The notes beneath the pieces are model-generated. The model did no database searches and was not told the DNA's origin. It was given only the letters and a program-made list of their open reading frames with translations. Source: an uncultured Hellea sp. (GTDB taxonomy: Bacteria > Pseudomonadota > Alphaproteobacteria > Caulobacterales > Maricaulaceae). From it: DNA of 39,533 nucleotides. The stretch covers positions 1-39,533 of the forward strand of contig CAJQGR010000077.1 of NCBI GenBank assembly GCA_905477785.1. The letters run 5' to 3'. The position numbers were made by a program, and so were the translations under genes. Below, one piece after another: positions 1 to 39,533 of this stretch. Numbering within the stretch: position 1 is the stretch's first letter; every line of letters starts with the position of its first letter.

Positions 1-25
1 TTATTTTAATTAAAGGAGTTTGCAC

Positions 26-661
26 ATGAAAATTCAAAAATTAATCACTTTATTTGTATTTTCAATCCTTGCCTCATGTACTACCGCTACACCTTATCAG
101 CCAGCTTCAAAAACAGGTTCGTATGACGGTTTTAGCCAAACTAACATCGAAAAAGATAGGGTAAGAATAACATTTGGAGGAAATTCTCTAACTGACCGTG
201 AAACAGTAGAGAACTATCTTCTCTTCAGAGCAGCAGAAATTGCATTAGAAAAGAAATTTGATCACTTCATACTGGTAAAAAGAGATGTAGAAGAAAAAAA
301 GCGTATAAGAACAACATCTAGTTCACACTCTAGTATATATGACCCATATTTTGGGTACAGTTTTTTTAGCCCAAATTTTGGTTGGAGCCAGAGATACCCT
401 TACTCTAGTTTCGGAGGCTTTTCATCTGCCAGGTTATATGGAAGAGCAAGGTTTGGACATAGAGGATTTGGATACGGATCCGCCTTTAGATACGATCCAT
501 TTTTTGATGATATCGAAATACGCGAAATAATAAAATATAAAGCAACTGCAGAAGTTGTGTTTGGTAAAGGTAATAAACCAATGGATAAAGAAAATGCATT
601 TAATGCACCTGAAGTATATAAAAATCTAAAGGGTAAAATAATAAGACCAGAAATTAAATAA
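26..661 (+). CDS. CC0125/CC1285-type lipoprotein
   Basis: Predicted outer-membrane or periplasmic lipoprotein of unknown function, 211 residues. The N-terminus is a lipoprotein signal peptide with lipobox L-A-S-C, so the lipidated cysteine is Cys18. The segment after it (TPYQPA, then an RITFGGNSLTDRETVENYLL-like stretch at about 50-70) matches my memory of a conserved alphaproteobacterial lipoprotein family named after Caulobacter CC0125/CC1285. Residues 95-160 are rich in Gly, Phe, Tyr, Ser and Arg and look low-complexity or extended. I chose the ATG at 26 because AAAGGAG (12-18) sits 7 nt upstream; an in-frame TTG at 20 is too close to that site. The gene is followed directly by a clear terminator and seems monocistronic. 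The family assignment is recognition, not a search result; the molecular role is unknown. Confidence 0.72.
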   Translation: MKIQKLITLFVFSILASCTTATPYQPASKTGSYDGFSQTNIEKDRVRITFGGNSLTDRETVENYLLFRAAEIALEKKFDHFILVKRDVEEKKRIRTTSSSHSSIYDPYFGYSFFSPNFGWSQRYPYSSFGGFSSARLYGRARFGHRGFGYGSAFRYDPFFDDIEIREIIKYKATAEVVFGKGNKPMDKENAFNAPEVYKNLKGKIIRPEIK

Positions 662-682
662 TTACATAAACTAACAAGAGCT

Positions 683-714
683 AAAAAACCCATCTTTCAG
701 ATGGGTTTTTTTTT
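683..714 (+). terminator. Rho-independent terminator after the lipoprotein
   Basis: An A-run and CCCATCT (689-695), a TTC loop, then AGATGGG (699-705) and a run of nine T (706-714) form a textbook intrinsic terminator. The A-run before the stem would also pair with the T-run, so it could work in both directions, but no minus-strand gene needs it. It separates the lipoprotein from the iron-regulated receptor downstream. Confidence 0.9.
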
Positions 715-747
715 AAATAAATAACAAATAAAATTTATATTTACACT

Positions 748-762
748 TGCGAATAATTCTCA
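748..762 (+). promoter_or_regulatory. Fur-box-like operator 1
   Basis: TGCGAATAATTCTCA is a 7-1-7 quasi-palindrome (TGcGAAT-A-ATTcTCA) of the kind bound by Fur (consensus TGATAATNATTATCA). It lies 54-68 nt upstream of the chosen start of a TonB-dependent siderophore receptor, as expected for iron repression. The same sequence recurs in reverse orientation at 788-802. Confidence 0.72.
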
Positions 763-787
763 ATTGCATTAGGAGATTTTCTGTTAA

Positions 788-802
788 TGAGAATTATTCG
801 CA
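788..802 (+). promoter_or_regulatory. Fur-box-like operator 2
   Basis: TGAGAATTATTCGCA is the exact reverse complement of the site at 748-762. It ends just before the AAGG ribosome-binding site (804-807) of the TonB receptor. With one flanking base, the two sites form 16-bp perfect inverted arms (747-762 and 788-803) separated by 25 nt. Binding here would cover the leader, so repression by blocking elongation or looping is conceivable. I could not place a convincing -35/-10 pair between the sites. Confidence 0.68.
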
Positions 803-815
803 AAAGGTAAAAATA

Positions 816-2999
816 ATGTTTATCAGAACACATACTAAAAATTTTCATGAATTACTTCTTGGATTAAGTTTATCAGTACTATCCAGTTCAATAGCAGTCG
901 CCCAATCTTATTCGGGGTCCAGCGAGAACAAAAAAGTTGAAGAAATTGTCGTCACCGGAAAATACTTGTTTTCAGATCAAGTTAATGCGCTTAAAAGTCC
1001 AACGCCAATCATTGACGTCCCGCAATCACTTTCCATTATAACGGCTAATCAAATCACAAACCAAGGGTTTGATAGTGTCGGCGACATCATCAATTATATT
1101 CCAGGCGTCACCAACTCCCAGGGCGAGGGTCATCGTGATTCAGTTGTTTTCCGAGGTGTTCGTTCAACATCTGACTTCTTCGTCGATGGTGTACGCGATG
1201 ATGTTCAATATTATCGCAGTCTTTACAATATCGACCAAGTTGAAATTCTACGCGGCGCTAATGCGCTCCTATTCGGTCGCGGCGGTACAGGCGGCCTCGT
1301 TAATCGAGTAACAAAAAAAGGTCAAATTGGTGAAGATTTTACAGGTTACAAGGCAGCCATCGATACATTTGGCGCTTTTGCAGCCGAAATCGACAGTAAC
1401 TTTGCAGCAAGCGACACTTCAGCATTCCGTATCAATGCCATATATGAGAGCCTGAATAACCACCGTGATTTCTATGATGGCGACCGGATTGCATTTAACC
1501 CAACAGTGCGTTTTGAACTAAGCCCATCGTCCACAGTCGATTTGTCTTATGAATATATCGATAATGAACGTTTCATTGACCGCGGTATTCCTATTAATGA
1601 TTTGGCTGGCGGCGACTTCCAGCCCGTTGAAGCTTTTGAGAACATTGTTTTTGGTGACCCAGAACTAAATACAGCTGAAGCTAAAGCTCACATCTTACGC
1701 GCAACATTGACACAAAACTTCTCTGACAACTTTAAGGGTGTTTTTAACGCAACTTATAGTGACTTTGATAAACTATATCAAAACTTCTATTCACAAGACC
1801 TGCGCTCTCTAACGACAGACAGGACAAGCGGTATCGTTCGTCTCGACGGTTATGTCGATACAACTCAGCGTAAGAGCTTTAACATCTCAGGCAACCTTAT
1901 TGGTGAATATGCTACGGGCGGTATTGAGCACACAATCGTGACAGGCATAGAGTATCGCGGCACATCAAACAACAATGATCGTTTCAATCCCGAATTCCCA
2001 TTTGGGGCTGATGGTATCGGCGATGATCGTGAAGATTTTATTATCGCGCGTCCTTTAAACTTATCCGGCGGTTCTGGCGTAGACTCTGATGATAATGTAT
2101 TTACTGTTACATTTACAGGCCTCAATGATCAAACAGAGTCAGATATTAAAGTCTTCTCTGCTTTCATCCAAGACGAAATAGCGGTTTCCGATAACTTTGA
2201 CATTATTCTGGGCGGACGATTTGATAGCTTTGATATGTCAACAGATGATATTGGACGCAATACTTATGGCTTATCGCGTACAGATGAAAAGTTTTCCCCG
2301 CGTGCGGGTCTGGTTTTTAAGCCTCAAGAAAATATCTCTGTTTACGGTAGCTATAGCCAAAGTTTCCTGCCCCGTACAGGAGAACAATTCGCAGGCCTAA
2401 GAAGATCTTCCCCTGGAAGTGTTCAAAGCGACATTCTCTCACCTGACGAATTTGAAAACCTGGAGGCAGGTCTTAAATGGGACTTAATAGACGGCCTCAG
2501 CTTTACAGCGTCAGTTTTCAAAAATGAGTCAATGCGTGCCTCACGTGCAGATATAAATGCAGACGAAACAGAAGTGCAAGGATTGTCAGTTGATGGCTTC
2601 GAGCTTCAACTTGAAGGTGAAGTCACAGACCGTCTGTACGTTCGGGCAGGTTATGCCAACCTCACCGGTGAAACATCTAATGGCGGTGTTACACCGCGTG
2701 AATTACCTAAGAAGACCTTCTCAATCTGGACCAATTATAGAGTCACAGACAAATTTGGTTTTGGCCTGGGAGCTACTCATCAAGGTGAGGCATTGACAGG
2801 TAATGGAAGCGCAACATTCCTCCCCTCTTTCACTCGTTTTGACGCTGCAGCTTATTATGATGTGAATGATACTTTTCGTGTTCAAATCAATGTTGAAAAC
2901 CTGACAGATACGCTATACTTCCCATCATCGCACAGCACACACCAGGCAACAGTTGGAGTACCGCTCAACGCACGCATCTCTGTATCAGGACGCTTTTAA
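816..2999 (+). CDS. TonB-dependent siderophore receptor
   Basis: Outer-membrane gated beta-barrel for ferric siderophore uptake, energised by TonB-ExbBD. The 727-residue product has a signal peptide, then a TonB-box-like EEIVVTG. A plug domain follows, containing TPTPIIDVPQSLSIIT, FRGVRSTSDFFVDGVRDD and the conserved VEILRGANALLFGRGGTGGLVN. A long 22-strand-type barrel region ends in SGRF with a C-terminal Phe, as expected for barrel insertion. The plug resembles the FhuA/Fiu/FepA siderophore class; the ligand cannot be told. An open frame extends up to 747, but the ATG at 816 has AAGG at 804-807 and a good signal peptide, and an earlier start would lie across the operators. Two Fur-like boxes precede it. 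Base composition and arginine codons (CGC/CGT rather than AGA) differ from neighbours, suggesting transfer or a different expression class. Confidence 0.92.
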   Translation: MFIRTHTKNFHELLLGLSLSVLSSSIAVAQSYSGSSENKKVEEIVVTGKYLFSDQVNALKSPTPIIDVPQSLSIITANQITNQGFDSVGDIINYIPGVTNSQGEGHRDSVVFRGVRSTSDFFVDGVRDDVQYYRSLYNIDQVEILRGANALLFGRGGTGGLVNRVTKKGQIGEDFTGYKAAIDTFGAFAAEIDSNFAASDTSAFRINAIYESLNNHRDFYDGDRIAFNPTVRFELSPSSTVDLSYEYIDNERFIDRGIPINDLAGGDFQPVEAFENIVFGDPELNTAEAKAHILRATLTQNFSDNFKGVFNATYSDFDKLYQNFYSQDLRSLTTDRTSGIVRLDGYVDTTQRKSFNISGNLIGEYATGGIEHTIVTGIEYRGTSNNNDRFNPEFPFGADGIGDDREDFIIARPLNLSGGSGVDSDDNVFTVTFTGLNDQTESDIKVFSAFIQDEIAVSDNFDIILGGRFDSFDMSTDDIGRNTYGLSRTDEKFSPRAGLVFKPQENISVYGSYSQSFLPRTGEQFAGLRRSSPGSVQSDILSPDEFENLEAGLKWDLIDGLSFTASVFKNESMRASRADINADETEVQGLSVDGFELQLEGEVTDRLYVRAGYANLTGETSNGGVTPRELPKKTFSIWTNYRVTDKFGFGLGATHQGEALTGNGSATFLPSFTRFDAAAYYDVNDTFRVQINVENLTDTLYFPSSHSTHQATVGVPLNARISVSGRF

Positions 3000-3136
3000 G
3001 AAAGATTTTTTATCCATACGATTTTAGATGCCAAAAAAAATAAAAATCATACACTTGATTTTTTATTAATTTAACGCGATATAGCCCGCCACAGTGGCAC
3101 GCTTTTTTTGTGCAATTATAATAGCAAGGATTTTTC

Positions 3137-3478
3137 ATGAGTTTACCAGGGCAAAATTTTAACGATCGCCTTAAAGAACAAAAGCAAGCTAAGTTAGCTA
3201 TGCTCAAGCGAGCCAAAGATAAACAACTTGATCCTGAGCAAAAAGCAAAGCTTCTAAAAGAAAGAGCCATCCGTAATGAAGAAAGAGCTAAGCGTGAAGC
3301 TGAAAAAGAAGCCTTACGCAAGTCAAAAATAGAAAAGCTAGCCCTAGAAAAAGCTGAAAAAGATAGAAAAAATAAATTAGCTCAAGAAGCAGCACAAAAA
3401 GCAAAAGTAGAAATGGAGCGAGCCGCAAAGGCCCGTAGAGATGCCAAGTATGCAGCCAGAAAAGCACGCAAACGCTAG
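3137..3478 (+). CDS. DUF6481 family charged protein
   Basis: Small, very basic and acidic 113-residue protein, almost entirely Lys, Arg, Glu and Ala, predicted to be one long helix or coiled coil. The N-terminal FNDRLKEQKQAKLAML and the C-terminal ARRDAKYAARKARKR match the pattern I associate with DUF6481 proteins of alphaproteobacteria. The ending RDAxYAARKARK is especially characteristic. There is no signal peptide or membrane segment, so it is probably cytosolic. The ATG at 3137 follows CAAGGA (3124-3129). Its last 4 nt overlap the 3' end of ubiE on the other strand. Function is unknown; nucleic-acid binding is only a guess from the charge. Confidence 0.75.
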   Translation: MSLPGQNFNDRLKEQKQAKLAMLKRAKDKQLDPEQKAKLLKERAIRNEERAKREAEKEALRKSKIEKLALEKAEKDRKNKLAQEAAQKAKVEMERAAKARRDAKYAARKARKR

Positions 3479-4236
3479 ATCTTCCAGCCCCAATATAAAG
3501 TTGCAATTCCCCCTGAAAATTTTCTAAAGGAAACTTTAGAAAATCCAGAAGTTTCAATCATACTGGAAAACTTATTTTGGCTAGGGAATCTACGTATGGA
3601 TTCAACCAAGTATTGATAACTCTCAACTTCGCCTGCAAGCAGATTTCCAATCTTAGGAATAAAGCTGAATGAGTAAGTATCATAAATTTTTCGTAAGTTT
3701 TTATCTTCAGGTGTTGAAAACTCGAGTACAAATAGTCTTCCGCCCGGTTTCAATACTCTAAAAAATTCGGTTAGAGCAGACTGTCTGTCTGTTACATTTC
3801 TAATCCCAAAAGCTATCGTAAGAACATCAGCACAATTGTCAGGAAAAGGAAGTTTTTGTGCGTCTCCGCAAACACGTGAAATGTTATTTTTATTCTTTAT
3901 TTGATCAATTCCAGCCAACAACATTTGATCATTTATATCACATATATATGCAGTAGCGGATTCTCCTCCACGCCGGACCCTAACCGCCTCAGCACGTTTT
4001 AAAAATCTATGCGCTAAATCACCTGTGCCTCCAGCGACATCAATTAATATCTCTCTTGGTTGAGGGTTTATTTTTGTGATAGTAAGGTTTTTCCATAAAC
4101 GATGAACACCAAATGACATAGCATCGTTCATTAAATCATATTTTCCAGCTACAGAGTCAAAAACGTTTTTTACTCGTTCTTTTTTTTCTTCAACTGGTAT
4201 CTCTTGATAACCAAAATCGATTGTATTTTTATTCAT
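3475..4236 (-). CDS. ubiE: Ubiquinone/menaquinone biosynthesis C-methyltransferase UbiE
   Basis: SAM-dependent C-methylation of 2-polyprenyl-6-methoxy-benzoquinol (and demethylmenaquinol where present), making quinone for the respiratory chain encoded further along. The 253-residue length is typical. VRNVFDSVAGKYDLMNDAMSFG-like residues at about 22-43 are the family N-terminal signature (here VKNVFDSVAGKYD). DVAGGTGD at 66-73 is SAM-binding motif I. Downstream come the GDAQKLPFPDN acidic loop, the AFGIRNVTD motif and RVLKPGGRLFVLEFS. The start ATG at 4236 keeps the full N-terminus. It stands alone on the minus strand with no ubiB next to it, unlike in many alphaproteobacteria. A short insertion (RVRRGGESAT) sits after motif I. 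Confidence 0.95.
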   Translation of the reverse strand: MNKNTIDFGYQEIPVEEKKERVKNVFDSVAGKYDLMNDAMSFGVHRLWKNLTITKINPQPREILIDVAGGTGDLAHRFLKRAEAVRVRRGGESATAYICDINDQMLLAGIDQIKNKNNISRVCGDAQKLPFPDNCADVLTIAFGIRNVTDRQSALTEFFRVLKPGGRLFVLEFSTPEDKNLRKIYDTYSFSFIPKIGNLLAGEVESYQYLVESIRRFPSQNKFSSMIETSGFSKVSFRKFSGGIATLYWGWKI

Positions 4237-4357
4237 ATTCTACGAATGCCTTCATTATAATCCTTAAGCTAGACGACACACTAGCGCACCACAAGACCAT
4301 ACCCATAAATACTGAATGTGGCTCTTGCTATCTACAGAAAAATTGCGAAAATTAAAT

Positions 4358-5086
4358 ATGTTTAAAATTAAAAAAATTGATTCGTTATTTTTCACGTCTT
4401 TTATATGTTTTATCTCACTCACCCTTACCGGATGTAGTGATGGTGGGGTTTCAAAATCCTCGCAAACAATAGAAAAAAATTCGGATGTCTCGCCATATTT
4501 AATAGAAAATGACCATACTGTTGGTTCAAATAACGCCCCAGTCACTATTGTTGAATATGCTTCCGTAGCATGTGGTGCATGTGCCAATTGGCACAACCAA
4601 GTATACCCAGAACTTAAGAGTAAATATGTCGATACGGGAAAAGTAAAATATGTTTTCCGAGAATTTATCACTGGGGTTCCAGAATATGCAGATGCAGGTT
4701 TTATGATTGCACTCTGTGCACCAGAAGAGAATTACTTTAAGAATATTGCTCTACAATTTAAGCGGCAACAACAAATATTTAAGATGGGGTCAGAAGGAAA
4801 AGCACGTGAAGCGTATATTGGAATAGCTAAGTCTGCTGGATTATCAGAAGATAAGTTTTTAGAATGTATGCAGAATCAAGAACTACGATCTGAGTACCGA
4901 AATAAAATGCAATCGGGTAAAGATATGGGCATCAATGCTACACCTACATTTATTATAAATGGTAAACAAGAAAAGGTATTTACCTTGGAATCCATCGAAG
5001 AATTAATTATACCATTAATAGGTGTTACAGAAATTAAAGAAGATACTATTGAAGACTCCACTTCAACAGAGGCTATTAGTGGTTAA
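4358..5086 (+). CDS. DsbA-like thioredoxin-fold lipoprotein
   Basis: Periplasmic, lipid-anchored thiol-disulfide oxidoreductase, 242 residues from the ATG at 4358. Signal peptide with lipobox L-T-G-C (Cys26), then a DsbA/Thioredoxin_4-type domain. VTIVEYASVACGACANWH contains the CGAC active site (Cys72, Cys75). The cis-proline loop is GINATPTFIINGK. The acidic tail after about residue 225 is variable. An upstream in-frame ATG at 4316 would put 14 residues before the signal peptide and lacks a ribosome-binding site, so I prefer 4358. Stop is 5 nt before smc; a DsbA-like gene just before smc is a familiar alphaproteobacterial arrangement, although the mutY and DUF721 genes often found upstream are absent here. 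It could serve general disulfide formation or cytochrome assembly. Confidence 0.88.
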   Translation: MFKIKKIDSLFFTSFICFISLTLTGCSDGGVSKSSQTIEKNSDVSPYLIENDHTVGSNNAPVTIVEYASVACGACANWHNQVYPELKSKYVDTGKVKYVFREFITGVPEYADAGFMIALCAPEENYFKNIALQFKRQQQIFKMGSEGKAREAYIGIAKSAGLSEDKFLECMQNQELRSEYRNKMQSGKDMGINATPTFIINGKQEKVFTLESIEELIIPLIGVTEIKEDTIEDSTSTEAISG

Positions 5087-5091
5087 TTCTG

Positions 5092-8000
5092 ATGGGGTCC
5101 CTGGTATTTAATCAAATCAAGTTAACAGGGTTCAAATCATTTGTAGAGCCAACTGATTTTATTATAAAGTCTGGCTTAACAGGAATAGTTGGCCCAAATG
5201 GGTGCGGGAAATCAAACCTGCTCGAGGCAATTAGATGGGTAATGGGGGCAAACTCTGCTAAAGCAATGCGCGGAGCTGCCATGGAAGATGTTATTTTTTC
5301 AGGTACCAAACAAAGGCCTGGCCGCAATCAAGCATATGTAACCCTCACAATTGATAATAGCTCGAGAATTGCACCTTCAATTTTTAATGACAATGATACA
5401 CTTGAAATTACGAGAATAATAACGAAAGGCAAAGGATCCGCCTACAAAGTAAACAATCGAACTGTAAGAGCTAAAGATGTTCAGCTTTTATTTGCTGATG
5501 CTAGCACCGGAGCCAACTCTCCAGCATTAGTTAGGCAAGGTCAAATTAATGAATTAATTTCAGCAAAGCCCTCTAATAGACGTCGTATTTTAGAAGAAGC
5601 TGCCGGTATATCTGGACTTTATTCAAGAAGACATGAGGCTGAACTACGACTTAAAGCTGCAGAAACTAATTTATCTCGGCTTGACGTAATATTGGGACAA
5701 ATTGAAAGCCAACTTTTATCTTTAAAACGGCAATCAAGACAAGCTGCTAGATATAAACGGCTTGCGGGAGAAATACATGAATATAAAGCCTTATTGTGGC
5801 TTATAAGATGGTCAGCTGCACTTGAAGGTCATGAGCAATCCTCAGAAACAGTCAGAAAATGTGAGAAATTAGTTTCTGATACTGCATTAAAAGCTCTGAA
5901 CATTCAAAATATTGCCGAAAAAATGCGAGTTTCACTTGAGCCAAAGCGTGAGGAGCAAATAATAGCAGCAGCAGTTTTAGGAAGATTGAATGCTTCAAAA
6001 GAAGCTTTAGAGAATGAGGAGTATGCTGCTAAATCAGAACTACGAAAACTAGAAACTCAAAAGGAACAGCTCGAAACAGATCTTTCTCGAGAAAAAGGCA
6101 TTGTAGAAGATGCATCAATTGCAGAGGCAAGACTAAATAGTGAGTTTGAAAAATTAAATTCAGCTGAAGATATAAGTTTAGTATTGCAAGAAGCAGCTGA
6201 TAGCGCGGAATTGGCAATATCAAAAAGGTCAAACCTAGAGAGTGAATATAATGAGTACACTCGAAAGATAGCAGATCATATTGCGAGAAATGAAGCAATT
6301 AATAAAGAAAAAAAACAAATAGAAGACCGACTTAAAAAACTTAAAGAAGAAGATGGAGAAATAAATTATAAATTAAATGATATAAAAGGAGAAAAAAATT
6401 CTAGTGAAAATCTTTTTTCAACTGAAGCAAAACAAGCTTTAATTGATCTAGAACTTGCAAGAAAAAAAGAATTAAGCCATTTGGCAGTAAAACAAAGCAT
6501 TGAAAATAAGTGTAATATTGCCAGTGAATTATTTCAAAAGTCTCAAAATAAATTATCTACTCTTCTTGCAGAAAAATCAGCACTTAAAAAAGTTATTACT
6601 CGTGCGTACGACTCTAATTGGACGCCCGTCTTATCTTTGCTTGACGTTCAAAAGGGGTATGAGTTAGCAATTGCTGCATCAGTGGGAGAAGATTTGGATG
6701 CAGCAATTGATAATGGAGCAAATTTAAGGTGGTCTGGTGCGCCTACGCCATCACAAACTTTACCGCCAGGAGCACAATCAATAACTCATTTTGTTAAAGC
6801 ACCTCGTGAATTGCAAGCTAGAATGTCTCAGATAGGTGTAGTTAATGTCGAAAAAATAGTCACATTGGCTAGAGAATTAAAACCAGGACAGTGCCTTGTA
6901 ACAGTTGAAGGTCATGTAGCGCGATGGGATGGATTTGAAATAACTGCAGGAACGGAAACTTCCGCAGCCATTAAAATAAAACAACAAGCAAGAATAAATG
7001 AAATCACAGAAGAAATAAATGTCCTTGAAAGAGAAACTAATAACTATCGAACTAACCTTGAAAAACTAAAAAGTGATTTGTCCTCAGCAACTGATGAAGT
7101 TTTGCTAGCGAAAAAAGCTCTCCCTGAACTTGAAAGACGTGAAAGGTCTGCTCAACTTGCTAAAGTAAAGTATGAATCAGATATAACAACACAAATTATA
7201 AAAAAGCAGTCTCTTGTTGGGCGAAAAGATCAGATCACTAATGAAATAACAAAATTAAATGCACAATATGAACCTTTATTACAACTTCATTCAAATCTTT
7301 CAAAAGTTGAAGATCTTTCAAAAGTACAGAATGACGTATCCATAAGACTTAATAATGCAAGGTCTATTGCAGATGAAAAAAGTGGCCTATATCAAGGCTT
7401 AAAAAATGAACTACAAACAAGATCCTTGAGACTTAGGTCTGTTGTAGAAGAGAGATCAAATTGGAAAATTCGTTCTGAAACAGCCACATCACGCGTTATT
7501 ATACTCGAGGGAAGGCTGAGTGCAGTTGAACTCGTTCTAAGTAAAGCACTAAATAATCCTGATGAGTTTAGCGATAGAAGAAATAAGTTATTTAGAGAAT
7601 TAGAAAAAGCTGAAAAAAAACGATCTGATGCAGCTGATACGCTCGCAAAGGCAGAAAAAGAATTTCAAGAAACTGATAGAACAGCTAGATCCGCAGAAGC
7701 TAAAGCCAGCGAAGCTCGTGAAACAAGAGCATCTGCTCTGGCGCATGAGATAGCTGCTAAAGAAAAAATAGTAGAAACTCAAGCTCGTATTAATGAAGCC
7801 CTTCAGTGTACACCAGAAGACTTACCTACACATCTTATTAATCTAAAACCAGACAGCGCACTTTCTGAATATGATATTGAACGCAAAATTGAGAGACTTT
7901 CTAATGAGCGCGAAAGAATGGGCGATGTAAATTTACGTGCTGATGAAGAAACTAATGAGCAAAAAGATAAGTTTGAAGAGCTAAACAAAGAGCGTTTGGA

Positions 8001-8544
8001 CTTACAAGCCGCAATTAACAGGCTTAGGGATGGGATCAGTGAATTAAATGCAGAAGGAAGACAACGCCTTCTTAAAGCATTTGATATCGTAAATGAACAT
8101 TTTAGCAAACTATTTAAAACTCTTTTTGGTGGAGGTGAAGCCTCACTTGCTCTAACAGAATCCGATGATCCTTTAGAGGCTGGTCTAGAGGTAATGGTTA
8201 GTCCGCCAGGAAAAAAACTAGGCTCTATGTCACTCATGTCAGGTGGAGAGCAAGCCTTAACAGCCACTGCGCTAATATTTGCAGTATTTTTATCAAATCC
8301 TGCTCCGATTTGTGTATTAGATGAAGTTGATGCCCCCTTAGACGACACCAATGTAACAAGATATTGCAATCTCCTTGATGCAATGACAAAACAAACAAAA
8401 ACCAAATTCATAGCCATAACACATAATGCAGTTACAATGAGTCGAATGGATAGACTTTTTGGCGTTACGATGGCAGAGCAAGGTGTATCGCAACTTCTAT
8501 CAATGGAGCTTGGGGATGCTAAGAATTTAGTTGCGGATGAATAA
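5092..8544 (+). CDS. smc: Chromosome segregation protein SMC
   Basis: ATPase of the bacterial condensin (with ScpA/ScpB), compacting and separating the chromosome; 1150 residues, full length. N-terminal head has Walker A GPNGCGKS (34-41). Two long coiled coils (about 165-500 and 650-940) flank a hinge domain (about 505-640, SLLDVQKGYELAIAASVGED onward). The C-terminal head has the ABC signature MSGGEQALTATALIF (about 1050) and Walker B with D-loop ICVLDEVDAPLDD (about 1073-1085). The ATG at 5092 is 5 nt after the DsbA-like gene, so the two are probably cotranscribed; the start MGSLVFNQIKLTGFKSF is the expected N-terminus. No frameshift or missing motif seen. Confidence 0.97.
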   Translation: MGSLVFNQIKLTGFKSFVEPTDFIIKSGLTGIVGPNGCGKSNLLEAIRWVMGANSAKAMRGAAMEDVIFSGTKQRPGRNQAYVTLTIDNSSRIAPSIFNDNDTLEITRIITKGKGSAYKVNNRTVRAKDVQLLFADASTGANSPALVRQGQINELISAKPSNRRRILEEAAGISGLYSRRHEAELRLKAAETNLSRLDVILGQIESQLLSLKRQSRQAARYKRLAGEIHEYKALLWLIRWSAALEGHEQSSETVRKCEKLVSDTALKALNIQNIAEKMRVSLEPKREEQIIAAAVLGRLNASKEALENEEYAAKSELRKLETQKEQLETDLSREKGIVEDASIAEARLNSEFEKLNSAEDISLVLQEAADSAELAISKRSNLESEYNEYTRKIADHIARNEAINKEKKQIEDRLKKLKEEDGEINYKLNDIKGEKNSSENLFSTEAKQALIDLELARKKELSHLAVKQSIENKCNIASELFQKSQNKLSTLLAEKSALKKVITRAYDSNWTPVLSLLDVQKGYELAIAASVGEDLDAAIDNGANLRWSGAPTPSQTLPPGAQSITHFVKAPRELQARMSQIGVVNVEKIVTLARELKPGQCLVTVEGHVARWDGFEITAGTETSAAIKIKQQARINEITEEINVLERETNNYRTNLEKLKSDLSSATDEVLLAKKALPELERRERSAQLAKVKYESDITTQIIKKQSLVGRKDQITNEITKLNAQYEPLLQLHSNLSKVEDLSKVQNDVSIRLNNARSIADEKSGLYQGLKNELQTRSLRLRSVVEERSNWKIRSETATSRVIILEGRLSAVELVLSKALNNPDEFSDRRNKLFRELEKAEKKRSDAADTLAKAEKEFQETDRTARSAEAKASEARETRASALAHEIAAKEKIVETQARINEALQCTPEDLPTHLINLKPDSALSEYDIERKIERLSNERERMGDVNLRADEETNEQKDKFEELNKERLDLQAAINRLRDGISELNAEGRQRLLKAFDIVNEHFSKLFKTLFGGGEASLALTESDDPLEAGLEVMVSPPGKKLGSMSLMSGGEQALTATALIFAVFLSNPAPICVLDEVDAPLDDTNVTRYCNLLDAMTKQTKTKFIAITHNAVTMSRMDRLFGVTMAEQGVSQLLSMELGDAKNLVADE

Positions 8545-8637
8545 CATTTTAAAAAATGACTCTGCACAGATTGTCGCACTTAAAAATAATGTAATAATTT
8601 ATAATAAAATCAGTTATTTAGTATATAAATGTCACTG

Positions 8638-8666
8638 TTGACTTATACTTGCCCAATAGGTAGGTT
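8638..8666 (+). promoter_or_regulatory. Candidate promoter of the F0 operon
   Basis: TTGACT (8638-8643) matches a -35 element well; 17 nt later TAGGTT (8661-8666) is only a weak -10. The position, 56-84 nt before atpI in the 177-nt gap after smc, makes it the best candidate. The rest of the gap (8545-8637) is AT-rich with nothing else recognisable. Confidence 0.35.
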
Positions 8667-8721
8667 CCGCCCGCTTTGGTAGAGTTTATTTTAGATTCTA
8701 TTGAGGTTCGAGTAAGTAACC

Positions 8722-9030
8722 ATGACAAACAAAAACGGAATATCTCAAGAAGCTCAAAAAGATCCACTTAAGGTTTTTGATAAAAAGTTAAAAGCTTTAA
8801 AAAGTGACAATAAAGGCCATGAGATTGAAAAAAGTAGTTCTGGAATGGCAACAGGCTTGAAATATGCTAGCGAATTCTCAGCTGCTGTGCTAGTAGGTGC
8901 GTTTTTTGGATACTTGGCTGATAAATACATAGGTACTACACCTTGGGGTTTATTAGTGGGTTTAATATTTGGGTTTGGCGCAGGCGTTATAAATGTTATA
9001 CGTGCTGCAAAAGAAGGAATGAATGGTTAA
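8722..9030 (+). CDS. atpI: ATP synthase subunit I / AtpZ-type assembly protein
   Basis: Small accessory membrane protein of the F0 operon, thought to help c-ring assembly or Mg2+ handling. The 102-residue product has a charged, soluble N-terminal half (to about residue 45). Two membrane segments follow: about 50-68 (SEFSAAVLVGAFFGYLADK) and about 74-94 (WGLLVGLIFGFGAGVINVI). The motif GYLADKYIGTTPWGLLVGLIFG is typical of the AtpZ/AtpI family. It is first in the F0 operon, 37 nt before atpB. It is not part of the finished enzyme. Confidence 0.9.
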   Translation: MTNKNGISQEAQKDPLKVFDKKLKALKSDNKGHEIEKSSSGMATGLKYASEFSAAVLVGAFFGYLADKYIGTTPWGLLVGLIFGFGAGVINVIRAAKEGMNG

Positions 9031-9067
9031 AACAGTTTTGTCTGTTAAAACCTAAGAGGAAATATAG

Positions 9068-9832
9068 ATGATCGCAGCAGGTCTAGACCCTATTGCTCAG
9101 TTCGAAATCCATAAATTGGTAGAACTGAGTATTGGTAAGTACGATATAAGCTTTACAAACTCCTCTTTGATGATGGTTGTTGCAGTACTGTCGGTATCTA
9201 TATGGCTTTTATTATCTAGTAAAAAATCACTAGTACCTGGAAGAGCCCAATCAGTAGCAGAAATTTCCTATGAGTTTGTCGCAGATATGGTTAAATCAGC
9301 GGCAGGTAAGGAGGGTCTACGGTTTTTTCCCTTTGTTTTCACTTTATTTATATTCATACTATTTGCTAATCTTTTAGGAATGATCCCGTTTTTCTTTACA
9401 ACCACAAGCCATATAATTGTGACTTTTACTTTGGCAATGATGGTAATGAGTCTAGTTATTGGATACGGAGTATTCAAAAATGGTTTTAAATTTTTAAAGT
9501 TATTTTGGCCTTCTGGAATTCCTATGGCAATATTGCCTTTTGTTTCAATTTTAGAGATTATATCATTTGTATCCAGACCAATAAGTCTTTCTGTTAGACT
9601 ATGGGCAAACATGTTTGCAGGACATATCTTACTCAAACTTTTCGCTGGGTTTTCAATCATGATGATTACCGGGTTAGGTTTTTTCCCAGGAGCGATAGGT
9701 GCGTTAATTCCCTACGCGATGACCTTAGCTCTCACACCACTAGAATTCCTGGTTGCATTTGTGCAAGCATACGTTTTCGCCCTGCTTACATGCGTCTATT
9801 TATCTGATGCATTGCATCCAGGACATCATTAA
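9068..9832 (+). CDS. atpB: ATP synthase F0 subunit a
   Basis: Stator subunit forming the two proton half-channels against the c-ring; inner membrane, 254 residues. Five to six hydrophobic helices are visible. The essential arginine is in SLSVRLWANMFAGH (Arg177), and the last helices contain LTPLEFLVAFVQAYVFALLTCVYL with the conserved Glu and Gln. The N-terminal DPIAQFEIHKLV is typical of alphaproteobacterial subunit a. AAGAGGAAA lies at a good distance before the ATG at 9068. It sits between atpI and atpE in the usual order. Confidence 0.97.
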   Translation: MIAAGLDPIAQFEIHKLVELSIGKYDISFTNSSLMMVVAVLSVSIWLLLSSKKSLVPGRAQSVAEISYEFVADMVKSAAGKEGLRFFPFVFTLFIFILFANLLGMIPFFFTTTSHIIVTFTLAMMVMSLVIGYGVFKNGFKFLKLFWPSGIPMAILPFVSILEIISFVSRPISLSVRLWANMFAGHILLKLFAGFSIMMITGLGFFPGAIGALIPYAMTLALTPLEFLVAFVQAYVFALLTCVYLSDALHPGHH

Positions 9833-9865
9833 CTGCAATTTAACGCTTTTCTATAGGAGATTAAC

Positions 9866-10093
9866 ATGGAAGCAGAAGCAGCAAAATACATAGGCGCAGG
9901 CCTTGCATGTTTAGGTATGGCTGGTGCCGGTATCGGTGTCGGCAACCTATTTGGCCAGTACTTATCAGGCGCACTAAGAAATCCATCAGCTGCACCAGGT
10001 CAGTTCTCAAACCTCATCTTTGGTTTTGCCGTTACTGAGGCCTTGGGAATATTTTCATTCGCAGTTGCGCTGATATTAATGTTCGTTCTTTAA
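9866..10093 (+). CDS. atpE: ATP synthase F0 subunit c
   Basis: Proteolipid of the rotor ring, 75 residues, two helices in a hairpin. The glycine-rich first helix [17 protein letters not shown] and the polar loop ALRNPSA (Arg38, Asn39, Pro40) are canonical. The ion-binding carboxylate is Glu58 in AVTEALGIF. The residues next to Glu58 lack the Ser/Thr set typical of Na+-binding rings, so proton coupling is inferred. TAGGAGA precedes the ATG. Slightly more GC-rich codons than its neighbours fit high expression. Confidence 0.97.
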
Positions 10094-10119
10094 TATAATA
10101 AACCAACAAAGGCGTCGCT

Positions 10120-10686
10120 ATGCTTAACGCGATAACATTGATTGGGTTAAATCTAGCTCCTACCGGATCAAAAAATGTAAATGGTGGAGAGCTTATGGAG
10201 GAAGCACCGTTTCCTCCATTTGACCCTACTTATTTTCCTAGTCAAATATTTTGGCTTTTAGTAAGCTTTTTTGCATTGTATTTTTTGCTTTCAAAAATCT
10301 TCTTACCCAAAATATCTTGGGCAATAGATGAAAGGTCAGAAAAAATATCAGATGACTTAGAGAACGCAGAGCGCATGCAAAAAGAAGCTCAGGAAGCAGA
10401 GATATCATACACAGAAAGTTTAGCGCTCGCCAGAGCTAAATCAAATAGCGTTGCTGAAACTACTCGCCAAGCAATTGAAGCTGAACTTAAACTTGAAATG
10501 GATGCCGAAAATAAAAAAGCAGATATTAAATCAAAAGCAGCAGAAGATCATATTAAATCAATTCGCGATAACGCTATGAAAAATTTAGAAATTGTATCAT
10601 GTGAAGTTGCTCAAACTGCAATTGAATCACTTACAGGCAGCAAAATAAGCTTAAAAGTAATTAAGAAAGCACTTAAAGAAGGCTAA
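10120..10686 (+). CDS. atpG: ATP synthase F0 subunit b' (AtpF')
   Basis: One of two different peripheral-stalk subunits; alphaproteobacteria and phototrophs use a b/b' heterodimer. 188 residues: a short N-terminal extension, FPPFDPTYFPSQIFWLLVSFFALYFLL as the start of the single membrane helix (about 36-62), then KIFLPKISWAIDERSEKISDDL and a long charged coiled coil. FDPTYFPSQIFWL is the b' hallmark. ATG at 10120 has AAAGGCG upstream. An internal ATG 25 codons in (just before EEAPFPPFDP) is a possible alternative start, since the first 25 residues are poorly conserved. Ends 5 nt before subunit b. Symbols atpG and atpX are also used for b'. Confidence 0.92.
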   Translation: MLNAITLIGLNLAPTGSKNVNGGELMEEAPFPPFDPTYFPSQIFWLLVSFFALYFLLSKIFLPKISWAIDERSEKISDDLENAERMQKEAQEAEISYTESLALARAKSNSVAETTRQAIEAELKLEMDAENKKADIKSKAAEDHIKSIRDNAMKNLEIVSCEVAQTAIESLTGSKISLKVIKKALKEG

Positions 10687-10691
10687 GAGTT

Positions 10692-11192
10692 ATGCATTTT
10701 GATTTTGCTTTAAACAGTCCAACAATATGGGTTTTCTTGGCTGTTATAATTTTTATTTTACTACTTGGATACTTTGGTATTCACAAAAAAATTGCAACAT
10801 CCCTAGATACTAGGTCTGAAAAAATAAGAAACGAGCTCAAGCAAGCAACGCTTTTACGCGAAGAAGCACAAGCGCTAGTTACATCTTATATTAACAAACA
10901 AAAAGAAGCTGAAAAACAAGCAAAAAATATAATCAAACAAGCTCAAAAAGATGCTGAAAATATGGCAAAAATTGCTAGAGAGGAATTTGAGGTAAGACTC
11001 AAGCGTAGAGAAGAACAAGCAGAAGCAAAAATTAAAGCTGCAGAAGCACAGGCTATGCGTGATGTGAAATCAAAAGCTGCTAATACCGCAATCGCAGCAG
11101 TAGAAAAAATTCTACGGTCAGGTGGCATTGTTGACCATGACGAACTAATCAAAAATGGAATTTCTGAATTAGGAAAGCTTCAGAATAAGTAA
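10692..11192 (+). CDS. atpF: ATP synthase F0 subunit b
   Basis: Second peripheral-stalk subunit, 166 residues. One membrane helix (about 10-27, PTIWVFLAVIIFILLLGYFG) followed by KKIATSLDTRSEKIRNELKQATLLREEAQALV and a long Lys/Glu/Ala coiled coil reaching toward F1. Last gene of the F0 operon; no atpH-A-G-D-C follows, so F1 must be encoded elsewhere, as in many alphaproteobacteria. It ends 10 nt from the convergent gcvPB stop codon, and I see no terminator in that gap. Confidence 0.94.
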   Translation: MHFDFALNSPTIWVFLAVIIFILLLGYFGIHKKIATSLDTRSEKIRNELKQATLLREEAQALVTSYINKQKEAEKQAKNIIKQAQKDAENMAKIAREEFEVRLKRREEQAEAKIKAAEAQAMRDVKSKAANTAIAAVEKILRSGGIVDHDELIKNGISELGKLQNK

Positions 11193-11202
11193 ATAACAAA
11201 GC

Positions 11203-12750
11203 TCAAGCGTCATATCTTAAAATTGGCTTTCGTGCTGCTAGAGTTTCATCAAGCCTTTTGGTAGGGGCATATTGTGGAGCAGACTTAAAACTTTCTACAT
11301 CCCCGTTTTTAGCTTTTTTAGCTAAGCCTCTCATTGTATGAATAAATCTATCTAGCTCATATTTTGATTCACTTTCCGTAGGCTCTATCAACATTGCCCC
11401 ATGAACGACCAAAGGAAAGTACATAGTCATTGGATGATAGCCTTCATCTATCATGGCTTTTGCAAAATCAATTGTATCAATTCCAGTATTCTTTAAAAAA
11501 GTATCATTAAATAGTACTTCATGCATGCAATGACCAGAGTAGGCAGGTGACATTAAATCAGATAAAGATGCTAATATATAATTAGCATTCAGTACTGCAT
11601 CTTCAGTGGCTTGTTTTAATCCATCTCTACCATGGCTCATTAAATATGACAGCGCTCTACTATACATACCCATTTGACCATGAAATGCACAAAGTCTTCC
11701 CATAGACATTTCATCAATTTCTTCAACTAGACTATAATAACCGAGCTTATCTTTGATAACATAAGGTACTGGCGCAAAGTCTTTGAGAGCTTCTGACAAA
11801 ACAGTAGGTCCAGAACCGGGGCCTCCACCACCATGAGGAGTTGAAAATGTTTTATGAAGATTAATATGCATCGCATCCACCCCCAAATCTCCTGGTCTAA
11901 CGCGTCCAACTAAAGCATTGAAATTAGCACCATCACAATAAAAGTATCCACCTGCAGAATGAATAAGTTCAGAAATTTCAATTATTTCACTTTCAAATAA
12001 ACCACATGTGTTGGGGTTAGTTAACATTATCCCAGCTATATCGTTATTTTCCCCTAATTCATTTACCTTGGAACGCAGTACTTTCATATCAATGCAACCT
12101 TTGTCATTAGCTGGGAGTTCATCCACAAAAAAACCACATTGCACTGCAGTTGCAGGGTTAGTCCCATGAGCGCTTTCTGGCACAAAAACTCTACGTTTAT
12201 GACTGTTTCCATCTGCATCCAAACGAGCACGAATAGTCATCATTCCGCAAAGCTCACCATGCGCTCCAGCCTTAGGTGTGAGCGCAACTGCAGGCATATT
12301 GCATAATTTAGTTAGCCAATTGGATAACTCATACATGAGTTCTAGGGCACCTTGCACTGTTGATATTGGTTGCAATGGGTGAACATCAGCAAATCCGGGT
12401 AGTCTTGCAATTTTTTCATTTAACCTTGGATTGTGCTTCATAGTGCAAGATCCAAGAGGATAGACTCCTAAATCAATAGCGTAATTTTTTTGAGATAAGC
12501 GTACATAATGCCTAAGTATTTCTGGCTCAGAAAGGCCCGGAAGCTCAATATCTTTTTTTTGCTCTAGGCCGCCAAGCCGGTACTCCAAACCCTTAGCGGC
12601 TGGAAAATCAATACCTGTTTTATTGAAGTTTCCCGTTTCAAATATTAACTTCGTAGCTTGCTCTAATGCCTTATTACCGGAAAAACTTTTAGAGACATTA
12701 TAGTTTATTTTAGTCGGTGCGGTAATCCTACCTTGGGTATTCATACTCAT
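11203..12750 (-). CDS. gcvPB: Glycine dehydrogenase (decarboxylating) subunit 2
   Basis: PLP-binding half of the split P-protein, which decarboxylates glycine and passes the aminomethyl group to the lipoyl arm of GcvH. 515 residues. The PLP-anchoring Lys300 lies in MHINLHKTFSTPHGGGGPG, and ALTPKAGAHGELCGM and YCDGANFNALVG are family motifs. Last gene of the gcvT-H-PA-PB operon. Its ATG at 12750 overlaps the stop of gcvPA in an ATGA, suggesting translational coupling; an ATG two codons later is also possible. The two-gene form of P-protein occurs in part of the alphaproteobacteria, while others carry a single fused gcvP. Confidence 0.96.
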   Translation of the reverse strand: MSMNTQGRITAPTKINYNVSKSFSGNKALEQATKLIFETGNFNKTGIDFPAAKGLEYRLGGLEQKKDIELPGLSEPEILRHYVRLSQKNYAIDLGVYPLGSCTMKHNPRLNEKIARLPGFADVHPLQPISTVQGALELMYELSNWLTKLCNMPAVALTPKAGAHGELCGMMTIRARLDADGNSHKRRVFVPESAHGTNPATAVQCGFFVDELPANDKGCIDMKVLRSKVNELGENNDIAGIMLTNPNTCGLFESEIIEISELIHSAGGYFYCDGANFNALVGRVRPGDLGVDAMHINLHKTFSTPHGGGGPGSGPTVLSEALKDFAPVPYVIKDKLGYYSLVEEIDEMSMGRLCAFHGQMGMYSRALSYLMSHGRDGLKQATEDAVLNANYILASLSDLMSPAYSGHCMHEVLFNDTFLKNTGIDTIDFAKAMIDEGYHPMTMYFPLVVHGAMLIEPTESESKYELDRFIHTMRGLAKKAKNGDVESFKSAPQYAPTKRLDETLAARKPILRYDA

Positions 12751-14087
12751 CGTAATTCTTCTTCTAATGCACTACAAAGTGTATCAATATCATGCTGATC
12801 AACAATTTCTGTTGCACATATTAGTAATATATCTTTTGCACCAGCTTTATTTAATCGAGAAAATGGTACTCCTCCAAGAATATTCTTGCTAGCTAGAGAA
12901 TCCACAACATCTTCCGCACATTTATCAAGCTCTACTGCGAATTCATTAAAAAAAGAAGAATTCAATACTTTTGCACCATTTATTTTATCAATTCTGGCCG
13001 CTAATAAGTTTGCTTTCTCATGGTTCAAGATAGCAAGTTTACGTAATCCTTTACCTCCTAATAAACTCATATGAATTGAAAATGCCAAACAACATAAACC
13101 GCTATTAGTACATATATTTGAAGTTGCCTTATCTCTTCTAATATGTTGCTCTCGTGTTGACAAAGTTAGCACAAAGGCTCGATTACCATCTGCATCAATA
13201 GTTTCACCACAAATTCTTCCTGGCATTTGACGAACTAGCTTTTTATTGCAAGCGAATAAACCTACATGAGGTCCGCCAAAGTTAAGACCAACTCCTATTC
13301 CTTGACCCTCACCTACAACTATATCAGCTCCCTGCTCTCCTGGAGGTTTGATAAGGCCTAAAGCTACTGGCTCAGTAAAAACAGCAATTAATAGAGCTTT
13401 ATGTTGATGCGCTTTTTCAGCAATAGGAGTTAAGTCAACAATTTCTCCGAATACATTTGGTGATTGCACAACAATACAGGCTGTTTCGTCATTAATTAAA
13501 TCTATGACTTCATAATCAGAAGAAATTTCTGAGTCTAATACACATACATCAATGTCAACAGAGGATGCAAGAGTTTTGGTCGCTAATGAATAATGTGGAT
13601 GCAAACCAGGAGCAATAATAGCCTTATGTTTTTTTGTTACCCGTTTAGCCATTACAACCGCTTCTGCGCAAGCGGTTGATCCATCATACATAGAAGCATT
13701 TGCAACTTCCATTCCGGTAAGAATTGCAACCTGCGATTGAAACTCAAATAACACCTGAAGTGTACCTTGACTTATTTCAGGTTGATAAGGTGTATATGCT
13801 GTCAAAAACTCTGATCTTTGAATTAAATGGTCAACAGATGACGGCACATGGTGTTTATAAGCTCCCGCACCGCAAAAAAATGGAACTGAAGAAGCATTAA
13901 TAGACTTATCGGATAATCTGATCATATATTTTTCAACTTCAGATTCGGGTTTATGGCATGGAAGGTCAAATAATTCTGATGAACGTGCCTGTTTTGGGAT
14001 ACATTCAAATAAGTCTTCTATATCTTTAACACCTATTGCCCCCAACATTTGAGATCGATCTTTATTGTCTAAAGGTAGATAACGCAT
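12747..14087 (-). CDS. gcvPA: Glycine dehydrogenase (decarboxylating) subunit 1
   Basis: N-terminal half of the split P-protein, folded like an aminotransferase but without the PLP lysine; pairs with GcvPB. About 446 residues. Motifs: MRYLPLDNKDRSQMLGAIG at the start, FFCGAGAYKHHVPSSVDHL, AYTPYQPEISQGTLQVLFEFQ, ANASMYDGSTACAEAVVMA, and GGPHVGLFACNKKLVRQMPGR. I prefer the ATG at 14087 because homologues begin MRYLPLT-like and GGAAAA sits just upstream. An in-frame ATG at 14099 would add MENY. Followed by gcvPB with a 4-nt overlap and preceded by gcvH after a 53-nt gap. Confidence 0.95.
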   Translation of the reverse strand: MRYLPLDNKDRSQMLGAIGVKDIEDLFECIPKQARSSELFDLPCHKPESEVEKYMIRLSDKSINASSVPFFCGAGAYKHHVPSSVDHLIQRSEFLTAYTPYQPEISQGTLQVLFEFQSQVAILTGMEVANASMYDGSTACAEAVVMAKRVTKKHKAIIAPGLHPHYSLATKTLASSVDIDVCVLDSEISSDYEVIDLINDETACIVVQSPNVFGEIVDLTPIAEKAHQHKALLIAVFTEPVALGLIKPPGEQGADIVVGEGQGIGVGLNFGGPHVGLFACNKKLVRQMPGRICGETIDADGNRAFVLTLSTREQHIRRDKATSNICTNSGLCCLAFSIHMSLLGGKGLRKLAILNHEKANLLAARIDKINGAKVLNSSFFNEFAVELDKCAEDVVDSLASKNILGGVPFSRLNKAGAKDILLICATEIVDQHDIDTLCSALEEELR

Positions 14088-14140
14088 ATAATTTTCCATA
14101 GGTACATAATTTATTTCTCTTTTAAACGAATTTGTATGAA

Positions 14141-14512
14141 TTAACTCTCATCACAATATACATTGTATTCATCTTGATTCATTAGACCCTTTAGTTCATT
14201 CAAATCAGATATAGATATTTTCACAAACCACCCATCTTCAAATGGAGACTCATTCACAATTTGAGGATTTTCCTCTAGTTCCTTATTTACACTCAGTACT
14301 TTTCCAGAAACAGGACTATATACCTCTGAAGCCGCCTTGACAGACTCAACCACAGCGAGCTCTTCACCACTTTCCAATGTTTTTCCAATCTCAGGAAGTT
14401 CTACAAAAACAACATCTCCAAGTTGAGAGGCAGCATGAGAAGAGATTCCTACAACACCTTCTTTTTGGTTAATATTTATCCATTCATGGTCTTTAGTAAA
14501 ATAAATTGACAT
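14141..14512 (-). CDS. gcvH: Glycine cleavage system H protein
   Basis: Lipoyl carrier that shuttles the aminomethyl group between P-, T- and L-proteins. 123 residues, standard length. The lipoylated residue is Lys59 in AVVESVKAASEVYSPVSG; GVVGISSHAASQLGDVVFVELPE is the preceding conserved strand region. Start ATG at 14512 lies 4 nt after the gcvT stop, and the ribosome-binding site AGGGGA overlaps the end of gcvT, so the two are tightly coupled. L-protein (lpd) is not in the window and is normally shared with other dehydrogenases. Confidence 0.96.
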   Translation of the reverse strand: MSIYFTKDHEWININQKEGVVGISSHAASQLGDVVFVELPEIGKTLESGEELAVVESVKAASEVYSPVSGKVLSVNKELEENPQIVNESPFEDGWFVKISISDLNELKGLMNQDEYNVYCDES

Positions 14513-14516
14513 TTTT

Positions 14517-15662
14517 TTATCCCCTATAATATTTAGTGCTCACAAATGGCATTTTAACAACGCTAGCAGGCATAGTTTTGTTACGGATTATTAAATTTAT
14601 GGGGGTTCCTATTTTTTTAAATTCACCCACCACATACCCCATTGCAATTGGAAAGCCTAAAGAAGGGCTATAACTACCACTCGTTACAACTCCAATTTTA
14701 TTACCTTTAATATCTTGAATTTCAGCGCCTGCACGTGCAGGAATTCTGCCATCAGGTTTTATACCAACTAATCTTTTAGTGTTAACACACTCAATATCAG
14801 AAATAACTCTCTCAGAACCCTTGAATTTTACATTAGGTAATCTTCTATTTTTTTGAATTGACCAAGTAAGTCCAGCCTCGACAGGCGAAACGCTTTCATC
14901 AATATCTTGACCGTAAAGGCAAAGTCCGGCTTCAAGCCTTAAACTGTCTCGCGCACCCAATCCTATCATTTCAACATCTTCGTTTTGTAAAAGCATGTCC
15001 ACTAAAGTGCATACATCACTATTCTTCATTGAAATCTCAAATCCATCTTCACCTGTATATCCAGAACGAGAAACATGACCCCATATATTTGGAGTCAATG
15101 GCACATAAATTGATGACATAAATGATAGATCCGCAATTGAAGAATTAAGCCGCGCGAGGACTTCGACTGATTTAGGTCCTTGAAGCGATATTAAAGACAA
15201 AGAGTTATCTTCAATATCAAGATTTATCCCTTCTGGTAAATTTTTTTTAATGTATTCAAAATCTGAATGTTTCTTGTTGGCATTAACTACTAAATAAAGT
15301 TTATGACTCTGCCCCTCAACTCCAAGTCGACCAACAATTAAATCATCTATGATACCGCCATCAGCATTCAATAGTTGTGAATATTTTTGTTTACCTGGTT
15401 CCAAACTAGAAATATCAGCTGGAACTAATGCTTCCAGAGCCTTTGCCACGTGTAAAAAATCAAGGTTATCTGAATATAAAAAACACTGCCCCATGTGCGA
15501 AACATCAAATAGTCCAGCTTTTGAACGTGTATGCAAATGTTCTTTAAGTATACCCAAGTTATAGTGAAGTGGCATACTATAACCTGCAAAGGAAACCATA
15601 TTTGCGCCATAAGACAAATGATTGTCGTAAAGCTTAGTTTTCAATAAATTGATTTCAGACAC
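14517..15662 (-). CDS. gcvT: Glycine cleavage system T protein (aminomethyltransferase)
   Basis: Transfers the methylene from aminomethyl-GcvH to tetrahydrofolate, releasing ammonia. 381 residues. Motifs: NMVSFAGYSMPLHY near the start, RSKAGLFDVSHMGQ, SYSPSLG/GSYSPSLGFPIAMGYV near the end, SRSGYTGEDGFEISM in the centre and LGARDSLRLEAGLCLYGQDID. The start is GTG at 15662 (protein MSEINLL), with GGAAG 7 nt upstream. That GGAA lies in the loop of a small ACAC/GTGT hairpin just after the glycine riboswitch, which could hide the ribosome-binding site. First gene of the gcv operon. Confidence 0.96.
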   Translation of the reverse strand: MSEINLLKTKLYDNHLSYGANMVSFAGYSMPLHYNLGILKEHLHTRSKAGLFDVSHMGQCFLYSDNLDFLHVAKALEALVPADISSLEPGKQKYSQLLNADGGIIDDLIVGRLGVEGQSHKLYLVVNANKKHSDFEYIKKNLPEGINLDIEDNSLSLISLQGPKSVEVLARLNSSIADLSFMSSIYVPLTPNIWGHVSRSGYTGEDGFEISMKNSDVCTLVDMLLQNEDVEMIGLGARDSLRLEAGLCLYGQDIDESVSPVEAGLTWSIQKNRRLPNVKFKGSERVISDIECVNTKRLVGIKPDGRIPARAGAEIQDIKGNKIGVVTSGSYSPSLGFPIAMGYVVGEFKKIGTPINLIIRNKTMPASVVKMPFVSTKYYRG

Positions 15663-15688
15663 AATTACACTTCCGTGTTCTGTGCCAC

Positions 15689-15876
15689 CCGCTGTCCTTG
15701 AAACCTGAGAGATTCACCTAAATACTAACACTAGCAATAGGCTTACTCCGTCGGTGGAAAATAATACTAAATTTCACTTTCCAGCGTTTTAAAAAATAAG
15801 CGGTCCATTTTACCTGAGAGTTTCCGGTGGCGGTTGCTCCTTCGGTGGCGGATTAATTCGCACTCTCCCGCTTATT
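15689..15876 (-). promoter_or_regulatory. Tandem glycine riboswitch
   Basis: Two glycine aptamers in the gcvT leader, read on the minus strand. Aptamer 1 spans about 15795-15876. A perfect 9-bp P1 stem (AATAAGCGG with CCGCTTATT) encloses GGGAGAG, CCGAAGGAGCAA and CTCTCAGGT. Aptamer 2 spans about 15689-15787. A P1 of CGCTG with CAGCG encloses GCTGGAAAGTG, CCGACGGAGTAAG and another CTCTCAGGT with the CAAGGACAG 3' flank. The linker is short. Tandem glycine riboswitches before gcv operons usually turn expression on when glycine is abundant. No terminator follows aptamer 2, so control of translation initiation is more likely than attenuation (inference). Confidence 0.95.
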
Positions 15877-15944
15877 AATATTAAAATAAAATTAGACGTT
15901 AGAAATTACATGTCAATAAGTAATTTTAAACATTAGACTACTTC

Positions 15945-17726
15945 TTACATACGTTCTGGGGCTTCAATTCCTAAAATATTTAAAGCCTTTTCCAATTGTA
16001 GCAATGTTAGTTTAGCTAATGACAATCGAGAACTTTGTAAAGGTTTAGGTATTTCTTCAGAAAGTATAGGGCAGTCAGCATAAAACCTCGAAAATGCCTG
16101 TGCCACTCTATAAACATGATCACATAAAATATGCGGTGAATATTTAACCCCAGCAATTGAAACTGATTTTCCGAAAGCATCTAATGCAATTAACAGCTGC
16201 TGTTCGGAACTATGGGATAAATCAATACTTTGGTCTTCTAAAACAATATTCGCAGATACAGCCTTTCTAAGTATAGATTTGATACGCACAACTGCATAAA
16301 GTAAATAAGGTCCAGTTTTACCTTCAAAAGATGTGAAACGCACAGGGTCGAATATATAATTAGTAAGTCTTTGGTTCTGCAAGTCTGCAAATTTTAGAGC
16401 TGCTAAGCCAACCTTACGTGCAATTTCTAATCTTTCATGATAATCAAAACCTATACCAATTCCAGATTCTTCCAATCTTTTTCTTGCAGAATTATTCATA
16501 ATATCCAAGAGATCCTGCAAACGTAAAACACCACCCTCTCGAGTTTTGAATGGTTTGCCATCCTTACCATTCATAGTACCAAAGCCCACATGAATTAGTT
16601 GATCAGGGTGAAACCAACCCGCCTTAGATGCAGCACGAAAAACTTGTTCAAAATGTAGTGCTTGTCTCTGGTCAACAACATAAATTATAAGGTCTGGGTT
16701 ATTTGTCTCTTTTCTATCCACTAACGTAGCCATGTCAGTAGTATGATATAATACTGCACCAGAACTAGCCAGAAGCATTAAAGGCGGTATATCTAATTTT
16801 TCATTTTCTTCCTGAACTCTTATTATTAAAGCGCCATTATCTTCTTCAGTTATATTTTTCAGCTTAAGTTCTTTAATCATATCGGGTATTAATGGGTCAA
16901 CGCACGCTTCACCTTTCCATAAGTCAAATTCTACTCCAAGTTTTCCATATCCAACCTTTAATGCAGCTACCGATACAGATATAAAATGCTCTAAAAGAGC
17001 ACGATACCCTAACCTACCTGATTGCAATTCAGCGGTGGCAGTTCTTGATAGTTCCATTCTATCATCATCATTTTTTGCAGCTGCACTCGCTTGAGGATAA
17101 AGTCGAGCTAAATCATCCATATTTACAGGAGATATATCAGGGAAATCTGAAGTAATATTTTCATCAAAATATGGTAAGTTAGGCTGTTCGATTTGTAATT
17201 CAGATATGAGATGACCCATCTGCAAACCCCAATCACCCATGTGTACATCACCAATGACATTATGTCCTTGGGCTCGCAAAATTCTTTTTATAGACTCTCC
17301 AATTACTGCCGATCTAAGATGTCCAACATGCATAGGTTTTGCGACATTAGCTCCACCATAATCAATTATAATTGATAAGGGCAATTCCTGCTTAATACCA
17401 AGATTCTTATCAAACAGAAGCTCCAAGGCACGATCACGCAATGAGTTAACTGAAGGATAAATATTTATAAAACCTGGACCCCCAATTTCTAATTTATCAA
17501 TCATTGGGTGGTTTTGAAGGTTTTTAATGACTAATGATGCAACATCTGATGGAGAAACATATGTTCCCCGTTTTTTAGATATGCCTGAAGCACGCATAGC
17601 ACCATTACATTGATAAGGTGCAATGCCACGAAAACTTTCTTGCACACCCCCAAGTTCTCCGGGGTAACCTATAGTGATAAAAGCTTCTCGGAATAACTCG
17701 TCAAATGTCTCTAATATTGATTGCAT
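15945..17726 (-). CDS. argS: Arginyl-tRNA synthetase
   Basis: Class I aminoacyl-tRNA synthetase charging tRNA-Arg; 593 residues, typical. Domain order: N-terminal Add1-type tRNA-binding domain (about 1-110), Rossmann fold with the HIGH motif as HVGH (133-136, in YGGANVAKPMHVGHLRS), the KMSK-replacing segment NGKDGKPFKTREGG, and the DALR anticodon-binding domain at the C-terminus. The substitution of KMSK by this segment is normal for the family. Start ATG at 17726 gives the full N-terminus. A lipoprotein gene ends 9 nt upstream on the same strand, so they probably share a transcript. Confidence 0.97.
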   Translation of the reverse strand: MQSILETFDELFREAFITIGYPGELGGVQESFRGIAPYQCNGAMRASGISKKRGTYVSPSDVASLVIKNLQNHPMIDKLEIGGPGFINIYPSVNSLRDRALELLFDKNLGIKQELPLSIIIDYGGANVAKPMHVGHLRSAVIGESIKRILRAQGHNVIGDVHMGDWGLQMGHLISELQIEQPNLPYFDENITSDFPDISPVNMDDLARLYPQASAAAKNDDDRMELSRTATAELQSGRLGYRALLEHFISVSVAALKVGYGKLGVEFDLWKGEACVDPLIPDMIKELKLKNITEEDNGALIIRVQEENEKLDIPPLMLLASSGAVLYHTTDMATLVDRKETNNPDLIIYVVDQRQALHFEQVFRAASKAGWFHPDQLIHVGFGTMNGKDGKPFKTREGGVLRLQDLLDIMNNSARKRLEESGIGIGFDYHERLEIARKVGLAALKFADLQNQRLTNYIFDPVRFTSFEGKTGPYLLYAVVRIKSILRKAVSANIVLEDQSIDLSHSSEQQLLIALDAFGKSVSIAGVKYSPHILCDHVYRVAQAFSRFYADCPILSEEIPKPLQSSRLSLAKLTLLQLEKALNILGIEAPERM

Positions 17727-17735
17727 TATTAAATC

Positions 17736-18326
17736 TTAGCTCTGACCGGCTGAAACACGAAAGCGTTTTCCTTGTATATTAAATTCCCTTTGCTCTGGAG
17801 TTAAAATGAAGCCTACAATGATTTCAAAATTTTCTCCAGATGTACCAGCGTTAGCACGAGGGATAGTTATTTTATTTATACGTTCTGTTATGGTAACTCT
17901 ATTTTTACCAGACGGGAACTTCACTTGGATAGGGAAAGTTTTCTTATTTATTACCCCAATGTTTTTGCGGGTAACAGCTACAAAGTATTCATATTCAATG
18001 GTAGTCTGAGTGTTGGATGCTGGACCACGCCCAAAACTTATATCCATCTCGAGATCTCCCTCTATAGGTTTGTCACCATAATAACGACAAAGACTACGAA
18101 TTTTTTGAAATTCACCTGTAAAGCTAACATTTGAAAAAGTCTCAGCATCACCGGAAAACTCCACTATACGTGATGCATCATAGAGAGCAAAAGCTCTAGG
18201 ACACGGCCCTGGATTAGCATCAGCTGCCTCACCGATCTGCAAAATTTCTTGCGTGCTTCTACAGCCACCGAAATTTATCAATAGTATTGTAAAAAATATT
18301 AGTATTACTATTTTCGGAAATTGCAT
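17736..18326 (-). CDS. Predicted lipoprotein of unknown function
   Basis: A 196-residue protein with a strongly hydrophobic signal peptide (IVILIFFTILLINFGGC) and a lipobox ending in Cys22, so probably a lipid-anchored periplasmic protein. The mature part shows alternating strands (VRFSG-type repeats: IVEFSGDAETFSNVSFTGEF, LEMDISFGRGP, IEYEYFVAVTRKN) consistent with a beta-sandwich. I do not recognise the family beyond a general alphaproteobacterial lipoprotein. It lies 9 nt upstream of argS and divergent from ispH; the 136-nt gap to ispH presumably carries both promoters. Confidence 0.7.
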   Translation of the reverse strand: MQFPKIVILIFFTILLINFGGCRSTQEILQIGEAADANPGPCPRAFALYDASRIVEFSGDAETFSNVSFTGEFQKIRSLCRYYGDKPIEGDLEMDISFGRGPASNTQTTIEYEYFVAVTRKNIGVINKKTFPIQVKFPSGKNRVTITERINKITIPRANAGTSGENFEIIVGFILTPEQREFNIQGKRFRVSAGQS

Positions 18327-18462
18327 TATATTATCCCAAATTTATTAAATATCCAGAGCTTCACTATAGCTTGATTGGAATGAGTCTGCTAGGTCATAAC
18401 AGATATAAATACGTCTGCAACGCTGAAGATTAAGTATAGCAATTAATTTGGAGATAATAGTT

Positions 18463-19416
18463 ATGGAGAATAGCACCTCAAAAACAGTGCTTTTAGCAGC
18501 TCCTAGAGGTTTTTGTGCAGGGGTAGACAGAGCTATTCAAATAGTAGAAAAGTCAATTCAAAAATACGGAACCCCTGTATACGTGCGACATGAAATTGTT
18601 CACAATCGTCATGTGGTTAATAAACTAGTTAATTTAGGTGCTATTTTTGTTGAGACATTAGAGGATTGTCCTAATGATAGACCCGTCGTTTTTTCTGCTC
18701 ATGGTGTTCCAAAGTCAGTTCCAAGAAAAGCAGAAGCAAGGGCAATGAATTTTCTTGATGCAACATGCCCACTTGTATCCAAAGTCCATGTTGAAGCTGA
18801 AAAACATGCTAAATCTGGTCATCATATTTTATTAATAGGGCACTCAGGACACCCCGAAGTCGTAGGAACTATGGGACAATTACCTGATGGTAATATAACC
18901 CTTATTGAGACCGAAAAAGATGCTCTGAATTTTAATTCAGAAGCCTATGATAGTCTTGCTCTAGTAACACAAACAACACTTTCCGTTGACGACACATTCC
19001 ATATAATCAGCATATTAAAAGATCGCTTTCCAAATATAGCCTTACCGTACAAAGAAGATATATGCTACGCTACAACAAATAGACAGACAGCAGTTAAAGC
19101 AATAGCAGAGAAATGTGATTTATTACTTGTAATAGGTTCAATAACTTCTTCTAACTCAAAACGTCTCGTCGAAGTAGGAGATAAAGCAGGAGCAAAAAAT
19201 TCAATGTTAATTTCAAGTTCTGAAAGTATAGACTGGGAAATTGTAGACAAAGCAGATATTATTGGTCTTTCTGCAGGAGCAAGTGCCCCAGAATACTTAA
19301 CGGATGGAGTTATAGCAGCTTTAAAATCAAGATATAAAATCGAAATCAATGAAGTAGAGGTTACCAAGGAAAAGGTAATCTTTCGTTTGCCAAGAAAGTT
19401 ACTTGACGTTGGATAA
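18463..19416 (+). CDS. ispH: 4-hydroxy-3-methylbut-2-enyl diphosphate reductase
   Basis: Last enzyme of the MEP isoprenoid pathway, a 4Fe-4S reductase making IPP and DMAPP. About 317 residues from the ATG at 18463. Three cluster cysteines are visible: [24 protein letters not shown], and [22 protein letters not shown] and [14 protein letters not shown] carry the substrate-binding histidines, and [10 protein letters not shown] and GASAPE are also conserved. A TTG at 18448 is in frame, but TTGGAGA there is better read as the ribosome-binding site for the ATG. The 3' end overlaps rnhA by 14 nt, so the two are likely cotranscribed. Confidence 0.96.
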
Positions 19417-19879
19417 AAAAATAAAATTAACAATTTATACCGATGGCGCATGTTCTGGAAACCCTGGTCCTGGAGGCTGGGGAGTTTTATTACAATATGG
19501 CGATAAAGAAAAAACATTAAAAGGCGGTGATCCTAAAACTACTAATAATCGCATGGAAATGATGGCAGCAATAAAAGCTATAGAATCAGTAAATAAAACC
19601 TATACTGGTGAAATTATTTTATGGACAGATAGTACCTATGTTATGAAAGGCATTACCGAATGGATACATGGTTGGAAAAAGAAGAACTGGGTTAAGTCGG
19701 ATAAAAAGCCTGTTGTTAATACTGACCTGTGGAAAGTACTGGATAACCTCAACTCGAAGAGAAATATTCAATGGAATTGGGTCAAAGGGCATGCAGGTGT
19801 TGCCGGAAACGAACGCGCAGACGAGTTAGCGCGCCAAGGGCTTGAAGAAATGAGGTCTGCAAATAAGATACCGACTTAA
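19403..19879 (+). CDS. rnhA: Ribonuclease HI
   Basis: Cleaves RNA in RNA-DNA hybrids; cytosolic, about 158 residues. Metal-binding residues are all present: Asp14 ([16 protein letters not shown]), Glu52 (NNRMEMMAA), Asp76 (WTDSTY) and Asp140 (GNERADELA), with His130 in WVKGHAG. No ATG is available; translation must begin at TTG, either 19403 (product MTLDKK) or 19409. AAGAAAG just upstream within ispH is the only Shine-Dalgarno-like stretch. The overlap with ispH implies translational coupling. Next to ispH is a common alphaproteobacterial location. Confidence 0.95.
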
Positions 19880-19895
19880 TCAAAATAGTTTATAA

Positions 19896-20378
19896 TTAAA
19901 TTTTCTCTAACAAATAATCTGCTGCTGATACTTTAAATTCCCCACCCTTTTCAACGAAAACATTTTCGACAACTAAATCATTAACTACCATAGCATATCT
20001 TTGGGAACGACTTCCCATGCCGAACCCAGACCCATCCAACTCAAGTCCTATAGTTTTTGCAAAAATACCATTGCCATCCGCTAAAAGTATTATTTCCCCT
20101 GTAAGGCCTTGATCCTTACCCCATGCATCCATAACAAAAACGTCATTTACCGAGGTACATGCTATTGTGTCTATTCCCTTATCTTTAAATTCATTCACTA
20201 GATCCTTATAACCTGGAAGGTGTTTTGCAGAACAAGTTGGTGTAAATGCGCCGGGGACAGCAAATAGCGCTACTCTTTTTCCATTAAAAATTGTATTTGT
20301 ATCTATAGGTTCAGGACCATCAGATCCCATAGTCATAAAAGTAGCTGAAGGAAGTTTATCACCTTTTTGTATAGACAT
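19896..20378 (-). CDS. Peroxiredoxin, Prx5/AhpE-like (redoxin domain)
   Basis: Thiol peroxidase reducing hydrogen peroxide and organic hydroperoxides, probably with glutathione or glutaredoxin; 160 residues. The peroxidatic Cys49 is in VPGAFTPTCSAKHLPGY, the Prx5 signature, and a second Cys is at 74 (IACTSVND). GMGSRSQRYAMVV carries the conserved Arg. Likely cytosolic, no signal peptide. Start ATG at 20378 has GGAGA just upstream. Convergent with rnhA across a 16-nt gap; apparently monocistronic. Confidence 0.92.
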   Translation of the reverse strand: MSIQKGDKLPSATFMTMGSDGPEPIDTNTIFNGKRVALFAVPGAFTPTCSAKHLPGYKDLVNEFKDKGIDTIACTSVNDVFVMDAWGKDQGLTGEIILLADGNGIFAKTIGLELDGSGFGMGSRSQRYAMVVNDLVVENVFVEKGGEFKVSAADYLLEKI

Positions 20379-20487
20379 GTTTTCTCCTATATTAAATATA
20401 CACCTTTTAGTCTTATAATAAGTTCCATTACAAGGTTAAGATAATATTATTTTTTGATTGTTTAAAGAAATAGACCTTAATAAGTCC

Positions 20488-21066
20488 TCAAGCATAGTTG
20501 TCTGATAAAATCTTTGAGAAAATATAATGATCTTCCCAATTACCATTAATTTTTAAATTCTTACGTAAAATTCCTTCTTCTTTGAAACCCAAAGCTTTAA
20601 GAATAGAAATAGATGGAGCATTTTTGACCATAACCGCGGCTTCTACTCTATTTAAAGACAACTCATTAAAGCAATAATTTGTAACTGCTAATACAGCTGA
20701 TTTACCAAAATTTAAACCGGAGTATTCTTTCCCAATCCAATATCCAATTTTTGCTGTCTGCGATATATTTCTTTGAATATCTAAAATATTACAAACACCT
20801 ATCATTCGTTTATCTTTCGAACGAAAAACATAAAAGGGCAGAGCTTTTCCAAGGCGGGCCATCTTATTATAACTTTTTAATCTCGTTAAATAATGTTTTT
20901 TCACTAACTTAAGGTTGTTGAACTCTGGTTCCCAAGGCTTCAGATATTCTTGATTATGTTTTCTTAAACTAACCCATTCATTAAAATTTGATTTAACAGG
21001 CTGACATAAAACTACCGATGCTCCGCACCAATTACCCTCTAGAGTAATATTTTTATTAATTTTCAT
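20488..21066 (-). CDS. GNAT N-acetyltransferase, RimJ/RimL type
   Basis: Acetyl-CoA-dependent N-acetyltransferase of the RimJ/RimL branch, 192 residues; the natural substrate (often an N-terminal amine of a ribosomal protein) cannot be told. Visible features: LRKHNQEYLKPWEPEF near the N-terminus (typical LxxWxP-like region), IGYWIGKEYSGLNFGKSAVLAVTNY with the acetyl-CoA-binding loop, and a C-terminal NAPSISILKALGFKEEGILR motif. The start overlaps the 3' end of surf1 by 11 nt, placing it last in the oxidase assembly operon. RimJ-like genes after surf1 may be only positional. Confidence 0.85.
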   Translation of the reverse strand: MKINKNITLEGNWCGASVVLCQPVKSNFNEWVSLRKHNQEYLKPWEPEFNNLKLVKKHYLTRLKSYNKMARLGKALPFYVFRSKDKRMIGVCNILDIQRNISQTAKIGYWIGKEYSGLNFGKSAVLAVTNYCFNELSLNRVEAAVMVKNAPSISILKALGFKEEGILRKNLKINGNWEDHYIFSKILSDNYA

Positions 21067-21793
21067 TATAGAATTTTAGCCTACCTGCCCTGTGATGAAT
21101 AATTAAATATATTATTAGTAAAATAATTGCAAAACTATACCATGTAAGCATGTAATCCATATGATTATTTCTAATATCCGGCCTCATTGCTTTCAAGGAA
21201 GTGTTACTGAGACTCGTAGATTTAACATCAATATAAAATCTCATATCAGCATCAATATCCGCTAAATCATTCCACCCATGACTATCTGGCAATTGATTAA
21301 AACCAAACCACCTATTTTCTTCAGGAGTATTTTTGGGTGCACCTGTTGTAACTTCTCGTGCTAATCTAACATAACCAACGATTGGTAAGTTATTTCTGTT
21401 TACATAGTTTTTGTATCTTAATTTATCACTATCACTAATAGTCTCAAGGCTAGCAAACACTGTAACGCCTGAGCTGGTAATAGGTTTAAATACTCTCCAA
21501 TTTATATTCCTATTTTCTGCACTAAAAACAAAAAAGTGAGAGCTAGAATTTTGACTACTGCTGGTTAGAATTATACGACGAAAATCAACCGGAGACGAAC
21601 TAGAAATGGCTTTTTGTACTTCTTCTAGTGAGGAAAATGGTTCAGAAACTGCCGCACTTTCAACTTCAGCAAGCAATTTAGTTTTCCATTTGAGGCGTTC
21701 GTACTGCCATGTTCCAAGATTAATAAGAATTAATAAAATAGAGATCACAATGACTGTTAGCCATGGCATAGGATTAAAGTGTATTTTCCTCAA
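21056..21793 (-). CDS. SURF1 family cytochrome oxidase assembly protein
   Basis: Inner-membrane factor for heme a insertion into subunit I of aa3-type oxidase; 245 residues. One membrane helix at the N-terminus (about 10-27) and one at the C-terminus (about 215-235) flank a periplasmic domain, as in the family. Signature pieces are NLGTWQYERLKWK near the start and PEENRWFGFNQL, RPDIRNNHMDYMLTWYSFA near the end. Translation starts at TTG (21793), overlapping the stop of the tiny DUF983 remnant in TTGA. Third-last position in the oxidase cluster is normal. No obvious truncation. Confidence 0.9.
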   Translation of the reverse strand: MRKIHFNPMPWLTVIVISILLILINLGTWQYERLKWKTKLLAEVESAAVSEPFSSLEEVQKAISSSSPVDFRRIILTSSSQNSSSHFFVFSAENRNINWRVFKPITSSGVTVFASLETISDSDKLRYKNYVNRNNLPIVGYVRLAREVTTGAPKNTPEENRWFGFNQLPDSHGWNDLADIDADMRFYIDVKSTSLSNTSLKAMRPDIRNNHMDYMLTWYSFAIILLIIYLIIHHRAGRLKFYNEN

Positions 21794-21894
21794 AGGTCTA
21801 TCTTTGAAGATTTAACTTCACCACATTTAGGGCAAAGCCCCCTAAACCCTGTGGCAAATGGAGATAACCCTTCTCTGCTAATGAGCAGCTCCAT
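21790..21894 (-). pseudogene. DUF983 remnant (N-terminal zinc-knuckle only, 34 codons)
   Basis: Between cox3 and surf1 alphaproteobacteria usually carry a DUF983 gene of roughly 120-130 codons. Here a 34-codon frame remains (ATG at 21894, stop 21790). It overlaps the end of cox3 by 17 nt and the TTG start of surf1 by 3 nt. Its product contains SREGLSPFATGFRGLCPKCGE, which resembles the DUF983 N-terminus (GLxGRCPRCGEG), with one CPKC knuckle. The second Cys pair and both membrane helices are gone. The reading frame has no stop and has kept coupling overlaps with both neighbours, so it may be a short translated spacer or peptide rather than dead sequence. The family assignment rests on the motif plus the position. 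Confidence 0.65.
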
Positions 21895-22843
21895 TCATAG
21901 CAAATATGATGTATACAAAAGCAAAGAGAAATAACCAAACAACATCTACAAAATGCCAGTACCAAGCAGCTGCTTCAAAACCAAAGTGTTTTTCAGGTTT
22001 AAAGCCACCCTTCAGTAACCTCACCCAACACACGAATAAAAATATTGTACCTATTAAAACATGGAATCCGTGGAAGCCTGTCGCCATGAAGAAGGCTGAT
22101 CCATAAGCATTATTTCCAATCCAGGCCTCGTGACCACTTTCACGTAAATGAAATAACTCAGCATATTCGATCAATTGCAACCAAGTAAATATAACGCCTA
22201 AGGCTATCGTAAGGAATAATCCCCATTTTGCTCCTTTACGATCATTATGCATCAAAGCATGATGAGCCCAAGTAACAGTCGTTCCCGAAAGTAACAACAC
22301 CAATGTGTTCATTAAGGGCAAATGCCAAGGGTCAACTGATGTAACACCAGGGGCCATTGACTCTGCATAACCAGCTGCATTCTCAAGAATATCTGGATTC
22401 CAAGTAGCTCGTACCTTATGAAAAAGGCCTAATTCAAAAAACATCCAAAACCATCCAACAAAAAACATTGCTTCTTGCATGATAAACATAATCATACCGT
22501 AGCGCAGTCCAATGTCTACAACTGGAGTATGATCACCGGCTTCTGATTCAGCAGCTACATCTTTCCACCAGCCATACATCACATAAGCAGCAAATAGACA
22601 ACCAACCAAAAGGATTATCCATCCACCAGAGATTGAGCCGTCACCGATTAATGATGATTTTAAAGTATCTAATCCGTTGGCAAAAAACCATTCTGTCATG
22701 GGAGATTCGCCTGTTCGGTCAACTAGACCAGCAAAAAACGTAACCATTCCAAGTCCCCAGACCAATGCAGCACATCCAGATAAAAATGGCCACGGGCTTG
22801 GCGGTATTAAGTGATAATCGTGTTCAACAGCGTGACCGGCCAT
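21878..22843 (-). CDS. ctaE: Cytochrome c oxidase subunit III
   Basis: Membrane subunit stabilising aa3-type oxidase and its proton uptake, 321 residues, seven helices. The start MAGHAVEHDYHLIPPSPWPFLSG is typical; GAGG-like TTGAGG lies just before the ATG at 22843, so I reject the 8-codon longer frame starting at 22867. Other features: RYGMIMFIMQEAMFFVGWFWMFF with a conserved Glu, WHLPLMNTLVLLLSGTTVTWAHHAL, and GFHGFHVLIGTIFL and WYWHFVDVVWLFLF at the end. It follows ctaG after a gap of about 95 nt on the same transcript direction. Confidence 0.96.
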   Translation of the reverse strand: MAGHAVEHDYHLIPPSPWPFLSGCAALVWGLGMVTFFAGLVDRTGESPMTEWFFANGLDTLKSSLIGDGSISGGWIILLVGCLFAAYVMYGWWKDVAAESEAGDHTPVVDIGLRYGMIMFIMQEAMFFVGWFWMFFELGLFHKVRATWNPDILENAAGYAESMAPGVTSVDPWHLPLMNTLVLLLSGTTVTWAHHALMHNDRKGAKWGLFLTIALGVIFTWLQLIEYAELFHLRESGHEAWIGNNAYGSAFFMATGFHGFHVLIGTIFLFVCWVRLLKGGFKPEKHFGFEAAAWYWHFVDVVWLFLFAFVYIIFAMNGAAH

Positions 22844-22938
22844 AAATACCTCAAGATTTAAATGCACCTACGATTCGAAGATGCTTATTTCCATCATCCT
22901 ATAAACAAGGTCCGTGCAGCCTGCAATACTCTAGTGTG

Positions 22939-23502
22939 TTAGTTTAGTACCTCGCGGCCTTGCGCCGCAGTTAGATTCTCATTTGCACTTTTAACATCAA
23001 AAAAAGTATATGAGAGAGTTATATCCTTCACATCAGCTAATCTTTGATCTTCATCTAATTGTGGATCAACAAAAAATATAACTGGCATTGATAACTCTTG
23101 GCCAGGTTCAATACGTTGTTCTGTAAAGCAAAAACATTCTGTTTTTATAAAAAAAGGTGCAGCCTTTATAGGGGTTACATTAAATGTAGCAGTACCAATC
23201 AAAGCTTTATTACTAGTATTTTTAACTTTGTAATACGCCAGCCCTGTTTGACCAAGCTTTATAGACATGTCAGATTGCTCAGGTGAAAACTCCCAAGGGA
23301 GACCATTTACATTTGAATCAAAATTTACTTTCACAGCGCGCTCTAAAATCTCTGAGAAATTGTCTTTTGAATACCCAGTAGTACCCCCGTAACCAGTTAT
23401 TCGACAAAACGTATCGTATAGAGGTTTAGACGCAAACCCTAAACCAAGCATTGAAAAGCATAAAACTATTAAAAGCGATAGAGTTTTTCTATTAGCTGAC
23501 AT
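22939..23502 (-). CDS. ctaG: Cytochrome c oxidase assembly protein CtaG/Cox11
   Basis: Membrane-anchored copper chaperone that builds the CuB site of subunit I; about 187 residues. One N-terminal helix (about 8-27, LSLLIVLCFSMLGLGFASKP), PLYDTFCRITGYGGTT after it, then the periplasmic domain with the copper-binding Cys pair in KTECFCFTEQRI and a C-terminal SYTFFDVK. I chose the ATG at 23502; a longer frame begins at 23541 but would lie inside the small coxF-like gene. The two overlap by 11 nt, indicating coupling. A tenuous purine stretch GTGGAAA is the only candidate ribosome-binding site. Confidence 0.94.
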   Translation of the reverse strand: MSANRKTLSLLIVLCFSMLGLGFASKPLYDTFCRITGYGGTTGYSKDNFSEILERAVKVNFDSNVNGLPWEFSPEQSDMSIKLGQTGLAYYKVKNTSNKALIGTATFNVTPIKAAPFFIKTECFCFTEQRIEPGQELSMPVIFFVDPQLDEDQRLADVKDITLSYTFFDVKSANENLTAAQGREVLN

Positions 23503-23656
23503 TAGGGATATTTCCACTTGAAACCATTGTAATAAATACAAAAGCCATAAACAAGCTCAAACCAACGGCTATTGCAATGCTTCGCTTTCTACGGGCATCG
23601 AGTTCATCTTCGGATGGCTTGTGAAAATCCGTGGGTTTATTTCTATATTCTCTCAT
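23492..23656 (-). CDS. CoxF-like small membrane protein
   Basis: A 54-residue protein just upstream of ctaG. Charged N-terminus (MREYRNKPTDFHKPSEDELDARRKRS) then one hydrophobic helix (about residues 28-48, AIAVGLSLFMAFVFITMVSS). It overlaps ctaG by 11 nt. Alphaproteobacterial oxidase operons often have a short single-helix ORF here, sometimes called CoxF, with a pattern of charged N-term, one helix and a short polar tail. Assignment is from position and topology, as the sequence is too short for strong motif evidence. Role in assembly is inferred. It is the first gene of the downstream half of the split cluster. Confidence 0.72.
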   Translation of the reverse strand: MREYRNKPTDFHKPSEDELDARRKRSIAIAVGLSLFMAFVFITMVSSGNIPNVS

Positions 23657-23817
23657 AACTTTATCTCATAAATGTGGATGCAACAGTACTTACTACAATC
23701 TATCAACGCATACCGTATGGCGTAGTGTCGCTTATTGAATAAAATTTTTTATAGAGATAATTTGCATTATAATTACTGTCATGCCATTAGTTTACTTACT
23801 ATTACGGGTATTCCTTT

Positions 23818-25638
23818 ATGGCTATTTCAAGACGTAAGCTTCTTAAATTCTCTTCAGCAGCAGCAGTATCATCATCAATAGCAACAAATAGTTTCGCAGG
23901 TTTACATGCTGACTCGATATCAGGCGAAGTTCTTTTAGAGCAAGCTACTAAATTCATATTATCTGCATATCCAGAAAGCGCTTCAAGCGCTGGTATTGAT
24001 AAAGGTATTAATAAGAAATTTAAATCTCAACTAACAGACCGGTCGATTGAGGGACAACTCCATATCAAAAAAAATATATTAAAATTACAGAAAAAACTTA
24101 AAAATGTTAGTTTAAGAAATGTTTCATCTGAAACTCAACTTAATTTAAAAGTTGTAAAATCAGTATTCGATTTGGCAGTAAAGGGTTTTGAATTTTCATT
24201 TGGTGATGTTGCGGTACTAAACCCTAATTGGTCTTATAGAAATAGTCCTTATATAGTTTCGCAGAATACTGGTTCTTATGTAGAAATTCCATCATTTTTA
24301 GAGTCATCTCATTCCATTCAAACAGCTCAAGATTCTGAACAATACATTGAACGAATGAAGTCATATGCTCATCAACTGAATGGTGAAACAGAAAGAGTAA
24401 GGCAAACTAATGTTACTTTACCTAACTTTTTAATGCAAAAAACAATTGCTCAACTCCAACAGCAAAGAAACAGTAATATCGTAGATTGGACTATTATTAA
24501 AAATTTGGCTTCAAAAGCTGATAAGAAATACCTTTCTGATGCCATCTTGGTCGCTAATGAAAATATAAAGCCTGCACTGGAAAATCAAATTAAGGCACAT
24601 ATCGCAAAAAATTCCCTTACAACATCGGATGCAGGTGTATGGGCTAAAAAAGATGGAGATGCATACTATTCATGGGCTTTAAAAGCTGGAACAACTACTG
24701 ATATGACTCCAGATGAAGTTCATGAAATGGGATTAGAAGAGCTTAAAGCATTACATTCAAAAATGGATCCTATATTGAAGTCAGTTGGATATTCGCAAGG
24801 TTCTGTGGGTGATAGAATGTTGGCATTAAGTAGAGATGACAGGTATTTATTTAAAAAGGGAGACCCCGGGCGTCTTGAGATAATGAGCTTTATTGATGAT
24901 GTCATTAAGGACATCAGAAACCGTATGCCCCAAGCCTTCAATACATTAGTACCAGGTTTTTTGGAGGTTACTCGAATTGCTCCAGAAATAGAAGCAGGTG
25001 CACCTGGTGCTTATGGTGGAGCAGGCTCTATCGACGGAACTCAGCCAGGTCATTTTTGGATAAATTTAAGGTCAACAAATCTGCATAATAAGTTCAACCT
25101 TGCAGATTTAACATATCATGAAGCAATACCGGGCCATGTTTGGCAAGGCGAATACACATTTAAACAACCTCTAATTCGTTCTCTTTTAGCATTTAATGCA
25201 TACTCAGAAGGTTGGGCGCTATATGCACAACAAATAGCTGATGAACTTGGTGTATATAATGAATTTCCAGCAGGACGTTTAGGCTACTTGCAATCTCTAG
25301 CGTTTAGAGCTTGTAGATTAGTTGTTGATACAGGTCTTCATGCTAAAAGATGGACTCGTGAAGAGGCAATTAATTGGTTTATTCAGAACAATGGATCAAG
25401 CTATGATGAAGTTCAAAGTGAAGTAGACCGTTATTGTGCCTGGCCAGGCCAAGCATGTGGCTATAAAGTGGGTCATTCTGCTATTAACAAATTAAGAGAG
25501 AATGCAAAATTAAAGCTTGGTACAAATTTTGATTACAAAAGCTTTAACGACACCTTAGTGCTTGGAGGAAATGTACCAATGACTGTTCTAAAAAATGAAA
25601 TAAATAGCTATATCAATAAACAAGTATCTAAAATTTAA
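23818..25638 (+). CDS. DUF885 family protein, predicted zinc metallopeptidase, Tat-exported
   Basis: 606-residue exported protein. The N-terminus [17 protein letters not shown] resembles a Tat signal, followed by an AxA-like site after ATNSFAG. The DUF885 domain covers most of the protein. Its zinc motif HExxH is in [16 protein letters not shown], with the downstream [16 protein letters not shown] providing the likely third ligand; [28 protein letters not shown] and [15 protein letters not shown] are further conserved pieces. Probably hydrolyses peptides in the periplasm. It lies on the strand opposite the oxidase genes and splits them, ending in a 4-bp convergent overlap with ctaB. It has the AT-rich composition of its neighbours, so there is no sign of recent transfer. 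Confidence 0.88.
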
Positions 25639-26621
25639 GTTAACAAAGCTTCGGCTGCAAGTACGCTAAATATTGCAAAAAGATACACAATAGAATAGGC
25701 AAATAAATTCCGAGCAGCCCGATCACCTGATTTTACTGCGTATAGGGAAGTATCAGTCTTGTCTTCAGGAATTTCACCAGCCTTAGATCTCCAAACTTTA
25801 AATGCTAAAGCAACAAATCCTATATTTAGCGGTATAGAGCAAACAGCATATAAGCTTCCAGAGAGGCCAGAAAAAATAGGAAGAATGGCAATAATAAAAA
25901 GAACCAAAGAATAAAACATAATTTGCTTACGTGTTGAAGCCGGTCCTTTAACATTAGGCATCATAGGAATTCCAACTTTTTCATAATCTATTGTTTTATA
26001 CAAAGCTAATGCCCAAAAGTGAGGTGGTGTCCATATAAATATCAGCATAAAGAGCATAACTGAGTCCAAGGAAATGTCTCCAGTAACGGCTGCCCAACCA
26101 ATCATAGGGGGAAATGCACCCGCAGCTCCTCCAATCACAATGTTTTGAGGGGTTCTACGCTTGAGCCATATGGTGTAAATTACCAAGTAAAAAAATATAG
26201 TAAATGCTAACAGTAATGCCGCAACAAAATTAGATGCTATATGTAGCATCCATACTGAAGCTATGCTAACTAGGATTCCAAAACCTAAAGCAGCTCTAGG
26301 GTGCATTTTACCTTGAGGTAAGGGTCTCTTCTTTGTTCTTGACATTTCAGCATCAATATCAGCATCATACCACATATTTAATGCTCCAGAAGCACCGGCT
26401 CCAGCTGCAATGCATAATATCGATACAAACCCATTCCAGAGCGATATACTTCCAGGAGCAAGAACTAGACCAGCCCAAGCTGTAAAAACCACCAAGCTCA
26501 TCACCCTAGGCTTCATCAAAGCAATAAAATCTGAGGGTTTAGCTAAAGAAATACCAGATGTATTAAAGGCCACGTCAGATAACGTAGCCTTTGTATCGAG
26601 GGTATTATTAGAATTAACCAC
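25635..26621 (-). CDS. ctaB: Protoheme IX farnesyltransferase (heme O synthase)
   Basis: Attaches a farnesyl group to heme b, making heme O, the precursor of heme A for aa3 oxidase; inner membrane, 328 residues, about nine helices. The diphosphate-binding motif NMWYDADID (Asn82, Asp86, Asp90) with [12 protein letters not shown] is canonical, and [21 protein letters not shown] is the usual first helix region. Start is GTG (26621-26619), overlapping the cox1 stop by one base (TAGTG), so coupling is expected. The 3' end meets the DUF885 gene with a 4-bp tail overlap. No ctaA (heme A synthase) is in the window. Confidence 0.96.
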
Positions 26622-28237
26622 TAATGCTCATCATTTTCTTCAATACGAGGCAAGGTATTAAACTGATGATAAGGTGGAGGAGAAGAAAGTGTCCATTCAA
26701 GAGTAGTAGCACCTTCTCCCCAATAATTTTCACTAGCTGGTCTTTTACGAATAAATGCTTCAATCAACATCAATAAGAAAAAAGCAACCCCTGCTAAAGT
26801 AATATATGCACCAAATGATGATACTTGGTTCCAAAGTTCAAATTCTTGCGGATAGTCAACATAGCGTCTCGGCATCCCATTAAGTCCAAGAAAATGCTGT
26901 GGAAAGAATATGACATTTACACCTATAAAAAATAACCAAAAATGAATTGCTGCAAGCCATTTATTGTAGAGATACCCTGACATTTTGCCAAACCAATAGT
27001 AAAAACCACAAAATATACCAAAAACAGCTCCCATGGATAACACATAATGGAAATGGGCCACAACATAGTAAGTATCATGTAATGCAACATCTACTCCCGC
27101 ATTAGCAAGCATAACACCAGTAACCCCTCCTATAACAAATAAGAATATAAATGCTAAAGCCCATTGCATAGGAATAGTAAAAGAGATCGAACCGCCCCAC
27201 ATTGTAGCAAGCCATGAAAATATTTTTACACCTGTAGGCACAGCAATGACTAATGTTGCAGCAAGAAAGTATGCCTTTAAGTCAACATCCATACCAACAG
27301 TATACATATGATGGGCCCATACTACAAAGCCAACAACACCAATCGCTACCATGGCGTAAGCCATTCCTAAATAACCAAAAATTGGTTTTTTTGAGAAAGT
27401 AGATACAACGTGTGATACCATTCCAAAGGCGGGAAGTATCATAATATAAACCTCAGGGTGCCCAAAAAACCAAAATAGATGCTGAAACATCTCAGGGTCG
27501 CCACCCATGGCTGGATCGAAAAATCCAGTACCACCGTCAATTCTATCCGTAAATAGCATAAACAAAGAGGCAGCAAGAACTGGGAGAGCTAGGAGTAGTA
27601 AAAAGGCGGTAACTAAAACTGACCAAGCAAACAAAGGCATTTTATGCATAGTCATACCCGGTGCTCGCATATTTAAGATAGTTGTAATAAAATTAATCGC
27701 GCCAAATATTGAAGAAAAACCAGCTGCAAGTAAGCCAATAATTATAAAATCAAAAGCAGGTCCTGGCGCGCCACTTGTAGAAAGAGGCGGGTACATTACC
27801 CATCCGCCCCCAAAACCATTACCTGATGCAGAACCCGGCACAAAAAAGCTGATAAGCAAACAAATTAAAGCAACGGGAAGAAGCCAAAATGAAAGGTTAT
27901 TCATTCGAGGAAATGCCATATCTGGAGCTCCAATCATTATGGGAACAAACCAATTTCCAAAACCTCCAATCATCGCAGGCATGACCATGAAAAAGATCAT
28001 TATTAGACCGTGCATAGATGCGAAAACATTATAAGCATGACCATTTTCGAAAATCTGAATTCCTGGTTCAGCCAATTCCATTCGCATCATAAGAGATAAG
28101 TAACCACCAATAATACCTGATATAATTCCGAATATTAAGTATAATGTTCCTATATCTTTATGGTTAGTTGAATAGAACCATCTAGCAAAAAAACCAGGTT
28201 TGCCGTCATCATGATCATCATATGTTGTACTTACCAT
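26621..28237 (-). CDS. ctaD: Cytochrome c oxidase subunit I
   Basis: Catalytic subunit with heme a and the heme a3-CuB site; 538 residues, twelve helices. Visible signatures: [17 protein letters not shown] at the N-terminus, [17 protein letters not shown] with the His-Tyr cross-link pair, [15 protein letters not shown] with the CuB His pair, [17 protein letters not shown] with the heme ligands, and NAFPRMNN-type early loop ([14 protein letters not shown]). The K-channel and D-channel regions look intact, marking an A-type oxidase. It is 10 nt downstream of cox2 and coupled to ctaB. Confidence 0.98.
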
Positions 28238-28247
28238 GACCTATCTC

Positions 28248-29075
28248 CTAATCTTGAGCTTCAATAGAGGCAGTGTAGTTTGACGTTAGTGTTTTGGTAA
28301 AAGCTCCATCATTAGCAATCCAAGACTTGAACTCATCTTTACTTACAACTTCAATTTCAATTGGCATTTTGTAATGATTAACGCCACACAATTCTGAGCA
28401 TTGTCCAAAATATGTTCCTTCTTTTCCAGGGTTAACCTCAAACCAAGTTTCGTTAATTCTACCAGGAACGGCATCCATCTTGACTCCAAAAGCAGGTACC
28501 GCAAAAGAATGCAGATTATTTGATGATGTTATTAATACTTTTATTTTAGTATCTACTGGAACAACAAGCGCAGCATCTGTTTTAAGGAGATACAAATCCC
28601 CGGCTTCTTCTTTCTCTAATGGATTAGATATAAATGATTCCACATTAGGGAAGTCAGGATATGCATATTCCCAATTCCAAGTGTTACCAGTCACTTTTAT
28701 AGTCATATCTGTTTCAGGAAGAGCGTCTTGAAAGTATAAAAGACGCATACTTGGAACAACCATAACCAAAAGTATAATTATTGGTACTATAGTCCAAGCC
28801 ACTTCGAGACCTACATGATGAGTTGTCATAGAAGCAGTAGGATTTCTTTTTGCAGAAAAACGGAACATAATCCAACCCATCAAAACCATAACAAATAAAG
28901 TGATTGCAACAATAATCCAAAAAACAAAATTATGTAACTTTGTAAGCTCTTCCATAACTGGCGTGGCTGCATCCTGTAACCAATATCCACCGTCAGTGGG
29001 TTTATTGGCGAAAGCTACACTCGGCATAGTAAATAAAATTACTAAGCTTTTTAATATATTACTAACTATTCGCAT
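28248..29075 (-). CDS. ctaC: Cytochrome c oxidase subunit II
   Basis: Accepts electrons from cytochrome c at the CuA centre; 275 residues. A signal peptide (MRIVSNILKSLVILFTMPSVAFA) precedes two transmembrane helices (about 45-70 and 88-110), then the cupredoxin domain with CuA ligands in YFGQCSELCGVNHYKMP plus an upstream His in NLHSFAVPAFGVK. There is no fused cytochrome c domain. Upstream lies the 177-nt gap to divergent tldD, which should hold the operon promoter. First gene of the oxidase cluster. Confidence 0.97.
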   Translation of the reverse strand: MRIVSNILKSLVILFTMPSVAFANKPTDGGYWLQDAATPVMEELTKLHNFVFWIIVAITLFVMVLMGWIMFRFSAKRNPTASMTTHHVGLEVAWTIVPIIILLVMVVPSMRLLYFQDALPETDMTIKVTGNTWNWEYAYPDFPNVESFISNPLEKEEAGDLYLLKTDAALVVPVDTKIKVLITSSNNLHSFAVPAFGVKMDAVPGRINETWFEVNPGKEGTYFGQCSELCGVNHYKMPIEIEVVSKDEFKSWIANDGAFTKTLTSNYTASIEAQD

Positions 29076-29120
29076 GATTTGTTTGTTATCCTAAATATTG
29101 GCAGAGGTGAGTCTACTACA

Positions 29121-29145
29121 TTGATGTCTTATAGAGCTACATCAA
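29121..29145. promoter_or_regulatory. Inverted repeat in the cox2-tldD divergent region
   Basis: TTGATGT (29121-29127) and ACATCAA (29139-29145) form a perfect 7-bp inverted repeat with 11 nt between the arms. It lies between the divergent starts of cox2 and tldD. It resembles two TTGAT half-sites of the FNR/CRP superfamily, but the spacing is too wide for one ordinary dimer site (usually 4-6 nt between half-sites). It could bind a regulator or be an RNA hairpin in the cox2 leader. Confidence 0.3.
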
Positions 29146-29252
29146 CACAAATGTCAGTCGCAAATGCCGCGCGGATTGTCGCAGAATATTACTTGTTTAA
29201 AGTTGTAAGTTCATTATTGAGATTATTAAATATACAATAAGATTGAATAAAT

Positions 29253-30671
29253 ATGACTGACTTTATTTTTGAAGAATGTGATCTCACACCTGAGGAGGCC
29301 CAACGTCAAATTGACGATGTATTTTTAGGAGCCGATGATGGAGAGCTTTTTGTAGAACGTAGTGTTTCAGAAGCACTTACTTTTGATGACGGTAGACTCA
29401 AAACTGCAAGCTTTGATTCATCCCGCGGCTTTGGGTTGCGTTGTGTAGTGGGCGAGATGAGTGGATTTGCTCAAAGTACAGACCTTACAGCTAGTTCATT
29501 ATCTCGTGCAGCCAACTCAGTCAATATGGTTAAAGATGGCTACAAAAGGTCCCCTGCCTGCGCCCCAGCTCGTACAAATGCTAAACTTTACGAGGATTTT
29601 GACCCTACAGGTGATCCTGTGTTTGGAGTAAAAGTTGATCTACTAAAAGAAATAGATGCTTATTGCAGGGCATTAGACTCATCCGTAGTTCAAGTATCAG
29701 TTACAATGAGTGGCAATAGACGTGCAATCAGTATTATGCGTTCTGGTGGAGAACGCTATGATGATATTAGACCCTTAGTCAGACTAAATGTATCCATTAC
29801 AGCTGAAAAAAATGGACGAAGAGAAAATGGCTATGCTGGCGCTGGTGGAAGGCAATCATATGACTCATACATTGATCCTTCATTTTGGAAGCCTTTGGCT
29901 CAAGAAGCATTAAGGGGTGCAAAAGTAAACTTAGAGTCAGTGCCTGCACCGGCTGGGCAAATGGATGTTTTATTAGGACCTGGTTGGCCCGGTGTGTTAT
30001 TGCATGAAGCAATGGGACATGGACTAGAAGGTGACTTCATACGTAAAGGTACTTCAGCTTTTTCCGGTAAGCTCGGTGAACGCGTCGCAAGTAAAGGGGT
30101 TACTATAGTTGATGATGGAACTTTACCAGGTCGTAGAGGATCACTCACTATAGATGACGAGGGTACGGCCACTTCCCGAACAACTTTGATTGAGGACGGC
30201 ATACTGACAGGATTCATGCAAGACAGAATGAATGCAAGGCTTCTTGGTGTGAAGACCACAGGAAATGGTAGACGTGAATCTTTTGCTCACCCACCAATGC
30301 CCCGTATGACAAATACTTTTATGCTCTCAGGTAAGAGTGAGCCAAAGCAAATGTTAAGTGAATTAAAAGATGGAATCTATGCACCGAACTTTGGTGGAGG
30401 ACAGGTCGATATAACCAGCGGAAAATTTGTATTTCAGTGTACTGAGGCATACAGAGTGAGAAATGGCAAAATAGAGGAACCTCTCAAAGGGGTAACTTTA
30501 ATTGGTGATGGACCAACGGTGCTGACCCAAATCAAGCATATAGGCAATGACTTAAAACTTGATCCAGGCATAGGGGTTTGCGGGAAAGCTGGTCAGGGCG
30601 TTCCCGTAGGTGTAGGGCAACCCAGTCTTTATGTAGAAAATCTTACTATAGGAGGTAGCTCTACCAATTAA
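29253..30671 (+). CDS. tldD: Metalloprotease TldD
   Basis: Zinc metalloprotease that works with TldE (PmbA) on small modified peptides and unfolded peptides; cytosolic, 472 residues. N-terminal domain to about residue 230, then the HExxxH zinc motif in LLHEAMGHGLEGDFIRKGTSAFSG (about 252-256), with further family blocks TIVDDGTLPGRRGSL, DDEGTATSRTTLIEDG, and the final GVCGKAGQGVPVGVGQPSL. Start ATG at 29253 gives MTDFIFEE. Next to, and divergent from, the cox2 operon, a well-conserved alphaproteobacterial pairing. TldE is not in the window. Confidence 0.96.
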   Translation: MTDFIFEECDLTPEEAQRQIDDVFLGADDGELFVERSVSEALTFDDGRLKTASFDSSRGFGLRCVVGEMSGFAQSTDLTASSLSRAANSVNMVKDGYKRSPACAPARTNAKLYEDFDPTGDPVFGVKVDLLKEIDAYCRALDSSVVQVSVTMSGNRRAISIMRSGGERYDDIRPLVRLNVSITAEKNGRRENGYAGAGGRQSYDSYIDPSFWKPLAQEALRGAKVNLESVPAPAGQMDVLLGPGWPGVLLHEAMGHGLEGDFIRKGTSAFSGKLGERVASKGVTIVDDGTLPGRRGSLTIDDEGTATSRTTLIEDGILTGFMQDRMNARLLGVKTTGNGRRESFAHPPMPRMTNTFMLSGKSEPKQMLSELKDGIYAPNFGGGQVDITSGKFVFQCTEAYRVRNGKIEEPLKGVTLIGDGPTVLTQIKHIGNDLKLDPGIGVCGKAGQGVPVGVGQPSLYVENLTIGGSSTN

Positions 30672-30700
30672 TAAACTACTTAGAAAATATTTTTTATGGT

Positions 30701-31030
30701 TTATTTATTTAACCCAGCTTTTTTTAATTCTGATTTCATATTACCTGATAAAAAACAGAAAAACATTCTAAAGTCTGAAATCAAAGACCAAATTGGGTAA
30801 GTAAAAGTAGCTGGTTTGTTTTTTTCTATCATGGCATGACTCATCCAAGCGAAAAAATAACCTGATATGAATACTAAAGGAAGAAATTTCAAAGTTCCGG
30901 TAAGCATTACATAAATTAAAATTGATGTGCCTATACCAGTTCCAACATAGTGCCATCCTCGAGTTGCTGGTGAACTATGCTCGCGTAAATAATAAGGCCA
31001 AAAATCACTATAATGTTTTATATCTCTCAT
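30701..31030 (-). CDS. Mpo1-like (DUF962) family protein
   Basis: Small membrane protein of the DUF962/Mpo1 family; yeast Mpo1 is an Fe(II)-dependent dioxygenase in 2-hydroxy fatty acid alpha-oxidation. About 109 residues with a core of three hydrophobic stretches. The metal-binding pattern is here: FWPYYLREHSSPATRGWHYVGTG (His18-type and His29), and SHAMIEKNKPATF (His + Glu). C-terminal SDFRMFFCFLSG is conserved. I chose the ATG at 31030 because GAGAG lies upstream and homologues start near there; an ATG at 31042 is in frame. It is convergent with tldD. Bacterial substrate unknown. Confidence 0.82.
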   Translation of the reverse strand: MRDIKHYSDFWPYYLREHSSPATRGWHYVGTGIGTSILIYVMLTGTLKFLPLVFISGYFFAWMSHAMIEKNKPATFTYPIWSLISDFRMFFCFLSGNMKSELKKAGLNK

Positions 31031-31131
31031 AACTGCTCTCATTTTTAAAACTGTAATATAAATTTAGGTGTAATATTAAAATTTAAAACAGCAAGAAAAT
31101 AAATTTTTATCAAAAAAAGGAATAATTACAC

Positions 31132-31161
31132 TTGTCGTTGCAATCAAAATACTGTTATTAG
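31132..31161 (+). promoter_or_regulatory. Candidate promoter of tRNA-Asn
   Basis: TTGTCG (31132-31137) and TATTAG (31156-31161), 18 nt apart, followed by GGCGCTCC. A GC-rich discriminator like this is common for stable RNA promoters under stringent control. The distance to the mature tRNA 5' end (31186) fits a short leader. Weak -10, so only a candidate. Confidence 0.4.
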
Positions 31162-31185
31162 GCGCTCCTACCCAGAATGATCTAT

Positions 31186-31261
31186 TCCGCAATAGCTCAG
31201 TTGGTAGAGCAGCTGACTGTTAATCAGCTTGTCGCAGGTTCGAGTCCTGCTTGCGGAGCCA
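31186..31261 (+). tRNA. tRNA-Asn (GTT)
   Basis: Complete 76-nt cloverleaf. Acceptor arm TCCGCAA with TTGCGGA, discriminator G, genomically encoded CCA (31259-31261). D-arm TAGCTCAGTTGGTAGAGC. The anticodon arm GCTGA-CTGTTAA-TCAGC carries anticodon GTT (31219-31221), and the T-arm is GCAGG-TTCGAGT-CCTGC. It reads AAC/AAU asparagine codons. A more GC-rich gene starts 53 nt downstream. Confidence 0.98.
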
Positions 31262-31313
31262 TCCTTACCCTCACTTCATTCTAGCATTCTCTGGAATTAA
31301 AGGAGCCTAAAAA

Positions 31314-32999
31314 ATGAAAAGGTTTTTCAAAGTATTCGGATTTATACTGGTCGTTTTAATTGGATTTACGCTACTTACATCTCACGATTTCGGTCCGCCA
31401 CCACCACGGCCTGATCTGAATTTGCCACTTGCACCGCATATGGCGGACCCTAACTCAGCTCCACTGAATATGAATTTTCCTTTAAAAAATCCAATGGCAG
31501 GGCAAGGTGTTAATCCCATTCCGCATGGCGACCCCGCCCAACAAGACTCAACACCAATTCCTGGCCCTATGGATAAAACGCGTCGCCTGAAAGAAAGCGA
31601 AATATCCTATCAATTTTTGGGTCCAGGCCATTTTGGAGTCAACACCTCCAGTCTTTATCCCGATGGCCGTCGTGTAATTTGGACTAACGGTGTCAACGGC
31701 GTGTTCAAGCTTGATAATGATAGCTATGATATTATCGATCACCTTCCCTCAGACGTTGCTGATAAGTGGAACGAAGATTGGGCTAATAAAATTATTGCAA
31801 AGCTTGATAAAAATAATGGTGCCAGCGCAATTTTTACTGCGGTGAAATCCATGATGCCGCTTAAATCGTTATCAGGTGTTTATACCGTCGTGGGTGATAA
31901 TGACTGGTTTTATATTGCCCGCAAAGACGGCTCCATTGTAGCTTATACAGATGCAGTGAAAGATGATGCGAACTCTAAAATTATAGAGGCGGCTTACTTC
32001 CAGCTCCCCGAAGAATTAGCGGGGGCCAGTGTAGGCATGAATATGACTTATGATGGGTGGATTATCTTCCCAATGGAAAACGGTACCATGATTGCGGTCT
32101 CGCCTGACCTGACTGAATATCGTTCCGTGCGTATGAAACATGCTGATAACGAAAATACTGAAACAAATGGCGTTGGTTATGGTTGGGTGCGTAATTCTAT
32201 CGCTATTGATAAAGATGGCGGCATATATGCGATCTCACGCAATCATGTGCATAAAATTATTTGGACAGGGGATGCACTCTCAACAGATGAATCTATGGGA
32301 GCTTGGACAGCGAAATATCGCAATGGTCATATTGAAGGATCAGGTGCAACACCTAGCCTGATGGGGTTTGGGGATGAAGATCGTTTCGTTGTTTTTACCG
32401 ATGGCGACATCCGCATGAATGTTGTGCTTATGTGGCGCGATGAAATCCCAGAGAATTGGACAAAACTAGTGGGCGCGCCCTCCCGACGTATTGCAGGACA
32501 AGCTCCAGCTGATATGGGCGAACAAAAAGTTACAGAAATTCAATCAGAACAGACAGTGATTGTCGCAGGTTACGGGGCACTTGTCGTTAATAACACACCG
32601 CGTAATACACCCTTCTTTATGCCTAAAAAAGGAGTGGGGCGCGGGGCCGCCATAGGACCTCTGGGCAATAATCCTAAATTCCAACCTTATGGCGTTCAAA
32701 AGTTTGAATGGAATCCAAAATTGAGACAATTAGAAAAAGCCTGGGTGAATGAAACAATCAGCTCCCCGAACGGTGTGCCGTGGGTATCCACTGGCTCTGG
32801 TCAAGTCTATTTCATCGGTGCCCGCAACAATGAATGGACGCTTGAAGCGGTTAATTGGCTCACAGGTGAGCCTACCTTTCACTACATCCTAGGTGGGCAG
32901 AAGTATAATAATATGTTCTCTGGCCCAACCATCGATGAAAAGGGCCGTGTCTTTGTCGGGACCTATTACGGACGCATGCGAATAGAACCTAATATATAG
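31314..32999 (+). CDS. Predicted membrane-anchored beta-propeller protein, function unknown
   Basis: 561 residues. N-terminal hydrophobic helix (about 5-22), a Pro-rich linker (about 27-90, PPPPRPD and several Pro-Ile/Pro-His repeats), then about seven recurring strand-loop units typical of a beta-propeller. These include DGRRVIWTNGVNGVFKL, DNDWFYIARKDGSIVAYTD, DGWIIFPMENGTMIAVSP, KDGGIYAISRNHVHKI, DRFVVFTDGDIRMNVVLMW, GSGQVYFIGA, and EKGRVFVGTYYGRM. So an anchored periplasmic domain is likely. It is not a clear PQQ dehydrogenase, as no conserved Trp-docking repeats were recognised. AGGAG lies at 31301-31305. GC is near 48-50% against about 36% in neighbours, and CGC/CGT codons prevail, suggesting acquisition beside the tRNA gene. 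Confidence 0.85.
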   Translation: MKRFFKVFGFILVVLIGFTLLTSHDFGPPPPRPDLNLPLAPHMADPNSAPLNMNFPLKNPMAGQGVNPIPHGDPAQQDSTPIPGPMDKTRRLKESEISYQFLGPGHFGVNTSSLYPDGRRVIWTNGVNGVFKLDNDSYDIIDHLPSDVADKWNEDWANKIIAKLDKNNGASAIFTAVKSMMPLKSLSGVYTVVGDNDWFYIARKDGSIVAYTDAVKDDANSKIIEAAYFQLPEELAGASVGMNMTYDGWIIFPMENGTMIAVSPDLTEYRSVRMKHADNENTETNGVGYGWVRNSIAIDKDGGIYAISRNHVHKIIWTGDALSTDESMGAWTAKYRNGHIEGSGATPSLMGFGDEDRFVVFTDGDIRMNVVLMWRDEIPENWTKLVGAPSRRIAGQAPADMGEQKVTEIQSEQTVIVAGYGALVVNNTPRNTPFFMPKKGVGRGAAIGPLGNNPKFQPYGVQKFEWNPKLRQLEKAWVNETISSPNGVPWVSTGSGQVYFIGARNNEWTLEAVNWLTGEPTFHYILGGQKYNNMFSGPTIDEKGRVFVGTYYGRMRIEPNI

Positions 33000-33160
33000 C
33001 TTATTGTTAGTATTATCCTCTCCAGCGTTCTTACGAGCGCTCTCGAATTTCGTTCTTTTTTGTTGAAGCGATCTTCACCGAGAAGGTTCTCAGCGAGACG
33101 TGGGGCGATATAGGATTTAAATGTTATAGGACCCCTATAGACTACAAATTGAGCATTAGT
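32966..33160 (-). other. Unexplained open frame in the 3' intergenic region
   Basis: After the stop of the threonine aldolase gene the same minus-strand frame stays open for 65 codons down to a stop at 32966. It has no ATG, GTG or TTG start in a sensible place. The translation contains YRGPITFKSYIAPRLAENLL and GEDRFNKKERNSRALVRTLE, a charged and coding-like sequence, in a GC-richer patch (33030-33115). It overlaps the tail of the propeller gene. The plus strand is also open over much of the same stretch, so the frame may be chance. I recognise no family; it may be a gene remnant from the same transferred islet. Confidence 0.3.
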
Positions 33161-34186
33161 TTAGAGCATTGAAATAAGTTTATCTACTTCTCGTTCCAAT
33201 GTAGCCCAAGACGTTACCAACCTTAAAACGGAGTGACTTTTATCATAAACTCGCCATTTGTAAAAACGAAAGTCCATTTCTAAAGTCTCAATGAGCGTAT
33301 TTGGGAGAATTGGAAAAACCTGATTTGTTTCGGTTGGGCTATCAAGTTCATAGCCCGACCTCAAGATAGCTTTTGATAGTTTTTCAGCTAAAGCATTTGC
33401 TTTTTGACTTGCCGAGAAAAACAAATCCTTGCCAAATAGTTCTTGGAACTGAACTCCAAGCAAGCGCCCCTTCGCTAGCAAAGCACCCCGCTGTTTGATA
33501 TGAAATCGAAAATCTGCAGCAAACTCATGTCTATTGATTACAATTGCCTCTCCGATAAGTGCTCCAACTTTCGTCCCGCCAATCCAGAAAACATCTGTCA
33601 ATCGCGCTAGATCAGCAAGAGAAACATCATTATTTAAGGATGTAAGCGCTACACCTAAGCGTGCTCCGTCAAGAAAAAATATTAGACTATTTTCTCGGCA
33701 AGTTTGCGATATCAATTCCAGTTCAGACTTCGTATAAATTCTGCCGGTTTCCGTCGCATTGGAAATATATACGAGCCGGGGCTTTACCATATGTGGTACA
33801 TGTGCATTTTCAGCCAAAACACGTCTGATGTCACCGGAGGTTAACTTACCATCTTTTTTATCAACGGTAATGATCTTATGTCCAACAGCTTCAATAGCTC
33901 CGGTTTCGCGTGTTGCGATATGCCCTGTACTGGCAGAAATTATACCTTCATGACGTCTTAAAAGACTTGAAATAATTATAATATTAGCAAGTGTCCCGCC
34001 AGCTACGAAGTTAATTATTGAGCTCTGGTTTTCAAGCTTACTTTGAATAAGTACCCGAGCAGCATTCGAATACTCATCTTCACCATATGCGGTTTGCTGG
34101 GCCATATTCGAACGGGTTAACGCTGTTAATATGGCTGGATGGCAACCCTCACTGTAATCATCTAGAAAGCTAAATTTTGTCATCAT
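33161..34186 (-). CDS. Low-specificity L-threonine aldolase / beta-eliminating lyase family
   Basis: PLP enzyme of the aspartate aminotransferase fold, probably cleaving L-threonine or L-allo-threonine to glycine and acetaldehyde; 341 residues, usual length, cytosolic. Motifs: FLDDYSEGCHPAILTAL at the N-terminus, FVAGGTLANIIIISSLL, ATETGRIYTKSELELIS, FFLDGARLGVAL with PLP-contacting Asp173, and the PLP Lys206 in FWIGGTKVGALIGEA. Two adjacent ATGs (34186, 34183) could serve as start. Mixed base composition. It is divergent from the S9 peptidase gene. The glycine it would form could feed the gcv operon in this window, which is inference. Related aldolases act on other hydroxy amino acids. Confidence 0.85.
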   Translation of the reverse strand: MMTKFSFLDDYSEGCHPAILTALTRSNMAQQTAYGEDEYSNAARVLIQSKLENQSSIINFVAGGTLANIIIISSLLRRHEGIISASTGHIATRETGAIEAVGHKIITVDKKDGKLTSGDIRRVLAENAHVPHMVKPRLVYISNATETGRIYTKSELELISQTCRENSLIFFLDGARLGVALTSLNNDVSLADLARLTDVFWIGGTKVGALIGEAIVINRHEFAADFRFHIKQRGALLAKGRLLGVQFQELFGKDLFFSASQKANALAEKLSKAILRSGYELDSPTETNQVFPILPNTLIETLEMDFRFYKWRVYDKSHSVLRLVTSWATLEREVDKLISML

Positions 34187-34358
34187 GGAATTTATGACAA
34201 TAATAATAAAGATAGCAATCTTTTCTTTAACTATTCAAAAACTAGATGCTTTGTTTAAAATCGATGAAAATAATTGTATTAATAAATTTCTGGTCAAAAA
34301 CCTTAAAACTTGAAAAATCTATACTTATCTCTAGTGTTATAAAAAAAATGGTTAAATT

Positions 34359-36377
34359 ATGGCAAGTAAATTTATATTAATTCAATTATTCTTATTTTCA
34401 TTTAGTCTCTTAAACTTTCAAATAGCTAGTGCAAAGCAAGCAAAGACTATTAATCTTTCCATTGACCACATAATGAAAATGAAATCAGTAGAAAGTTTAG
34501 CTCTGAGTCCAGATAGCAAATGGATTGCATATGTTGTTACACGAGTAGATGAGGAAAAAGATAAAAAATTTAGTCAAATACATATTACGTCAATTGATGG
34601 CAAATCAACATTACCGATGACTGCAGTATATATGAATGCTTCTGACCCTCAATGGAGTCCAGATGGTAAATATCTGGCTTTCCTAGGGGTAAGAGGGACT
34701 GATAAAGATACAGAAAATCAAGTTTGGACACTAGATCTAAGAGGCGGTGAAGCAGTTCAATTCACTAATGTTCCACAAGGAGTAAATAGCTACCGCTGGT
34801 CACCTGATGGCACTAAAATGGCTTTAGTCATTAAGGATGCAAAACCACAAACTAATGCCCCTGATGAAAATTCTTCCAACGAAAAACTTGAACCATTTGT
34901 CATAGACCGCCTTCAATTTAAAAAAGATTATGTCGGATATTTGGATAGAAGACGTACTCATATTTACATTAAAAATGGAAATGAAAAACCTATCCAAATC
35001 ACATTTGGTGATTATGACGATAGCGATCCGCAATGGAACCCTGACAATAAATTAATCGCTTTTGTCTCCAAACGCGAAGGTGATCCTGATGCGAATAATA
35101 ATAGTGATATCTGGCTAGTGGATAGCTCTGATGATAAAAAAAATAGAGAACTAAAAAAACTTACAATAAATCCAGGACCTGATACCAATCCATCCTGGTC
35201 ACCTGATGGAAATACTATTGCTTATATATCATCAATCGAGCCTGATAAATTGTGGTATGCTACCGAACACTTAGCAATTACCGATAAAAATAATGGTGAA
35301 ACCAAATTGCTATCTCTTAATTATGATAGGATGATATCTTCGCCAATGTTTTCAAATGATGGCAAATCAATATTTGCTCTAGCTTCTGATCGAGGAAACC
35401 GTCCTTTGATTAAGTTTGATTTATCAAATGGTGATAAAGAAAATATGACACCTGGTGAGCTATCTGTTCGAAATTATGCAATTGGAAATAGAGATAAAAT
35501 TATCACTTTAATGTCTTCACATCATAGCCCATTTAATTTTTATCTAATAAAAAGGGATGAAATAATAAATCTCACAAATTACAATAATGCTATTTTGAAA
35601 GACACTAAATTAGCTGATGTAAAAAGACTCATTGTGCCAGGATGGAGAAACGAACCTGTAGAAAGTTTTATTTATTACCCACCTAATTATGATAACCAAA
35701 AAATCTATCCTACAATTTTTGTACTTCATGGAGGACCTGTCAGCCAACACGACACATCGTTTGATGAATTTGCTCAGCTTTATGCTGCTAATGGTTATAT
35801 CGCTGTACTACCAAACCCTCATGGTTCATCAGGTTATGGCCAAGCATACTCATATGCTTTAAATAAAAAATGGGGAGTACCAGACTTTGAAGATGTTGAC
35901 GCTATTGCGGATTACCTTGTGGAAAATGGAGTCAGCGACCCTAATAAATTGGGTGTCGGGGGTTGGTCTTATGGCGGCATTTTAACAAATTATGTAATTA
36001 CAAAATCAACAAGATTTTCTGGAGCAGTTTCAGGTGCTAGTGAGGTAAATCATCGTGCAAATTACGGCCATGATATTTATCAAAATGAGTGGGAAGTAGA
36101 ACTAGGGCTCCCATGGGTAAACATTGAGGACTGGGAAGCAATTAATCCTTTTAATGACCTTGGGAAAGTTACAACCCCAACATTGGTAATTGGCGGTCAA
36201 CTGGACTGGAATGTCCCAATATTAAATTCTGAGCAGCTCTATCAAGTCCTTAAAAGACGCGGCATAGATACAAAATTAGTAGTATACCCAGGTGAATATC
36301 ACGGCATTAATAGACCTAGTTTTGTCCGAGATAGGTATGAAAGATTTATTGATTGGTTTGACCAGTATGTAAAATAA
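34359..36377 (+). CDS. S9 family prolyl oligopeptidase, exported
   Basis: Serine peptidase of the prolyl oligopeptidase / dipeptidyl peptidase IV-like clan, cutting oligopeptides; 672 residues with a signal peptide (ILIQLFLFSFSLLNFQIASA), so probably periplasmic. A beta-propeller (about 40-395) with TolB-like blades (SPDSKWIAYV, SPDGKYLAFLG, SPDGTKMALV, NPDNKLIAFVSKREGD, SPDGNTIAYISS) gates the C-terminal alpha/beta-hydrolase. Its triad is Ser537 (GGWSYGG), Asp616 (GGQLDWNVP) and His648 (YPGEYHGI). HGGPVSQHD forms the oxyanion hole. Start ATG at 34359 has no strong ribosome-binding site. It stands alone between divergent ltaE-like and convergent Lrp genes. Confidence 0.92.
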   Translation: MASKFILIQLFLFSFSLLNFQIASAKQAKTINLSIDHIMKMKSVESLALSPDSKWIAYVVTRVDEEKDKKFSQIHITSIDGKSTLPMTAVYMNASDPQWSPDGKYLAFLGVRGTDKDTENQVWTLDLRGGEAVQFTNVPQGVNSYRWSPDGTKMALVIKDAKPQTNAPDENSSNEKLEPFVIDRLQFKKDYVGYLDRRRTHIYIKNGNEKPIQITFGDYDDSDPQWNPDNKLIAFVSKREGDPDANNNSDIWLVDSSDDKKNRELKKLTINPGPDTNPSWSPDGNTIAYISSIEPDKLWYATEHLAITDKNNGETKLLSLNYDRMISSPMFSNDGKSIFALASDRGNRPLIKFDLSNGDKENMTPGELSVRNYAIGNRDKIITLMSSHHSPFNFYLIKRDEIINLTNYNNAILKDTKLADVKRLIVPGWRNEPVESFIYYPPNYDNQKIYPTIFVLHGGPVSQHDTSFDEFAQLYAANGYIAVLPNPHGSSGYGQAYSYALNKKWGVPDFEDVDAIADYLVENGVSDPNKLGVGGWSYGGILTNYVITKSTRFSGAVSGASEVNHRANYGHDIYQNEWEVELGLPWVNIEDWEAINPFNDLGKVTTPTLVIGGQLDWNVPILNSEQLYQVLKRRGIDTKLVVYPGEYHGINRPSFVRDRYERFIDWFDQYVK

Positions 36378-36412
36378 TTCCCTAACTATTCTTTTTTGAA
36401 AGATCATCAGAT

Positions 36413-36865
36413 CTACAATGAATAACCAGACCAAGCCTTAACAGTTTTCATAACAAGTGAACTTTGAATTCTACTGACATGAGGAAGACTAGCAATAATA
36501 CGTTTGTAAGTTTGTTCATAACTTTTAGTATTCTTAGCTGCTACCTTAACAAGGTAATCAGCAGAACCAGTCATAAGATAACACTCCAAAACCTCTGGTC
36601 GCTCCAAAGCTGCTTTTTCAAAGGTTTCTAAAGTTTTATCGGATTGATTCTCTAATGATACTTCAACATAAAAAATCATCGAATAACCTAGCTTCTCACC
36701 ACTCAAATGTGCTGTATATTTTTCAATCACTCCCTCTTGTTCTAAAATACCGATACGGCGATGAGTTGCTGATGTTGATAAGCCAACTAAATTACCTAAA
36801 TCCGATATTGACACTCTACAATTTTTTTGTAGATGCCAAAGTATTTTCCTATCTATATTATCCAT
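36413..36865 (-). CDS. Lrp/AsnC family transcriptional regulator
   Basis: Leucine-responsive-type regulator, 150 residues from the ATG at 36865. N-terminal helix-turn-helix, MDNIDRKILWHLQKNCRVSISDLGNLVGLSTSATHRRIGILE, then the effector-binding RAM domain (about 65-145) with YLMTGSADYLVKVAAKN and the typical LPHVSRIQSSLVMKTVK ending. A 12-residue longer start at 36901 is possible but lacks support. It is divergent from alanine dehydrogenase, a known regulator-target arrangement in which Lrp-type proteins respond to alanine or leucine. Control of ald by this protein is inferred from position. Confidence 0.92.
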   Translation of the reverse strand: MDNIDRKILWHLQKNCRVSISDLGNLVGLSTSATHRRIGILEQEGVIEKYTAHLSGEKLGYSMIFYVEVSLENQSDKTLETFEKAALERPEVLECYLMTGSADYLVKVAAKNTKSYEQTYKRIIASLPHVSRIQSSLVMKTVKAWSGYSL

Positions 36866-36893
36866 AATAGAATTATTTTCATAAAAATAATAT

Positions 36894-36935
36894 TTATTCA
36901 ATATAATATTCTATTTTTTATTAGAAAATGAATAA
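36894..36935. promoter_or_regulatory. Possible Lrp-type operator between lrp-like gene and ald
   Basis: TTATTCA (36894-36900) and TGAATAA (36929-36935) form a perfect 7-bp inverted pair, 28 nt apart, in the 126-nt extremely AT-rich gap between the divergent starts. Several other imperfect TTAT/ATAA repeats surround it. Lrp proteins favour AT-rich, degenerate inverted sites at roughly helical spacing, so this suits joint control, but AT-rich sequence makes such pairs common by chance. Confidence 0.35.
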
Positions 36936-36991
36936 TTATCGTAAGCAATATCATTAAGTTTCTGCTAATTATTGTTCAAAAGGAAACAAAC

Positions 36992-38107
36992 ATGATAATT
37001 GGCGTACCAAAAGAAATTAAGAATCATGAGTATCGTGTTGGCCTAACGCCAGAGTCAGTTGAAGAGCTGGTTAAAGATGGGCACAAAGTTATTATTGAAA
37101 CATTATCTGGAATGGGCATTGGAGCATCCGACACTTTATACCTAGAGGCCGGTGCATCTGTAGCTAAGAATGCATTTGAAGTATTTAGAGATGCTCAAAT
37201 GATAGTAAAAGTTAAAGAGCCTCAAGCTTTAGAAAGAAAAATGTTAAAGCAAGGTCAAGTACTTTTTACATACTTACATCTGGCACCTGATCGTCAACAA
37301 ACTATTGATTTGATAGACTCCAAAGCTATATGCATTGCATATGAAACGGTAACTGATAAGCTAGGGGGGCTCCCCTTGCTGAGGCCGATGAGTCAAGTAG
37401 CAGGTCGGTTAGCTATCCAAGTTGGTGCTGCTGCTTTACAAAAAAACGGAGGCGGACGTGGCGTACTTCTAGGAGGAGTACCAGGAGTTGAACCTGCCAA
37501 TGTTTTAATAATCGGCGGTGGAGATGTAGGGTTTAATGCAGCTCAAATGGCAGTCGGAGCACAAGCAAATGTTACCATCCTCGACAGATGTAATGATGTT
37601 ATGAAGGGTCTCAACAAGCACTTTGGTGTCACTGCAAATGTGATACGCTCCACCCCAGCAGTGCTTGAAGAAAAGCTTAAAACTGCTGACTTAGTAATTG
37701 GAGCTGTGCTTATACCAGGAGCTGAGGCCCCTAAATTAATAACTCGTAAAATGCTTTCACTTATGATGGAAGGCTCTGTGCTAGTTGATGTAGCAATTGA
37801 TCAAGGAGGTTGTTTTGAAACATCGAAAGCAACTACACACGATAAGCCAACATACATTATTGATGGCATTATACATTATTGCGTAGCAAATATGCCGGGC
37901 GCGGTAGCTAGGACTTCGACGTATGCCTTAAATGCAGCAACTTTTAGTCATGTAAAAAATATAGCCCGTAAAGGGTGGAAAGAAGCACTAAAAAGTGATC
38001 CCCACTTACTTAAAGGTTTAAATGTTTGCGAAGGAAACTTAACCTATGCTGCAGTCGGAAAGGCACTAGGACTTGACTATGTTGAACCGATTCATTGCAT
38101 AAACTAA
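36992..38107 (+). CDS. ald: Alanine dehydrogenase
   Basis: NAD-dependent oxidative deamination of L-alanine to pyruvate and ammonia, or the reverse; cytosolic hexamer, 371 residues, exact family length. Start MIIGVPKEIKNHEYRVGLTP is the family signature. The catalytic pair Lys75 (VKVKEPQ) and His96 (TYLHLAP) is present. The NAD domain reads VLIIGGGDVGFNAAQMAVGA. Later come EGSVLVDVAIDQGGCFET, PGAVARTSTYALNAATF and the end YVEPIHCIN. AAAGGAAA precedes the ATG at 36992. Preceded by a divergent Lrp-type gene, likely its regulator; convergent with pgm across 2 nt. Confidence 0.97.
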   Translation: MIIGVPKEIKNHEYRVGLTPESVEELVKDGHKVIIETLSGMGIGASDTLYLEAGASVAKNAFEVFRDAQMIVKVKEPQALERKMLKQGQVLFTYLHLAPDRQQTIDLIDSKAICIAYETVTDKLGGLPLLRPMSQVAGRLAIQVGAAALQKNGGGRGVLLGGVPGVEPANVLIIGGGDVGFNAAQMAVGAQANVTILDRCNDVMKGLNKHFGVTANVIRSTPAVLEEKLKTADLVIGAVLIPGAEAPKLITRKMLSLMMEGSVLVDVAIDQGGCFETSKATTHDKPTYIIDGIIHYCVANMPGAVARTSTYALNAATFSHVKNIARKGWKEALKSDPHLLKGLNVCEGNLTYAAVGKALGLDYVEPIHCIN

Positions 38108-38109
38108 AA

Positions 38110-39432
38110 TTAAGAAATAACCTTACGAAAATCTTTTCCTAATATATTTTTTATCTGTGTGATTTCATCAGCAATTTTAATTAAATTACTCAATACTGTT
38201 TGAGTATCTTGATTAAGACCTTCTCCTGGAGTTGCGTATTTTTCAAAATAAATTCTTATAGTTGCACCTTCGGTACCAGTCCCAGACAAACGAATAACAA
38301 TTCGACTTGATCTCTCCATTTCTATGACAATACCTTGATTTTCTGATGTGCTTTTGTCCACAGGATCTTGATAAGTAAATATTTCAGCTGAAGATACCCT
38401 TTCGCCCTCAAAAACAAAACCCCTAAGAGTTGATAGTTTCTCTTCGATAATACGAAAAATATATATCGCTTTTGACTTCTCTATTCCTTCATAATCATGC
38501 CTAGAATAATAATGTCTACCAAATTCTTTCCAGTGCTTATTAATTAATTGAGGTACATTCTGCTTGGTTACCGCAATTATGTTTAACCACATAAGGACAG
38601 CCCAAATACCGTCTTTTTCTCTTATATGACTTGAGCCTGCACCCGCACTTTCTTCGCCACAAAAAGTAATTAGTTGATTGTCAATTAAGTTTCCAAAAAA
38701 CTTCCAACCCGTAGGAGTTTCATAGCATTTTATATTTAACTTTTTTGCAACCAAATCCACCGCTTTACTAGTAGGCAAAGATCTAGCTACACCCAAAATT
38801 CCATCTTTATATTTTTTTATCAATCTTGCGTTTGCTGTTAACAAAGCTAAGCTATCCGAAGGAGAAACAAAAGTTTTTTTACCAAGGACAATACTTCTAT
38901 CACCATCACCATCTGAGCAAGCCGCGAAATCGACATTATCACCGTCAAACATCATAGAAAAAATTTCTGGCGCATTTCTATGATTGGGTTCTGGATGCAG
39001 CCCTCCAAAATCTTCTTTTGGAGTAGAATGAATTATGCTTGTAGCTGGCGCTCTCAATCTATTAATAAAAATTTCATTGGCATAAGGACCTGCGACAGCA
39101 TTCATAGCATCGAAACAAAAGGTAAATTCTGTTGAGAACAATGCCCTAATTACATCAAAATCAAAAATACTTTCCATTAGATTTGCATAATCATTAACAC
39201 TATCAATAATTTCAATAGTCATGCCCATGAAATCAATTGAGCCCACAGTATTCATATTTATATGAACATCCTGTATTATATTATAGCTTTTTATAAATTT
39301 TGTTAGCTTATAAATTTTATTAGTTATTTTCTCACTTACAGGAGCACCATTTGGTCCATTAAATTTTATCCCAAAATCACCGTCGATACCACCTGGATTG
39401 TGGCTAGCAGATAATATAATACCTGCATTTGC
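38110..39432 (-). CDS. pgm: Phosphoglucomutase (alpha-D-glucose-specific), 5' end missing
   Basis: Interconverts glucose-1-phosphate and glucose-6-phosphate. The real gene enters from the right edge. The open frame upstream of the internal ATG at 39255 encodes NAGIILSASHNPGGIDGDFG, which holds the phospho-accepting Ser of the TASHNPGG motif. So the coding part covers about 440 residues of the usual ~545, and the N-terminal ~105 are absent. Other family blocks: DAMNAVAGPYANEIF, metal-binding DGDGDRSIVLG, FCGEESAGAGSSHIREKDG and the phosphate-binding RLSGTGTEGATIRIYFE at the C-terminus. Beyond 39432 the sequence is a flipped copy of the gene's own interior, so the gene cannot be completed here. 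The start at 39255 is therefore not genuine. Confidence 0.94.
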   Translation of the reverse strand, partial: ANAGIILSASHNPGGIDGDFGIKFNGPNGAPVSEKITNKIYKLTKFIKSYNIIQDVHINMNTVGSIDFMGMTIEIIDSVNDYANLMESIFDFDVIRALFSTEFTFCFDAMNAVAGPYANEIFINRLRAPATSIIHSTPKEDFGGLHPEPNHRNAPEIFSMMFDGDNVDFAACSDGDGDRSIVLGKKTFVSPSDSLALLTANARLIKKYKDGILGVARSLPTSKAVDLVAKKLNIKCYETPTGWKFFGNLIDNQLITFCGEESAGAGSSHIREKDGIWAVLMWLNIIAVTKQNVPQLINKHWKEFGRHYYSRHDYEGIEKSKAIYIFRIIEEKLSTLRGFVFEGERVSSAEIFTYQDPVDKSTSENQGIVIEMERSSRIVIRLSGTGTEGATIRIYFEKYATPGEGLNQDTQTVLSNLIKIADEITQIKNILGKDFRKVIS

Positions 39433-39533
39433 TTTTGATGTAATTAGGGCATTGTTCTCAACAGAATTTACCTTTTGTTTCGATGCTATGAATGCTGTCG
39501 CAGGTCCTTATGCCAATGAAATTTTTATTAATA
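39433..39533. repeat. 101-bp perfect inverted repeat of pgm interior at the window edge
   Basis: The last 101 nt of the window are the exact reverse complement of 39060-39160, inside pgm, with a 272-nt spacer. Read on the plus strand they encode the same FCFDAMNAVAGPYANEIFIN peptide found on the minus strand in pgm. Position 39433 pairs with 39160 and 39533 with 39060; the match ends where TTTT runs into GC versus GA. A perfect inverted duplication reaching the very edge of the sequence and cutting a core gene looks like a hairpin chimera, common in multiple-displacement-amplified or wrongly assembled ends. Confidence 0.93.

Follow-up and report, generated by a model that had tools for sequence, protein, structure and literature searches.

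The 39,533-nt window analysed here (positions 1 to 39,533 of contig CAJQGR010000077.1, assembly GCA_905477785.1, from an uncultured Hellea sp.) raises the question of what has become of a gene in its cytochrome oxidase operon, and whether the remnant still has a part in the translation of the next gene. DUF983 (PF06170), which is called COX4-like in excerpts from the literature, belongs to alphaproteobacterial COX operons, and the place between cox3 and surf1 holds a frame of 34 codons. The first-pass annotation had read this frame as a DUF983 gene shrunk to its first zinc knuckle that still links cox3 to surf1, either as a bridge for ribosomes or as a tiny metal-binding peptide. The reading preferred here is that DUF983 was disabled by one 282-nt in-frame deletion and that the stub most likely still hands ribosomes on to surf1, to which I give a probability of roughly 0.6.

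Origin of the 34-codon frame

The oxidase cluster lies on the minus strand, and the ORF list of the window gives its order as cox1, ctaB, a short ORF, ctaG/cox11, cox3, the 34-codon frame and surf1 (Table 1). Pfam was run on cox3, surf1, cox11, the short ORF and the 34-codon frame; cox1 and ctaB were named from a reading of the sequence. The true start of cox3 is perhaps the ATG at 22843, with an anti-Shine-Dalgarno (anti-SD) pairing of -7.0 kcal/mol. A 606-codon ORF (23818-25638, plus strand) sits inside the cluster, opposite to the operon, between ctaB and the short ORF (cox11 side). The open frame of 34 codons, its overlap with cox3 and its TTGA overlap with surf1 are all present in the ORF coordinates as first annotated, and the frame translates as MELLISREGLSPFATGFRGLCPKCGEVKSSKIDL.

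Table 1. Features of the cox3-surf1 region in the window, and terminator-like hairpins in the same spacer of three loci that have lost the gene (coordinates of the respective locus).
Feature	Position	Strand	Details and basis
cox3 (ctaE) ORF	21878..22867	-	Pfam COX3, E 2e-69
Relic ORF of DUF983	21790..21894	-	ATG start, 34 aa + stop; ORF list and sister alignment
Relic codons 1-26, old DUF983 N-terminal part ending ...CPKCGE	21817..21894	-	codon-by-codon match to G001 and G005
Relic codons 27-34 + stop, old C-terminal end VKSSKIDL-stop	21790..21816	-	sisters: IKSSEIDL-stop
Deletion junction in the relic	about 21816/21817	-	in-frame joining after loss of 282 nt
CPKC, sole Cys-x-x-Cys left (codons 21-24)	21823..21834	-	sequence
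Overlap of relic start and cox3 end, 17 nt	21878..21894	-	ORF coordinates
TTGA overlap of relic stop and surf1 TTG start	21790..21793	-	ORF coordinates; identical overlap in both sisters
surf1	21056..21793	-	TTG start without Shine-Dalgarno-like site; Pfam SURF1, E 1.5e-18
Terminator-like hairpin, locus L170	1465-1489		cox3-surf1 spacer
Terminator-like hairpin, locus L172	854-871		cox3-surf1 spacer
Terminator-like hairpin, locus L167	189-209		cox3-surf1 spacer

A cox3 search over 41 genomes gave a match in 40, and the closest relatives by cox3, G001 (96% identity) and G005 (97%), both carry a full DUF983 between cox3 and surf1, which bears out the annotated shrinkage of a gene that still links its two neighbours. 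From the cox3 stop to the surf1 start there are 366 nt in these two sisters versus 84 nt in the window. The difference of 282 nt (3 x 94) is the single gap in the alignment of this stretch, internal and in frame: in the window, ...FRGLCPKCGE runs directly into VKSSKIDL and the stop, where the sisters have ...RGACPKCGE or KGACPKCGE, 94 further codons, and then IKSSEIDL and the stop. Frameshift decay of DUF983 is ruled out by this collinear frame at both ends. The first-pass annotation had held that full-length genes in relatives, together with frameshifts in this strain, would speak against its reading; the full-length genes are there, but an in-frame deletion takes the place of the frameshifts. 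Its description of a gene reduced to the first zinc knuckle was right as to the knuckle, but the last eight codons and the stop have been kept too.

On this alignment the frame is a descendant of DUF983, collinear with the sisters at both ends and in the same place of the operon, and not a working member of that family. It resembles DUF983 in position, frame, stop overlap with surf1, and the first 26 and last 8 codons, and differs from it by a moved start codon and by the absence of the 94 codons into which the second knuckle and the hydrophobic body fall, the latter as judged from the sequence. The relic thus has one Cys-x-x-Cys (CPKC) versus two in the sisters (CPKC and C-x-A-C), and no PF06170 row was returned for it at a maximum E-value of 10, HMMER's filters dropping most matches above about 0.1. 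Because the zinc pair is halved, the hydrophobic body gone and the Pfam row missing, DUF983 function could not survive in the relic, and the protein's function is predicted to be gone at the operonic locus. The openness of the frame alone is unremarkable, since shuffled spacers bridge from cox3 to surf1 with a probability of 0.23; what makes the relic real is its codon-by-codon match to the sisters' DUF983. Pseudogenes with in-frame deletions occur in operons, where the deletion is internal, the frame is kept and the neighbours are intact, and the window's relic differs from these solely by its retained double overlap.

An assembly error that hides a whole DUF983 deserves mention for a draft genome of 92 contigs. 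The ends of the deletion have, by eye, about 3 nt (GAA) in common at the junction, which I judge too little for the usual collapse by a short-read assembler, and such an error is very unlikely.

The start of the frame has changed as well. The position of the relic's ATG is ACG in both sisters. Ahead of the knuckle their frame offers a single ATG, GTG or TTG codon, a TTG that lies two codons after the ACG and is CTG in the window; DUF983 accordingly starts 17 nt inside cox3 in the window and 11 nt inside it in the sisters. Both changed codons are shared with cox3; selection may have exchanged one start for the other, or the gain of the ATG and the loss of the TTG may each be due to chance.

Counting substitutions in the 29 retained codons outside cox3 (stop included), 15 are the same between the window and G001, with 8 synonymous and 6 non-synonymous changes; there are 10 and 7 versus G005, and 6 and 3 between the intact sisters themselves. 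The first 150 codons of surf1 gave 69 unchanged, 37 synonymous and 44 non-synonymous codons versus G001 (42 synonymous and 41 non-synonymous versus G005), and the last 200 codons of cox3 gave 85 synonymous and 5 non-synonymous versus G001 (70 and 4 versus G005). Erosion of the relic is therefore not above that of surf1, far above that of cox3, and slightly above that of the same codons between intact sisters. The higher non-synonymous share than between the sisters is, at these small numbers, a hint of relaxation, and the pattern agrees with either a recent deletion or weak constraint, which so small a sample does not tell apart.

Self-complementary DNA was noticed over the GLxGxCP codons, and a test by synonymous-codon resampling was then begun on the idea that these codons encode a conserved RNA hairpin still present in the stub. 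Folding of the window's own stretch gives -15.7 kcal/mol (z -2.0). A first set of 119 listed loci, many without DUF983, of which 49 were resolved by pattern, had a mean z of -1.04. The 24 loci assigned to the family, which served as the discovery set, reached -1.24 (se 0.29) versus -0.22 in cox3 windows, while the mean at this spot was -0.15 in 23 loci not assigned to the family and -0.56 in dispersed DUF983 copies (11 of 14 used). The hold-out, with a fixed window, comprised 48 new loci, of which 42, again from the family, were used (5 were unresolved by pattern and 1 contained N). Here the mean z was only -0.44 versus -0.32 in the rest of DUF983 and -0.19 in cox3 (Wilcoxon p 0.30), and a z of -2 or lower occurred in 5/42 versus 5.3% of baseline windows. 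Eight first-set loci rerun beside the hold-out, and excluded from it, ranged from -3.06 to 0.56 in the 7 that resolved (L016 did not). The failed hold-out rules out the hairpin as a family-wide element, and its retention in the stub is scarcely credible.

A second copy of DUF983 and losses across the family

The first-pass annotation had proposed a search for a full DUF983 elsewhere in the genome, and one was found: the one PF06170 match in the window's genome is full-length (G000:C80:24235-24489, E 1.6e-21), with neighbours that read as metX-like and kinase-like genes. Eight genomes of the genus have this second copy (G000, G001, G003, G004, G005, G006, G008 and G009), and a metX-like and/or kinase-like neighbour stands beside it in all eight, its DUF983 frame being known from coordinates alone in some genomes. 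Elsewhere in the family the neighbourhood also occurs in G010, G014, G017 and G024, and not in G016 or G019. Relocation of the operonic copy is ruled out by the neighbours kept in 8/8 genus genomes and by the coexistence of both copies in five (G001, G003, G004, G005 and G008). Judged by this neighbourhood, the second copy is older rather than moved, and it may make the operonic DUF983 dispensable. The conserved surroundings are contained in loci L152 (G000:C80:20500-28500) and L153-L161.

Among the matches listed, cox3 was matched in 128 of the 137 family genomes, the match in G149 being weak. Every suspected case of loss was read at the DNA level, which left 17 genomes without a full operonic DUF983: G000, G002, G006, G009, G014, G020, G060, G061, G063, G064, G069, G077, G078, G107, G123, G125 and G129. 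In 109 further genomes, again among the matches listed, the coordinates place a DUF983 match next to cox3. The deletion that left the 34 codons is known from one genome, the relic being found in no other of the 10 genomes in the genus or the 137 in the family (128 with cox3), among the matches listed.

In a cox3 tree built from 36 selected rows, of which 16 lacked operonic DUF983 (G064 was left out and G127 counted as having the gene), presence of the gene required 11 changes (bootstrap range 10-12), and well supported branches imposed 8 of these. Operonic DUF983 has been lost several times over in the family, with varied outcomes, and the losses are scattered, 173 of 500 label shuffles giving as few changes as observed. 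If the gene was never regained, the losses in the genus are three: the window, G002 with G006, and G009. This repeated and scattered loss favours an account in which the in-frame deletion had no selective effect, the frame stayed open by luck and surf1 needs no help for adequate translation; about 1 in 3 deletions is in frame by chance.

Several of the altered loci show features of their own. G127 (L176 / L197) has a full-length, open DUF983 in which the second knuckle lacks both cysteines and the first is altered; the gene may be decaying or may have taken on another role. The cysteines are retained in the close relative G126 (L184). In the 198-nt spacer of G077 (L171) a C-terminal piece of DUF983 alone remains, VVLGLAWRHDASEAKRSDMKQ. 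G020 (L016), G125 (L175) and G129 (L177) keep N-terminal relics with a decayed knuckle, and an inverted repeat TGGGCAC...GTGCCCA lies in the cox3-surf1 spacer of all three.

These loss spacers bear on the idea that the stub is a functional 34-aa metal-binding peptide, which the first-pass annotation had offered as its other possibility. CPKC has been kept in the window, and the non-synonymous share of the retained codons is not high. Against this, a single CxxC is left without the second knuckle and hydrophobic body, no Pfam family matched the frame at its cut-off, no similar stub was found among the family loss spacers read, and the knuckle decays in other N-terminal relics (GWCPNGF in G129, RTGAQMV in G020). 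A metal-binding role is highly improbable.

Translation of surf1

Under the preferred reading, ribosomes that finish cox3 would reinitiate at the start of the relic, translate its 34 codons, and then begin surf1 at its TTG through termination-reinitiation, presumably the route already used with the whole DUF983 gene. Ribosomes most likely still pass through the relic to surf1, because no stop interrupts the frame and no clear ribosome-binding site precedes surf1. The best anti-SD pairing there reaches -2.3 kcal/mol, close to a random median of -1.7, versus -7.3 for cox1 and prx, and the sisters' surf1 (-2.9 kcal/mol) has no SD-like site either. The missing site is no proof of coupling, since argS (-2.1), ctaB (-2.5) and gcvPA (-2.7) in the window also do without. 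I infer that the stub would be translated and surf1 would depend on it; continued coupling is plausible as an inheritance from the intact gene that includes the TTGA overlap.

According to excerpts of a study of six native gene pairs, reinitiation requires overlaps or very short distances, and a distance of ~20 nt nearly abolished it (PMC10666635). Excerpts of a second study state that an upstream premature stop abolished downstream translation in H. volcanii pairs, with E. coli less uniform (PMC6728339). As far as these excerpts go, the window is like such pairs in its 4-nt TTGA overlap, which lies within the 1-4 nt range for stop and next start, and in a downstream gene without an SD-like site; it is unlike them in that the upstream partner is a relic stub that begins inside cox3, with an overlap longer than the usual -4 or -1. 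Literature searches on surf1 coupling, and on in-frame deletions or gene remnants with coupling or pseudogenes, returned no title or abstract opening that describes this case, and searches on the family with genome reduction returned none.

The end of DUF983 lies <=4 nt from the surf1 start in 6/6 intact members of the genus, counting for L010 the ATG directly after the stop, a correction by hand of the TTG at +6 taken by the script. In the family at large the distance was <=8 nt in only 21 of 69 resolved intact operons (69/80 loci resolved), with surf1 starts that were set automatically and are rough.

All four genomes of the genus that have lost the gene (G000, G002, G006 and G009) have a frame that bridges the end of cox3 and the start of surf1. 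Family-wide, 18 loss spacers were examined, and such frames occur in 10 of the 17 over 20 nt, versus 3.3 expected by shuffling. Both counts speak against a frame left open by luck, but the family rows are dependent (G002/G006 and G063/G064 are near-copies), one of them (G127) holds a full-length gene, and the counting rule was chosen with the sequences already known. No bridging frame is left in seven family genomes that have lost DUF983 (G014, G060, G069, G077, G107, G125 and G129), none of them in the window's genus, and these favour neutral decay. Beyond the family, 51 of 80 genome-contig loci had DUF983 after cox3, and the remaining 29 gave no weak DUF983 match with a home-made profile at E 0.01. 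Seven of the 29 were left out with no surf1 seen next to cox3; of the 22 others, 1 lacked surf1 and 2 had spacers of <=20 nt. Among the 19 counted, one of which (L072) is by its tail sequence the family genome G063 and hence not outside, 6 had bridging frames versus 4.3 expected, no clear excess and again in line with neutral decay. Coupling as a general rule was set aside on this result and on the post hoc family count with its dependent rows.

Terminator-like hairpins were found in the cox3-surf1 spacer of three of the four loss loci scanned, G069 (L170), G078 (L172) and G061 (L167), and not in the fourth, G014 (L014); L167 had 3 such sites versus a shuffled mean of 1.7, which is near it. 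In the three hairpin-bearing genomes surf1 may be expressed separately, which also suits neutral decay, though G078 and G061 count as bridged. The spacer of the window itself is free of terminator-like sites. A neutrally decaying relic beside an independently translated surf1 is rather unlikely. A stronger form of the preferred reading would hold that in this genus the DUF983 protein is dispensable and the frame is not, that loss has been channelled into events that keep ribosomes bridged, and that the stub, like the frames of G002, G006 and G009, serves as a coupling leader selected for openness rather than sequence; this extension is improbable.

Overall, the window holds a real, well resolved relic made by a single in-frame deletion, with plausible coupling to surf1, and is a neat but modest case. 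The relic shows the loss of a widespread, uncharacterised gene of the cytochrome oxidase operon at an early stage and can be compared with intact sisters; in this family DUF983 has disappeared repeatedly, whereas cox3 and surf1 have been retained. Should the stub not couple surf1, this is ordinary gene decay; if it does, it would be a natural case in which to ask whether translation of the next gene constrains gene loss from operons.
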